Assembly: GCF_000011745.1 (NCBI RefSeq)
Contig: NC_007292.1
Coordinates: 310,001-374,000, forward strand
From: Candidatus Blochmanniella pennsylvanica str. BPEN
GTDB taxonomy: Bacteria > Pseudomonadota > Gammaproteobacteria > Enterobacterales > Enterobacteriaceae
Reading direction: 5' to 3'
DNA: 64,000 nt
Part shown: piece after piece, positions 1-64,000 of the stretch
How positions within the stretch are numbered: the stretch's first letter is position 1
Layout of the letters: the number at the start of each line of letters is the position of its first letter
Translations under genes and position numbers: made by a program
Notes under the pieces: model-generated
The model's database searches: none
Seen by the model: the letters and a program-made list of their open reading frames with translations, nothing else
What the model was told of the DNA's origin: nothing

Positions 1-1
1 G

Positions 2-700
2 TACGATCATTTATCTAAAGTATGTAATGCGATGGTCCAGCAGATTTTGAAATATAAAATAGATGTAGATGTTATTTCTGCTGGAGGAGGATTAACAATA
101 CCATATGAACATAATGATATGGTTTTAGATGTAAATCATTATTTTCGATTATGGAATAACGCGAGAAAATACATTAGCCAATATTTAAATCACACAGTAA
201 CATTAGAAATAGAACCTGGTCGTTTTCTTGTGGCTGAATCAGGAATATTAATTACACAGATTAGAGCGGTAAAAAACATGGGTAATCGTCATTTTGTATT
301 AATAGACGCAGGGTATAATGATTTAATGCGCCCAGTTATGTATGGTAGTTATCATCATATTTCATTAGTACCTGGAGATAATCGCAGCGTTATTTTAGAA
401 ACATTATGCGATACCGTTGTTGGTGGTCCACTATGTGAATCTGGAGATATTTTTACACAAAATATGAATGGAACAATATTAGCACGTAAATTACCTTGTT
501 CAGCAAAAGTAGGAGATTATTTAATATTTCATGACACTGGTGCATACGGCGCTTCTATGTCTTCTAATTATAATACACGTCCGTTACTACCAGAAGTTTT
601 ATTTGAAAATGGACAAATTCGTCAAATTCGCCGAAAACAAAAACTAGAAGATTTATTTATGTTGGAAACAATGGAAAAATTTAATAAGGAAAATTGTTGA
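2..700 (+). CDS. lysA: Diaminopimelate decarboxylase, 3' part (cut by window edge)
   Basis: The enzyme decarboxylates meso-diaminopimelate to L-lysine with pyridoxal phosphate, the last step of lysine synthesis in the cytoplasm. The reading frame is open back to the window edge, so the ATG at 32 is internal and only about the C-terminal 232 of roughly 420 residues are present. Visible family motifs are SAGGG (PLP phosphate loop), EPGRFLVA and GPLCESGD, whose Cys belongs to the active site, then HDTGAYGASMSSNYN near the end. The C-terminus is complete. With dapD at 12.8 kb it shows that lysine synthesis is retained, as expected for a nutritional symbiont. Identity is very secure. Confidence 0.96.
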   Translation, partial: YDHLSKVCNAMVQQILKYKIDVDVISAGGGLTIPYEHNDMVLDVNHYFRLWNNARKYISQYLNHTVTLEIEPGRFLVAESGILITQIRAVKNMGNRHFVLIDAGYNDLMRPVMYGSYHHISLVPGDNRSVILETLCDTVVGGPLCESGDIFTQNMNGTILARKLPCSAKVGDYLIFHDTGAYGASMSSNYNTRPLLPEVLFENGQIRQIRRKQKLEDLFMLETMEKFNKENC

Positions 701-1050
701 AATTATCGAATATCATAAATATGACACTATATAAAATTATTTATTAAAAACTTATTATTTAGTATATGGTAAAATACCAGATTAAATGATTTAAATATAC
801 TAATAATTTTTTCAATTTTATTTTATAGTCTTATTTATTTGACAATTATTCACTATAGTGTTGTTAACAAAAACAAACGTATTATGAATCGTGAGATATA
901 GATTAAAATGTATTCTTACACATTTACTTTTAATTTATATTGTATCGGTTATTATTCAGCATGTTTCTATAAAAAACATCATATCTCCATTTTTATAAAA
1001 ATACTTAATAACATCGATTCTAAGTAGAAAAATTTATACAAATTAAAATT

Positions 1051-1072
1051 AAATTTTTTAATTAAAAAATTT
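1051..1072. repeat. Perfect 22-bp AT palindrome
   Basis: The two 11-base halves (first half AAATTTTTTAA) are exact reverse complements with no spacer. It could extrude as a cruciform or be a chance product of AT richness. No neighbouring promoter or gene end explains it. Confidence 0.6.
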
Positions 1073-1175
1073 CTGCGCAAGCTATTGTTTAAGAACGTCA
1101 AACCATAATAAAATTCCTTGAGTTGAGTATAATTATAATATAAAATATAAAGAGTATGTAAATACTATAATTTTA

Positions 1176-1198
1176 CTCTGTTATGTGCAATAACAGAG
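1176..1198. repeat. Hairpin: 9-bp perfect stem upstream of rppH
   Basis: CTCTGTTAT and ATAACAGAG flank the loop GTGCA. The stem has a few G/C pairs, unusual for the surrounding sequence. There is no T-tract after it on either strand, so it is not a classical terminator. It lies about 130 bases before the rppH start. Confidence 0.55.
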
Positions 1199-1329
1199 AT
1201 ATACAGGATCATATATATTTTGGGTAATCTACCGTTTCTTCATTTTTATAAAATATGATAGGAATAGTTATATTTATTATAAATATTTAAGAATTTAATG
1301 AAATATCTCAATAAAACTGAGGCAATCTG

Positions 1330-1806
1330 GTGATTGATGATAACGGTTACCGATTAAATGTAGGAATTGTGCTATGTAATACTCATCAGCAAGTATTATG
1401 GGCCAGAAAATATAAGCAGCATTACTGCTGGCAATTTCCTCAAGGTGGAATTAACATTGGAGAGACCCCAGAACAAGCCATGTATAGAGAATTATTTGAA
1501 GAAATAGGATTGAATTATCAAGATGTTCGTATTCTATCTTCAACGCAATATTGGATGCATTATAAGTTACCTAAGAAATTAATTCGTTGGAAAATTAGGC
1601 CTATCTGCTTTGGGCAAAAACAAAAGTGGTTTTTATTAAAGCTTTTATCTAAAGATACACGAATTAACATAAAAAGTAATAAAGACTACACATTTGACAG
1701 ATGGAAGTGGGTTAGCTTATGGTATCCCATACGCCGAGTCGTATTCTTTAAAAGAGATGTATATAGAAAAGTTATGCAAGAATTTGTTGATGTGATAATA
1801 TCATAG
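1330..1806 (+). CDS. rppH: RNA pyrophosphohydrolase RppH (Nudix)
   Basis: RppH removes pyrophosphate from the 5' end of triphosphorylated mRNA and so starts RNase E-dependent decay. It is 158 residues long; E. coli RppH is about 176, so the basic C-terminal tail is missing. The Nudix box runs from about residue 39 ([11 protein letters not shown]...RELFEEIGL) and has all the acidic metal ligands. WQFPQGG before it and FKRDVY near the end are also family features. The start is GTG, matching the E. coli N-terminus MIDDxGYR. ptsP, which lies between rppH and lgt in E. coli, is absent here. Confidence 0.96.
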
Positions 1807-1988
1807 TTTAACACTATGCGTCTTTATAAAGAAGAAAATCAGATACAGTATAATCAATAAAAAGAGTTTTAATATTCCATTGAAGATGCACACGATAATG
1901 TCTCTCACATTGAGACGTATTTGTTTAAAATAACTACATTTGGTAGTTAAAACTGATTGTAAAAATCATATTAAATAGCATAATTAAT

Positions 1989-2834
1989 ATGCAGAGTCTT
2001 TATTATCATACATGTAATCCGATAATTTTTACAATAGGACCTATTTCATTACATTGGTATGGCGTAATGTATGGATTAGGTTTTATATATGCTATGTGGT
2101 CATTATCGTACCGTATGCGTCATTTCAATAATGCTTCATGGACTCATCCAGATGTAGAACATTTATTATGTTTGTGTTTTTTTGGTGTTTTATTAGGCGG
2201 CCGCATTGGATACGTATTATTTTATCAGTGGTCTTTTTTTTCTAACAATTTACTGTGGATCTTTAAAATATGGGAAGGAGGTATGTCTTTTCATGGTGGT
2301 TTAATAGGTGTAATTATATCGATCGCATGGTTTTCTCACAAAAAAAATCGTCCTTTTTTTCAAATATCAGATTTTGTCGTTCCAGCAGTTCCGTTTGGAT
2401 TAGGGCTCGGTAGATTAGGAAATTTTATTAACGGAGAATTATGGGGGCGAATAGCCATTGATATTCCATGGGCTATGTTATTCCCCAATTCCGTGTATCA
2501 AGATGTATTAATACTACTAGATCATCCTGAATGGGAACCACTATTTGATAATTACGGTGTGCTGCCTCGTCATCCATCTCAATTATATGAGATGTTTTTG
2601 GAGGGAGTAATATTATTTGTTATCATAAGCAAATTTATTCGTCAACCACATCCCGTGGGTAGTGTGTCTGGTTTGTTTCTGATTTGTTATGGGGTGTTTC
2701 GTATTATAGCGGAAATTTTTCGTCAACCTGATAGTCAGTTAGGATTAATTAACAATATAGTCACCATGGGACAAATTTTGTCATGCCCTATGATTATATT
2801 AGGAGCTATTATAATTTATTTTGCTTATAGATAA
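1989..2834 (+). CDS. lgt: Prolipoprotein diacylglyceryl transferase
   Basis: This inner-membrane enzyme moves diacylglycerol from phosphatidylglycerol to the lipobox cysteine of prolipoproteins, the first step of lipoprotein maturation. It is 281 residues (E. coli 291) and strongly hydrophobic, with about seven membrane segments. The signature HGGLIG lies at residues 102-107, with its catalytic His, and [16 protein letters not shown] holds the conserved Arg and Asn. RHPSQLYE and FRQPD near the C-terminus also match. Its presence implies that the cell still makes lipoproteins; lspA and lnt would lie elsewhere. thyA, the E. coli neighbour, is not downstream. Confidence 0.97.
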
Positions 2835-2978
2835 TCGATGTATCAAAGTTATTAATATAATTAAAAATCTATGTCAATTAATTTTTGATACGTCATTGTT
2901 TGTTAAAATAATTCTCATGCTTTAAATCAAATTTGATTTTTATTAATTGTTTATATATCTGTTTTAAACATTAAAATT

Positions 2979-2999
2979 TATCTATATCTATATCTATAT
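2979..2999. repeat. Short tandem repeat (TATCTA)x3.5
   Basis: Three and a half exact copies of a 6-base unit lie in non-coding sequence. It is a simple repeat, probably slippage-prone and of no evident function. Confidence 0.7.
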
Positions 3000-3215
3000 T
3001 TGCGATCTGCCATATTTATATAATAAATAAATATAAAAAAATCAGTGCTAATTGAAAAAATTTAATTTTTTAAATAGTTTCATTTCATGAAAAACAATTT
3101 ATTTATTTTTTCTATTTTTTAAAATATGTGAACTAATAAAATTTTTTTTGTTTGAAATAACAATTAAAAAAGCATATATAATATATTTTTCGTTATAATT
3201 ATAACAAATACAACC

Positions 3216-3239
3216 TATCCTCTATATATACAGAGGATA
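3216..3239. repeat. Hairpin upstream of recC
   Basis: TATCCTCT and AGAGGATA form a perfect 8-bp stem around the 8-base loop ATATATAC, ending about 58 bases before the recC ATG. There is no T-run after it. It could act in the recC leader or be a remnant of a lost gene's terminator. Confidence 0.5.
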
Positions 3240-3297
3240 TATGGATATCAGATTAATAAAAATACACTCCATTTAAATTAAATAATTTTATTACACA

Positions 3298-6200
3298 ATG
3301 TTTACTATTTATCATTCTAATCAATCAAATTCATTCAGAAATCTATTAATTAATACTATGTCAGATAAATCATTACCTGATCCCATGCAATCTGAAATAA
3401 TATTAACAGAACACAGCATTATGGATCAATGGATACAGATAGAAATAGCCAATCATTTTGGTATCGCATGTAATATCAAATTTATGACTTTAATGTCTTT
3501 CATGCAATATATGTCTAATAAAATAGAACCTAATAATTTTATAGCGAATAACTTTTCCCGGTCTATCATGTATTGGAAATTTATGAAAATATTATCTCAA
3601 ACGCAAATATCAAAAAAGTGTTCTATTATACACAAATACTTATGTGGTGATGTAAATCAGCAAAAAATAGGTCAATTTTCCGAACAACTTTCCAATTTAT
3701 TTATTCAATATTTAATATATCGCCCAGATTGGTTGAACAATTGGGAATCCAATAAAATAATAAATTATTTAGATGACACACATCAAACCTGGCAATCAAA
3801 AATATGGCGTATGTTCTTAGAGAATATACGTTGTAATCAGAAAGAATTGAAGGGTAATATATATCCTTTACAGCGTTGTATTGATTTCCTAAAAAATACT
3901 CAGAAGATAATTTTTAATTATCTTCCAAGTAGAATATTTATTTTTGGAATATCATCCATACCGCCTATATATTGGAATATATTAAAATTATTAAGTTACC
4001 ATATTGATATTTATTTATGGTTTATAAATCCCTGTTCTCATAATTTGATTTATATATCTGATCAAAATTCGTATGACGTAACACAAAAAGAAAATCAATT
4101 GTACAATAAGAATGTATTGCGCTCATCTTCATCTGTTGCTGTTCATTTTTCCAATCATAATGATTATTCTAATATCAATCATCCTTTATTAGATGCATGG
4201 GGCGATGTTGCTTATGATACTTTATCTTTGTTTACTCAATTAAAAGATAAAATTGAACTAAAATCTTTTATTATTCCTAAACAAAATTCTTTGCTTCACA
4301 TTGTACAAAAAAACATTTTAGAATTTCAAAATCATATAAAAAATATAAAAAAACAACCTGATACTACAACATCTACAAATAATCAACGACATATATTATT
4401 ATTAGAAGATCAATCAATTACTTGTCATGTTTGTCATAGTATTCAACGAGAAGTAGAAGTGTTACATGATAATTTATTATCAATGATGACAGATGATCCA
4501 TCATTGTCTCCGGGAGACATCATAGTTATGGCTTATGATATACGCTGTTATAAATCAGCTATTCAAACTATATTTGATAATATACAAGATCGACATTTAC
4601 CGTTTAATATCGCAATAGATAATTATAAAAAAAATACACATCCCATTATATCAACTTTTATTAATATACTTAATATACCGTACAGTCGATTTACTGCTGA
4701 AGAAATTTTTTCGTTTTTAACAGTACCATCTATCGCATCTCGGTTTAAAATGAACAAAGAAGAAGTAAAATTATTACACCAATGGATCATTAAATCTGGT
4801 ATTAGGTGGGGACTTGATGATTACACCATGTATAATTTTAGTTTACCTATTATTAATCAAAATACCTGGAATTTTGGATTAAATAGAATGTTATTAGGTT
4901 ACGCTATAAAAAATCAACATGACACCTGGGAAAAAATTTTCCCGTATGATGATATAATAATCAGGGATCATATCAATATTATTGGTCAATTAGGAGAATT
5001 TTTAAAAACATTAAAAAAATGGAGAGACCGATTCGGTCATTCTTATACATTGGTAGAATGGATTTCCTATTTCAAAGAAATAATTGACGATTTTTTTCAT
5101 TGTGATCATATGGATTCAGAAAACAAAACAGTTTTACTTTTCTTAAAAAACTGCTACAGAGATATATTAGAATCAGGCATACAAGCGGAATATACTCAAA
5201 CTATAAGTATAACAGCATTACGCGATAAATTATGTCGCAAATTAACACAAGATACTGTAATCCCCCGATTTATACCAAATGTAATTAATTTTTGCAATAT
5301 TACTCCAACTTTCTGTATTCCTCATAAAGTAGTGTGTTTTTTAGGTATGAATGATAATAAGTTTCCTCGCAATAAAATATCTCCAGACTTTAATTTAATG
5401 GTTAAAAATCCGCGTAGAAATGACGATAACATACACGAAAAAGATTGTTATTCATTTTTGATAGCATTTTTATTAGCTCAAGAAAAGATATATATTAGTT
5501 TTATCGGGCACTCAATTTATGATAATAGCATGAGTTACCCTTCTGTATTGGTCAATGAACTGTTAGAATATATTGCTTTAAATTTTTATTCAAAAGAACA
5601 TGAAAATATAGACATAGATATTAATATCAAACATATACGTCAGCGTTTATGTCAATGGTATCCTCCGTTTCCTTTTTCTCCTGAAAATTTCAATCCTAAC
5701 AATAATAAACGAAGTTTTGCTAAAGAATGGCTACCTACAAAAAATATTAATGTAAATCATTCTCTATTAATCTATCCGAATTTTAATGCCCCGTTTTCTC
5801 ATGACCTCGCAAAAACAATAATTTTTCAAGATTTATACAATTTTTATCGCCATCCAGTACGCATATGGTTTCAAAAACGCTTAAATGTGTATTTTGATCA
5901 AAATATATTGAAATTATCAAATGACGAACCTTTTTCCGTAGATGGACTCAATCGTTATGAATTAAATATGCAATTGATTGATTATCTAATTCATAGTAAA
6001 AATACTGATGAACTATATCATAGTATGCGTGCTTCTGGAATTCTACCTTATGGCGTATTTGGAAAATTGTATTGGACTAAACAACAAAAAAAAATGACAA
6101 TATTAGCGAATCAAATAAAAACGTATCATTGTATTGAAAAACATAATCTAGATATTTCTTTAACATTTGATACGACTAGATTAGTCGGTCAATTAACTGC

Positions 6201-6699
6201 AGTTCAAGAAAATGGATTGACGCGTTGGAAATCTCGCTATCTTTCTATGAAAGATGTATTATTGTTGTGGCTAGAACATATAACTTATTGTGCTATAGGT
6301 GGAAAAGGTGATAGTCGGTTGTTTGGTATTAATGATGCGTGGCATTTTCCTAATTTATCAAAACTGCATGCAAAGAAGTTATTATTCACGCTAATATCAG
6401 ATTATCACAAAGGTACAAATACACCCATATTGTTGCTATATCAGTCTGGAGGAGCTTGGATGAATCATGTATTTGACTGGAATACTCGAACAATATCTTC
6501 AAATCCATATTGTCAAAAAGAAGCACATCGAAAACTAATACAAGTTTGGCAAGGTACCAAATATTCTCTTTTTAGAGAAAGTCACGATCCATATTTACGC
6601 AAACTTATTTCATTTGATTTAAGTGAAGAAAATATTTCAAAAATTATTAAAACCGCAGAACATTACTTTTTTAACCCAATGAAATATAGAATAATATAA
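3298..6699 (+). CDS. recC: Exodeoxyribonuclease V subunit RecC
   Basis: RecC is the scaffold and Chi-scanning subunit of RecBCD, the helicase-nuclease that processes double-strand DNA ends. At 1133 residues (E. coli 1122) the gene is full length and unbroken. It is recognised from the N-terminus (MFTIYHSNQ; compare MLRVYHSNR), YRPDWLNNWE near residue 145, PSRIFIFGISSIPPIYW near 210 and FLGMNDNKFPR near 680, which follow the E. coli protein. A nine-A tract lies in the coding region at 6086-6094. The gene converges on recD on the other strand across 124 bases, whereas in E. coli recC, recB and recD point the same way. Confidence 0.96.
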   Translation: MFTIYHSNQSNSFRNLLINTMSDKSLPDPMQSEIILTEHSIMDQWIQIEIANHFGIACNIKFMTLMSFMQYMSNKIEPNNFIANNFSRSIMYWKFMKILSQTQISKKCSIIHKYLCGDVNQQKIGQFSEQLSNLFIQYLIYRPDWLNNWESNKIINYLDDTHQTWQSKIWRMFLENIRCNQKELKGNIYPLQRCIDFLKNTQKIIFNYLPSRIFIFGISSIPPIYWNILKLLSYHIDIYLWFINPCSHNLIYISDQNSYDVTQKENQLYNKNVLRSSSSVAVHFSNHNDYSNINHPLLDAWGDVAYDTLSLFTQLKDKIELKSFIIPKQNSLLHIVQKNILEFQNHIKNIKKQPDTTTSTNNQRHILLLEDQSITCHVCHSIQREVEVLHDNLLSMMTDDPSLSPGDIIVMAYDIRCYKSAIQTIFDNIQDRHLPFNIAIDNYKKNTHPIISTFINILNIPYSRFTAEEIFSFLTVPSIASRFKMNKEEVKLLHQWIIKSGIRWGLDDYTMYNFSLPIINQNTWNFGLNRMLLGYAIKNQHDTWEKIFPYDDIIIRDHINIIGQLGEFLKTLKKWRDRFGHSYTLVEWISYFKEIIDDFFHCDHMDSENKTVLLFLKNCYRDILESGIQAEYTQTISITALRDKLCRKLTQDTVIPRFIPNVINFCNITPTFCIPHKVVCFLGMNDNKFPRNKISPDFNLMVKNPRRNDDNIHEKDCYSFLIAFLLAQEKIYISFIGHSIYDNSMSYPSVLVNELLEYIALNFYSKEHENIDIDINIKHIRQRLCQWYPPFPFSPENFNPNNNKRSFAKEWLPTKNINVNHSLLIYPNFNAPFSHDLAKTIIFQDLYNFYRHPVRIWFQKRLNVYFDQNILKLSNDEPFSVDGLNRYELNMQLIDYLIHSKNTDELYHSMRASGILPYGVFGKLYWTKQQKKMTILANQIKTYHCIEKHNLDISLTFDTTRLVGQLTAVQENGLTRWKSRYLSMKDVLLLWLEHITYCAIGGKGDSRLFGINDAWHFPNLSKLHAKKLLFTLISDYHKGTNTPILLLYQSGGAWMNHVFDWNTRTISSNPYCQKEAHRKLIQVWQGTKYSLFRESHDPYLRKLISFDLSEENISKIIKTAEHYFFNPMKYRII

Positions 6700-6823
6700 T
6701 AATTTACAAATTTTATATCAAAAAATAATAAATACTTTATAATTAAAAATTGCATATATTACACAAACACATAACACTACATTTTCAAACAATATATATA
6801 ATAAAACACAAACTTTTCATTCA

Positions 6824-8731
6824 TTAAGCCATGGGAATTATATGGTTTTTTATTTTTTCATATAATCCACTATAACGTTGTGTGATAGAATTAACACTGC
6901 GTATTATTACATGATCTGTCGCGTACAAATAAAGGCATTGGCGAGCTCTAGTGACAGCAGTATAGAGTAATTCTCGTGTCAATAATGGTATATATTTATT
7001 GGGCAATACTATTGCGGTATGTTGAAATTCAGATCCTTGCGCTTTATGTATAGTCATAGCAAAACAAGTTTCATGCTCCGGTAATTGATTTATTTGTATA
7101 ACTTTTATACTTCCTCGTGGCAAAATAAAATATGCAGACAATTTATTTTGATCATTTAATAACAATACACCAACATCTCCATTATATAATTCTAATGATG
7201 GTTTATTACGTAATATAATAATAGGTCTACCTAAATAATTCCTAGAATTATTTAATTGAATTAATCCTTTCTCATTTAATATTTGTTCAATATAATAATT
7301 AAGTCTTATTACTCCGAACGGGCCATCACGTAATGCACATAATATTCGATAATGATTGAAAATCTTTAAAATATTTTCTGTCAGGATTTTAGTGTATTTC
7401 AATTTTTGTAAATAGTTAGAATATGCCATTGCACAATTAAGAATCATAGTTATATAGCTTTTTTTGTCTACAAAATAAATATAACATAAATCCTTATATA
7501 TGCTTGATTTTAACAATGATAACGCATGATTATAATCTCCTGAATTTATAGCACCAGATAATTTATTAATTCCTGAACTTTCACTAAATCGATAATTTTT
7601 CTTTAGTATACATGTGCCATCAATAATACTATTATAATTGTAATGCATAGATGATTTAGAAGGAGATATAATAGGCAATATGTAACCTGTAAGATCTATA
7701 AGTTCTTGATAACGTTTACGAGAATAATAAAAATTAGAAAATTGACACACATCTTTAAATACGGATCCGGGTTCTACTGAACATAATTGATATTGATCAC
7801 CCAAAAAAATAACTTTCGTTTGAGGAGAAAGCATCAAAATTAGCTGAGCTAACATAGATAGACTAACCATAGAAGCTTCATCAATAATTAAAAGATCTAA
7901 GCGCGTGAGATTAAAGCAGTTATATTGAATATTTTCTTTATATAATCGTGTTCTAAGCAAACTATGTAGAGTAGTAGCTTTTTCTGGTAAGTTACATAAG
8001 AGAAGCTTTTCTAATTGTGGAATATTGTGTATTGTTGTTCTGAAAGATTCAGTTAAAAGAGCTGTTGCTTTTCCTGTGGGAGCGGTTATTTGAATATTTA
8101 GATCATTATTCTTGCTACATAACAATAATGTCGCTACTATCTTCGCTATAATAGATGTTTTTCCAGTTCCAGGTCCTCCAGAAATTAGCACTCTGTGATG
8201 TGTTACGCCAATAGCAGTAGCTATTTTATGCCAATCAACTTCTGTATAAGTTATAGGAAATAATTGATTTAATGCATAAATTATTTTTTCTTTTTGAAAA
8301 ACATTTGATGGATATTTATGATTAAAAAATTGCGCGACTATGCATTCATCTTGCCACATGTGATGTAAATACAAACGTTTATTTTCCAATATTAATGGGG
8401 TAACCCGTGATCCATCACTAACTGCGGGACAAGAAAACAATAATTCCTGCCAGGAGGATATCGATAATTTTCCTAATTTTCTATATATCGCATACGTTAA
8501 TTCAGGATAATTTCCTTGAAATAATTTATCGGGAGTAAGACACCGCAAAGGTAAACAAACATGGCCATCCCTAACTTTAGAGCTTAGAGTTGCGCTAGCT
8601 AAAATTAATGCTTCCTTTATATTATTATGTCGATTCCCATCATAAATGGGAAGAGCTAATACATCGGCAAATTGTACATCTAGTGAATGCCACAACCCTA
8701 ATTTTAAAATATTGTTAATAACATCTTTCAT
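6824..8731 (-). CDS. recD: Exodeoxyribonuclease V subunit RecD
   Basis: RecD is the fast 5'-3' helicase of RecBCD. It is 635 residues (E. coli 608), superfamily 1B. Walker A GGPGTGKT is at residues 185-192, the Walker B region reads LLIIDEASMVS, the motif III region LGDQYQL follows, and motifs V/VI near the C-terminus read AMTIHKAQGSEF and LLYTAVTRARQ. All helicase motifs look intact. It is transcribed after recB on the minus strand, but 283 bases separate them and a strong hairpin overlaps the recB stop, so it may have its own promoter. In E. coli the two genes are contiguous. Confidence 0.96.
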   Translation of the reverse strand: MKDVINNILKLGLWHSLDVQFADVLALPIYDGNRHNNIKEALILASATLSSKVRDGHVCLPLRCLTPDKLFQGNYPELTYAIYRKLGKLSISSWQELLFSCPAVSDGSRVTPLILENKRLYLHHMWQDECIVAQFFNHKYPSNVFQKEKIIYALNQLFPITYTEVDWHKIATAIGVTHHRVLISGGPGTGKTSIIAKIVATLLLCSKNNDLNIQITAPTGKATALLTESFRTTIHNIPQLEKLLLCNLPEKATTLHSLLRTRLYKENIQYNCFNLTRLDLLIIDEASMVSLSMLAQLILMLSPQTKVIFLGDQYQLCSVEPGSVFKDVCQFSNFYYSRKRYQELIDLTGYILPIISPSKSSMHYNYNSIIDGTCILKKNYRFSESSGINKLSGAINSGDYNHALSLLKSSIYKDLCYIYFVDKKSYITMILNCAMAYSNYLQKLKYTKILTENILKIFNHYRILCALRDGPFGVIRLNYYIEQILNEKGLIQLNNSRNYLGRPIIILRNKPSLELYNGDVGVLLLNDQNKLSAYFILPRGSIKVIQINQLPEHETCFAMTIHKAQGSEFQHTAIVLPNKYIPLLTRELLYTAVTRARQCLYLYATDHVIIRSVNSITQRYSGLYEKIKNHIIPMA

Positions 8732-9000
8732 GAGACTATTTTTACGGTCTACAATATTAGATTGTATATTTTAAACGACAGAAAAACTGTATTTTTTGGT
8801 TAAAAACGGATAATTACAATTTTAAATTTTACTTAAATAATTTATACTTTTTTTAGATATAAGTCATCTATTTGAATTAATAATTATATGTAAGTTTGTA
8901 TGTGTGCTTATTAAGATAGATAGGTATACTCTAATCGTTAATACATTAGATCGCATCTATATTATTTGATTTAAAATATAATGTTCTTATTATGAGATAA

Positions 9001-9035
9001 AATCTAAACATTATTCATTTAATAATGTTTAGATT
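9001..9035 (-). terminator. Perfect 15-bp hairpin overlapping the recB stop codon
   Basis: AATCTAAACATTATT (9001-9015) and AATAATGTTTAGATT (9021-9035) are exact reverse complements around a 5-base loop, and the recB TGA lies at 9015-9017 at the edge of the loop. Read on the minus strand, the stem is followed by TTTTAT, giving a terminator-like shape. The stem is AT-rich, so its strength as an intrinsic terminator is uncertain. A T5 run also follows it on the plus strand. Confidence 0.6.
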
Positions 9036-12000
9036 ATTTTTAGAGAATAAATTATCTAATTTATTAATAAATGTCGATAATGGACGAAAAAAATAAATTC
9101 CATTGCTCAATGGTGTTCCATCCATACCACGTATAAACAAATAATATACTCCTCCAAAATCTTTCTCATAGTTATAAGAAACAAGTCTATTACGTAAAAA
9201 CCGATGCAGCGCTAAAGTATAAAGTTGATATTGCAATGCATAATGATGTTTAATCATTTCTTGTCTTATTTTAGAACCAACATAATCCTTATTGTTGTCT
9301 CCTAACCAATTGGTTTTATAATCTAACAAATAATACCGATGATTCCAACGAAAAATTAAATCAATGAATCCTTTTAACATTCCTGTTATATCCAAAAAAG
9401 TAAGCGATGAAGATTTACGTGATACAGGATCATACTTTTTGCATAAATGGTCTAATTCTTCCGATGTTAAATACGTATTAATAGATAAATAAAATTTAAG
9501 CTCAGTTTTTTTATTCTCAGGAATTATTTGCGCAAGAGTTAAATTATTATTAAGGGGAGTATTGAGTACTATATATATCCATTCTCGAACAACAAATCCC
9601 CAAATTGGGTCAATATTATATCTTTCCATATGTGCGTATAACCATTTCATATCTACAAGTTTTCTAAAGTCCAAAACTTGAAAGATACTATGAAAAAAGC
9701 TACCACATACTTTTCCTTTAGGAAAAGTATGTGGTGTCAATGGAATCTCATTTTCTTGAGACTGAATGTGTTCACTGATATCTAATTGTTTTTCTAAATT
9801 TAAATACGTTGTAACACCAACATCAGTATGTTGTAGAGCGCTAAAACTTGTTATACTCCACGGAATAACATTTGGTGATGTCTTCCACTTTTTTCCGCAT
9901 AACAATTGATTAGATGCAACAGACGATGCATGAGAAAATAGTTCTTGCGATTTTGAAATAATACGGAAGGAAATATCACCATTCGAATAAACACTGAGCT
10001 TTTTTAAATGTTTCTTCAATGTTGCTGCGTTTCCAGAAGTTTTTTTTTGGATTAAATATCCTAAGGCGCTGTGATGTAAGTCATTATTGGTATTAGATTT
10101 TTTTTTGTATCGTCGTACTATTGGGCCAATACCTATAGAACAATGATAAATACTACGAGTTACTGCTACATATAATAGTCTTAAATCTTCTGATAAACGT
10201 TCTTCATCTGCTAATGTTAAATGTGATTTTGATGTATTGAAATTTAAATGGGTTTTATATGACTTTCTATCATGAAAAAAAGGATTTTTTACATAATTAA
10301 AGTCTGCTATAAATGGCAAAAATATTAATGGAAATTCTAATCCTTTAGATTTATGTATTGTACTAATTTTTATCAATTGATGATCACTGCCTAATCGTAA
10401 ATTTTGATCAGATGTTTTTTTATTTTTTGGTTGTGTTATTTTTAATATTAACCATTCCATAAGTGCGTGCTCATCTTGCAATTGTCTTGCAGCATCTTGC
10501 AATAATTCACCTAAATGCAAAATATTTATTAAACTACTTTCACCTACTCGCGTAGATAATAACTTTTCTGGTACTTTATGATCAAAAATTACTTTCTGTA
10601 TCATCAAATACACACCTTTTTTTTTCCAAACGGAATAATACTCAAAAAATTTCTCAAATATTCGTTCTTGTTTAGATTCATTATTATTAATACTTTCAAT
10701 ATCAGTGGCATTTAATCCAAAAAAAACAGTTGTTAAAGCAGTACAAATTGTATGGCTCTCTGGAAATAAGATTGCTCGTAATAATAATGATAATTCATAA
10801 GATTCCATTGTTTCAAAAATATTTTTATGATTGGATAGAAATACTGTTGATATATTTACTTTTGATAAAGCAGAACAAATAAGTGATGCTTCTTCATGAT
10901 TTCGTACTAATACAGTTATATCTGATATTTCTAATTTTCTTTTATACTTATCATTTTCTAACCAAGCTGTCCCATTACGTATTTCATGTAATAAATTGTA
11001 TAAAATAGTGGCACACTCTTGTGCCATTGATCGTTTATAGTCACCTATTGTAACTATCTCGTCAGGATGTAACCAAAAACACATAGCTGTTTGCGATTGA
11101 TTGTTTATCAAAAACCGATACATGCTATTTCGGCTAGCAGTCACTGAAGGAATAAAAGGAATATCTTCAAAAATAAACGGATTAGAAACCAATTGGAATA
11201 ATTGGTTAACAGCATTAACTATATTTAACGACGAACGCCAATTAATATTAAGATTGTATTTGTTACATACCGTTCGACGTATTTTCATGTACGAAAATAT
11301 ATCAGCCCCACGAAAGGCGTAAATTGATTGTTTGGGATCTCCTATTAAAATAAGACCATTTTCTGAATCAGAATTATATAATGTGCTAAAAATTTTAAAT
11401 TGCTGACAATCTGTATCTTGAAACTCATCAATAAGCGTTACCGGATAACGCGTACGCAGTATATGTGCTAATTTATTGTCTTTATCTTTAACTAAATGAT
11501 GAGCTAACACATCAACAAGATCGTTTAAAGTAATTTCTGACCTATAATGTTGAGTATTATTTAAATCGTTATGTATCTCATTTATTGCAATTTTAAATAT
11601 TGATGTTTTAAATGATGATAATTGGCTATATAGTTTTTCTACTGAATCAAATAAAGTACATATATAATCAGATTTATTGCTATTATTATGTATCTTTAAT
11701 TCGGTTGTTCTAAAACGTTGTAAATCATTAGGTGTCGTATGATCAATTGTTGGTCGTTTGACCCATTGATTAATTCTATCTATCCAACGTATTAAATTAC
11801 TTTTATTGTATATTCTACGATTAATGTCATAAGAATTGAGGATAGTAATTATATTATGTTTATTTTTAAGCCATTCCTTTTTAACATGATTGACATGATC
11901 CAATATTTTTTCATAATAAGTTATTATACTTTTTTTATCTTCATGTACGTTATGATTGTAACAATCAAGATTAGACCTAGCTCTATATATATAAGGAATA

Positions 12001-12578
12001 ATATCGTTTAAAAGAGAATTTGGATCTTTCCAATATTCTTGAATTAATCTAGCTATATTCAATGGCAGTGAATAAAAATTCCGTCTCCAAAAATCAGTGC
12101 ACGCTTGTTGGTACAATATTGTTTCATTATCAACAATATTCGTATTAAACAGCATGTTTAATTCGATTGTATTGTGATTTAAGATATTTTGACAAAAACT
12201 ATGGATGGTAAAAATAGATGCTTGATTTATTTTTTTTTCTGCTTCAGATAATTGATTTATGGCTAATTCTACATTATGTATTTGTAATAATAATTTAGAA
12301 AATAAAAAATTATGACTATATCCACGCATACAATCTAATCTAAATTGATGAATATTTTCTCTTATGCGATGACGCAGTTCTCGTACTGCAGATTTAGTAA
12401 AAGTTACTACAAGTATTTCTTTTACCGTTAAAGGACGGGAAAAATCTGATCTATTCCCTAAACATAACAACAATCTAATATAGATTATTATGAGAGTATA
12501 TGTCTTGCCAGTACCTGCCGAAGCTTCAATTAAATTGATGCCATACAGAGGTAATTCTAAAACATTTAAATTACGCAT
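9015..12578 (-). CDS. recB: Exodeoxyribonuclease V subunit RecB
   Basis: RecB is the 3'-5' helicase and the only nuclease of RecBCD. It is 1187 residues (E. coli 1180). Walker A ASAGTGKT sits at residues 19-26, followed by VVTFTKSAVRELRHR (motif Ia), LIDEFQDTD (motif II), GDPKQSIYAFRGAD (motif III), STIHKSKGLEFP (motif V) and LRLLYVAVTRS (motif VI). The C-terminal nuclease domain keeps its Mg-binding acids and catalytic Lys in GFIDLIF and YLLDYKTNWLG. Nothing suggests decay. dapD lies upstream. ptrA, between recC and recB in E. coli, is gone. Confidence 0.97.
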   Translation of the reverse strand: MRNLNVLELPLYGINLIEASAGTGKTYTLIIIYIRLLLCLGNRSDFSRPLTVKEILVVTFTKSAVRELRHRIRENIHQFRLDCMRGYSHNFLFSKLLLQIHNVELAINQLSEAEKKINQASIFTIHSFCQNILNHNTIELNMLFNTNIVDNETILYQQACTDFWRRNFYSLPLNIARLIQEYWKDPNSLLNDIIPYIYRARSNLDCYNHNVHEDKKSIITYYEKILDHVNHVKKEWLKNKHNIITILNSYDINRRIYNKSNLIRWIDRINQWVKRPTIDHTTPNDLQRFRTTELKIHNNSNKSDYICTLFDSVEKLYSQLSSFKTSIFKIAINEIHNDLNNTQHYRSEITLNDLVDVLAHHLVKDKDNKLAHILRTRYPVTLIDEFQDTDCQQFKIFSTLYNSDSENGLILIGDPKQSIYAFRGADIFSYMKIRRTVCNKYNLNINWRSSLNIVNAVNQLFQLVSNPFIFEDIPFIPSVTASRNSMYRFLINNQSQTAMCFWLHPDEIVTIGDYKRSMAQECATILYNLLHEIRNGTAWLENDKYKRKLEISDITVLVRNHEEASLICSALSKVNISTVFLSNHKNIFETMESYELSLLLRAILFPESHTICTALTTVFFGLNATDIESINNNESKQERIFEKFFEYYSVWKKKGVYLMIQKVIFDHKVPEKLLSTRVGESSLINILHLGELLQDAARQLQDEHALMEWLILKITQPKNKKTSDQNLRLGSDHQLIKISTIHKSKGLEFPLIFLPFIADFNYVKNPFFHDRKSYKTHLNFNTSKSHLTLADEERLSEDLRLLYVAVTRSIYHCSIGIGPIVRRYKKKSNTNNDLHHSALGYLIQKKTSGNAATLKKHLKKLSVYSNGDISFRIISKSQELFSHASSVASNQLLCGKKWKTSPNVIPWSITSFSALQHTDVGVTTYLNLEKQLDISEHIQSQENEIPLTPHTFPKGKVCGSFFHSIFQVLDFRKLVDMKWLYAHMERYNIDPIWGFVVREWIYIVLNTPLNNNLTLAQIIPENKKTELKFYLSINTYLTSEELDHLCKKYDPVSRKSSSLTFLDITGMLKGFIDLIFRWNHRYYLLDYKTNWLGDNNKDYVGSKIRQEMIKHHYALQYQLYTLALHRFLRNRLVSYNYEKDFGGVYYLFIRGMDGTPLSNGIYFFRPLSTFINKLDNLFSKNNLNIIK

Positions 12579-12803
12579 GATTATTGTTTATATTTACTTA
12601 GAATAAGTAAAAGTTATCTTAAATTTTATTACAACTATATTATTTATAAAATTAACTATTATTAGTCAAATTTAAACAGATAAATCAAACAAATAAAAAT
12701 GAATTACTTCACACCAATAAATATAAACAACATTTATGCTAATATTTAAACAATATACTTAAAATACCATAGAATACAGTACTTCAAGTAAGAAAAATAT
12801 ATT

Positions 12804-13625
12804 TTATATGTCGCGTAATAAATTATTTATCTTAACTTTATTTTTAGTTTTAGAATCGACTGTTTTTACGATTACGGCACAGTAAGTATTAACACGACCA
12901 TCTTTAGAAGGCAGACTACCTGGAATGACAACTGAACCAGCTGGCACACGTCCATAGTATATATTTCCGCTAGCGCGATCATATATTTTAGTGCTTTGAC
13001 CTATAAATACCCCCATAGAGATCACTGCGCCTTTTTCAACAATTACCCCTTCTACAATTTCAGAACGAGACCCAATGAAACAATTATCTTCAATGATGGT
13101 TGGATTAGTTTGAATGGGTTCTAAAACTCCTCCAATTCCCACACCTCCAGATAAATGCACATATTTTCCAATCTGAGCACAAGATCCAACTGTAGCCCAA
13201 GTATCAATCATTGTTCCTACATCAATATAAGCACCAAGATTGATGTAGGAAGGCATGATTACTGTGTTATCAGCAATATAAGCCCCGTAGCGTACAGTAG
13301 CCGGTGGAATTATACGCAATTTTTTATTTTCAAAACGTGTGTGATCCCATCCGGAAAATTTCATAGGAAATTTGTCAAAAAAAACACCACCCCCCCACGT
13401 TATCAATTGATTGTCCATAGTATGAAATGCAAGCATAATTGCTTTTTTTAGCCATTGATGCGTAATCCATGTACCATTGATTTTTTCTGATATACGTAAC
13501 GTCCCGTTATCTAATCTATCCATAATTTCTCGAACAGCATTATTGACGGTAGAATCAATGTTATTATTTGAAATATATTCTTTTTTTTCAAAAGCACTTT
13601 CTATTATTTTTCGTAACTGATTCAT
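12804..13625 (-). CDS. dapD: Tetrahydrodipicolinate N-succinyltransferase
   Basis: DapD transfers succinyl from succinyl-CoA to tetrahydrodipicolinate in the lysine and diaminopimelate pathway, which also supplies peptidoglycan. The ATG at 13625 gives 273 residues (E. coli 274) and the N-terminus [13 protein letters not shown], matching MQQLQNIIETAFE. An in-frame ATG at 13655 would add ten unmatched residues, so I prefer 13625. The left-handed beta-helix region is clear ([48 protein letters not shown]). In E. coli the order is map-glnD-dapD; here glnD is missing and the orientation is kept. Confidence 0.97.
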
Positions 13626-13655
13626 ATGTTTTATATTCCATAATATCAAATTCAT

Positions 13656-14076
13656 TTGAGAGTATTGTTTCTAATTGACCGTGAAAATAACATCTTTATT
13701 AAAGTAAATATTAGAAATTTACATCAACACGATACGATGTATTGCTATGTTTTTGAGTTATATAGTGATATTTGTTTAAGGATATTATGTTGATATCCTT
13801 AACAAAATTTATTCATATTTAACAAATCTACTCTAATAAAGAATGATTAGCATTTAACATATTATCACTCAGATTATACTCATTGAATAACGTACACATT
13901 AAATAATACTGTTTGTTCAATAACAAGAATTGATTTATTTATTTTCATAAAAACAATATATATCACCCCATAATCATATTTTTGTACTTATTCAAAGTCA
14001 TTTATTAATATAAATGCAAGTATCTCTAAAAATGATTGGCAATAAAACACATACCTTTTTTATTAATTATAATGAT
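13656..14076. other. Spacer dapD-map at the site of lost glnD
   Basis: About 420 bases of AT-rich sequence replace the roughly 2.7-kb glnD (uridylyltransferase of the nitrogen cascade) found here in E. coli. I see no recognisable glnD fragment. A hairpin lies at 13776-13802. Confidence 0.6.
13776..13802. repeat. Hairpin downstream of map
   Basis: TTAAGGATAT and ATATCCTTAA form a perfect 10-bp stem with the loop TATGTTG, and the flanks TTTGT / ACAAA extend it with one bulge. It lies about 275 bases past the map stop and 150 upstream of dapD. It could be a terminator lacking a strong T-tract or an RNA processing element. Confidence 0.5.
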
Positions 14077-14859
14077 TTAAATAATTGATGATAAAGACTC
14101 ATCGGAACGTAACGTTAATACATCGCACCCATTTTCTGTAACAACAATAGTGTGTTCATACTGCGCTGACAAATTATGATCTTTTGTTTTTACTGTCCAT
14201 CCGTCATTTTCAGTATAAATATGGCGAGTACCTGCATTTACCATAGGTTCTATTGTTAATGTCATGCCTGATTTTAATATCACACCTTCATCATCAGCAT
14301 CATAATGCAATACATGGGGAGCTTCGTGAAAAAATTTTCCAATTCCATGCCCACAATACTCTCTTACTATTGAAAAATTTTGACTTTCAACAAATCTTTG
14401 GATAGATTGACCTATTTTTTTTAAACGTATGCCTGGTCTAATCATACGAATTGCTAAATAAAGACTTTCTTGAGTGATCTTACATAATCGATACCCCAAC
14501 TTTGTTGGTCGACCAACAATAAACATTCTAGAAGTATCAGCATATAATCCGTCTTTAATTACTGTAATATCAATATTTATTATATCACCTTCTTTTAATT
14601 TATGTGAATTATTTGGAATACCATGACAAACTACCTCATTAATTGAGGTACAAATAGATTTAGGAAATCCATGATAACCAAGAGGAGCAGAAATAGCATG
14701 TTGTATTTGTGTAATATAATTATGGCAAATAGTATCTAATTCTCCAGTACTAATACCAGGTTGCACGTAAGCTTCAATCATTTCTAACACTTCTGCAGCT
14801 AACTTCCCAGAGACGCGCATCTTTGCTATATCTGTAAGCGTTTTAATAATAATTTTCAT
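14077..14859 (-). CDS. map: Methionine aminopeptidase, type I
   Basis: Map removes the initiator methionine from nascent proteins in the cytoplasm and is essential in bacteria. It is 260 residues (E. coli 264). The metal ligands of the pita-bread fold are present: two Asp in NIDITVIKDGLYADTSRMF, His in GHGIGKFFHEAPHVLH, Glu in TIEPMVN and Glu in QYEHTIVVT. It diverges from rpsB across 326 bases, exactly the E. coli arrangement. Confidence 0.97.
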   Translation of the reverse strand: MKIIIKTLTDIAKMRVSGKLAAEVLEMIEAYVQPGISTGELDTICHNYITQIQHAISAPLGYHGFPKSICTSINEVVCHGIPNNSHKLKEGDIINIDITVIKDGLYADTSRMFIVGRPTKLGYRLCKITQESLYLAIRMIRPGIRLKKIGQSIQRFVESQNFSIVREYCGHGIGKFFHEAPHVLHYDADDEGVILKSGMTLTIEPMVNAGTRHIYTENDGWTVKTKDHNLSAQYEHTIVVTENGCDVLTLRSDESLSSII

Positions 14860-15185
14860 AATATATATATTATTAATTTTATTAACAAATACATAATATT
14901 TTTGCCTTTACATCATATGATTTACATACACAAATCATTGCACTAATGGAGATAAATTACATCCAGGTATATTTTAAAACTCTGCACTTATTGCTATCAA
15001 ATAAGCATGTTTTATTTGAAAATAAATGTTAATTATTTCTTGTTTTAGACCATCGTAAACACTATTCTTCGTATTTAACTTATTAAAAAATTATTATAAC
15101 ATGTATTATGTAATCTATCTATATTTAAATACCGATAACTACTAACATTATAAATAATCTACTCAATAACCAATAGAGGTATATA
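14860..15185. promoter_or_regulatory. Divergent map/rpsB promoter region
   Basis: This 326-base region must carry promoters for map (-) and for the ribosomal operon starting at rpsB (+). Many AT-rich hexamers resemble -10 boxes, but no -35/-10 pair stands out, so I do not place a promoter precisely. AGAGGT just before the rpsB ATG is a good ribosome-binding site. Confidence 0.45.
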
Positions 15186-15872
15186 ATGGAAAACATTTCT
15201 ATACGCGACATGCTTCAAGCTGGTGTTCATTTTGGGCACCAAACCCGTTATTGGAATCCTAAAATGAAACCCTTTATTTTCGGGGTTCGCAATAAAATAC
15301 ATATTATTGACTTAGAAACAACTAGTGTAATGTTTAGACAAGCTTTAATTGAGCTGAATAAAATCGCTGCACTCAAGGGTAAAATTTTATTTGTAGGTAC
15401 TAAACGCGCAGCTAGTGAATCAGTAAAAAAAACAGCACTGGCTTGCAATCAATTTTTTGTTAATCATCGTTGGCTAGGTGGAATGCTAACTAATTGGAAA
15501 ACAGTACGCCAATCTATAAAACGTTTAAAAGATTTAGAAATTCAATCTCAGGATGGTACTTTTAAGAAATTAACTAAAAAAGAAGCATTGATCTTGAATC
15601 GAGAACTTATTAATCTAGAAAATAGTTTAGGAGGTATTAAAAATATGGGTGGGCTTCCAGACGCAATTTTTGCTGTTGGCGCAACACATGAACATATTGC
15701 TATAAAAGAAGCAAATAGCTTAGGGATTCCAGTTTTTGCAATAGTTGATACCAACTCTAACCCAGATGGAATAGATTTCGTTATTCCAGGGAACGATGAT
15801 GCTGTACGCGCGATTAACCTATATTTAAATATAATATCTAATATGATACATATAAATGCATGCAATACTTAA
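15186..15872 (+). CDS. rpsB: 30S ribosomal protein S2
   Basis: S2 binds the 30S subunit late in assembly and helps recruit S1. It is 228 residues (E. coli 241); the acidic C-terminal tail is about 13 residues shorter, which is common in reduced genomes. The N-terminus [41 protein letters not shown] and [20 protein letters not shown] are conserved family blocks. It heads the rpsB-tsf operon as in E. coli and has an AGAGGT ribosome-binding site. Confidence 0.98.
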
Positions 15873-15884
15873 GATAATTAATAC

Positions 15885-15916
15885 TACACATAAATTTGTT
15901 AATAATTAAATGTGTA
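15885..15916 (+). terminator. Possible rpsB-tsf attenuator hairpin
   Basis: TACACAT (15885-15891) pairs with ATGTGTA (15910-15916) and is followed after a few bases by TTTT. It occupies the rpsB-tsf gap, where E. coli has an attenuating terminator as I recall. The stem is short and AT-rich, so the function is only suggested. Confidence 0.4.
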
Positions 15917-15957
15917 ATAATATTTTCTATATATATTCTTAATACGATGATATTACT

Positions 15958-16776
15958 ATGAAAGAAAAAATAATTAATATTAATAGCGATTTAATTAAAG
16001 AATTACGTAAACGTACTAGCATTGGTGTTGTAGAATGTAAGCAAGCTTTAATTAAAGCTAATGGAGATCTTGAATTAGCTATAGATAACATGAGAAGATC
16101 CGGTTTAAAAACTGCTTGCAAAAAATCTGGACACATCACATCATCAGGTCTCATTGCAGTAGAAATAACATCCAATAAGCAATATGGTATTATGATAGAA
16201 ATAAATTGTGAAACTGATTTCGTGGCTAAAGATAGTACTTTTCAAGAATTCGCTAAAACTGTTATTATTACAGCATTAAATGAAAAAATTCATGATATTA
16301 ATATACTACAAACTAGATTTAAAGAACAACGAACTAATTTAATTGCACAAGTTGGAGAAAATATAAATATTCGTAGGTTTGTTGTGTTGACGGGTGATTT
16401 TTTGGGGTGTTATGTACACGGATTTAAAATAGGGGTAATAGTTGCTGCTAGCGGAAATGTAACTGCAGATTTAATGAAGCATATTTCCATGCACATCGCG
16501 GCTAAAAACCCTAAATATATTAATGTAAATGATGTTCCTAGAAATGTAATAATTCGTGAAAATAATATTCAAATGGACATTGCTATGAAATCTGGAAAAT
16601 CATACAAAATTTCAGAAAAAATAACCGCAGGACGTATGAGTAAATTTTTCAATGACATTGTATTAACAAAACAAAACTTCATAATGGATATTAACAAAAC
16701 AGTGGAAGAGCTATTGATTGAGTATCATATAAAAATTAATAATTTTGCTCGCTTTGAATTAGGTGAAGATATGTAA
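15958..16776 (+). CDS. tsf: Elongation factor Ts
   Basis: EF-Ts is the nucleotide exchange factor that recharges EF-Tu with GTP. It is 272 residues (E. coli 283). The N-terminal UBA-like domain (LIKELRKRTSIGVVECKQAL, residues 10-30) is followed by the core contact motif INCETDFVAKDSTF near residue 82. The middle of the protein diverges more than usual (for example KQNFIMDINKTVEELL), but the frame is intact. It is transcribed with rpsB. Confidence 0.97.
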   Translation: MKEKIININSDLIKELRKRTSIGVVECKQALIKANGDLELAIDNMRRSGLKTACKKSGHITSSGLIAVEITSNKQYGIMIEINCETDFVAKDSTFQEFAKTVIITALNEKIHDINILQTRFKEQRTNLIAQVGENINIRRFVVLTGDFLGCYVHGFKIGVIVAASGNVTADLMKHISMHIAAKNPKYINVNDVPRNVIIRENNIQMDIAMKSGKSYKISEKITAGRMSKFFNDIVLTKQNFIMDINKTVEELLIEYHIKINNFARFELGEDM

Positions 16777-16981
16777 ATTAATATTTTATATTATTTCTAA
16801 AATTTTAATTAATTAACACAGATCATCATTGGTTTTTAAAGTAATATATTCAATCCTTTTAACAATAAAAAACTATTAATTAAATTGGTTAAAATCGGAA
16901 TAATTGTTGACATGCATATTATACTTTAAATAAGTTAGTGTTTGCTTCTGTTTATGCCATTTTTTGTGAGGAATATAATTA

Positions 16982-17707
16982 ATGGTAACTCACACGAAAC
17001 CAATTTATCGGCGTATCGTACTTAAAATGAGTGGAGAAGCTCTACAAGGCGCCGAAGGTTTTGGAATCGATACTACTATATTAAACCGAATGGTTACAGA
17101 AGTTAAAGAGTTAGTTAAAATAGGTATTCAAATAGGTATAGTTATGGGAGGCGGCAACTTGTTCCGTGGCGCCGAATTAGTTAAATCCGGTATGAATCGT
17201 ATAGTAGGAGACCATATAGGGATGTTAGCTACTATAATGAATGGATTAGCCATGAGAAGTGCATTAAATCATGCTTATGTTCATTCCCATTTAATGTCAG
17301 CTATTCCATTAAATGGAGTATGCGATCATTATAATTGGATGAAAGCTATTAACTTACTGTCTAATAATTGGGTGGTAATTTTTGCAGCTGGGACCGGAAA
17401 CCCTTTATTTACTACCGATTCTGCTGCCTGTTTGCGTGGTATTGAAATTAAAGCAGATGTAGTACTTAAAGCAACTAAAGTAGATGGTGTATTTTCTACT
17501 GATCCAATTCAACACCCTGATGCTACACTATATGAACAATTGAGTTATCAGGACGTACTAGAGCGTGAATTAAAAGTTATGGATTTGACAGCATTTACAT
17601 TGGCACGAGAACACAATTTACCAATACGCATATTTAATATAAATAAACTTGGAGCATTAAAAAGAATAATAATGGGATATAAAGAAGGGACTTTAATAAC
17701 CAAATAA
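16982..17707 (+). CDS. pyrH: UMP kinase
   Basis: PyrH phosphorylates UMP to UDP in pyrimidine nucleotide synthesis and is a hexameric cytoplasmic enzyme of the amino-acid kinase family. It is 241 residues, the same as E. coli. Conserved blocks are VLKMSGEAL (N-terminal Lys), [42 protein letters not shown] and [16 protein letters not shown] about ten bases before the ATG serves as ribosome-binding site. A TTGACA at 16907 could be part of a promoter, but no well-spaced -10 partner is seen. Confidence 0.97.
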
Positions 17708-17792
17708 TTTAAAGATGTGCGACATTCAAATAAATACTTAAATTTATATAAATTGATTTTTAATTTAGAAATATAAATCAGAGGTATATGAT

Positions 17793-18359
17793 GTGATTAA
17801 TAAAATTGATAATATTCAGACAGATTCGGAAATACATATGAAAAAATGTATTAAAAACTTTAAAACAAATATCAATAATATTCATATAGGACGTATTTCT
17901 CCAAATATATTAAATAACATCCGAGTAGACTACTATGGAATATCCACTCCATTATCTCAAGTAGCAAATGCCATAGTAGAAGATTCACGTACTTTAGCTA
18001 TTACAGTGTTTGACCATCAGTTGATCAAATCAACTGAAAAAGCTATTTTTATGTCTGATTTGGAATTAATTCCTATTTCTTATGGAAATACTATTCGAGT
18101 AACATTACCTGCATTAACTGAAGAACGTCGTCATACTTTAATAAAAATGGTACGAACTGAAGCAGAAAAAAGTAAAATAGCTGTAAGAAGTGTGCGTCGT
18201 ATTGCTAATGATAAAACCAAAATTTTACTTAAAAACAAAGAAATTAATGAAGACGAAGAGCATTTTTTTCAAAATGAAATTCAAAAGTTAACTAATATTT
18301 GGATTAAAGAAATTGATATTATTCTCGCGGAAAAAGAATCAGAATTAATGAAATTTTAA
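17793..18359 (+). CDS. frr: Ribosome recycling factor
   Basis: RRF splits post-termination ribosomes together with EF-G. It is 188 residues (E. coli 185). The three-helix bundle and beta domain are recognised from RISPNIL, VEDSRTLAI, LPALTEERR and VRSVRRIANDKTK. The start is GTG (MINKIDN...); the few extra N-terminal residues relative to E. coli MISDIRKDAEVRM are plausible. AGAGG lies upstream of the GTG. Confidence 0.96.
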   Translation: MINKIDNIQTDSEIHMKKCIKNFKTNINNIHIGRISPNILNNIRVDYYGISTPLSQVANAIVEDSRTLAITVFDHQLIKSTEKAIFMSDLELIPISYGNTIRVTLPALTEERRHTLIKMVRTEAEKSKIAVRSVRRIANDKTKILLKNKEINEDEEHFFQNEIQKLTNIWIKEIDIILAEKESELMKF

Positions 18360-18453
18360 GTATTAAATTGTGCGTTGATAGATATTTATATATGTACTAA
18401 CATAAATAATAGATTTTTATCTTTACACCCAATGAGTAATTTAATTTATACAT

Positions 18454-19647
18454 ATGCAATCTTTAACAATTTTAGGTAGTACTGGATCTATTGGAAAAGC
18501 TACCCTATCTGTAATACAACAACACACCGATAAGTTCTTTGTGCATGCATTAGTCGCGAAAAATAACGTTGCTATCATGACAGAACAGTGCATAGCGATG
18601 TCTCCCAAATATGCATGTATGATATCTGAAGATGCAGCACGAATATTGAAAAAAAATTTAATCACCGCTGGGAAATATGATATTGAAGTATTATCTGGGG
18701 TGATGCATGCCTGTGAATTAGCATCAACTAATGATGTGGATATGGTGATGTCTGCCATAGTTGGAATTGCTGGATTAAAGCCTACTTTTTCCGCGTTGCG
18801 TGCTGGTAAAAAAATATTATTGGCAAATAAAGAAACTTTAGTTACTGGCGGAAAATTGTTTATGAAAGAAGCCAATCGATACCGTGCCTGTATACTGCCT
18901 ATAGATAGCGAACATAACGCAATTTTTCAAAATCTACCAGAGATATGTCAGAAGAGTTTAGGAAATACATCTTTATCTGAATGCGGTATATCTCGTATTG
19001 TGCTAACTGCATCTGGAGGAATTTTCTTCAAAACGCCACAAAAACAATTAACCAAAATAACACCAGAGCAGGCTTGTGTGCATCCTAATTGGTCCATGGG
19101 GCGTAAGATATCAGTAGATTCTGCTACTATGATGAATAAGGGATTAGAATATATTGAAGCACGTCATTTATTTAATGCTAAACCAAGTGAAATAGAAATT
19201 TTATTACATCCTCAGTCTATTGTCCATGCTATGGTATACTATTCCGACGGAAATGTATTGGCGCATTTAGCACCTCCAGATATGAGAATTCCTATTGCGT
19301 ACGCAATGGCATATCCTAAAAGAATAGGACTAAAAATCTCATCTAATATAGACATATATTATCTTAATAAATTACATTTTGATCAATTAGATAATTGCAG
19401 TTATCCTTGTTTTCAATTAGCAATAGATGCTGATAATTGTAGTCAATCGGCTACTATTATCCTGAACGCAGCAAATGAAATCGCCGTAGAAGCATTTTTA
19501 CGTAAAATGATTTCTTTTACTGACATTCCTGACGTCATTCGTCGTGTACTTGATGCAATAAATTTAAATGATCCTAATGATATAGAAGATATTTTATATA
19601 TTGATCAAAAAGCTCGTGAGAAAGCAATATCTATATGTGTCATATAA
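18454..19647 (+). CDS. dxr: 1-deoxy-D-xylulose 5-phosphate reductoisomerase
   Basis: Dxr (IspC) converts DXP to 2-C-methyl-D-erythritol 4-phosphate using NADPH, the committed step of the non-mevalonate isoprenoid pathway. It is 397 residues (E. coli 398). The NADPH-binding loop [11 protein letters not shown] lies at residues 7-17. [11 protein letters not shown], the metal-site region [19 protein letters not shown] and [23 protein letters not shown] are all conserved. It feeds UppS two genes later in the lipid-carrier pathway. Confidence 0.97.
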
Positions 19648-19803
19648 TAAATAATGTTGTCTTTAATAAATTTATCATAATTACTACATATATATATCGC
19701 GAAAATGATAAGTAATTTTATTAATCTATAATTATAATGTTAATTATTATAAACGAGTATTTTTACTTAACACAAAGGTATTTAATTTGGAAAATAAATA
19801 AAT

Positions 19804-20556
19804 GTGATATTATCTCAACGTAATCAAGATCTTAGCACTTTTTCATCTAATTTATTACCACGCCATGTTGCTATTATCATGGATGGTAATGGGCGTTGGG
19901 CAAGAAGACGAGGAAAATTACGTATTGTTGGGCATCAAGCTGGATTTAATGCGGTACGGCGTGCTGTTCATTTCGCTGTTAATTATAGATTCGATGCATT
20001 AACTTTATATGCGTTTAGCAGTGAAAACTGGAAACGTCCTGACAAAGAGATTGATTCTTTAATGCAATTGTTTTCTCATGCTTTAAATAATGAAATAGAT
20101 GTTCTACATAAGAATAATATCAAACTAAGAATCATTGGAGATATTAATCGATTTTCCGGTGAATTACAAAAAAATATACACCGCTCTGAAAAATTAACTT
20201 CCAACAATAGTGGACTTACGCTTAATATTGCTGCAAATTATGGAGGACGATGGGATATTATCCAAGGAGTAAAACAACTTGCCACGCAAGTGCAGCAAGG
20301 AATATTAACCCCTAATCAAATTGACGAAGATGCTCTATGTAAATGTATCTGTATGCATGAATTAGCTCCAGTAGATTTGGTGATTCGAACAGGAGGTGAA
20401 CATCGCATTAGTAATTTTTTGCTTTGGCAAATAGCATATGCTGAATTATTTTTTACAGATGTATTATGGCCTGATTTTAATGACGTCATATTTAAAAGAG
20501 CAGTAAATACTTTTATGAAACGAGAGCGCCGATTTGGAAACAGCGCATCTATTTAA
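19804..20556 (+). CDS. uppS: Undecaprenyl diphosphate synthase
   Basis: UppS adds isopentenyl units in cis to farnesyl diphosphate to make the C55 carrier for peptidoglycan and LPS. It is 250 residues (E. coli 253). The signature IMDGNGRWA with its catalytic Asp begins near residue 24, TLYAFSSENWKRP follows, and RTGGEHRISNFLLWQIAYAE marks the C-terminal active-site block. The start is GTG, as judged from the frame; a nearby ATG at 19802 is out of frame. Confidence 0.97.
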   Translation: MILSQRNQDLSTFSSNLLPRHVAIIMDGNGRWARRRGKLRIVGHQAGFNAVRRAVHFAVNYRFDALTLYAFSSENWKRPDKEIDSLMQLFSHALNNEIDVLHKNNIKLRIIGDINRFSGELQKNIHRSEKLTSNNSGLTLNIAANYGGRWDIIQGVKQLATQVQQGILTPNQIDEDALCKCICMHELAPVDLVIRTGGEHRISNFLLWQIAYAELFFTDVLWPDFNDVIFKRAVNTFMKRERRFGNSASI

Positions 20557-20587
20557 TTTTCAATACACATGTAATCAAGGAAAAAAT

Positions 20588-21448
20588 GTGTTAAAAACCC
20601 GTTTAATTAGCATGTTGCTCCTTATCCCCATAACTATTTTGATGGTATTTTTATTGCCTATTGTATCATTCTCGATTGTTGTATCTATCATTTGTTTGAT
20701 TAGTGCATGGGAATGGGGGAAAATGCATCATTTTTCTGATTATGCACACCGAATGTGGATATGCGCTATATTTGGATTATTGTGTATTACAATGATCATT
20801 GTACTAAAAAAAATATATTTATATTTCAATAATTGGCATATTTTTTGGTATATTTTCGGTAACATTAGTATAGTATGGTGGGTATTAGCGTTTGTATTAA
20901 TATTATCTTATCCTGATTCTGCTATTTTTTGGAAAAAATCTAATGTACTACGTTTTTTTTTCGGAATATTAACAATATTACCATTTTTTTGGGGGATATT
21001 AACGTTGCGCCAATTTCATCATATCAACGATAGCACTATCGGAGCATGGTGTTTACTGTATATTGTAATATTAATTTGGATTAATGATTCAAGTGCATAT
21101 CTCATCGGTAAAACATTAGGGCGCCGTAAATTATTAGAAAGCGTATCTCCTAAAAAAACTTGGGAAGGATTTATTGGAGGTATATTAATTTCAACAGGAA
21201 TTTCATGGTTATTCAGTAAATATATGCCAATCACGGTGATAAATCCATCTCTTATATTCATTTATTCTATCATTGCAATTATAGCCTCTATAATAGGAGA
21301 TTTAACTGAAAGTATGTTTAAGAGAGAAGCTGGTATTAAAGATAGCGGAAGTTTAATTCCTGGGCATGGGGGAATGTTAGATCGCATAGACAGCTTATTT
21401 GCTGCAGTGCCTATTTTCGTTTACCTAATATTATTAAGTTTATATTAA
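20588..21448 (+). CDS. cdsA: Phosphatidate cytidylyltransferase (CDP-diglyceride synthase)
   Basis: CdsA makes CDP-diacylglycerol from phosphatidic acid and CTP at the inner membrane, the branch point for phosphatidylethanolamine and phosphatidylglycerol. I place the start at the GTG at 20588 (286 residues; E. coli 285). AAGGA lies seven bases before it, and the protein then begins MLKTRLISMLLLIPITI, parallel to E. coli LKYRLITAFVLIPV. The frame stays open upstream to an ATG at 20534 inside uppS, but that would add 18 unmatched residues. Several hydrophobic helices precede SPKKTWEGFIGG and the signature KDSGSLIPGHGGMLDRIDS. Confidence 0.95.
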   Translation: MLKTRLISMLLLIPITILMVFLLPIVSFSIVVSIICLISAWEWGKMHHFSDYAHRMWICAIFGLLCITMIIVLKKIYLYFNNWHIFWYIFGNISIVWWVLAFVLILSYPDSAIFWKKSNVLRFFFGILTILPFFWGILTLRQFHHINDSTIGAWCLLYIVILIWINDSSAYLIGKTLGRRKLLESVSPKKTWEGFIGGILISTGISWLFSKYMPITVINPSLIFIYSIIAIIASIIGDLTESMFKREAGIKDSGSLIPGHGGMLDRIDSLFAAVPIFVYLILLSLY

Positions 21449-21483
21449 TATCATCATCAAAAAATAGAGAATTCATTAACATC

Positions 21484-22857
21484 ATGTTATTACATTTTTT
21501 TTGGAACTTAATCGCATTTATCCTTGCATTAAGTATACTCATCACGGTCCATGAATATGGACATTTTGTAGCAGCACGTTTTTTAAAGGTAAAAGTAGAG
21601 CGATTTTCTATAGGATTTGGTCCTGTTTTATGGAGTTGGCGAGATTCAAATGATACCGAATACGTAATTTCCGCTGTTCTTTTTGGTGGATACGTTAAAT
21701 TATTTAATACTCGAAAAAAAATAGCATCTTGCGATGAAGAACGTAATCAATCATTCAATTGTAAACGTATTTGGAAAAAAAGTATTATTGTAGTTTCAGG
21801 ACCCATGTTTAACTTTCTTTTTTCTATTGTGTTATACACATTAGTTTTTATGATAGGCGTGCCTATTTATAAACCAATAATCCATTCTGTTATACCTAAC
21901 TCTATTATTGCTCAATCACATGTACCATCTGGTGTAGAAATTAAATCAATTAACAATGTTCTGACTCGGGATTGGGATGCAGTACGTTTGGAAATTCTTA
22001 ATAGCATAGGTAAGGAAAAAATTATTATTTCTGCAACACCAATAAATAGTACGCATATTAAAACTTATACCATTAATTTACCTTGCAACTGGTTCAATAA
22101 ACCTACCAATAATAAAGATCCTATAATAACATTGGGTATTCTTCCTTTTAATACACATGTATTACCAATCTTGTCAGGAATACAACCTGATTCTGCCGCA
22201 CAACGAGCTGGTTTAAAAATTGGAGACAAAATAATCTCAATTGACGATCAATTAATACATAATTGGGAGTCATTTATTACAATTATTAAAAATAATCCAG
22301 AAAAAACTTTTAAAATTATAGTAGAACGGAAAAATAAAATATTAAACTTCAACTTAGCGCCAGATAAAAAACATCTGGTTCCTTCCGATAAAGCAGAAGG
22401 AGTTATAGGTGTTTTTCCGCAAATTACTTGTATTCCAATAAAACATCATGCAATCCATCAATATGGATTGCATCTATCTATACTGGAAGCTTTCGAAAAA
22501 ACATGGAAATTGATATGCCTAACAACTAACACATTATTTAAATTAATTACTGGAGATGTTAGGGTAACCCACCTCAGCGGCCCAATTGCAATAGCGCAAG
22601 GAGCAGGTGCATCCGCTCAATCTGGAGTAATTTACTATCTTATGTTTTTATCTTTAATCAGTATCAATTTAGGTATTATTAATTTACTACCGTTTCCAAC
22701 ACTAGATGGAGGGCATTTATTTTTTTTTATAATAGAAAAAATAAAAGGGAAATCAATATCGAAAGAAACACAGAGTTTTGGTTATATCATTGGATCCATT
22801 ATACTTACGTTTATGATGTGCTTAGCAATTTTCAACGATATATCTAGATTATGGTAA
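21484..22857 (+). CDS. rseP: Site-2 intramembrane zinc protease RseP
   Basis: RseP cuts membrane-spanning substrates, classically RseA in the sigma-E envelope stress response, and cleared signal peptides. It is 457 residues (E. coli 450). The zinc motif HEYGH lies in the first membrane segment at residues 23-27. Two PDZ domains occupy the periplasmic middle (SGIQPDSAAQRAGLKIGDKI in the second), and the C-terminal NLLPFPTLDGGH supplies the third ligand. All catalytic features are intact. Whether sigma-E and RseA still exist in this genome cannot be judged here. Confidence 0.96.
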   Translation: MLLHFFWNLIAFILALSILITVHEYGHFVAARFLKVKVERFSIGFGPVLWSWRDSNDTEYVISAVLFGGYVKLFNTRKKIASCDEERNQSFNCKRIWKKSIIVVSGPMFNFLFSIVLYTLVFMIGVPIYKPIIHSVIPNSIIAQSHVPSGVEIKSINNVLTRDWDAVRLEILNSIGKEKIIISATPINSTHIKTYTINLPCNWFNKPTNNKDPIITLGILPFNTHVLPILSGIQPDSAAQRAGLKIGDKIISIDDQLIHNWESFITIIKNNPEKTFKIIVERKNKILNFNLAPDKKHLVPSDKAEGVIGVFPQITCIPIKHHAIHQYGLHLSILEAFEKTWKLICLTTNTLFKLITGDVRVTHLSGPIAIAQGAGASAQSGVIYYLMFLSLISINLGIINLLPFPTLDGGHLFFFIIEKIKGKSISKETQSFGYIIGSIILTFMMCLAIFNDISRLW

Positions 22858-22901
22858 TTAATAAAAATTAAAACTAAAAAGATTAAAATAAATAATAATA
22901 G

Positions 22902-25325
22902 ATGAAAATAATATTTATAGCATTCTTATTGATAATTATCAATGTAGCACATAGCGATGATACAATCATAAACAAAATTTTTTTTAACGGATTAAAAAGA
23001 ATTTCTTTAGATACAGTACTATTTAATTTACCTTTAAAAATTGGAACTATTATTAATGATGAAGATATTGCTAATAGTATTAAAGTGTTGTTTTCTACAG
23101 GATATTTTGAAGAAATCACAATATCTAATAATGAAAAAGGAATTATTATAATCCAAGTAAAAGAACGTCCAGTTATTGATAATGTTAATTTTCAAGGGAA
23201 TAAAATAATTACAGAAGATGTAATAAAAAAAATATTAAATGTAAAAAAAATACAATCAGGTGAACCATTTAATGAATGTTCTATTTTTGAATTAAAACGA
23301 GAATTAGATAATTTGTATCATAACTTTGGTAAATTTACAGCTACAACTAAGATAGTAGTTATTCCTCTATCAAGAAATCGTGTTAATTTGAAAATAATGT
23401 TTACCGAAGGTAAAACCGCCAAAGTACAACAAATCAATATTTTTGGTAATCATGCATTCCATACAAAAAAATTGTTATCACAATTTAAATTATATAGAAA
23501 AATTAAATGGAGACCCATATTACCCAATCGACAATATCAACAACAAAAATTATTCTATGACTTAGATAAATTACGTAATTTTTACTTAAACCATGGTTAC
23601 GCTAAATTTCATATTGATGAAACACAAATTGATTTAACGCCAAATAAAAAATATATTTACCTTTCTTTATATATTAAAGAAGGCATGCAATATACATTTG
23701 ATTCTGTAAAATTACATGGAAATATATTAGATTATTTTCCTAATATTAAGGAATACATGATAATCTCTCCTGGAGAATTATATAGTAACAATAAAATTCA
23801 AGAAATAGAACGTAACATACGATATGTGTTAAGCAAAAATGGCTACATGCAACCTATTATATTAATAGAACCAGATATAAATGACAACAATAAAACAATA
23901 ACATTATATGTATATGTTGATATAGGGCCTCATTTTTATGTACGCGAAATACGCTTTGAAGGTAATAATATTACTAAAGATGAAGTAATTCGTAGAGAAA
24001 TACATCAAACAGAACAAATGCAATTAGATTATACTCGTATTATTCAAGATCAAGATCGACTTAAACGTCTTTGTTATTTTAAAACTGTAAACACTCGCAT
24101 TGAATATGTATCGAATACTTTAAACCAAATCGACGTTATTTACAAAGTTGAAGAACGTAATACTGGTAATTTAAATTTGAGCGTCGGATTTGGAACAGAA
24201 AGTGGTATAAATTTACAATTTGGAATGTATCAAGAAAATGTATTAGGTTCAGGAAACTCTATAGCTGTTGCCAGTACTAAAAATAATTACCAAACTTATG
24301 CTGAAATATCATCTGTAAAACCTTACTGCGGCATTAATAATATTAACGTAGGAGGGAAAATATTTTATAATGATTTAAATACTAACAAAACGGGTTTGTC
24401 AGATTATAATTTGAAAAATTATGGTATTAATATTAATTGTTCATACCCAATTGTTGAATACACCACGTTCAATATAGGATTAAATTATGTATCTAATTAT
24501 TTAAGTAAAGTAGCTCCTCAACTAGCAATATGGCGTTATCTAAAATCTGCAAATATTTATCCAAAAATATCGATTAACAATAAATTTTTGGATAATGCTA
24601 TTAATTTTCATACAAATGATTTTTTATTAGTTTCAGGATGGACTTTTGATAACTCGAATCATGCTTATTTTCCTACATATGGTGTGCGCGCTAATGTATC
24701 AAGTACATTAACACTACCTGGGTCTAATAATCAATATTATAAAATACTAATTCATTGCAATAGCTATATGCCTTTGGACCAATATTATAATTGGATAATG
24801 ATGAATTCTATATATGCTGGTTATTCTGGAAGAATACATAAAAAAGAAAATCCTTTTTATGATAACTTCTACGCCGGAGGTATTGGAACAATACGTGGAT
24901 TTAGATTAAATAGTATAGGACCAAAAGCTGCCTATTATCATTGCAATGACTCAAGCCAAAACTATACTACATGTGCAATAAAAAATTCTCAAGATGCTGT
25001 TGGTGGAAATGCAATAACTCTTTTTAAAACTGAGTTAATTATTCCTATCACATATTTTAATAAACAACATTCTGATATTGCACGTATTTCTCTGTTTTTA
25101 GACACAGGTACTGTATGGGATACTTTTTGGAAAAATACTGAAGCAACACAACAAGCTGGTATCGTAGATTATAGCATTCCAAGTAATATTCGTATATCCA
25201 GTGGTGTAGCTTTGAAGTGGATATCTCCAGTTGGACCAGTGATTTTTTCTTATTCAAAATTGATAAAAAAATATCTTGGAGATATAGAAGAACCATTTCA
25301 ATTTAGTATCGGAAAAACATGGTAA
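22902..25325 (+). CDS. bamA: Outer-membrane protein assembly factor BamA
   Basis: BamA is the essential core of the BAM complex that folds beta-barrel proteins into the outer membrane. It is 807 residues (E. coli 810). A signal peptide is visible (MKIIFIAFLLIIINVAHS, cleaved near residue 19), then five POTRA domains to about residue 420 and a C-terminal barrel. The loop-6 motif IRGF is present (GTIRGFRLNSIGP), and the last residues FSIGKTW form the typical beta-signal. The barrel and POTRA domains are rich in Asn, Lys and Ile, reflecting AT pressure. The chaperone gene skp follows. Confidence 0.97.
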   Translation: MKIIFIAFLLIIINVAHSDDTIINKIFFNGLKRISLDTVLFNLPLKIGTIINDEDIANSIKVLFSTGYFEEITISNNEKGIIIIQVKERPVIDNVNFQGNKIITEDVIKKILNVKKIQSGEPFNECSIFELKRELDNLYHNFGKFTATTKIVVIPLSRNRVNLKIMFTEGKTAKVQQINIFGNHAFHTKKLLSQFKLYRKIKWRPILPNRQYQQQKLFYDLDKLRNFYLNHGYAKFHIDETQIDLTPNKKYIYLSLYIKEGMQYTFDSVKLHGNILDYFPNIKEYMIISPGELYSNNKIQEIERNIRYVLSKNGYMQPIILIEPDINDNNKTITLYVYVDIGPHFYVREIRFEGNNITKDEVIRREIHQTEQMQLDYTRIIQDQDRLKRLCYFKTVNTRIEYVSNTLNQIDVIYKVEERNTGNLNLSVGFGTESGINLQFGMYQENVLGSGNSIAVASTKNNYQTYAEISSVKPYCGINNINVGGKIFYNDLNTNKTGLSDYNLKNYGININCSYPIVEYTTFNIGLNYVSNYLSKVAPQLAIWRYLKSANIYPKISINNKFLDNAINFHTNDFLLVSGWTFDNSNHAYFPTYGVRANVSSTLTLPGSNNQYYKILIHCNSYMPLDQYYNWIMMNSIYAGYSGRIHKKENPFYDNFYAGGIGTIRGFRLNSIGPKAAYYHCNDSSQNYTTCAIKNSQDAVGGNAITLFKTELIIPITYFNKQHSDIARISLFLDTGTVWDTFWKNTEATQQAGIVDYSIPSNIRISSGVALKWISPVGPVIFSYSKLIKKYLGDIEEPFQFSIGKTW

Positions 25326-25404
25326 AATTTAGGTGCAGTATAGAAATAACAAATATCTTATCAAAGTATAAACTTTTATATTTTATTAAACTAAGAGGTT
25401 TACA

Positions 25405-25905
25405 GTGAAAAAGTGGACATATATATTAAGTATGGTGATTTGGATAACACAAATTAGCCCTGTTGATGCTGAGGATAAAATTGCGATAGTTAATATTTCT
25501 AATATTTTCCAACAATCTTCACAACGCGCGAAAATCATTAAACAACTTGAATATGAATTTAAAGATCGTGCTACCGAATTAGAAAAGATGGAGCACGATT
25601 TACAAATGAAAATACAAACATTACAACGAGATGGTGCTACCATGAAAACAATCGAGCGTAGTGAATTAGAAAAATCGTTAATAAATCAACGTGAAATTTT
25701 CTCTAACAAAGCTAAAGAATTTCAACAAGAAAATCATTCACGTCAGACGGAAGAAAGAGATAAAATTCTGAATATGATTCAGAATGTGGTAACGAATGTT
25801 GCTAAAAAAGAAAATTACGATATAGTAATCGACACTAATGCTGTACTGTATCACAGTATTCGTGTTACGGATATTACCAATTCTGTAATGAAACAAGTTG
25901 GATAA
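25405..25905 (+). CDS. skp: Periplasmic chaperone Skp (OmpH)
   Basis: Skp is a trimeric jellyfish-shaped chaperone that carries unfolded outer-membrane proteins across the periplasm to BamA. It is 166 residues (E. coli 161) with a signal peptide probably cut after SPVDA (about residue 22). [15 protein letters not shown] matches the start of the mature family. The central part is a long charged coiled coil (residues 50-130), the tentacle helices. The start is GTG with AGAGG upstream. It sits between bamA and lpxD as in E. coli, with lpxD three bases downstream. Confidence 0.94.
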
Positions 25906-25908
25906 GTT

Positions 25909-26940
25909 ATGATCGAAATGCGATTATCTGATCTAGCACAACAGTTAAATGCTAAATTACATGGAGATGAAAATATTATTATTACTGGTGTTGCTTCTAT
26001 AAATAACGCACAAGTAGGACATATTACTTTTTTAAAAGATCAGCGATTTCTAAGTCAACTAAGCTCCTGTCGAGCCTCAGCAGTCATATTGTCTAAAAAC
26101 AACTTAATTTTTTGTAAGATTGCTGCATTAGTAGTAGAAGATCCTTATATTGCGTATGTTAAAATAGCACGATTGATGGATACTACCCCTAAACCATCAA
26201 AAAACATTGCATCTGGAGCTATAATTGCTTCAGATGCAATTTTAGGTCAAAGAGTAGGGATTGGCGCTAATGCAGTTATAGAATCTGAAGTAATTTTAGG
26301 TGATGATGTAATCATTGGTCCCGGTAGTTTCGTAGGAAAAAAAACAAGAATAGGAACAGGTACACGTTTATGGGCTAATGTTACTATATATCATGAAGTA
26401 GAAATTGGTGAATGCTGCTTAATACAATCTGGAGCTATAATTGGTTCTGATGGATTTGGGTATATTAATGACCATGGTGTGTGGATTAAAATTCCTCATT
26501 TAGGAACAGTAAAAATTGGAAATAATGTGGAAATAGGTGCTTGTACTACTATTGACCGTGGAACATTAGATGATACTAAAATTGAAAACGGAGTAATTAT
26601 TGATAATCAGTGCCAAATTGCACATAATGTCATAATAGGCGCGCGCACTGCAATAGCAGGGGGTGTCATTATGGCTGGGAGTTTAACAATCGGAAGAGAT
26701 TGCATGATAGGCGGAGCTAGTGTAATTAATGGGCACATAAATATTTGTGATAAAGTCACGATAACCGGAATGGGTATGGTAATAAAAGCAATAACACAAC
26801 CTGGTATTTACTCATCAGGTATTCCTGTCCAACTAAACACAGTATGGTGGAAAACTGCCGCGTTAATTATGCGGATTAGTAATATGAATAAACGTATAAA
26901 AACTATAGAAGAAAAATTAAAAAAACTATTGTTCCTATAA
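25909..26940 (+). CDS. lpxD: UDP-3-O-(3-hydroxymyristoyl)glucosamine N-acyltransferase
   Basis: LpxD adds the second 3-hydroxyacyl chain in lipid A synthesis, using acyl-ACP. It is 343 residues (E. coli 341). An N-terminal uridine-binding domain ([18 protein letters not shown]) precedes the left-handed beta-helix of hexapeptide repeats. [13 protein letters not shown] near residue 238 carries the catalytic His. [23 protein letters not shown] and a C-terminal helix finish the protein. Starts at 25909 or 25918 are both possible (MIEMRL). It is tightly coupled to skp and begins the lpxD-fabZ-lpxA-lpxB block. Confidence 0.97.
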
Positions 26941-27039
26941 ATTTTAAGATAATTAGGACAGCTTATTCTTCATCTTGTTAGAATGAACGGGATAGTATTG
27001 TTAATACGATTTATTACCTTTAGACAGGAATAGAAAACC

Positions 27040-27495
27040 TTGATTACTGATACTTGCGTTTTGCATATTGAGGAAGTTTTAGAACTTTTGCCGCATCGAT
27101 TTCCATTTTTGCTAGTTGATCGTGTACTAAATTTTGAAAAAGGAAAATTTTTAAGAGCGGTAAAAAATGTTTCCTTTAATGAACCATTTTTTCAAGGTCA
27201 TTTTCCGGGAAAACCCATTTTTCCTGGAGTATTAATTTTAGAGGCTATGGCTCAAGCCACAGGCATCTTAGCCTTTAAAAGTACAGGTAAATTAGCTCCG
27301 GGAGAATTATATTATTTTGCTGCAATTGATGCAGCTCGATTCAAGCGCCCAGTACAACCTGGTGATCAAATGATACTTGATGTGGAATTTATTAAAGAAA
27401 GACGTGGTATTGCACGCTTTAAAGGAATCGCTACAGTAAACGAAGAAATGGCTTGTGAAGCATCAATGATGTGCGCTCGTAGAAAGGAAATTTAA
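27040..27495 (+). CDS. fabZ: 3-hydroxyacyl-ACP dehydratase FabZ
   Basis: FabZ removes water from 3-hydroxyacyl-ACP in fatty-acid elongation. It also competes with LpxA for 3-hydroxymyristoyl-ACP, so it balances phospholipid against lipid A. It is 151 residues, the same as E. coli. The hot-dog active-site His is in [14 protein letters not shown] and the Glu in [25 protein letters not shown] is nearly invariant. The TTG start at 27040 mirrors the TTG start of the E. coli gene. lpxA follows after four bases. Confidence 0.98.
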
Positions 27496-27499
27496 ACTG

Positions 27500-28288
27500 A
27501 TGATTCATCAATCTGCCATCATACATCCTAGTTCTATAATAGAAGAAGGAGCTATAATACACGATAACGTACATATCGGTCCATTTTGTTTTATTGGAGC
27601 GCAAGTTGAAATAGGGGCGCGAACTTTACTGAAATCTCATATTGTAATTAATGGCATTACTCAAATTGGAGAAGATAATCAAATTTATCAATTTGCTTCT
27701 CTTGGGGAAGTGAACCAAGATTTAAAATACGCAAAAGAATCTACGCGCATAGAGATTGGTCATTATAATCAGATTAGAGAAAGTGTCACTATTCACCGAG
27801 GCACTATACAAGGCAAAAAAGTTACCAAAATAGGAAATAGCAATTTATTTATGATTAACGTACATATTGCTCATGATTGCATAATAGGAGATCATTGTGT
27901 CATGGCTAACAACGTTACCCTAGGAGGGCACGTAAGAGTAGATAATCACACTATTATTGGAGGAATGACCGCGATCCATCAATTTTGTATTATTGGAACA
28001 CATGTTATGATTGGAGGATGTTCTGGTGTAGTTCAAGATATCCCGCCATTCATAATAGCCCAAGGAAATCACGCAACACCTTTTGGATTAAACATTGAAG
28101 GTTTAAAACGGCGCGGTTTTAGTCGTTCCTCCGTACACGCTATTCGAGATGCTTATAAAATTTTATATCGTAGCAGTAAAACTGTTGAATCAGCTAAAGA
28201 GGCTTTAAAAGCCTTAGCAGCAGAACATCCAATTATCAATGAATTTGTAGATTTTTTAATACGCTCTCAACGAGGAATTATTCGTTAA
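27500..28288 (+). CDS. lpxA: UDP-N-acetylglucosamine O-acyltransferase
   Basis: LpxA catalyses the first lipid A step, moving 3-hydroxymyristoyl from ACP to UDP-GlcNAc. It is 262 residues, the same as E. coli. The hexapeptide beta-helix is clear ([21 protein letters not shown]), the catalytic His is in HIAHDCIIG near residue 125, and [21 protein letters not shown] marks the start of the helical C-terminal domain. It overlaps neither neighbour, but lpxB begins two bases after its stop, so translation is probably coupled. Confidence 0.98.
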
Positions 28289-28290
28289 CA

Positions 28291-29454
28291 ATGTCATCTA
28301 TCGTCCCGTCCATGCATAATAATCGCACTATTATTATAGGTATAGTAGCAGGAGAAGCTTCTGGAGATATTTTAGGAGCAGGACTAATCCGTACATTAAA
28401 AAAATACTTAAAAAAAGTACGTTTTTTTGGTATTGGCGGTCCCTGTATGCAATCTGAAGATATGAAATCTTGGTATAATATAGAAGAATTATCAGTTATG
28501 GGTTTTGCTGAAATCGTTATGAAATTACCACGACTATTATATATTCGTAGAAATTTAGCTCGTAGATTTATTAACTTAAAACCTGATGTTTTCATTGGTA
28601 TCGATTCTCCAGATTTTAATATTTCGTTAGAAAATCGTTTGAAAAAACGTGGAATTCGTACAATTCATTATGTTAGCCCATCAGTATGGGCATGGAGGAA
28701 AAAACGTATTTTTGCGCTTAAAAAAGCTACCGATAATATTTTGGTTATTTTGCCTTTTGAAAAAAAAATATACGATCACTTCAATATACCATGTCAATTT
28801 ATTGGGCATTCATTAGCAGATCAAATACCACTTAATCCAAATAAAGTTTCTGCTCGTCAAAAATTAGGTATTCCTCATGACGTATATTGTTTAGCAGTAT
28901 TACCAGGCAGCAGAATTAGGGAAATTAAAATGTTAGCTCATGATTTTTTAGTATGCGCTAAATTATTAAAAAATAATTTTCCTAATCTTGAAATTTTAGT
29001 GCCATTAACTAATCAGACATCTATAAAAAAATTTATTAGTGTTGCATCAACATCGGTTAAATATCGTGTTCTAAGCAACCAATCAGCATGGGAGATAATG
29101 ATGGCAGCAGATGCTTCTTTAGTAACCGCTGGAACAGCAACTTTAGAATGTATGTTGGTCAAATGCCCCATGGTTGTAGCTTATCGCATGCATCCCTTAA
29201 CATTCATGTTAGCCAAGCATTTTATAAATATTCCCTGGATATCACTACCTAATTTATTAGCAGGTCATGAATTGGTAAAAGAATTTATTCAAAATAACTG
29301 TCGTCCTGAAAATTTAGCACAGACATTAATTAATTTATTAAATAATAATAATCAACATATAGTATTGAAAAAAAAATTTAGACAATTACATCACAGCATT
29401 AGATGTAATGCAGATGAACAAGCAGCCTATGCGGTTTTGAGATTAATCAAATGA
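28291..29454 (+). CDS. lpxB: Lipid-A-disaccharide synthase
   Basis: LpxB joins lipid X to UDP-2,3-diacylglucosamine to form the lipid A disaccharide at the inner-membrane surface. It is 387 residues (E. coli 382), family GT19. Characteristic blocks are GEASGDILGAGLI (residues 17-29), FGIGGPCM, FIGIDSPDFN, HYVSPSVWAWR, LPFE, FIGHSLAD and LPGSRIREI. Two nine-A tracts occur in the coding sequence (28760-28768 and 29368-29376). Its stop overlaps the rnhB start by four bases (ATGA). The substrate lipid X is made by LpxH, encoded at 58.8 kb. Confidence 0.97.
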   Translation: MSSIVPSMHNNRTIIIGIVAGEASGDILGAGLIRTLKKYLKKVRFFGIGGPCMQSEDMKSWYNIEELSVMGFAEIVMKLPRLLYIRRNLARRFINLKPDVFIGIDSPDFNISLENRLKKRGIRTIHYVSPSVWAWRKKRIFALKKATDNILVILPFEKKIYDHFNIPCQFIGHSLADQIPLNPNKVSARQKLGIPHDVYCLAVLPGSRIREIKMLAHDFLVCAKLLKNNFPNLEILVPLTNQTSIKKFISVASTSVKYRVLSNQSAWEIMMAADASLVTAGTATLECMLVKCPMVVAYRMHPLTFMLAKHFINIPWISLPNLLAGHELVKEFIQNNCRPENLAQTLINLLNNNNQHIVLKKKFRQLHHSIRCNADEQAAYAVLRLIK

Positions 29455-30104
29455 CAACAATGTTATCTATTGTGCAAGTAAAAAATAATGAAATACCAAA
29501 AACACTATCTATCAAAAAATTTAAATTAATTGCAGGAGTAGATGAATCAGGATGTGGATCATTAGTTGGGTCAGTAATAGCTGCTGCAGTGATATTGCAT
29601 TCAATACAACCAATTTCTGGATTAGCTGATTCCAAGACATTAAATAAAAATAAAAGACTCAATTTATATAAAAATATTATTAAAAATGCATTAGCCTGGA
29701 GCATCGGATATGCTGATGTTACAGAAATTGATCGTTCTAATATTTTAGAAGCTCGTTTATTAGCAATGAAACGAGCAGTGCATAATTTATCTGTTAAACC
29801 AGATTTAATTTTAATAGATGGAAATCGTTCTCCAGGATTTACAGAAATACCTTATCAATGTTTTAACAAAGGAGATGCTCGGATAGCAATTATAAGCGCA
29901 GCTTCCATTATAGCTAAAGTTACGCGTGATCAAGATATGATCATATTAGATAAGCAATATCCAAAATATGGATTTGCTCAAAACAAAGGATATCCTACTT
30001 TTTTTCACTTAAAACAACTAGCGCTATACGGTCCTATATCACAGCATCGAAAAAGCTTTGCTCCTGTAAAACATGTGATTTCTGATATTAATAGGAAACT
30101 CTAG
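29451..30104 (+). CDS. rnhB: Ribonuclease HII with altered GRG motif
   Basis: RNase HII cuts the RNA strand of RNA-DNA hybrids and starts removal of single ribonucleotides from DNA. It is 217 residues (E. coli 198), the extra being N-terminal. The catalytic acids are kept: D31 and E32 in AGVDES, an Asp in LILIDGNR and an Asp in the KVTRDQDM region. KGYPTFFHL and HRKSFAPVK are conserved. Odd feature: the motif normally read GRG (E. coli DEVGRGPLVG) is GCG here, with Cys35 encoded by TGT at 29553-29555, and the next Pro is Ser. This motif reads the RNA-DNA junction, so activity may be changed. The start overlaps the lpxB stop. Confidence 0.95.
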   Translation: MTTMLSIVQVKNNEIPKTLSIKKFKLIAGVDESGCGSLVGSVIAAAVILHSIQPISGLADSKTLNKNKRLNLYKNIIKNALAWSIGYADVTEIDRSNILEARLLAMKRAVHNLSVKPDLILIDGNRSPGFTEIPYQCFNKGDARIAIISAASIIAKVTRDQDMIILDKQYPKYGFAQNKGYPTFFHLKQLALYGPISQHRKSFAPVKHVISDINRKL

Positions 30105-30150
30105 GTTTAATATAATGAGATATACATTATTGCTTATGATCTTTTAAATT

Positions 30151-33100
30151 ATGATAAAACCACGTTTTATTCACTTGCACGTACATAGCGATTACTCCAT
30201 GATTGATGGGTTAGCTACGGTAAATAAATTAATAACAAAAGCAGCATATCTTAAAATGCCCGCGTTAGCTCTTACTGATTTTAACAATTTATTTGGGTTT
30301 ATTAAATTCTATGATGTTGCTTATAAATCAGGAATCAAACCAATTATTGGAGCAGATTTTTTAGTACAAGATCTTATCATGGACAACAAACCCAGCAAAT
30401 TAACATGCTTGGTTACTGATAAACAGGGTTATTATCATTTAATTATGCTAATTTCAAAAGCATATAAAAATAAATGCAATAATGTTGCTCTTATGATTCA
30501 ACGCCATTGGCTTAAAGAATATAACAAAGGTTTAATTCTACTTTCTGGAGGGCGCAACGGAGATATCGGCAGATATTTATTAAGAAATGAAAAATCAAAG
30601 ATAGAACAATGTTTATATTTTTATTCCAAGTATTTTCCAAATAGATATTATCTGGAATTAATACGTACTGGTCGTCAACATGAAGAATCTTATTTACAAT
30701 TAGCGATAGAATTATCAATAGCCAAAGGATTACCGGTAGTAGCTACCAACGATGTACGTTTTATTAATGAAAAAGATTTTTTAGCGCATGAGGTTCGCGT
30801 AGCGATATATGCTGGTACTACATTAAATAATGTTCAACAATTACGTAAATATAGTTCACAACAATTTATGAAAAGTGAACAAGAAATGTGTGAATTATTT
30901 TCTGATGTACCAGAATCTTTAGTAAATAGTGTAGAAATTGCTTACAGATGTAATTTCACCATCGATTTAGGTGGATATTTTTTACCACAATTTCCCACTG
31001 GGTGTAAGTCTGCTAAAGATTTTCTTACTACACACGCAAAAAAAGGATTGGAAGAACGTTTAATTTTGTTATTTCCAAAGACTAAAGAACGTCTTGTTCA
31101 GAGAAAACCGTATGATTTACGATTAAAAAATGAGTTACAAGTAATTAATAATATGAATTTTCCTAGTTATTTTCTCATCGTTATGGAATTTATTAAATGG
31201 GCTAAAAATAACGATATTCCAGTTGGACCTGGAAGAGGTTCTGGAGCTAGTTCACTAGTAGCTTATGTTTTAAAAATTACAGAACTTGATCCATTACAAT
31301 TTGATTTGTTGTTTGAACGTTTTCTTAATCCAGAGCGTATATCTATGCCTGATCTAGATATTGATTTTTGCATGGATCATCGTGATTTAGTAATTGAACA
31401 TGTCTCTAAAACTTACGGATCAGAAGCTGTATCTCAAATTATTACGTTTGGGACTATGGCAGCTAAAGCAGTGATTCGAGATGTAGGACGCGTACTAGGG
31501 CATCCTTATGCGTTGATTAATCGTATCGCTAAATTAATTCCATTAGAATCGGGAATAACATTGAAAAAAGCGTTTTCTATCGAGCCTCAACTTAAATTAC
31601 TTTATGAAAACGACGAAGATATTACAGAGCTCATCGATATGGCCCTGCAATTAGAAGGTATCGTGAGAAATGTAAGCAAACATGCAGGAGGAGTAGTAAT
31701 TGCGCCTATAAAAATTACTGATTTTTCTCCCTTGTATTATGATAACGACAGTATTCATCCAATGACTCAATTTGATAAAGATGACATTGAACGTATTGGC
31801 TTAATAAAATTTGATTTTCTTGGTTTGCGTACATTGACCATTATTAATCATGCATTAAAAATGATTAACAATACGCGCCTGAAACAGGGTCTCACTATTA
31901 TTGATATACACTCCATATCGTTACATGACCAAAAAAGCTTTCATGTACTTCAATCTTCAGAAACTACTGCAATATTTCAATTAGAATCACGCGGTATAAA
32001 AGAATTAATTAAACGTTTAAAACCAGATTGTTTTGAAGATTTGATAGCATTGATTGCGTTATTTCGTCCAGGACCGCTACAGTCAGGTATGGTGGATAAT
32101 TTCATCAATAGAAAACACGGTTATGAAACTATTTCTTATCCTGATGCTAAATGGCAACATGAATCTCTACGTCCAGTATTGGAATCAACTTATGGAATTA
32201 TTTTGTATCAAGAACAAGTTATGCAAATAGCACAAGTACTTGCAGGTTATACACTTGGACAAGCCGATATATTAAGACGTGCTATTGGTAAAAAAAAACC
32301 AGAAGATATGGCTAAACAACGCTCTTTTTTTAATTTAGGTGCTGCAAAAAATGGTATCGATAATACACTATCAATGAAGATATTTGATCTTGTAGAAAAA
32401 TTCGCTGGTTATGGTTTCAATAAATCTCATTCTGCAGCATATGCATTAATATCTTATCAAACATTGTGGTTAAAAACACATTATCCTGCTGAATTTATGG
32501 CGGCAGCATTAAGTTCTGATATGGATAATTTAAATAAAGTAGTATACCTAATAGGTGAATGTCAAAAAATGAAACTTATAATTTCACCCCCAAATATTAA
32601 CACTAGTCAATATCATTTTTATGTTAATGCAAATAAAGAAATTGTTTATGGATTTGGAGCTATAAAAGGAATAGGAAAAACCTCTATAGAATCTATAATA
32701 ACATCTCGTAATAAAGGTGGTAATTTTAAAGAATTATTTGACTTCTGCATTCGTATCGACAGTACAAAAATAAATCATCGTATGATTGAAAAATTAATTC
32801 TTTCCGGAGCCTGTGATTCGTTTGGAATACATCGTTCAAAATTAATGGCATCACTTAATGATGTACTAAAACGTGCTAATCAACATATTAAAAACAAATA
32901 TAGTAAACAAACAGATATATTCGAAATGCGTTTAGATGAATCTAATACTATTGCGATATCTGATCGCGACGACAACACACCACAATGGTCTAATCAGTTA
33001 TTATTAGAAAAAGAAAAAGAAGCTCTTGGATTATATTTAACCAGTCATCCTACTATTCAATATATAAAAACAATAAAACGTTGTGCGTCTAACATCGTTA

Positions 33101-33642
33101 ATATAAAAGATGTTCTGTTAGAAACAGATAATAAAATATTGCATATTTTTGGTTTAATTGTATCAATCCGAACAAAATTAAGTAAGAAAGGAAAACGTGT
33201 TGTATTTTTTATTTTAGAAGATTATTCTGGTCGATTAGAAATAATGATATTTGAAACACTGATTCATAAATATCAACATTGTTTAAAAGAAAATAATTTA
33301 TTGCTTGTTACAGGCGTGATCAATATTGATAAGATACATGGTCATTACAAAATGATTGCACAGAAATTAGAAGATATTAACGACATTCATAAAAAACATA
33401 CACGTAGTTTATCTATCACATTAAAGAGTAAACAAGTTGACAATCAATTGTTAACCAATATTCATTTTTTTTTAGAAAAAAATAAACTTGGAACTTTACC
33501 AGTATATTTTTTTTATCAAAAAAATGGCATTCAAATCAAATTATATTGTGGAAAAAAATGGTATATTACCCTAACTGATCAGTTACTGAGTAATCTACGT
33601 AGTCTTGTTGGGGATGAACAAATCAAATTAGAATTACATTAA
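30151..33642 (+). CDS. dnaE: DNA polymerase III subunit alpha
   Basis: DnaE is the replicative polymerase subunit. It is 1163 residues (E. coli 1160). The N-terminal PHP domain reads [13 protein letters not shown]. The polymerase palm carries two catalytic Asp in [13 protein letters not shown] (near residue 401) and the third in [10 protein letters not shown] (near 555). [24 protein letters not shown] and [17 protein letters not shown] are invariant family blocks. Then come the helix-hairpin-helix and OB domains. A nine-A tract encodes the Lys run in IGKKKPED at 32290-32298. accA follows after 18 bases. Confidence 0.98.
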
Positions 33643-33660
33643 TTTAATAACAGGAATTTT

Positions 33661-34620
33661 ATGGGTTTAAATGTTCTTGATTTTGAAAAACCTATCTTAG
33701 ATTTAGAAGAAAAAATTAATTCTTTAACATCGATAGTACACTCAGATAAAAAATCAAAAAAAAATGTTAATGCAGAAATTAATCGTCTTCGTTCTAAAAG
33801 TATTGAACTTACCCAAAAAATATTTTCTAACTTAAATGCCTGGCAAGTTGCTCAATTAGCACGACATCCTAGACGTCCATACACTTTGGATTATATAGAG
33901 CGTATATTTAACGATTTCGATGAATTATCTGGTGATCGAGTATATGCTGATGACAAAGCTATTGTAGGTGGCATAGCGAGACTCAATTCCCGACCAGTCA
34001 TGATTATTGGGCATCAGAAAGGTCGTGACACTAAAGAAAAAATTAAACGAAATTTTGGTATGTCCGCGCCGGAAGGGTATCGAAAAGCATTACGTTTGAT
34101 GAAAATGGCAGAACGATTCAAAATACCACTGATTACTTTTATAGATACTCCAGGCGCTTATCCTGGAGTGGGCGCAGAAAAACGTGGACAATCTGCAGCA
34201 ATCGCTAAAAATTTACGTACAATGTCAATATTAAAAATACCGATTATATGTACCGTAATCGGAGAAGGGGGTTCCGGAGGGGCTTTAGCAATCAGCGTTG
34301 GCGATAAAGTTAATATGTTGGAATATAGTACATATTCTGTAATTTCTCCAGAAGGATGTGCGTCCATTTTATGGAAAAATGTTAAAAAAGCTCCTATAGC
34401 TGCCGAAGCAATGGGTATTACTGCTTATCGATTGAAAGAACTGAATCTAATTGATAGTGTGATTTCTGAACCATTAGGCGGAGCACATAGAGATATATTA
34501 ACTACATCTATTTCATTAAAAACACAATTATTATTAGATTTGACCGAATTAGATTCTTTTGATGAAAAAGAATTGTTAAATCGACGATATCAAAGATTGA
34601 TGCATTATGGATATTGTTAA
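33661..34620 (+). CDS. accA: Acetyl-CoA carboxylase carboxyltransferase subunit alpha
   Basis: AccA with AccD transfers the carboxyl group from carboxybiotin to acetyl-CoA, making malonyl-CoA for fatty-acid synthesis. It is 319 residues, the same as E. coli. [52 protein letters not shown] and [11 protein letters not shown] are diagnostic. It ends the 4-minute cluster. The partner genes accB and accC lie at 39-41 kb and accD is not in the window. ldcC and yaeR, which follow accA in E. coli, are absent. Confidence 0.98.
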
Positions 34621-34775
34621 TCTTGAATTAATATATATATATATTCTTTTTTTAAAATAATTGATTTATTATATAAATAATGTAAGTTCATTAATAATAT
34701 ATTAAATATTAATATAATCATTATTATTTAATATTTAAATCGTCATGACTTTATATTTACTACATTAGTAAAAAT

Positions 34776-36308
34776 ATGATCACAACCAATACATCGTCAG
34801 AAAATTGGGATTTATATCGTAAAGTAACACATTGTCTTGTCGGACATACAAGATTAGTGTTGTCTTATAGTGGAGGACTGGATTCCACAGTACTTTTAGA
34901 TATTTTAACAAGATTAAAAAATAATTCTGATCATTTCACATCATCTCCGTTCATGTTGCGCGCAATCTATGTACACCATGGTATTAGTAATTATTCGGAT
35001 GAATGGGCTAGTCATTGTTTTAATCAATGTAAAATACGGGGCATACCTTTTTCAGTAATTCATATCAATTGCTATAATGCAGAAAATAAACAACGCAATA
35101 TAGAAGCATTAGCACGAAATCTTCGTTATAAAAAATTATACAATCGTTTAAATTCAAAAGAAATACTTTTGACCGCGCATCACATGAATGATCAAGTAGA
35201 AAGTTTATTCCTTGCACTAAAGAGAGGGAGTGGTCCATCTGGACTATCTGGAATGAGTAAAAATGCATTATATGCTAATAAATACAGGTTATTAAGACCT
35301 TTATTGGATTGCTCTCGTGAACAATTAGAAATGTATGCTTATAAAAAAAAACTTGTTTGGATAGAAGACGATACGAATACAGATACACGTTTTGATCGTA
35401 ATTTTTTACGCATAAAAATTTTGCCATCAATATATCAACGTTGGCCTTGTTTTAATCAAGTAGTTGCGCGTACTGCGCAACTATGCAGAGATCAAGAAAA
35501 TTTATTAAATGAATTGTTGTCAGAATCTTTTCAAAAATTAATTGATGAATCAGATGGTTCTTTACTATTTATCCCATTATTTCAATACAGCATACCAAAA
35601 AGACAAGCTTTACTACGTCGTTGGCTATTGCATTTTTCTATGAAGATGCCTTCCTATCAACTTATAAATCGTATTTGGAAAGAAGTAGTATTAAGTCGGA
35701 AAGATGCAACCCCAATACTACAATTAGATAAATACCTATGTCGTCGTTTTCGTGAAAAGTTGTATATTTTACCTGTAAATATGAGATGTTCTTTAAATAG
35801 AATTGAATTATCATGGAACATCATACATAATGTATTTATACTACCATATAATTTAGGTAAATTAATATACCAACCATTAAGTATTAACGAACATGTTCCT
35901 AAAAATCCATTTGATCTGCATTTAAACATAAATTCTTCATTAAACACGTCTCATGATGTTTTTGAAAAATATAAAAAAGTTTTAACGCATTGTTTTGTTC
36001 GATCCCCAAAATCTGATGAAAAAATATCAATTATTTTTGGAAATATAGATGGGTTATTATATATTTTAGGAAGAAATCATGGTCGACATTTAAAAAAAAT
36101 TTGGCAGGAATTAGGCGTACCTCCATGGCTAAGAAGTCGTATTCCTTTGCTTTTTTACAATAAAACATTAATTACTGCCATAGGAGTATTCATTACTCAC
36201 AATGGCAAAATTATAAGTAAAGAGAATACGTTATGGAAAATATCTTGGTTACAAGATATTATATCTTATAAAATATTTAAAAATAGCGTTCGTTATCATT
36301 TAGAATGA
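34776..36308 (+). CDS. tilS: tRNA(Ile)-lysidine synthase
   Basis: TilS attaches lysine to C34 of the CAU-anticodon tRNA-Ile so that it reads AUA, a codon that is very frequent in AT-rich genomes. It is 510 residues against 432 in E. coli. The PP-loop SGGLDSTVLL is near residue 30, and GSGPSGLSGM, ARTAQLC, LGRNHGRHLKKIWQELGVPPWLR and LLFYNKTLI follow the family. The extra length sits mostly in a linker of about 40 residues before LGRNHGR (roughly residues 360-420), plus a few extra N- and C-terminal residues. A nine-A tract lies at 35343-35351. Confidence 0.96.
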   Translation: MITTNTSSENWDLYRKVTHCLVGHTRLVLSYSGGLDSTVLLDILTRLKNNSDHFTSSPFMLRAIYVHHGISNYSDEWASHCFNQCKIRGIPFSVIHINCYNAENKQRNIEALARNLRYKKLYNRLNSKEILLTAHHMNDQVESLFLALKRGSGPSGLSGMSKNALYANKYRLLRPLLDCSREQLEMYAYKKKLVWIEDDTNTDTRFDRNFLRIKILPSIYQRWPCFNQVVARTAQLCRDQENLLNELLSESFQKLIDESDGSLLFIPLFQYSIPKRQALLRRWLLHFSMKMPSYQLINRIWKEVVLSRKDATPILQLDKYLCRRFREKLYILPVNMRCSLNRIELSWNIIHNVFILPYNLGKLIYQPLSINEHVPKNPFDLHLNINSSLNTSHDVFEKYKKVLTHCFVRSPKSDEKISIIFGNIDGLLYILGRNHGRHLKKIWQELGVPPWLRSRIPLLFYNKTLITAIGVFITHNGKIISKENTLWKISWLQDIISYKIFKNSVRYHLE

Positions 36309-36509
36309 TTTTTCATATCTATTAACTAATTAAATAAAATAATTAGCCCTAAAACTATAAGTTTTACAAATTGGTTTATTTATTTAATAAATAATAGCTA
36401 TTTGATATAACTTCAATCAACATAACTATTACATATATATATTCTTTATATATCACTGAAATTTTTTAATATCAACATTATTTTATCAATCCAAATTGAT
36501 TAAAAAATC

Positions 36510-38255
36510 TCATGAAGAAACAATTTTTTCAATCAAATAACGTATTAACATTTCAAGTTTAATTTTTTCTATTTTATTTTTTTTACGATATTTATATTCT
36601 ACCTCTTGATTAGCTAAACTACGATCACTAATAATCAGAATATGTGGTATTCCGATCAAATCTATATCAGCAAACATTGTACCTGGGTATTCTTTACGAT
36701 CATCAATTAATATATCTATTCCTATAACAGATAACAGTTGTGTGTAAATTTTTTCTGCAATATTTCTTACATTAACAGAACGATACATATCAATTGGTAT
36801 GATCGCTAATTTGAATGGTGCGATTACATCCGGCCATAAAATACCATTTTTATCATAATTTTGTTCAATAATCACAGCAATAATACGAGTAATTCCTATA
36901 CCGTAACAACCCATTTCCATTGATAAATTATGTTTATGCTCATTATTTTTTTGTGAATAATTAGTATGCAAGTTTAAGTATTTTTGTCCTAATTGAAATA
37001 TGTGTCCTATTTCAATACAGTTATGAATGGATAAGATATTTTTTTTATTAGTATACGAATTATGATGCAACACTTCATGTAAATCCGCTACTTTTGAAAA
37101 TAGTATATCACGATTCCAATTAACCCCAAAAAAATATTTGCCGCTCATATTAGATCCGGCGACAAAATCGTTCATTTTTGCTACATTATAATCTATAATT
37201 AATGGTATAGACAAGTTAATAGGACCCAACAAATTGGGCTGTGCTCCGGTAATTTTTTGGATTTCTTCTGGCTCGATACAAGATAAAGGGATATGTATTT
37301 GTGGAATCATCGCAATTTTTTTTAAACTAATTTGATGATCAGCTCGAATGACTAATCCTAACAAAGAATAATCATTATTGATATGTTTATTTTTAGCGCG
37401 AACAATTATCGTTTTTACAAATTGGTGTATAGGCAAATTAAACTGATTTATTAATTCTTCTACAGATCTAATATTAGGAGCTGCTATTAATTGCATTGTT
37501 TCTACAGCCGTTTTCGGTTGTATTTTGATAGGAATCACATCATTCGATAACTGGAAGTCAATTAAATTATTATCAGGTATCATAGGAACCGCGATACTAT
37601 CTTCGCCATTTTCAGAATATGCTTGAAACTCATGAGACAATGCCCCCCCGATTTTACCAGGTTCAGCTTGAACAACACAAAAATTTAGTCCAATACGATT
37701 AAAAATAGTGTGATATGTTTGGTACATGTTATTATATGTATTCTGAAGAGATTTCTGATTGATATGAAAAGAATATCCATCTTTCATAATGAATTCTCTA
37801 GCGCGTATTACTCCAGATCGAGGACGGGCTTCATCACGGTATTTAGTATGAATTTGATACACAATTAATGGAAACTGTTTATAAAGCATTGTTTCTTTAC
37901 AAATAATTTCTGACACCATTTCTTCATGAGTTGGTCCTAATACAAATTCCTGATTATTGCGATTTTTAAAACGCAATAATTCTGTTCCATATCCTGTCCA
38001 ACGACCACTTTTTTTCCATAATCTCGCAGGTTGAACTATCGGCATAGCTATTTCAATAGCACCAATTTTACTCATTTCTTCTCGAATAATATTTTCTATT
38101 TTCCGTAATACACGTAATCCAGTGGGTAACCAAGTATAAAGACCAGATGATACTTGACGAATTAAGCCAGCTCGTAACATTAGTTGATGGCTAATTGCTT
38201 TGCAATTCTTAGGCGCCTCTTTAAGAGTAGCTAATAAATATTGACTGGTACGCAT
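36510..38255 (-). CDS. proS: Prolyl-tRNA synthetase
   Basis: ProRS charges tRNA-Pro. It is the bacterial type with an editing insertion domain, 581 residues (E. coli 572). The N-terminus MRTSQYLLATLKEAPKNCKAISHQLMLRAG is diagnostic. Class II motifs 1-3 are seen in IVQPARLWKKSGRW, YRDEARPRSGVIRAREFIMKDGYSFH and MGCYGIGITRI. The insertion domain lies between motifs 2 and 3 (about residues 225-405), with FVKTIIVRAK and FVAGSNMSGKYFFGVNW. It is convergent with tilS, as in E. coli with the intervening genes lost. Confidence 0.97.
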   Translation of the reverse strand: MRTSQYLLATLKEAPKNCKAISHQLMLRAGLIRQVSSGLYTWLPTGLRVLRKIENIIREEMSKIGAIEIAMPIVQPARLWKKSGRWTGYGTELLRFKNRNNQEFVLGPTHEEMVSEIICKETMLYKQFPLIVYQIHTKYRDEARPRSGVIRAREFIMKDGYSFHINQKSLQNTYNNMYQTYHTIFNRIGLNFCVVQAEPGKIGGALSHEFQAYSENGEDSIAVPMIPDNNLIDFQLSNDVIPIKIQPKTAVETMQLIAAPNIRSVEELINQFNLPIHQFVKTIIVRAKNKHINNDYSLLGLVIRADHQISLKKIAMIPQIHIPLSCIEPEEIQKITGAQPNLLGPINLSIPLIIDYNVAKMNDFVAGSNMSGKYFFGVNWNRDILFSKVADLHEVLHHNSYTNKKNILSIHNCIEIGHIFQLGQKYLNLHTNYSQKNNEHKHNLSMEMGCYGIGITRIIAVIIEQNYDKNGILWPDVIAPFKLAIIPIDMYRSVNVRNIAEKIYTQLLSVIGIDILIDDRKEYPGTMFADIDLIGIPHILIISDRSLANQEVEYKYRKKNKIEKIKLEMLIRYLIEKIVSS

Positions 38256-38515
38256 TATTTTTGCCTGATATGAAAAAGTTTATTAGTAATTATAAAAATA
38301 ATAATAATAATCGTCGTTAAAGTATATTTATAATTAAAGAATTAAATTCTTGATTTAATACCACACTATTATAAGCATACATTTAGTAATTTTTTATAAA
38401 ACAATACAGTTATATATTCTAATGTGGTCTTATATATAAATATAATATTGTTCAATAAATTTTCTTATTTTATAGAAAATATCGATACTTTGATAACAAT
38501 AATATTGTTTTTCAT

Positions 38516-38547
38516 TTGACACTAAACTAATGATTATGTGCTATAAT
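38516..38547 (+). promoter_or_regulatory. Candidate promoter of gmhB
   Basis: TTGACA at 38516-38521 and TATAAT at 38542-38547 are both perfect consensus hexamers, and TGCTATAAT forms an extended -10. The spacer is 20 bases, longer than the usual 17, so the extended -10 may carry most of the activity. It would give a leader of about 70 bases before the gmhB GTG. It is one of the few convincing sigma-70 signals in this AT-rich window. Confidence 0.45.
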
Positions 38548-38624
38548 GTAATATTAATTTTTATTGTTAATACTATTTAATAAAATAAACATTTACAATT
38601 ATAACAATAAATACAAGGCTCATC

Positions 38625-39209
38625 GTGAATAATGCTATATTTATGGACCGAGATGGCACTATTAATATTGATAAAAACTATGTGCATAATATTAATAATT
38701 TTTTTTTCATTGATAATGTCATAGATGCAATGGTAACTTTGAAAGAAATGAATTTCTTTTTAATCATAGTTACTAATCAATCTGGAATAGCACGAGGTTT
38801 ATTTACTCAAAATGACTTCCTATTGCTAACAAAATGGATGATTGCTTATTTGGGGATGTATTACCATGTGTATATAGATGCAATTTATTTTTGTCCACAT
38901 CATACACAAGGAATAATGAAAAAATTTCAACGAGCTTGTTTGTGTCGCAAACCTAACCCGGGAATGTTATTAGATGCAAAAAAACGTTTTAACATTAACA
39001 TGATTACTTCTTATATGGTAGGAGATACTGAAGATGATATGTTGGCAGGCCAATTAGCAGGCGTTGGAACTAAAGTGTTAGTATGTAGCGGTAAAAAAAT
39101 AACAAAAAAAACCAAAAAAACAGCAAACTGGGTCATAGAAAGTTTAGCATTTTTACCAAATATGATAAGAACACAACATGGTTATACAAAATATACAAAT
39201 GTTTTTTAA
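38625..39209 (+). CDS. gmhB: D-glycero-beta-D-manno-heptose 1,7-bisphosphate 7-phosphatase
   Basis: GmhB removes the 7-phosphate from heptose bisphosphate on the way to ADP-heptose for the LPS inner core. It is 194 residues (E. coli 191), a HAD-family phosphatase. The nucleophile motif FMDRDGTIN is at residues 6-14, followed by IVTNQSGIARG and MVGDTEDDMLAG. The zinc-binding Cys/His set is in FCPHHTQG and CLCRKPNPGML. The start is GTG with AAGG eight bases upstream. It shows that a heptose-containing LPS core is still made. Confidence 0.96.
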   Translation: MNNAIFMDRDGTINIDKNYVHNINNFFFIDNVIDAMVTLKEMNFFLIIVTNQSGIARGLFTQNDFLLLTKWMIAYLGMYYHVYIDAIYFCPHHTQGIMKKFQRACLCRKPNPGMLLDAKKRFNINMITSYMVGDTEDDMLAGQLAGVGTKVLVCSGKKITKKTKKTANWVIESLAFLPNMIRTQHGYTKYTNVF

Positions 39210-39343
39210 TGTTTATTTTATTAAATTAGTAGTACAAATTACATGTTATAATTTTAATACTTAAGAAGCTATATTATTCCCTTAATTAAAGATCAACAAT
39301 CACTTTTATGTGAAAATATATATATGTTTTATTTTCTAATTAT

Positions 39344-40699
39344 TTAGATATTAAGTTTGTTTTCTAAATAATGAATATTAATTCCATTACCTTTTTGAAA
39401 GGTCTCATCGGTTACAATTTTTAATTGTAATTCGATATTGGTATTTATTCCATCAATAATTAACTCTGATAACGCGTTTTTCATACGAGCAATAGCTATA
39501 TCACGTGTTTCCCCAAAACAAATTAATTTTCCTATCATTGCATCATAATAAGGAGGCACCGAGTAGCCAGAATAAATATGAGATTCCCAACGCACACCTA
39601 ATCCTCCGGGAGCGTGGAACCTAGTAATACATCCTGAACTAGGTATAAAGTTATGAGGATCTTCAGCATTAATGCGGCATTCTATAGCGTGTCCTTCAGA
39701 TTTAATTGAATCTTGTGTAATGTTTAACGTATATCCAGAAGCAATTTTTAGCTGCTCTCTAATGAGATCTATTCCGGTAATCATTTCTGTAATAGGATGT
39801 TCCACTTGAATACGAGTATTCATTTCAATGAAAAAGAATTCATTATTCTCATATAAAAATTCAAATGTACCGACCCCACGATATCCAATTTTATAACAAA
39901 TTTTTACACAACTTTCTCCTATATGTTTCCACATTGCAGAGCTAATACCTAACGCAGGACTCTCCTCTACTATCTTTTGATGTTTTCTTTGTACAGAACA
40001 ATCACGTTCTGTCAAATAAATTATATTGCCTTTTCCATCAGATAACACTTGTATTTCTATATGCCTAGGATGTGCCAAGTATTGTTCTGCATAAATAGTA
40101 TCATCATTAAACGTGTTTTTTGCTTCTGCTCGTATCATGCGTATAGCATCTTGTAAATCTGATTCTTTTTTAACTACACACATGCCACGCCCTCCTCCTC
40201 CATGAGCAGATTTTATGATAATTGGATAATTAATGTGTAAATTTTGACATGAAAAATTATAAATTTTATTATTTATGTTTTTATTCAGTTTATAATCCCA
40301 ACCAGGAACAGTCATTATTCCTGATTCTTTCATAATAGCTATAGCAGATATTTTATTTCCCATTAAACGAATAGTTTCTGACCGCGGTCCAATAAAAACA
40401 AAACCGGAACGTTCAACTTGTTCTGCAAAGTCAGCGTTTTCTGATAAAAATCCATAACCAGGATGAATTCCTGATGATCCAGTAATTTCTGCAGCTGAAA
40501 TAATAGCTGGAATATTTAAATAACTATGTATTGCAGGGGGAGGTCCTATACAAACAGTTTCATCGGCCAACAACACGTGTTTCAGATCACGATCTATGGT
40601 TGAATGCACAGCCACTGTTTGTATCCCTAATTCTTTACATGCGCGCAAAATGCGCAAAGCTATCTCTCCTCTATTTGCAATGACAATTTTTTCTAACAT
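39344..40699 (-). CDS. accC: Acetyl-CoA carboxylase, biotin carboxylase subunit
   Basis: AccC carboxylates biotin on AccB using ATP and bicarbonate. The ATG at 40699 gives 451 residues (E. coli 449) starting [18 protein letters not shown] and lies 11 bases after the accB stop. An in-frame ATG at 40762 inside accB is less likely. ATP-grasp features are HGGGGRGM, the metal and active-site region [13 protein letters not shown] and ECRINAEDP. It forms an operon aroQ-accB-accC on the minus strand. Confidence 0.98.
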
Positions 40700-40709
40700 T
40701 CTGTTCTCG

Positions 40710-41162
40710 TTATTCGATGATAAGTAATGGCTCATTAAATTCGACCGGTTGACCGTTATCAATCAAAATTGCTTTGATTACACCTGATTTATCTGATTGA
40801 ATTTGGTTCATCACTTTCATAGCTTCAACAATACATAAAGTATCGCCAACTTCAACCGTTTGACCTACTGATACAAATGGATTAGAATCTGAACTAGAAG
40901 CAATGTAAAAAATGCCTACCATTGGAGAACGTATAACATGCCCATTATCTATTAATTTAACATTTTCATAACGTGTTTCTGTATTTGAAATACAGACTGG
41001 TGTTTCCGATTCTTTCTTTGTAGGCAACCGGGTTGAGTCAGATGGTGTTTTAGATGTAGAACGAGTAATACGTACTATTTTATTTCCTTCAGAAATTTCT
41101 AATTTAGATATATTTGATTCTTCAATCAATGTAATTAATTTTTTTATTTTACGAATATCCAT
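40710..41162 (-). CDS. accB: Biotin carboxyl carrier protein of acetyl-CoA carboxylase
   Basis: AccB carries biotin between AccC and the AccAD carboxyltransferase. It is 150 residues (E. coli 156). The N-terminus [23 protein letters not shown] is the typical helical region, followed by a flexible Ser/Thr/Pro-rich linker (residues 30-70). The biotinyl domain carries EAMKVMN with Lys116 as the biotinylated residue. The thumb region ([16 protein letters not shown]) is present. It lies between aroQ and accC. Confidence 0.98.
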
Positions 41163-41183
41163 AACAAAACCTATGTGTATCTA

Positions 41184-41642
41184 TCACTTATTAATCTTTT
41201 TGGATAAATATTTATGCGCCATATGTAAAGCACAATGATATCCGTATACTCCAAACCCACAAATAACACCAAGTGCAATATCAGACAAATACGAATGATA
41301 TCGAAATTTTTCTCGAATATGTATATTAGAAAGATGAACTTCGATAAAAGCGATGTTCACGGATAAAAATGCATCTCGTAGCGCTATGCTAGTATGAGTA
41401 AAAGCTGCGGGGTTAATTATGATGAAATCCGAATTTTTGTAACTTTTATGTATACATTCAATCAATTCATGTTCTGCATTGGATTGAAAGTGATCCATAT
41501 GTATACCTAAGGACTCAGAGGTTTTATACAAATTTGCAACAACATCAGATAAAGCCTCATATCCATATATATGTGGTTCACGTATGCCTAACAAATTTAA
41601 ATTAGGTCCATTTATCAATAAAATACGAAATGTATTTACCAT
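41184..41642 (-). CDS. aroQ: 3-dehydroquinate dehydratase, type II
   Basis: AroQ converts 3-dehydroquinate to 3-dehydroshikimate in aromatic amino-acid synthesis. It is the small dodecameric type II enzyme, unrelated to the type I AroD of E. coli K-12. Conserved are [20 protein letters not shown] with the catalytic Tyr and Arg, [15 protein letters not shown], and [18 protein letters not shown] with the catalytic His. The ATG at 41642 gives about 152 residues; an in-frame TTG at 41651 with GAGGA just upstream is an equally possible start. It stands directly before accB, an arrangement known in many gammaproteobacteria such as Yersinia and Pseudomonas. Confidence 0.96.
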
Positions 41643-41651
41643 GATATTCAA

Positions 41652-43374
<1,723 letters not shown>

Positions 43375-43494
43375 TTTTTTTAAAGCGCTATAGAATAATT
43401 TTTATAATTTTAAGTTGATAAAATCATATAAATTAAAATGAATTCCTTTTGTAATATATATTAATTAATATTTTTAAACTCAAGGTATCTTTCC

Positions 43495-44310
43495 ATGTAT
43501 AGCGCTGTAAGTAATAAATTTCCTTATTTAGAATTACGTTTGTTTTTGGCAATAATAATGTCTGTTGTTATTATTATTGCCGATGGAAAATTAAATATGT
43601 TTTTGAAATTAAGAAGTTACATAGATAATTCTGTTTATTTATTTTATTATTTATGTGATAAGTCGCGTAATATATACGATTATACTACAAAAGTGTTAGA
43701 AGGGTATAACGAATTAATATTGGAAAATAATACATTGCGTCAAGAGTTATTTTTAAAAAACAGTGAATTATTATTAATAGATCAGTATAAACGTGAAAAT
43801 TGCAAGTTACATGCATTACTTAATTCTCCTTTTTGTTACGACAAACGAAAAATAATTGCTAGAATTCTTTTTTTTAACGCAGATTCATACGGTAATAAAG
43901 TTACAATAAATCAAGGAAAGAATAATAATATCTACATTGGTCAACCAGTTATTACCGATGCAGGAATAATAGGACAAGTCATTTCTACCAATGCACTTAG
44001 TAGTCGTGTCATGTTAATTTGTGATCCTGAACATGCTTTACCGGTACAAATAAAGCGTAATAATATGCGTTTTATTTTAATGGGTTGTGGATATGGTGCA
44101 GATTTGCGCGCAGAATATCCAGGATATCTGGATGTATGTGTTGGTGATATGTTGATAACATCTGGATTAGATGGTCGTTTTCCGGAAGGATATCCAGTAG
44201 CAATCATATCTAATATAATAGTAGATTCAGAACAAGATTCAACTATCATTCAAGCACATCCAATGGTTAAATTACAATCTTTATGTTATGTAGTATTAAT
44301 TTGGGAATAG
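43495..44310 (+). CDS. mreC: Rod shape-determining protein MreC
   Basis: MreC is a bitopic periplasmic scaffold of the elongasome. It has 271 residues against 367 in E. coli, and the missing part corresponds to the proline-rich C-terminal tail. The rest is complete. It has a membrane helix at about residues 15-32, a coiled coil at about 65-105 (YNELILENNTLRQEL) and the beta domain with YGNKVTINQGKNNNIYIGQPV, GIIGQVI and GDMLITSGLDGRFPEGYPVA. AAGG upstream of the ATG serves as ribosome-binding site. Confidence 0.95.
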   Translation: MYSAVSNKFPYLELRLFLAIIMSVVIIIADGKLNMFLKLRSYIDNSVYLFYYLCDKSRNIYDYTTKVLEGYNELILENNTLRQELFLKNSELLLIDQYKRENCKLHALLNSPFCYDKRKIIARILFFNADSYGNKVTINQGKNNNIYIGQPVITDAGIIGQVISTNALSSRVMLICDPEHALPVQIKRNNMRFILMGCGYGADLRAEYPGYLDVCVGDMLITSGLDGRFPEGYPVAIISNIIVDSEQDSTIIQAHPMVKLQSLCYVVLIWE

Positions 44311-44420
44311 TTCTGAAATTAATATTCAAATATTTATCTATTAAATCCATCATTAATAATGATAATATATAAATATGTTGTTCAGTATAATTATATTTGC
44401 AATATAAACAACTTGACAAA

Positions 44421-44900
44421 ATGTACAATAAATTCAACAATTATAAATTGTGGGTAGTATACAGTTCCTTTATAATTGCAATTTTTTTACAAACTATTCC
44501 CTTTTATCCTCGAATATGGAATGTGCATCCATCCTGGACAATGATATTGTTAATTCGTTGGATTACGATACTTCCAAATCAGGTAAACATCGGTACTGGA
44601 TTTGCTTTAGGATTAATAATCGATATTATACTAGGCTCTACTTTAGGAATACACTCTTTATCTTTAAGCATACTTGCTTATTTAGTAAGCCGAAACATTT
44701 ATTTTTTTAGGTATATGCCTATTTGGCAACAGTCTTTTATTATCATATTTTTTTCGTTCATTAATCAAAGTATTATATTTTTAGTAAAATTTTTGATAAA
44801 CAAAGTTTTATGTACACCAGAAATATTTTGGAGCTGCCTATTAGATGGCGGAGTATGGCCATTTTTGGTTCTTTTAATGCATAAAATGCATCGAAACTAA
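44421..44900 (+). CDS. mreD: Rod shape-determining protein MreD
   Basis: MreD is an inner-membrane partner of MreC and RodA-PBP2. I start it at the ATG at 44421 (159 residues; E. coli 162), which gives [17 protein letters not shown]; a TTG at 44397 would add eight unmatched residues. Five to six hydrophobic segments are visible, with [32 protein letters not shown] matching E. coli [41 protein letters not shown] closes the protein. yhdE, rng and yhdP, which follow in E. coli, are gone. Confidence 0.94.
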   Translation: [159 protein letters not shown]

Positions 44901-45309
44901 TCAATAATTGATGATTTATAAATACCAACAGTAATAATTAACATCGAATAATTATTTCAGTTAAATAAATATAAATCTTTGATTGCTTTAACGAATTATA
45001 AGCGCTATCTTACTAGGATCATTTAATTAAAAAATATGCATATATGTATATATGTGTATGAACGTGTGTAAAAAAAATAATAAGATTGATAAAATGTTTA
45101 ATTTAGTATAAGTATATTTAAAAATCAGTATATTTTTAAACATAGTAAAGTATTTCAAAATAAAATAAAGCAAACATATATATTATATATTAACCAATAT
45201 TAAATCACACTTAAATAAAAACATATAAAATTATTAAAAGTACATATTCTAAAAATTCTTGCCAAATTGGCGGGGTACATACTAATATCATATTTTAAAT
45301 AGAGGTTAT
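44901..45309. other. Spacer mreD-tldD, site of lost yhdE-rng-yhdP
   Basis: About 410 AT-rich bases replace three E. coli genes (maf-like yhdE, RNase G and yhdP). No remnant is recognisable. The last 50 bases hold a likely promoter and palindrome for tldD. Confidence 0.6.
45260..45288 (+). promoter_or_regulatory. Candidate tldD promoter with palindrome over the -35
   Basis: TTGCCA (45260-45265) and TAATAT (45283-45288) with a 17-base spacer match a sigma-70 promoter at 5/6 and 4/6 positions. The -35 overlaps the perfect palindrome GCCAAATTGGC (45261-45271), a G/C-richer island in very AT-rich sequence that could be an operator. The tldD ATG at 45310 has AGAGG just before it. Confidence 0.4.
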
Positions 45310-46773
45310 ATGAACTTAGATTTTGTGATTGAAAGACTACTCGCACCTAATAATTTGCAATATAATGATCTTTTATATTTATTAGATATGACAGAAAAAT
45401 TCCAAATAGATTACTCAGATCTATATTTTCAATCATACTGTCATGAAACATGGGCTCTTGAAGAGAGTATCATTAAATCTGGGTCCTACACAATAGATCA
45501 GGGCGCTGGTGCACGAGTAATCATAGGCGAACAAACTGGGTTTGCTTACACCGACCAATTAACTCTAGACGCATTAATGCGTAGCATGAAAGCTGCTACC
45601 AGCATTACAAACGAACGTCATTGCAATAACAATATTACTACTGTTGATTTAAAGGAACATAAAGATATTTATCCTACTGCATATTCCTATATGAATCCAC
45701 TGTCTAATATATCTAAGGAAGAAAAAATTGAACTATTAATGAGGATAGATAAAATAGCACGTGCTACTGATTCTAGAGTACAAAAAGTTAATGCCAGTTT
45801 ATCAGGTGTTTATGAACAAATTTTAGTAGCAGCTACAGATGGTACTTTATCCGCAGATGTTCGACCGTTAGTACGTTTATCTATATTAGTGCAATCAGAA
45901 CAAGATGGGAAAAGAGAACAAGGAATAAGTGGTGGCGGCGGGAGATTTGGGTACGATTTTTTTTTAGATACTATCGCAGAAGGAGAAATTCGAGCCGATT
46001 GTTGGACCAAAGATGCTGTTCAAATGAGTTTAATTAATCTTGAAGCTGTAGCAGCTCCAGCAGGAACTATGACAGTAGTTTTGGGATCAGGTTGGCCTGG
46101 TATTTTATTGCATGAAGCGGTAGGGCATGGTCTAGAAGGAGATTTTAATAGAAGAGGTAGTTCGGTATTTTCTAACAAAATCGGAAAAATAGTAGCTTCA
46201 GAATTATGTACAATAGTAGATGATGCTACATTGAAGGGATCACGTGGATCATTAACTATTGATGATGAAGGAATACCTGGTCAATATAATATTTTGATTA
46301 AAAATGGTATCTTACAAGGATACATGCAGGATAAATTAAATGCTAAACTAATGGGATGCACCTCGACAGGAAACGGTAGAAGAGAATCATATGCTTCTTT
46401 ACCTATGCCGCGTATGACTAACACCTATATGTTGCCAGGTCAATCGACTCCAGAAGAAATTATCGACAGTGTAGATTACGGAGTATATGCTACGAATTTT
46501 AGCGGAGGACAAGTAGATATTACATCGGGCAAGTTTGTTTTTTCTACATCTGAAGCTTTCCTAATAGAAAAAGGTCGCATCACTAAATCTATAAAAGGAG
46601 CTACTTTAATAGGATCAGGTATCGAAATCATGAAAAGTGTTTCCATGGTTGGCAACGATCTATCCTTAGATAAAGGAGTAGGAATATGTATAAAAAACGG
46701 ACAAAACATACCTGTTAGCGTCGGTCAACCAACAATAAAATTAAATAATATCACTATTGGGGGTACTAATTAA
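45310..46773 (+). CDS. tldD: Metalloprotease subunit TldD
   Basis: TldD and TldE (PmbA) form a heterodimeric zinc protease that degrades unfolded peptides and, in E. coli, matures microcin B17 and destroys the antitoxin CcdA. It is 487 residues (E. coli 481). The zinc motif HEAVGH is at about residues 268-273 in [41 protein letters not shown] and [18 protein letters not shown] are conserved. pmbA follows after about 440 bases; in E. coli the two genes are far apart. Confidence 0.97.
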
Positions 46774-47216
46774 TTAAATTGTATGCATGATACATACCCA
46801 TAGCATTAAATAACAACAATCAAATAATAATAATGTAATTATATTAAATATTATTAAATTATGTGTAACTTTTGACTATACAAAAATATACTACATATAG
46901 TCTATGTTACTAATAGTAATTAGTATATTTGGAATCAAGCATAGACATATAATTATACAATCATGTTTTCATCTAATTTCTCATATCTTAGGAAATATTA
47001 ATTTTAATGATATTGCTTACATTCGTATTCTTGCTTAGCATTAAATGCTACATTTATAATAATTTTTTAATTAGTGAATTTTTCATTAATTAAAAACAAA
47101 TTTTTATTTTTTATATCATGCTGTATAGTTATTAACATCAGTTACTGATGTTAATAACTCTGATATGGATTAGAGACATTTATATTAATTAGGAATTTTT
47201 ATTACAGGAGGATAGT
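46774..47216. other. Spacer tldD-pmbA with hairpins
   Basis: No gene is seen over 443 bases. GACTATA (46874-46880) has an inverted copy at 46896-46902. A much stronger hairpin lies at 47127-47159 just before pmbA. Confidence 0.6.
47127..47159 (+). repeat. Perfect 15-bp hairpin before pmbA
   Basis: AGTTATTAACATCAG and CTGATGTTAATAACT are exact reverse complements around the 3-base loop TTA. It ends 57 bases before the pmbA ATG and has no T-tract on either side, so it is not a typical terminator. It could be an operator, an mRNA leader structure or an RNase III site. Confidence 0.65.
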
Positions 47217-48557
47217 ATGAATGATATAGATGACGTGATACAACAACGTAATTTTTTAGAAAATATAGTACATCAAACATTAAATTTAGCACATACATAT
47301 TCAAATGAAGTGGCAGTTTCAGTAGTTAAAACCACAGGAATTACAGTCAGTACTCGTTACGGAAAACTTGAGAATGTGGAATTTAATAATCGTAGTATCT
47401 TAGATATAACTATATTTCGTCAACAACGAAAAGGCAGCGCTCTTTCGAATGATTTAAATAAGAAAGCAATAAATCGTACTGTAGCAGCTGCAGCAGATAT
47501 AGCATCTTATACTTCTCCAGACCCATATGCTGGAATTGCCGATAAAGAACTATTAGCATTCAATTCTATGAATCTTGAATTATTTCATCCAATTAGTTTA
47601 GATACTAAATTAGGAGTGACTTTAGCATCTACAGCAGAAGAAACAGCATTAAAATATGATAAACGTATAATTTATACTGAAGGAGGTAGATTTAGCAGTT
47701 ATTTTACCACTAAAGTTTTTGGGAATAGTCATGGTATGTTACAAAGTTACACCAGTAGCCGACATTCTTTATGTTGTGGTGTGATTGCTGCAAGCAATGA
47801 TATTATGGAACAAAATTATGCATATACATTAAGTCGTTCATTTGATGATTTACGTTCAGCAGAATGGGTTGGACAAGAATGTGCTCAACGCGCTCTAAAT
47901 CATTTAAATCCTAAAAAATTAAAAACAATGGAATCTCCAGTATTATTCTCTGCAGAAGTAGCTACAAGTTTATTCCACCATTTAGCAAGTGCTATTCATG
48001 GGGATAATGTATTTCGTAAATCTACTTTTTTATTAAATGATCTGAAGAAAAAAATTTTTCCTTCTTGGATATCAATCAAAGAACGCCCGCATGTATTAAA
48101 AGGATTAGGATCAGCTCCATTTGATAGCGAAGGAATACAAACTTTGAACCGCACTATTGTAGAAAATGGTATATTAAATAGTTGGATTTTAAACAGTTAT
48201 TCTGCACGTAAAATGGGGATAAAAAACACTGGACATGCTGACGGTATCTATAATTGGTATATTAGTTATCAAAATTTAAGTTTTATGGAATTAATTAAGA
48301 ATATGCAACGCGGCCTTGTTGTTACTAACATCATGGGGCAAGGAATTAATATTACTACCGGAGATTACTCACGTGGAGTAGCTGGTTTTTGGGTAGAAAA
48401 CGGTGATATTCAGTATCCAGTAAATGAAATTGCTATTGCTGGCAATCTAAAAGATATGTTTTATAACATTGATGCTATTGGACACGATATTGAAACACGT
48501 AATCATATTCATTGTGGATCTGTTTTAATATCTTCTATGAAGATAGCAGGTATTTAA
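47217..48557 (+). CDS. pmbA: Metalloprotease subunit TldE (PmbA)
   Basis: PmbA is the non-catalytic partner of TldD. It is 446 residues (E. coli 450). The family blocks VSVVKTTGITVSTRYGKLENVEF, YTSPDPYAGIADKELLAF, KVFGNSHGMLQSY, PFDSEGIQTLNRTIVENG and GDYSRGVAGFWVENGDIQYPVNEI follow E. coli PmbA. No HExxxH is present, as expected for this subunit. GGAGGA eight bases before the ATG is one of the best ribosome-binding sites in the window. Confidence 0.97.
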   Translation: MNDIDDVIQQRNFLENIVHQTLNLAHTYSNEVAVSVVKTTGITVSTRYGKLENVEFNNRSILDITIFRQQRKGSALSNDLNKKAINRTVAAAADIASYTSPDPYAGIADKELLAFNSMNLELFHPISLDTKLGVTLASTAEETALKYDKRIIYTEGGRFSSYFTTKVFGNSHGMLQSYTSSRHSLCCGVIAASNDIMEQNYAYTLSRSFDDLRSAEWVGQECAQRALNHLNPKKLKTMESPVLFSAEVATSLFHHLASAIHGDNVFRKSTFLLNDLKKKIFPSWISIKERPHVLKGLGSAPFDSEGIQTLNRTIVENGILNSWILNSYSARKMGIKNTGHADGIYNWYISYQNLSFMELIKNMQRGLVVTNIMGQGINITTGDYSRGVAGFWVENGDIQYPVNEIAIAGNLKDMFYNIDAIGHDIETRNHIHCGSVLISSMKIAGI

Positions 48558-49891
48558 AATAATAATTATACATATACAGATATACATAATTAATAAAATT
48601 ATTGTATCTATTGCATGATTTTTGTAGTTTTACAGCGTAAAGAATAACTCTTTAAAATTTTATTATATTTTTAGATGAAATTAATATTATTTTAAATTGA
48701 AATGAATATTATACGTTCATATAATACATAATTAATTATTATATAAATATTATCGAATTAATAAAATTATAACTTCTCTAATAATTTATGTCACCTAACT
48801 ATATATAATTGTAATTAAAGCTTTAATAAATAACAAATAAAAAGTATTAAAATCGGAAATTGTTAAATAAATGAATTGATATCTAAATAATAATATCTAA
48901 ACATTATCTAAAAATAAATAATGTTAATGGAACATAATTTCCATTTAAATAGTCATAAATAAAATAACATCAAAAAATTTAATTTTTAAAAAATAATTAT
49001 TTTTTAATTATATAGATAATATAACTAAAGTGTTAATAAAACAATAATTTCTCCTAAGCAATTAGGAACATAATAAAAACACATCAAAACATTATAGAAA
49101 ATAAAAATACTCTCGATCTATACAAATATTAATTGATTGAGATAATGTATAATTATATAATCGGAAATTTATGTATTTAAAACTATTAATAACCAAGAAT
49201 TATTTATCAATATAGTCTGTTACTATTATGAAAAATAGTTTTACAAAAATAAATTTTTACCAAATTTTGATATATCATCATATTTACACACAAACTTAAA
49301 CATTGTTGCATTGCTATTATTAAATAGAGTTAAAAACTTTGTAATTATCATTACTAATGACGGATAAAAATTGTCTGTTCATAATAATATATTGTTATAC
49401 ATGCACTTATTAGATAGAAATTTATTGTTCAAAAAACAATTAATTACTTAGCATCTAAAAATATGATTTTTAATGTTTTATCAAGTTAACATGATTAACT
49501 TGACATACATGTAAAACTGCATATATAAGAAATACTGATTACACTAATATACTTTCAATAAAATAAACGATTATATCTGAAAAATTGCAATAGTTAATAG
49601 GTTTATTGAAACATAATTATATATTTATTTTAATAAAAATTAGATTATTAAAAATACTAAGCGTGTTTTAATTACATAAAAATAATTTTTTACGTAATTA
49701 AAATCTAATAAATATTAGATGATAAAATAAATTCGGTATAAATAATTATTTATTTTTTGTTTTTCATCATGCTCGATGTTGAATATAATTGATTTATCCC
49801 CATATTTTTAGGTATTTGATTATTAAAATGGTGCAGCCGAATATTAAAAATGTTATAATATTAATAAGTTATAACCAAGAGAGATCGCTCT
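48558..49891. other. Long gene-free spacer pmbA-lon
   Basis: More than 1.3 kb of highly AT-rich sequence holds no credible ORF, tRNA or structured RNA that I can recognise. AACATTAT/ATAATGTT (48900-48925) is a small inverted repeat. The clpP and clpX genes that precede lon in E. coli are absent from this position. The last 120 bases carry the lon promoter. It may be the residue of eroded genes. Confidence 0.6.
49778..49805 (+). promoter_or_regulatory. Sigma-32-type heat-shock promoter of lon
   Basis: CCCCATAT (49798-49805) is a perfect match to the sigma-32 -10 (CCCCATNT). GTTGAAT (49778-49784) matches the -35 CTTGAAA at five of seven positions with a 13-base spacer. The stretch GTTGAAT...ATCCCCATAT closely resembles the E. 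coli lon heat-shock promoter as I remember it, and the ribosome-binding region ACCAAGAGAG...CTCTATG is conserved too. Runs of C are very rare in these spacers, which supports selection. Confidence 0.8.
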
Positions 49892-52255
49892 ATGAATACT
49901 GATCAAACTGAGCGCATAGAAATACCTGTGTTACCTTTGCGTGATGTAGTGGTGTATCCACATATGGTGATTCCGTTATTCGTTGGTCGGGAAAAATCAA
50001 TTAAATGTCTCGAATCTGCCATGAATGGCGACAAAAAAGTTATGTTAGTAGCTCAAAAAGAAGCATCAACCGATGAACCAAGTATTAATGACCTTTTTTC
50101 GGTTGGAACAATATCTATAATATTACAGATGCTTAAATTACCAGATGGTACAGTCAAAGTATTAGTAGAAGGAATAGAGCGTGCCCGTATCATTGAGTTA
50201 ACTGATACTGGAAATCATTTTAAAGCTCAAGCAAGTGTTTTTCATTCTAATGAATTAAACGAACGTGAACAAGAAATTCTAATGCGCACTGTTATTAATC
50301 AATTTGAAGGATTTCTTAAACTTAATAAGAAAATACCTTCTGAAGTTTTAACATCCTTGAATAATATTGACAAGGCAGATCGTCTTGCTGATACCATCGC
50401 CGCGCATATGCCACTCAAATTAGATGATAAACAATCCATTTTAGAAATGTCAGATGTTACGGAAAGATTAGAATATTTAATAGCAATGATGGAATCAGAA
50501 ATTGAATTATTACAAGTTGAAAAACGTATTCGTAATCGCGTAAAAAAACAAATGGAAAAAAGCCAACGTGAGTATTACTTAAATGAACAAATGAAAGCTA
50601 TACAAAAAGAACTGGGAGAACTAGATGCTGTTATTGACGAAAACGAATCTCTTAGACGTAAAATAGAAGCAGCTAAAATGCCTAAAGAGGCACGAAACAA
50701 AGTAGAATCAGAGTGGCAAAAATTGAAAATGATGTCCCCTATGTCTGCTGAAGCTGCTGTAGTTCGCGGATATATTGATTGGATACTGTCAGTACCTTGG
50801 CATGCAAGAAGTAAAATGAAAAAAGATTTGCTTAAAGCTCAAGAAAGCCTGGACAAAGATCACTACGGATTAGAGCGTGTTAAAGATCGAATTTTAGAAT
50901 ATTTAGCAGTACAAAACAGAATCAATAAAATTAAAGGACCTATTTTATGTTTAGTAGGACCGCCCGGAGTAGGTAAAACATCACTTGGGCGATCTATTGC
51001 TAAAGCAACTGGACGTAAGTATATACGTATGGCTTTAGGTGGTATGCGCGATGAAGCCGAAATTAGAGGCCACCGTCGCACCTACATTGGATCTATGCCT
51101 GGTAAACTTATACAAAAGATGTCTAAAGTTGGAGTAAGGAATCCGTTATTCCTTTTAGATGAAATAGATAAAATGTCTTTAGATATGCGTGGAGATCCAG
51201 CGGCTGCTTTACTAGAAGTATTAGATCCCGAGCAAAATACTACTTTTAATGATCATTATTTAGAAATAGATTATGATTTATCTGATGTTATGTTTGTTGC
51301 TACTTCTAACTCAATGGATATTCCCAGTCCTTTGTTAGATCGTATGGAAGTAATACGTCTATCTGGTTATACCGAAGATGAAAAGTTAAATATAGCACGA
51401 CAACATTTATTCACTAAACAAATAGAGCGCAACGCTTTAAAGATAGAAGAACTAACAATTCAAGACGATGCTTTAGTAAATATTATTAGACATTATACAC
51501 GCGAAGCTGGAGTACGTAATTTAGAACGAGAAATTTCTAAATTATGTCGTAAAACAGTAAAAATGCTTTTAATGAATAAAAAAATAAGACATATAACCAT
51601 TGATAAAAATAATTTAAAAGACTTTCTTGGTGTGCAACGCTATGATTGTATTCATGCAGATCAAGAAAATCGTGTAGGGCAAGTTACTGGATTAGCTTGG
51701 ACTGAAGTAGGAGGAGATCTTTTAACTATTGAAACTGCTTGTGTTCCGGGAAAAGGAAAATTAACATATACTGGATCTTTAGGTGAAGTTATGCAAGAAT
51801 CTATTCAAGCCGCATTAACTGTGGTAAGAGCGCGTGCGGATAAATTAGGTATTAATACTGATTTTTATGAAAAAAAAGACATTCATGTACATGTTCCAGA
51901 AGGAGCTACGCCAAAAGACGGACCAAGTGCTGGAATTGCTATGTGTACTGCTTTAGTTTCTTGCTTAACAGGAAATTCTGTTAAAGCTAGTGTAGCGATG
52001 ACAGGAGAAATAACTTTAAGGGGACAAATATTACCTATTGGTGGATTGAAAGAAAAATTGTTAGCTGCGCATCGAGGAGGTATTAAAACAGTATTAATAC
52101 CGTATGAAAACAAACGTGACTTAGAAGATATGCCAGCTATTGTAGTTAATAATTTGGATATTCATCCAGTCAAACAAATAGACGAAGTTTTAATATTAGC
52201 GCTACAAGATATCCCGTTTAATTCTGAAATAATACCTAAAGCACCATTAGTATGA
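49892..52255 (+). CDS. lon: ATP-dependent protease La (Lon)
   Basis: Lon is the hexameric AAA+ protease that removes misfolded and regulatory proteins in the cytoplasm. It is 787 residues (E. coli 784) and highly conserved. It has the N-terminal substrate domain (IEIPVLPLRDVVVYPHMVIPLF), Walker A GPPGVGKTS near residue 356, Walker B FLLDEIDKM, and the C-terminal protease domain with the catalytic Ser in TPKDGPSAGIAM (near 679) and Lys in GGLKEKLLAA (near 722). It stands alone, with neither clpX before nor hupB after it. Confidence 0.99.
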   Translation: MNTDQTERIEIPVLPLRDVVVYPHMVIPLFVGREKSIKCLESAMNGDKKVMLVAQKEASTDEPSINDLFSVGTISIILQMLKLPDGTVKVLVEGIERARIIELTDTGNHFKAQASVFHSNELNEREQEILMRTVINQFEGFLKLNKKIPSEVLTSLNNIDKADRLADTIAAHMPLKLDDKQSILEMSDVTERLEYLIAMMESEIELLQVEKRIRNRVKKQMEKSQREYYLNEQMKAIQKELGELDAVIDENESLRRKIEAAKMPKEARNKVESEWQKLKMMSPMSAEAAVVRGYIDWILSVPWHARSKMKKDLLKAQESLDKDHYGLERVKDRILEYLAVQNRINKIKGPILCLVGPPGVGKTSLGRSIAKATGRKYIRMALGGMRDEAEIRGHRRTYIGSMPGKLIQKMSKVGVRNPLFLLDEIDKMSLDMRGDPAAALLEVLDPEQNTTFNDHYLEIDYDLSDVMFVATSNSMDIPSPLLDRMEVIRLSGYTEDEKLNIARQHLFTKQIERNALKIEELTIQDDALVNIIRHYTREAGVRNLEREISKLCRKTVKMLLMNKKIRHITIDKNNLKDFLGVQRYDCIHADQENRVGQVTGLAWTEVGGDLLTIETACVPGKGKLTYTGSLGEVMQESIQAALTVVRARADKLGINTDFYEKKDIHVHVPEGATPKDGPSAGIAMCTALVSCLTGNSVKASVAMTGEITLRGQILPIGGLKEKLLAAHRGGIKTVLIPYENKRDLEDMPAIVVNNLDIHPVKQIDEVLILALQDIPFNSEIIPKAPLV

Positions 52256-52981
52256 TGTATCGTGTAATTTTTAGAAACATAGAGATATATTAAAAATAAG
52301 GTGTATCATTTATTGTATTAAAATAATCACATATGAATGTATGTGAGAACTATAGTATGATATTCTGGTTAAATAGAAGTAATTTTTATTTTTTTAAACA
52401 AAAATTCGTAAAAAGTTAAATATTACTATTGATTTTAATTATTATAGATTAAATAATAAAACAGTTATTCTAATAAGATTAATATTTTTGTGTAGCACTT
52501 CCTATATTTTATATTATGGTTAGTGTGTTTTAATTATTTGAAAAATTTTCTGTATGCTATATGCATAACAGCTATGATATTTCCATTAAATTATATAGTA
52601 ATCACTACTAAGCGCGCTGTATTTTTTATTCGGTGATAAGATCAACAATAATTAAACTATTTGATATAATTTTTTGAACAATAATATTAACTATTAGCAT
52701 TCAATAGTAATTAATAAGAAATCTATGAAAATAATTAAAAAATCTTTTTTTACAGGTAAGGCATCTTCATTAAAGATTAAGATACAAAAATCCTGTCATC
52801 TATAGTTATAAAACTTCTAAAATCACATTATAGACATTTTAACCACCTAATTTCAAAATTAAAAACTATTTTTAAATCACATGATTACAAATACAAAATG
52901 TATTGTTAGTTAAAATCTTTATTTATATTTAAATGTTTAATTATTACTTGATAAATTCAAGATAATCGCAGATAATCTCCA
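52256..52981. other. Gene-free spacer lon-ffs
   Basis: About 725 AT-rich bases follow lon; hupB and ppiD, the E. coli neighbours, are not recognisable. No ORF longer than noise is seen. Confidence 0.6.
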
Positions 52982-53088
52982 GAGGGATGTTATCAAATTA
53001 TTCATAATAATTTTTAAAAAATCGGTCAGATCTGGAAAGAAGCAGCCGTAATAAAAACTACGATGGGTATTTTTGTTTAGCATCCCGA
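52982..53088 (+). ncRNA. ffs: Signal recognition particle 4.5S RNA
   Basis: 4.5S RNA binds Ffh to form the bacterial SRP, which targets inner-membrane proteins. The domain IV core GGTCAGATCTGGAAAGAAGC (53024-53043) continues with AGCC and matches the E. coli core, keeping the GGAA tetraloop and the SRP internal loops. The closing pairs TCT/AGA replace UCC/GGA of E. coli, a compensatory change. The outer helix pairs GGGATGTTA (52984-52992) with TAGCATCCC (53078-53086), allowing one G-U. Length about 105 nt (E. coli 114). Its place between lon and apt agrees with E. coli. Ends are estimated from the outer helix. Confidence 0.88.
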
Positions 53089-53914
53089 TAAAGTAGAGGT
53101 GACATGTTAATTTTTATGAGTCTTTCATATTAGTAAAAAAATAAAATAAAAATATTTGTTAGCATCTTTTTTTTGATCTACCAAATAGATATTTAGTCAT
53201 ATAAAATATCAAGCAATGAAATAGAAATGTTCAAGATATCGTTATTACAAATGTTGTGTTTATTTTTTTAAGAACATATTTATCATTATAGTTTTGTATC
53301 TTCTCAAACATATTAATGCTCAATTTTTTATGATTTTACTAAAAATAATAATTTTTAATCTTTAGAATGTACTCTGCTTCAGATACAAATAAACAATCAA
53401 TCCAAAAGTATCTAAATTGGTTCGATACCAATATCACTAAAAATATATCTTTTACTAATAATTAAATATATTTAAACAAAAAATTTACAAATTTCTAATA
53501 ATATTTGACAATTTATTCAAATTTAATAATTTTTTATCCTAAAATACATTTTTATATAACTATATCGCCATTTTACATATTATATTAAAAAATAAAATGT
53601 ACTTATTTATTGTTAATAACTAAATAATTGAATGCATATTTCAATTATATATATTTATATTACTACTGTATTGAAAATATTCTTACAAAAAATGTTCATT
53701 TATTTAAAATAAACACTTGAAATTTTCACTAAAAATATATATAAGGCACATGTATCATATTTAAATTTTTTATTGAAAAACGATATTATAAATTATACAA
53801 ATATATAATGTTCTTTTACGAATAAAATAATTTAATAAAATTTAGTGGCAAAATAAAATTTATGTATAAATGTATACAAATTCAAATAAATATTGTTTTT
53901 ATTTTGGAAAAAAT
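53089..53914. other. Gene-free spacer ffs-apt
   Basis: About 825 AT-rich bases hold no recognisable gene. In E. coli the acr and msc genes and others lie here. A hairpin ATTGGT-TCGAT-ACCAAT at 53416-53432 looks like a tRNA T-arm, but no tRNA can be built around it. Confidence 0.6.
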
Positions 53915-54469
53915 ATGACAAATGTTACGGATCAACAATTAGAATTGATCAAAAAAAGTATCCAATTTGTACCTAATTATCCAAAAAAAGGCATTTTATT
54001 TCGAGACATCACTGAATTGTTAAAAAATCCTCAAGCATATTCAGCAAGCATTACTCTTTTGGCCTATTATTATAGAAATCATAAATTAACTAAAGTAGTA
54101 GGTATAGAAGCTAGAGGATTCTTATTCAGTGCTCCATTAGCACTAATACTGAAACTAGGTTTTATTCCAGCCCGTAAATCAGGAAGGTTACCCCGTGATA
54201 CTATTAGAGAGCCATATATTTTAGAATATGATAATGGATTCTTAGAAATACACACCGATTCTATTACTCCAGGTGACCAAGTTTTAATCATAGATGATTT
54301 ACTAGCAACGGGCGGAACAATTGCAGCAGCGGTAAAATTAATCAGACGGTTAGGAGGAGAAGTAAATCATGCTGGATTTATAATAGATTTAGAAAATCTA
54401 GGTGGAAAATCATTATTAAAGGAAATAGGAATAAATTCCTATAGTTTAGTGACGTTCTCTAATCATTAA
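53915..54469 (+). CDS. apt: Adenine phosphoribosyltransferase
   Basis: Apt salvages adenine to AMP using PRPP. The ATG at 53915, with GGAAAA just upstream, gives 184 residues (E. coli 183) beginning [16 protein letters not shown]; an in-frame ATG at 53870 would add 15 unmatched residues. The PRPP-binding loop [14 protein letters not shown] is typical, with [27 protein letters not shown] and [11 protein letters not shown]. It precedes dnaX as in E. coli. Purine salvage may be useful to a host-dependent cell. Confidence 0.97.
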
Positions 54470-54539
54470 AATATACCCCACTAAACCAATAAGTTTTAGT
54501 TCTTATATTTATAATAATTACTATATGAGTTATATTCTG

Positions 54540-56636
54540 ATGAGTTATCAAGTACTCGCCCGTAAGTGGCGACCAAAAAAATTTTCTGATATTGTAGGGC
54601 AAGAACACATCATTCAAGCAATAACACATACTTTTTCATTAAATAAAATTCACCACGCTTATATATTATCTGGTACAAGAGGAGTAGGAAAAACTACTAT
54701 TGCTCGATTATTCGCAAAAGGATTAAACTGTGAACAAGGAACAACATATACCATGTGTGGTCAATGTAATAATTGCAAAGATATTGAATTAGGTTGTTTT
54801 ATTGATCTGATTGAAATAGACGCAGCATCACGCACTAAAGTAGAAGATACTAGGGAATTTCTAGATAATGTACAATACATGCCATCTCGAGGTCGCTTTA
54901 AAGTATATCTTATAGATGAAGTACATATGTTATCCCGTCACAGTTTCAATGCTTTATTAAAGACGTTAGAAGAACCACCTACACATGTTAAATTTATTTT
55001 GGTTACTACTGAATACCAAAAATTACCGGAGACTATCTTATCCCGGTGTTTACAGTTTTACTTGAAACCTCTAAACATTTCTCAAATTATAAATCAACTA
55101 ACATATATCTTTCATAAAGAAAACATAAACATAGAAACTTCTGCTTTAGAATCGTTAGCATATGCATCAAAAGGAAGTATGCGTGATGCGCTTAGTTTGG
55201 CAGAACAAGCTATTGTCTTAGGAAATAATGAGATAACTAATAATGTTATTAATAATATGTTTGGTATATCGAATATCGAACATCCATTATGTTTAATCGA
55301 GAGCTTAATTGATGAAGATATACATAATATTATGCACCAAATTGAAAATTTGACTGTTTTAGGAGTTCATTGGGATTATGTTTTCAATGAAATTCTTACT
55401 ATCTTGCAGAAAATAGCTATAGGTCAATTTCTGTCAAATTCTGTACAAAAAGAGGATAACAATGTAACACAACATATCAATCAACGTATGCGTAGATTAA
55501 GTAATCGTATTACTCCGGAAAATGTACAATTATATTATCAGATATTTCTATTAGGTCGTCGCGAATTGCCTTACGCTCCTAGTCATCGCATGGGAATAGA
55601 AATGACCATGTTACGAGCATTAGCTTTTCGTCCTGATGTAGACATAGCAAACAAAAAAAATGGTAATGGTGATGATAATGATCATATACTTAAAAAATCT
55701 GTATGCTCAAATAATAATGTCGAGATAAATACTAATGATACACAACATATTGCTACTGATCTTTTCCAAAAAAAAAATCATAATCAAGGTAGTAAGAATG
55801 TATTAAATACAGAAAAATTAAAAAAAACAAATAATATATTACTTTTAAATTTTAAAAAATCCGAATTAAATTCGGATAATACCAAACCTAAAATTTCAAA
55901 ATCTGTCTCTAGTAGAGATACTAGGGATATTACTTCTACAATATTAGAAGCTCGATCAAAGCTATTACAATATAAAGAACGTGACAAGTTAAATGTCATA
56001 GAAAAAAAATCAAATTTAACTTTAGAATCTCAAAAAAAAATAAAAGATATATTAGAACGATTTGCCAGTATTAATACAATAATTTTAAAAAATAGTTCTG
56101 ATCGTTTCGAAAAAATTAATAAAGATTTATCAGGATATTTAGAATTTAGTAATAACAGTAATAATAAAGAAAATTTACATAGAAACCATCAAAATATGCC
56201 CGATTTCATAAAAGAAATACTTCAAAAAGCAATAAACAATAATTTATGGATATCACAAATATATCGTTTGTCGTTACCAAAATTAGCAAAAAAATTAGTT
56301 ATGAATTCGTGGAAAGAAAAAATTTCTTCAGATGAGATATGCTTACATGTTCGTTCTGATTACCAACATTTAAATTCTACAGAACTCCGTAATATCATAC
56401 AAAAATCACTTAGCAATAATATAGGTATAGCAATAAAATTACATATAAAAAAAGATGACAATTATGCAATAAAAACACCAATGGAACATTTATATACTTT
56501 ATATAAAGAAAAAATATCATTAATAAAGAAAGAATTTTCAAGTGATCCGTACGTTAAAATGATTAAATCTTTTTTTGATGCTGAAATAGATGAAAATGAT
56601 ATTCAAGTACTTTATGATCAGAATAAAAACTTATAA
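54540..56636 (+). CDS. dnaX: DNA polymerase III subunits tau and (by slippage) gamma
   Basis: DnaX is the clamp-loader ATPase and the tau organiser of the replisome. Starting at the ATG at 54540 (MSYQVLARKWRP, as in E. coli) it has 698 residues (E. coli tau 643); an ATG at 54525 is less likely. Walker A is GTRGVGKTT near residue 45, a zinc module has CGQCNNC, Walker B is YLIDEVHMLS and the sensor/arginine-finger region ILSRCLQF follows. Residues about 370-540 are a Lys/Asn-rich low-complexity linker. The C-terminal tau domain keeps LSLPKLAKKLVMNSWKE and FFDAEIDENDIQ. A ten-A tract at 55768-55777 may produce a gamma-like product. Confidence 0.97.
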   Translation: MSYQVLARKWRPKKFSDIVGQEHIIQAITHTFSLNKIHHAYILSGTRGVGKTTIARLFAKGLNCEQGTTYTMCGQCNNCKDIELGCFIDLIEIDAASRTKVEDTREFLDNVQYMPSRGRFKVYLIDEVHMLSRHSFNALLKTLEEPPTHVKFILVTTEYQKLPETILSRCLQFYLKPLNISQIINQLTYIFHKENINIETSALESLAYASKGSMRDALSLAEQAIVLGNNEITNNVINNMFGISNIEHPLCLIESLIDEDIHNIMHQIENLTVLGVHWDYVFNEILTILQKIAIGQFLSNSVQKEDNNVTQHINQRMRRLSNRITPENVQLYYQIFLLGRRELPYAPSHRMGIEMTMLRALAFRPDVDIANKKNGNGDDNDHILKKSVCSNNNVEINTNDTQHIATDLFQKKNHNQGSKNVLNTEKLKKTNNILLLNFKKSELNSDNTKPKISKSVSSRDTRDITSTILEARSKLLQYKERDKLNVIEKKSNLTLESQKKIKDILERFASINTIILKNSSDRFEKINKDLSGYLEFSNNSNNKENLHRNHQNMPDFIKEILQKAINNNLWISQIYRLSLPKLAKKLVMNSWKEKISSDEICLHVRSDYQHLNSTELRNIIQKSLSNNIGIAIKLHIKKDDNYAIKTPMEHLYTLYKEKISLIKKEFSSDPYVKMIKSFFDAEIDENDIQVLYDQNKNL
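55768..55777 (+). other. dnaX ten-A slippery tract, putative gamma site
   Basis: In the tau frame this reads CAA-AAA-AAA-AAT (Q410 K K N). A -1 ribosomal shift, or one extra A in the transcript, reads AAA-TCA-TAA and stops at 55781-55783. The product would have about 414 residues, close to E. coli gamma (431), and would end after the clamp-loader domains. A +1 shift stops at 55804-55806. Poly(A) slippage is used to make gamma in E. coli and Thermus. Confidence 0.55.
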
Positions 56637-57269
56637 AAATTAATTAAATAAAATACACTATCTCTCAATTACATCGAAATTATAATGTAATATAGCAAAT
56701 TAATATCAATTGCATATTTTTAAAAAATGTAATTTTTCATTAATTAATAGAACTACTACCGTGATTTTTATAATAATTAACTATTATTTTATGTATTTAA
56801 TGATCAAAAAATTAAATTAAAAAATTATTAAGTAATAAAATTTATTTTTCATTAATCATTAAAGCGATACAATAACCAATTGAATCAAACCAATGCCCAA
56901 CCTTCATGTATAACAAAATTTAAAAATTATTCATTAAACAACCACATGCAAAGAAATTAATTTAAAAATGTACATAAATATTCGCAATCCTATTAAATAT
57001 ATTAATTTGTTTTTAATTTAATTGTTGACTGGTTATTTATACAATATAAATAGAAACATTACTTTTATAATCTAAAGTAATCAATTAATAAAATATAATT
57101 TTATATTTTAGTTATGATACAATAACAATTGTTAAAATCTGATTAATATAAACTAAAATATATGTTTGAATAAAAGGCTGTTATTTATATCTAAGTATTA
57201 AGTAGATAATGTTTTAACATATCATAAGCATCGTTTACTAAATTTTTATAATTTTATTGAGAATTAAAT
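56637..57269. other. Gene-free spacer dnaX-adk, site of lost ybaB-recR-htpG
   Basis: In E. coli ybaB, recR and htpG lie here. No trace is readable in these 633 AT-rich bases. TTGACT at 57025-57030 resembles a -35 box but has no well-spaced consensus -10, so the adk promoter is not placed. Confidence 0.6.
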
Positions 57270-57923
57270 TTGATACGTATTATATTTTTAGGTCCTCCTG
57301 GATCCGGAAAAGGAACACAAGCTCATCTTATTGCAAATAAGTATAACATTCCAAATATTTCTACAGGCACGATGTTGCGTCAAGCACTAACTAGAAGTAC
57401 ACATAAGTCCTATGAACTTCACAAAAATATTATGCATACTGGTGATTTAGTAAATGATGAATTTATGGTGCAATTAATTAGCACACGTATTAATCAAAAT
57501 GACTGTCGTAATGGATTTTTATTGGATGGTTTTCCTAGAACAATTTTGCAAGCAAAATCTATGAAACAATGTAAAATTTTTGTAAATTACATCATAGAAT
57601 TTTTTGCATCAGATTCTGTGATTATTGATCGTATTGCAGGCCGAAGAATACATGTAGGCTCTGGTAGAACTTATCATATTAAATTCAATCCGCCGAGAAA
57701 TTATGGATTAGATGATATTACCGGAGAAATTTTGACTACTCGAAAAGATGACCACGAAGAAGCTATACGTAAACGATTAAGTAATTACTACCAACACACT
57801 GAACCAGTGTTAGATTATTATCGAGAAGAATCGAAATATAAAAAAATGAAATATTTTTCTGTTGATGGAAATCGTGATATTTCTAAAATCTATAAAGAGT
57901 TAATTAATATCATTAGTTCATGA
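57270..57923 (+). CDS. adk: Adenylate kinase
   Basis: Adk interconverts AMP, ADP and ATP. It is 217 residues (E. coli 214). The P-loop GPPGSGKGTQ lies at residues 8-17, the AMP-binding part has ISTGTMLR and LLDGFPRT, and the LID domain GRRIHVGSGRTYHIKFNPP is of the long type, followed by TTRKDDHEEAIRKRL with the conserved Arg. The start is unclear: E. coli begins ATG CGT, whereas here the equivalent codon is ATA (57273), preceded by an in-frame TTG at 57270, which I take as the start. Confidence 0.96.
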   Translation: MIRIIFLGPPGSGKGTQAHLIANKYNIPNISTGTMLRQALTRSTHKSYELHKNIMHTGDLVNDEFMVQLISTRINQNDCRNGFLLDGFPRTILQAKSMKQCKIFVNYIIEFFASDSVIIDRIAGRRIHVGSGRTYHIKFNPPRNYGLDDITGEILTTRKDDHEEAIRKRLSNYYQHTEPVLDYYREESKYKKMKYFSVDGNRDISKIYKELINIISS

Positions 57924-58806
57924 TACTTGTTATCATTTTTCATTTCGGTTCCTATTTATGAATATCAATATCATTATAGATAATAACAGCGTATAAAATC
58001 GTTCGTTATCTCATCAAAATTATACTTTTTGGTTTGATTCCTAAAAAAATATAACCATGTATTAATAATTAATTTAAATATATAAATGGACACTAAACAC
58101 TAATTAATCAAAAACCATAAATATGGATATATTACTTGTATCATAATCAAATACTGAGATCCGGTCATCAAATAATTAATATTCAACACAATATTACGGA
58201 TATATAAATTATTTTATAATTCACTATAAAAATATAATAGGAAATTTTATTCTAAGTATTGTATGTAGTATAATTAAATATATATAACAATTATAAAACA
58301 CTGATTATATTGACTTCTTTAATATAATTTCTATATGTATTGTACCACGCACATTATGTATACCGTGGTATCTTAAAAAGAGCATATTATATTTTATTCT
58401 ATTCTTTAAATAAGATAAATTTAAATTCTGTTAATTAATCAACTATCTTTTAACAACAAAAATGAGTAATCATATTACAGCGCTCACATTTATTTGATTA
58501 AATGTTTGTTAATAATTTTTGTATCATAAAACAACAAACACAAGTGCTGGAAGAAATCTTCAAACACAACCGTAGTTAAAATATTTATTCTTAACAAAAA
58601 AAAGGAAACCACACATATATTTAAATACTCTTAATGAGTACACGGAATAAACACTCCTATTTATATTTCATACGTATACTATAAAGACAGAGTATGTGCG
58701 TCTTAACATCATTTTAATATTACTTTAAATAATAATATTGTTATTTCCCATAAAAAATATATATAACATATATAGATATATTACGATTAATATAAAAATA
58801 CTAAAT
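57924..58806. other. Gene-free spacer adk-lpxH
   Basis: Nearly 900 bases between a + gene and a - gene hold no recognisable gene; hemH, which follows adk in E. coli, is absent. An inverted repeat TACCACG/CGTGGTA (58343-58349 and 58364-58370, 14-base loop) is G/C-richer than its surroundings and may be a remnant terminator. Confidence 0.6.
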
Positions 58807-59559
58807 TTAATACTTTGTTATTTCATATAATGGAAATTCTGTAAATAAGATATCATTATTTTTCTCATTTACTTCTATCATTGAACCGTATTTATTCCAA
58901 CATCCTAGCACTATTATTCTAAAAACATTTTTTTTAGATCTGTAAATCTTATGAATCGCAGGTTGATGAGTATGCCCGTGAATCATAATATCCGCATTAT
59001 TTTGAATTAACATATCTGTAGCTATTTTTAAATTAATATTTAATTTTTTTTTTGATTTATATTTTGTATGTTGTACACAACATGAACGTATAGCACTGAA
59101 TATTCGTGAGCGTATAGATAATGGTAGCGATAAAAATAATCGCTGTACTATAATATGACGTAAATATTTTCTAAATAATTGATATGAATTATCATTAGCA
59201 CAAAGAATATCTCCATGTAAAATGATTATTTTTTTTCCTGATGCTAATTTTAAAACTTGATTAGAAGATAATAACGTCATTCCGCATGCTCTAGCATACC
59301 TCTGTCCTAATAAAAAATCATGATTTCCATGAATAAAATAACATGAAATTCTTCTTTGATTTAACGCTTTCAAAGCTTTGGCGATGTTAATATGTAATAG
59401 ATTATAATCATCATCTCCTAACCAAGTTTCAAACAAGTCTCCTAAAATATAAAGAGCTTTAGCACGCATTGCGCGATAACTTAAAAAACGTAAAAACCCA
59501 TCAGTAATATATGGAGATTTAGTAGATAAATGAACATCTGAAATAAATAAAATAGACAT
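58807..59559 (-). CDS. lpxH: UDP-2,3-diacylglucosamine pyrophosphatase LpxH
   Basis: LpxH cleaves UDP-2,3-diacylglucosamine to lipid X, the acceptor for LpxB, at the inner-membrane surface. It is 250 residues (E. coli 240), a calcineurin-like phosphoesterase. Metal ligands appear in FISDVHLS (D8, H10), LGDLFE (D41), HGNHDF (N79), LHGDILC and IHGHTHQPAIH. The family's lid region (SLPLSIRSRIFSAIR) is present. Odd feature: position 80, Arg in E. coli (GNRD), is His here (CAT, 59320-59322). ppiB, between lpxH and cysS in E. coli, is lost. Confidence 0.95.
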   Translation of the reverse strand: MSILFISDVHLSTKSPYITDGFLRFLSYRAMRAKALYILGDLFETWLGDDDYNLLHINIAKALKALNQRRISCYFIHGNHDFLLGQRYARACGMTLLSSNQVLKLASGKKIIILHGDILCANDNSYQLFRKYLRHIIVQRLFLSLPLSIRSRIFSAIRSCCVQHTKYKSKKKLNINLKIATDMLIQNNADIMIHGHTHQPAIHKIYRSKKNVFRIIVLGCWNKYGSMIEVNEKNNDILFTEFPLYEITKY

Positions 59560-59935
59560 GTACGCACATATTGAATAATAATGGTTATTATTAATATCAC
59601 ATGTTTAACATTCCAGATCAAGACTATTCGTTAAAAATTTAATAATTAAATAAAACACTTATATAAATAAACACCGCGCTATATACAAATATAGTGTACG
59701 GAATTAAATCGTGTCATATAATTATCAATGATAATTATACTGACTATGCAATAAACATTGTCATATACTTATGATTAAGATAGTATGTGTTATGTTTTGC
59801 ATATGAAAGCGATGATTCCAAACACTCAACTAATTAGATTAAAGTATGATACTGATTAAAGATTCTAGTAAACCTATGAGGTTTATATACACTAAAGACC
59901 AATATATCGCCGCGTATATTGTAGAATAAATTAAA
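59560..59935. promoter_or_regulatory. Divergent lpxH/cysS spacer with palindrome
   Basis: The region must carry both promoters. Its main feature is a palindrome at 59717-59739, TATAATTATCA-A-TGATAATTATA, with 11-bp perfect arms. It could be an operator-like site or AT-rich chance. No sigma-70 promoter is convincing. Confidence 0.45.
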
Positions 59936-61357
59936 ATGCTTAAAATTTTTAATACCTTAACAAAAAAAAAAGAAAAGTTTATACCTATTAATGCTGGTAA
60001 AATTAAAATATATGTTTGTGGTGTTACAGTCTATGATTTATGCCATCTCGGACATGCCAGAACATTTATAGTATTTGATAGTGTTATTCGCTATTTACGT
60101 CATTGCGGATATCAGGTGAGTTACGTCCGAAATATTACAGATATAGATGATAAAATTATAAAAAGAGCTTATGAAAATAATGAAACTACCCAACAATTAA
60201 CGAATCGTATGATTCAAGAAATGCATTTAGATTTAGATGCATTAAATATATTACGCCCAAATTATGAACCAAAAGTAACTGAACATATTGATATAATCAT
60301 TAAATTTATTTGTTTGTTAATTTCAAAAAAACACGCATATACCGCCCCTAATGGAGATATAATGTTTTCTGTGGAAACTATGCACAATTATGGCGTTTTA
60401 TCTAACAAAGAAAATCCACCTAAAATACATGATAATATCTTAAAAATACCAAATATAAAAAAAAACCCTATGGATTTTGTATTGTGGAAAAAAACAACAT
60501 ATAATAATAAACTAGGTGAGCCGTGTTGGTCATCTCCATGGGGATTAGGACGTCCAGGATGGCACATTGAATGTTCAGCAATGAATTATTCCATTTTCGG
60601 GAATCAAATAGACATTCATGGTGGAGGATCAGATTTAATTTTTCCACATCATGACAACGAAATTGCTCAATCCGTATGTGCTCATGAGACTTCTTATGCA
60701 AATATATGGATGCATTCTGGTCTTCTGTTGTTAAACTATGAAAAAATGTCAAAATCATTAAATAATTTTTTTACCATACGCGATATTTTAAAACATTATG
60801 ATCCTGAAACAATAAGATTTTTTTTAATGTCTGCTCATTATCGTAGTCAATTAAAGTATAATGACAATAATCTTAAAAATGCGCAAACATCTTTAAAACG
60901 GCTGTACATAGCTTTACGAGATACTAATCCTACAATCCAGCCTAATGGAGGTGATAATGAAGGAGAATATTTTATATCAAAATTTATTTCTAAAATGAAT
61001 GACGACTTCAATACACCAGAGGCATACTCAGTATTATTTGATATAGCACATAGATTAAATAATTTAAAAATTAAAGGTCATTCACTACTTGCTCAAGGTA
61101 TGGCAGCTACCTTAAAATACTTAGCAAATATTATCGGATTATTACATCAAAATCCAGAGATTTTTTTAAAAAAAATAACATTAAAACATAATAAAAATCG
61201 TCATTTTGAAAAAATTCAAAAATTAATTCAATGCCGCGAAGTTGCGCGAAAAAATAATCAATGGGAATTAGCTGATAGCATACGAAAAAAATTAACCGTT
61301 ATGGGAATAACATTAGAAGATGGGCCTACAGGAATAACGAAATGGCATTTCAAATAA
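59936..61357 (+). CDS. cysS: Cysteinyl-tRNA synthetase
   Basis: CysRS charges tRNA-Cys; it is a class I zinc enzyme. It is 473 residues (E. coli 461). C28 in YVCGVTVYD and the HIGH-type motif HLGH at residues 37-40 are present. WHIECSAMNY supplies another zinc Cys, HGGGSDLIFPHHDNE the His and Glu ligands, and KMSKSLNNF is the KMSKS loop. The C-terminal anticodon domain ends in DGPTGITKWHFK. A ten-A tract at 59962-59971 encodes residues 10-12 (Lys-Lys-Lys) near the start and is a slippage risk. Confidence 0.98.
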   Translation: MLKIFNTLTKKKEKFIPINAGKIKIYVCGVTVYDLCHLGHARTFIVFDSVIRYLRHCGYQVSYVRNITDIDDKIIKRAYENNETTQQLTNRMIQEMHLDLDALNILRPNYEPKVTEHIDIIIKFICLLISKKHAYTAPNGDIMFSVETMHNYGVLSNKENPPKIHDNILKIPNIKKNPMDFVLWKKTTYNNKLGEPCWSSPWGLGRPGWHIECSAMNYSIFGNQIDIHGGGSDLIFPHHDNEIAQSVCAHETSYANIWMHSGLLLLNYEKMSKSLNNFFTIRDILKHYDPETIRFFLMSAHYRSQLKYNDNNLKNAQTSLKRLYIALRDTNPTIQPNGGDNEGEYFISKFISKMNDDFNTPEAYSVLFDIAHRLNNLKIKGHSLLAQGMAATLKYLANIIGLLHQNPEIFLKKITLKHNKNRHFEKIQKLIQCREVARKNNQWELADSIRKKLTVMGITLEDGPTGITKWHFK

Positions 61358-61400
61358 TATAAATAGTAATAAAAATAATTAAAAATGGAATAAACAAAAA

Positions 61401-62261
61401 TTATCTTACTAAATGATGGTCATCATAAGCTTGCAAGGTATTTTGAATAAGTGTTACTACTGTCATTGGACCTACTCCACCCGGAACAGGAGTAATGTAT
61501 GCAGCTCGTTCGTAAGCGCTAGAAAAGTGAACATCACCCACTATATTTCCGTTATTTAATCGATTAATACCAACATCTATGACTATAGCCCCTTGTTTTA
61601 TCCAACTACCGGGAATAAAATTTGCTTGACCTACCGCCACAATTAATAAATCAGCATTTTCAATGTATATTTTCAAATTTTGAGTAAAACGATGAGTAAC
61701 AGATACCGTACAACCTGCCAATAATAATTCCATAGTCATAGGCCGACCAACGATATTTGATGCTCCAACTACAACCGCATGTAATACAAACATATCTATA
61801 TTATACCATTCTAACAAAGTAATAATACCTCGAGAAGTGCAAGGACGTAATGTAGGAGATCGTTGACATAAACGCCCGACATTATATGGATGAAAACCAT
61901 CTACATCCTTATCAGGAGCAATATGTTCTAAAACATTTATTTTATTTAACTTATTTGGTAATGGCAACTGAATTAAAATACCATCTATACGATTATCATT
62001 ATTTAAAGTTTCAATTAATTGAAAAATCTCATTTTCTGTAGCCGTAATAGGTAAAGTATAAAGAAATGAAATCAAACCCACTTGTTCACATGCTTTTTTC
62101 TTATTAGTTACATATATCTGAGAAATTGGATTATGTCCTACTAGAATCATAGCCAAACCTGGGGCACGTTTTCCGGAATTCATATTTTTACGTACTTGTT
62201 TAGCTATTTCTTGTTTTATTTTTTCAGAAACATATTTACCATCAATTATCTTAGCGATCAT
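61401..62261 (-). CDS. folD: Methylenetetrahydrofolate dehydrogenase/cyclohydrolase
   Basis: FolD oxidises 5,10-methylene-THF with NADP and hydrolyses the product to 10-formyl-THF, feeding purine and initiator fMet-tRNA synthesis. It is 286 residues (E. coli 288). The catalytic Lys is in YVTNKKKAC, followed by [23 protein letters not shown], the NADP-binding region [13 protein letters not shown] and [11 protein letters not shown]. It converges on cysS and precedes tRNA-Arg(UCU), as in E. coli where argU lies near folD. Confidence 0.98.
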
Positions 62262-62438
62262 TTTAAAATATATCCAATGAATTATATATTAACACGATGA
62301 TATTATTTTCTGTAATATATATTACTATTAATTTTAAATTATATACTTTCTCTAAGCATATATTTCTTAAAAGAAAATATATGATCTAATAAGATATCTC
62401 GAAAAAAGAATAATTATTTAGTAAAATATACAAGTAAC

Positions 62439-62512
62439 GCGCTCTTAACTCAATTGGATAGAGTAACAGCCTTCTAAGCTGTAAGTTATAGGTTCGAATC
62501 CTATAGGGCGCA
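62439..62512 (+). tRNA. argU: tRNA-Arg (anticodon UCU)
   Basis: A full cloverleaf can be folded. The acceptor stem GCGCTCT/AGGGCGC has one G-U pair, the D-arm is ACTC...GAGT, the anticodon arm CAGCC-TTCTAAG-CTG reads TCT, and the T-arm TATAGG-TTCGAAT-CCTATA is canonical, with discriminator A. CCA is not encoded. It matches the E. coli argU species that reads AGA/AGG, the preferred Arg codons of an AT-rich genome, and keeps argU's position near folD. Confidence 0.97.
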
Positions 62513-62688
62513 TATCATCATATGTAATTGATCACACCAATTACATAAATCAGTCTTAATTAAATAATTCATATAACATGATTTAATAAAAATGTGTATA
62601 CTTGATAATATATGCTTTTGATTTAATAAAAATAGATTTTTAATAAATAATAGTATCAAGCATATTTCATTAGTATAGTAAAAATATC

Positions 62689-63630
62689 ATGATATTAGGA
62701 ATTGCTTTTGCTGTAATCTCAGGATTATTATGGGGATTGATTTTTATAGGTCCTTTATTAATACCAGAATACCCCAGCATATTACAAGCATCGGGTCGTT
62801 ATATTGCGTTTGGATTAATTTCATTACCACTATCATGGTGTGATAGAGCGCGTTTACGCAAATTATTATTAAAAGATTGGTTAGAAGCAATAAAATTAGT
62901 TTTAACAGGTCATATAGTATATTATACTTGTTTAACAAGCGCTATTCAACGCATCGGTGTTCCAATTTCAACTGCTATTATCGGTACATTACCTCTAATG
63001 TTAACTGTAACAACACATATCATTTCTCCTAATGAACAAAAATTACCAAACCATACTTTACTAATATCATTGTTTTTAATGGGAACGGGATTATTATGTG
63101 TAAATATTTCTGAATTGCGAGCTGAGTTCTTTATACTTAATATATGGCAATATGTAAGCGGAATAATTTTGGCAATTGTTTCTGTTTTATGTTGGGCATG
63201 GTATGCATTAAGAAATGCACATTGGTTAAAAACACATCCACACAATAAGCCCATGACTTGGGCTAATGCACAAGGCATGGTTACGTTACCACTATCGTGT
63301 CTCGTTTATTTTTTTGTATGTATCTGGTGTTCGGATCTGATCCAAGATGAATTTGCATTACCCTTCGGGCCTAGACCGATTTTTTTTATTTTTTTGATGG
63401 TATTAATTGGATTCTGTTGTTCTTGGTTAGGGACATTCTTTTGGAATGAAGCTAGCCAAAGATTACCGACAACATTAATAGGACCATTAATTGTGGTAGA
63501 AACTGTAGCAGGTTTAATATATTCATGCATACATCAACAATTATGGCCATCTCCCTTAATTTTAATTGGAATGTTCTTACTAATTTCTGGAGTTACATGT
63601 ATCATGCAAATTCGTAAGAACACACACTAA
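62689..63630 (+). CDS. DMT-superfamily (EamA-type) transporter
   Basis: This is a 313-residue inner-membrane protein with about ten hydrophobic segments arranged as two similar halves (about residues 1-145 and 155-305), the layout of EamA drug/metabolite transporters. GLLWGLIFIGP in the first helix, ASGRYIAFGL, VPISTAIIGTLPLMLT and FWNEASQRLPTTLIGPLIVVETVAGLIY are typical. The substrate is unknown; members export amino acids or other small metabolites. I could not tie it to a specific E. coli gene. An exporter in a nutritional symbiont could matter for supply to the host, but that is speculation. Confidence 0.8.
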   Translation: MILGIAFAVISGLLWGLIFIGPLLIPEYPSILQASGRYIAFGLISLPLSWCDRARLRKLLLKDWLEAIKLVLTGHIVYYTCLTSAIQRIGVPISTAIIGTLPLMLTVTTHIISPNEQKLPNHTLLISLFLMGTGLLCVNISELRAEFFILNIWQYVSGIILAIVSVLCWAWYALRNAHWLKTHPHNKPMTWANAQGMVTLPLSCLVYFFVCIWCSDLIQDEFALPFGPRPIFFIFLMVLIGFCCSWLGTFFWNEASQRLPTTLIGPLIVVETVAGLIYSCIHQQLWPSPLILIGMFLLISGVTCIMQIRKNTH

Positions 63631-64000
63631 AATAATTTTTTAAAAATTATTGATCTTTAAATAAATAATTAGAAGAATTTTGTTAAAACAGAGCATGTCA
63701 TTTTAATTTACAACAAATAAAACTCATGTACGCACCAAATCAACTATAATCAATAATAAATGGTGACAATACTCCTGCATACAATTATTTAATACATTTA
63801 TTATTTATATAAGTTCAAATCTATTTATCTGTTGATAACGCATATTTATTTACCCATGTAATGTCATTACATATTAATTAGATTATGTACGCACGAATCT
63901 ATTATATCATATCATTTCTTAATATTATTCATATTAAATTATTATATTTATATTAATTATTATTTTTATTTTTTGAAAAAAAATGTGGTGTATACACCTG
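63631..64000. other. AT-rich spacer at the window end
   Basis: No gene start, RNA or strong repeat is seen in the last 370 bases. The next gene would lie beyond the window. Confidence 0.6.

Follow-up and report, generated by a model that had tools for sequence, protein, structure and literature searches.

A ten-adenine tract in the dnaX linker of a Blochmannia genome is probably a by-product of AT-rich sequence and not a maintained tau/gamma switch

The analysis of dnaX in the window, by which is meant the whole stretch of 64,000 nucleotides under study (C1:310001-374000 of genome G000; 791,654 bases, 100% completeness), indicates that the ten-adenine tract (A10) of this gene is probably a by-product of an AT-rich linker on which unprogrammed slippage probably occurs, and not a maintained, programmed switch between tau and gamma. 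The gene lies on the forward strand at 54540..56636 and encodes the full tau form, with 698 residues counted from the ATG at 54540 (MSYQVLARKW) and with both domain and family matches; a longer open reading frame that starts at 54525 adds five residues, for a total of 703. The protein matches domain III as well as the alpha-binding domain V (PF12170, over residues 555-693 of the 703-residue frame), and the NCBIfam name is DnaX.

The A10 tract occupies 55768..55777 on the forward strand, flanked by TTTTCC on the 5' side and TCATAATC on the 3' side, and spans codons CAA410, AAA411, AAA412 and AAT413 as numbered from the ATG at 54540. The -1 frame continues as AAA-TCA-TAA, with its TAA at 55781..55783 (forward strand), so that the original prediction of ten A's at Q410-N413 with a -1 stop just behind them was confirmed in the sequence. 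Its further expectation of a product of about 414 residues, ending past the clamp-loader domains, agrees with the computed products, as one inserted A yields 414 residues and one deleted A yields 421. A run of at least nine A's after the clamp-loader domains is thus present, and both other frames are soon stopped, the -1 frame at two codons and the +1 frame at nine, as in a Thermus-type signal. The accessory elements of an E. coli-type signal are lacking at the A10: folding of the 3' sequence gave no stable stem (-1.5 kcal/mol, z -0.60), and no Shine-Dalgarno-like stretch was read by eye upstream, where the sequence is ATTGCTACTGATCTTTTCC. The E. coli dnaX site folds at -19.8 kcal/mol with a z of its own of -0.16, and it is therefore the energy, not the z, that separates it from the A10.

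The frequency with which such a run and stop arise in this linker was determined by shuffling its 147 codons 2000 times, which produced a run of at least ten A's in 21% of the shuffles; in 8%, such a run also had a -1 stop no more than two codons away. By redrawing codons 5000 times from the codon usage of the window with the protein held fixed, an A10 was obtained at Gln-Lys-Lys-Asn (QKKN) in 72% of redraws, and a run of at least ten A's somewhere in the linker likewise in 72%. Across the 44 window open reading frames of at least 150 codons, a -1 stop lies within two codons at 28% of codon boundaries and stops in both other frames lie within ten codons at 46%; exact A10 runs number 32 in the genome over both strands, with 3 inside these 44 frames. 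The A10 with its near -1 stop is at the level of chance and not more than expected. Runs of at least eight A's in the linker are above chance, with five observed against a shuffle mean of 0.92. Summed over 13 genomes, runs of at least ten A's with a -1 stop within two codons number 5 against a mean of 0.8 in shuffles, and the A AAA AAR heptamers that have a stop this near number 17 against 4.2, although this excess is weakened because the genomes are related and not independent.

The conservation of the A10 within the genus was investigated across 14 Blochmannia genomes, and the tract, together with its -1 stop, is kept at the aligned place in the three closest genomes (G000, G008 and G001) and is absent from the other 11. 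G010, whose DnaX is 91% identical, carries a Lys-to-Arg change inside the A10 place, and G007 has no A-run there. As a control, all tracts of at least nine A's in the window open reading frames were followed into four genomes; the other coding tracts are kept in 13/14 cases in G008, 13/14 in G001, 12/14 in G010 and 5/14 in G007, and the A10 itself is kept in the first two and lost in the last two. The A10 is kept no better than the other long coding tracts of the window, and the conservation under selection that characterizes a Thermus-type tract is not seen for it, with 3 of 14 genomes. Runs of at least nine A's somewhere in the dnaX linker occur in seven of the 14 genomes (G000, G008, G001, G010, G003, G002 and G012), the other seven being without one. 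Among these, a separate A10 at codon 400 of G003, an A12 at codon 425 of G010 (the place of the G000 A8 of codon 427) and an A9 at codon 376 of G012 all have their -1 stop at a distance of one codon. The anticipated conservation in relatives consequently failed at the place of the A10 itself, absent from 11 of 14 genomes, and held to the extent that three genomes carry runs of A9 to A12 elsewhere with a -1 stop directly following. The own runs of G003 and G012 are the best hint that such tracts might matter.

These observations bear directly on the possibility that the A10 is a programmed gamma signal, working by Thermus-style transcriptional slippage and new in the line of G000, G008 and G001. 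The run of at least nine A's with its stops at two (-1) and nine (+1) codons, the right length of the product, the retention in three genomes, and the A10 of G003 and A12 of G010, which look as if runs recur, all speak for this explanation; the absence from the place in 11 of 14 genomes, the loss in G010 despite its similar DnaX, and the chance level in shuffles, redraws and stop counts speak against it, and we consider it quite unlikely. The claim of the original prediction that the A10 is a kept tau/gamma signal is not supported, given this chance level and the loss in G010 and G007.

Two genomes of the genus present observations of their own. G010 (locus L007), with its A12 at codon 425, is a good genome in which to seek dnaX slippage. 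In G007 (L008), the frame breaks at an A9 at dnaX codon 657, near the end of tau, and the match to the final 48 residues lies in a different frame, which contains stops; this break lies in the tau-only part, and the tract differs from that of G002 and G012.

Besides the A10, four further tracts of at least eight A's were found in dnaX, all on the forward strand and all past domain III, and a one-base slip in either direction at any of the five tracts gives products of 375-511 residues. The first such tract after domain III is an A8 at 55653..55660 (codon 372; insertion 375 residues, deletion 395), followed past the A10 by an A8 at 55820..55827 (codon 427; -1 TAA two codons on; insertion 431 residues, deletion 435), an A8 at 56002..56009 (codon 488), near the E. 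coli-aligned slippery site with its -1 stop 21 codons on, and an A9 at 56032..56040 (codon 498; insertion 511 residues, deletion 500). The A8 at codon 427 is the best-kept tract of this line, present in six of 14 genomes (G000, G008, G001, G010 as A12, G007 and G006). This retention raises the possibility that it is the working signal, either as a ribosomal A AAA AAA site or as a slippage run, with a 431-residue product; all six genomes have a -1 stop within two codons, and together they form one branch of the tree. Against this stand the lack of any tract of at least eight A's at that place in G011, G009 and G013, the lack of a close stem, and the reported weakness of A AAA AAA as a shift site relative to A AAA AAG (PMC5009743). 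Moreover, the other window coding tracts of at least eight A's are also retained at full length in 26/37 cases in G010 and 18/37 in G007, a control that covers these two genomes and leaves G006 outside, and a role of this A8 as the signal is accordingly judged unlikely.

The one stable hairpin near the A8 of codon 427 begins about 30 bases on, at 55859-55877, and is a perfect 8 bp helix at the end of an A6 run, with a z of -2.77 in its 60-base stretch. Nine genomes were looked at for it, of which G011, G009 and G013, being without it, were dropped and six counted; 93.8% of cells pair with one two-sided change, and the covariation is not above that of shuffles (185 of 500). As an E. coli-like stimulator the hairpin was ruled out, since it begins at the last A of its A-run and is too close.

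The survival of an E. coli-type ribosomal signal at the aligned place was examined by alignment. In E. coli, A AAA AAG covers codons 428-430 and is preceded by the motif TTSQVLAARQQL, whose counterpart in the alignment is ITSTILEARSKLLQY of G000, and the block aligned with the E. coli frameshift neighbourhood lies at 55935..56054 on the forward strand (codons 466-505), with the aligned place about 75 codons past the A10. The A10 was considered as the E. coli site itself and rejected, as E. coli is gapped there and KAKKSEP aligns after ITSTILEARSKLLQY. The block retains an in-frame A AAA AAA at codon 488 of G000, and A AAA AAG is found in G008 at codon 487 and in G012 at codon 524, the latter with a -1 stop two codons on, which favours a surviving signal. 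Opposite the E. coli Lys-Lys, however, G000 has AAT GTC (nearby gaps could shift this by a few residues), the -1 stop after the codon-488 heptamer is 21 codons away, and no stable stem follows that heptamer (-1.8 kcal/mol, z 0.58). In 12 of the 13 aligned Blochmannia (G004 was left out of the block alignment), the block holds no A AAA AAA/G that has a -1 stop at most two codons away. The family loci served as a positive control: 21 of 28, including G068 at codon 477, have the heptamer beyond codon 425 and their -1 stop at a distance of one codon. G000 has no heptamer at the domain IV site that is followed directly by a -1 stop. Survival of this signal in G000 is thus very improbable.

The preferred explanation therefore remains an A10 that is a by-product with unprogrammed slippage. 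The tract would have arisen from the linker that joins domain III to the tau-specific domains and is AT-rich and rich in Lys and Asn, and RNA polymerase, perhaps also the ribosome, would slip on it at some rate, mostly by one added A. The slipped transcripts would encode a DnaX of about 414 residues that has the clamp-loader domains and lacks the tau domains, and the other A8-A9 tracts of the linker would slip likewise. Published work makes RNA polymerase slippage plausible, as the original prediction had suggested (PMC5009743, PMC5574713): Blochmannia pennsylvanicus is named among the slippage cases and bacterial slippage on nine A's is known (PMC5009743), insertions are reported as the predominant change in the A/T runs of Buchnera and E. 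coli (PMC5574713), and frameshifted symbiont genes are described with 30% full-length transcripts (PMC3017870, citing Tamas et al.). The insertion rate given for Buchnera is 1.3 x 10^-5 per transcribed base and grows with run length (PMC5574713), and this slippage-rate study is reported to have seen no restored frame (PMC5574713). With such low insertion rates and no restored frame, the leak may be small.

By extending the comparison to related genera, a different tract was found that is conserved. In a first sample of 28 family dnaX loci, with the LRALAF motif taken as the end of domain III, ten loci carry an A9 at codons 376-384, 14 to 21 codons past LRALAF, in the context GAA AAA AAA ACN GCT GAA, which places a -1 TGA two codons on. 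A scan of 392 family genomes for the 17-mer of this context returned 13 matches, of which 10 fall in dnaX (10 genera) and 3 elsewhere, and the 295 genomes scanned at the level of the order, 23 of which belong to the family, gave one match, in a frame unlike that of dnaX. Thirty further loci were hand-picked for small genomes, odd open frames or membership of genus g141, and the 27 with the start motif were examined (L088, L102 and L103 were left out), which added three more A9 tracts: G162, with ACA CTT AAA and a -1 TAA; G147, with ACA GCT AAA and a -1 TAA; and G066, with ACA CCA AAA and a -1 stop at six codons. G247 has an A8 variant with a stop at four codons, and G373 and G314, congeners of G247 and G153, have no tract. 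The A9 after domain III (codons 376-384) is thereby found in 13 genomes of 13 genera (loci L037, L040-L042, L044, L045, L047, L048, L050, L051, L081, L083 and L100), and in 12 of the 13 the -1 stop lies exactly two codons on, a spacing that in two A9 genomes is reached through changed amino acids.

Codon choice at this tract is uniform. Glu-Lys-Lys-Thr (or its form with Arg) within codons 351-410 occurs in 13 of 55 loci, and all 13 are spelt GAA AAA AAA ACN; over residues 1-365 of the same 13 genomes, the invariant columns number 9 for Lys, 12 for Glu and 14 for Ala, of which only 1 Lys, 2 Glu and 0 Ala columns use one codon throughout. The third-position GC is 0.56-0.73 in eight of the 13 A9 dnaX genes. 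A9 runs are rare in G067, G039 and G117 (10, 17 and 18 in 3.7, 4.5 and 4.3 Mb) and number 41-101 in G120, G125, G017 and G153. Six of the 13 genomes (G067, G039, G120, G017, G117 and G125) possess both signals, with A AAA AAG at codon 520-723 and a -1 stop one codon on; G142 and G162 keep A AAA AAG, but with the -1 stop 19 and 7 codons away, and the E. coli-type signal is absent from G153, G092 and G147 and ambiguous in G066, while the contig of G064 ends earlier.

Folding after the relatives' A9 gave no stem in 12 of the 13 loci (z -1.89 to 1.20), the thirteenth being left out as it runs into N; this is a weak test, as the E. coli site gives a z of 0.13. No conserved +1 stop follows the A9 in the 13 genomes, where its distance is 6 to 62 codons. 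That the -1 stop alone is retained agrees with ribosomal slippage and likewise with slippage of RNA polymerase, the latter because insertions are reported to predominate in such runs in E. coli and Buchnera (PMC5574713). Taken at the level of sequence, the relatives' A9 looks like a selected second gamma signal, probably a programmed one. Against selection, the tree needs six changes for the A9 label, and many rows on the same side have no A9. No earlier report of this A9 was found in the open-licence literature, which is weak evidence of novelty.

Other runs near this region were noted in the family. Two more loci have at least nine A's between codons 361 and 410: G338 (L093), with an A9 at codon 398, a -1 stop two codons on and flanks unlike those of the A9 of other genera, also has an E. 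coli-type A AAA AAG at codon 437; G050 (L090) has a dnaX of 384 codons with an A10 at codon 378 near its end, where the frame is broken at an A-run near the position that the A9 occupies in other genera, the +1 frame being open for 258 codons past the A10 and tau domain V lying in a 261-codon open frame. In G021 (L085), dnaX has 434 codons and ends just past an A11 at codon 427, the -1 frame is open for about 214 codons, and tau domain V lies in a separate 220-codon open frame; this looks like a reversed layout in which tau would require the frameshift.

The relationship of these tracts to those of Blochmannia was approached through a tree built by a short search from residues 1-358 of 70 DnaX rows. 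None of the 14 Blochmannia falls within the group of 29 on the E. coli side (SH-aLRT 99); all are placed on the side that holds the 13 A9 genomes, a placement affected by long branches and uneven composition. Three MAFFT modes set the relatives' A9 against residue 381-382 of G000, which lies between the codon-372 and codon-410 tracts. Homology of any Blochmannia tract with the relatives' A9 was not established, as the linker aligns unreliably; descent of the A8 at 55653 from that A9 is only a guess, and the ancestor of Blochmannia may have had an A9.

The retention of tau was considered alongside. Domain V is found in 113 of 149 family genomes and absent from 36; the 20 of these that were listed all have 1.0 Mb or less. 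Loss of tau was rejected as an answer for Blochmannia, as domain V is present in 13 of the 14 genomes and the line therefore retains tau; the exception, G004 (L017), has a dnaX of 404 codons, no run of at least nine A's in the linker and no domain V match in the genome. DnaX shrinkage has been published for the symbiont Serratia symbiotica (PMC5013485). A gamma-length DnaX seems to be enough for many symbionts, in which case leakage at A-tracts would be harmless. A broader scenario can be proposed tentatively, as possible but short of probable: related genera would have a selected second dnaX gamma signal in the A9, so that tau and two gammas could occur together, and Blochmannia would have lost both fixed signals and would now obtain gamma through slippage across the linker A-tracts, of which the A10 is the longest here.

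Overall, a long A-run with a near stop in an AT-rich symbiont is by itself no proof of a recoding signal, and the counts given here document how often such a run and stop arise for nothing. The conserved A9 of related genera offers a testable case of dnaX recoding with a shorter product, a kind of case that is hard to judge by sequence comparison, as noted by Baranov et al. (PMC1088944). The genera with both signals, in which two gamma lengths might occur in one cell, offer a test of the purpose of gamma.

The comparison with known systems places these tracts in context. Thermus thermophilus dnaX, in which slippage on an A9 and a 1:1 gamma:tau output have been reported (PMC1088944, PMC5009743), is alike in its one-frame tau, in the A-run past the clamp-loader domains and in the nearby stops of both other frames; unlike the Thermus tract, the A10 is unconserved and is one of five tracts of at least eight A's, and its slippage is a predicted one. 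With E. coli dnaX, the present gene shares an A-rich heptamer that is read in the tau frame and has a -1 stop behind it, but the A10 lies about 75 codons upstream of the aligned site without a stable stem or a Shine-Dalgarno-like stretch, and the aligned heptamer is gone in G000. The slippage-prone poly(A) tracts of Blochmannia and Buchnera genes are of the same kind, the A10 being a coding run of at least nine A's in a genome of the former genus. In B. vafer and B. floridanus, dnaX is described with a fixed frameshift in another, downstream poly(A), for which rescue by slippage was proposed (PMC3017870); the frame is intact in G000, and slippage there would therefore shorten DnaX and not restore the frame. 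Finally, a GeneTack cluster contains a two-ORF dnaX with 10 A's in which tau requires slippage (PMC3711429); this two-ORF class resembles the present case in having a poly(A) of 7-10 A's where gamma and tau part, and differs in that its default product is short, whereas the default product of G000 is tau.
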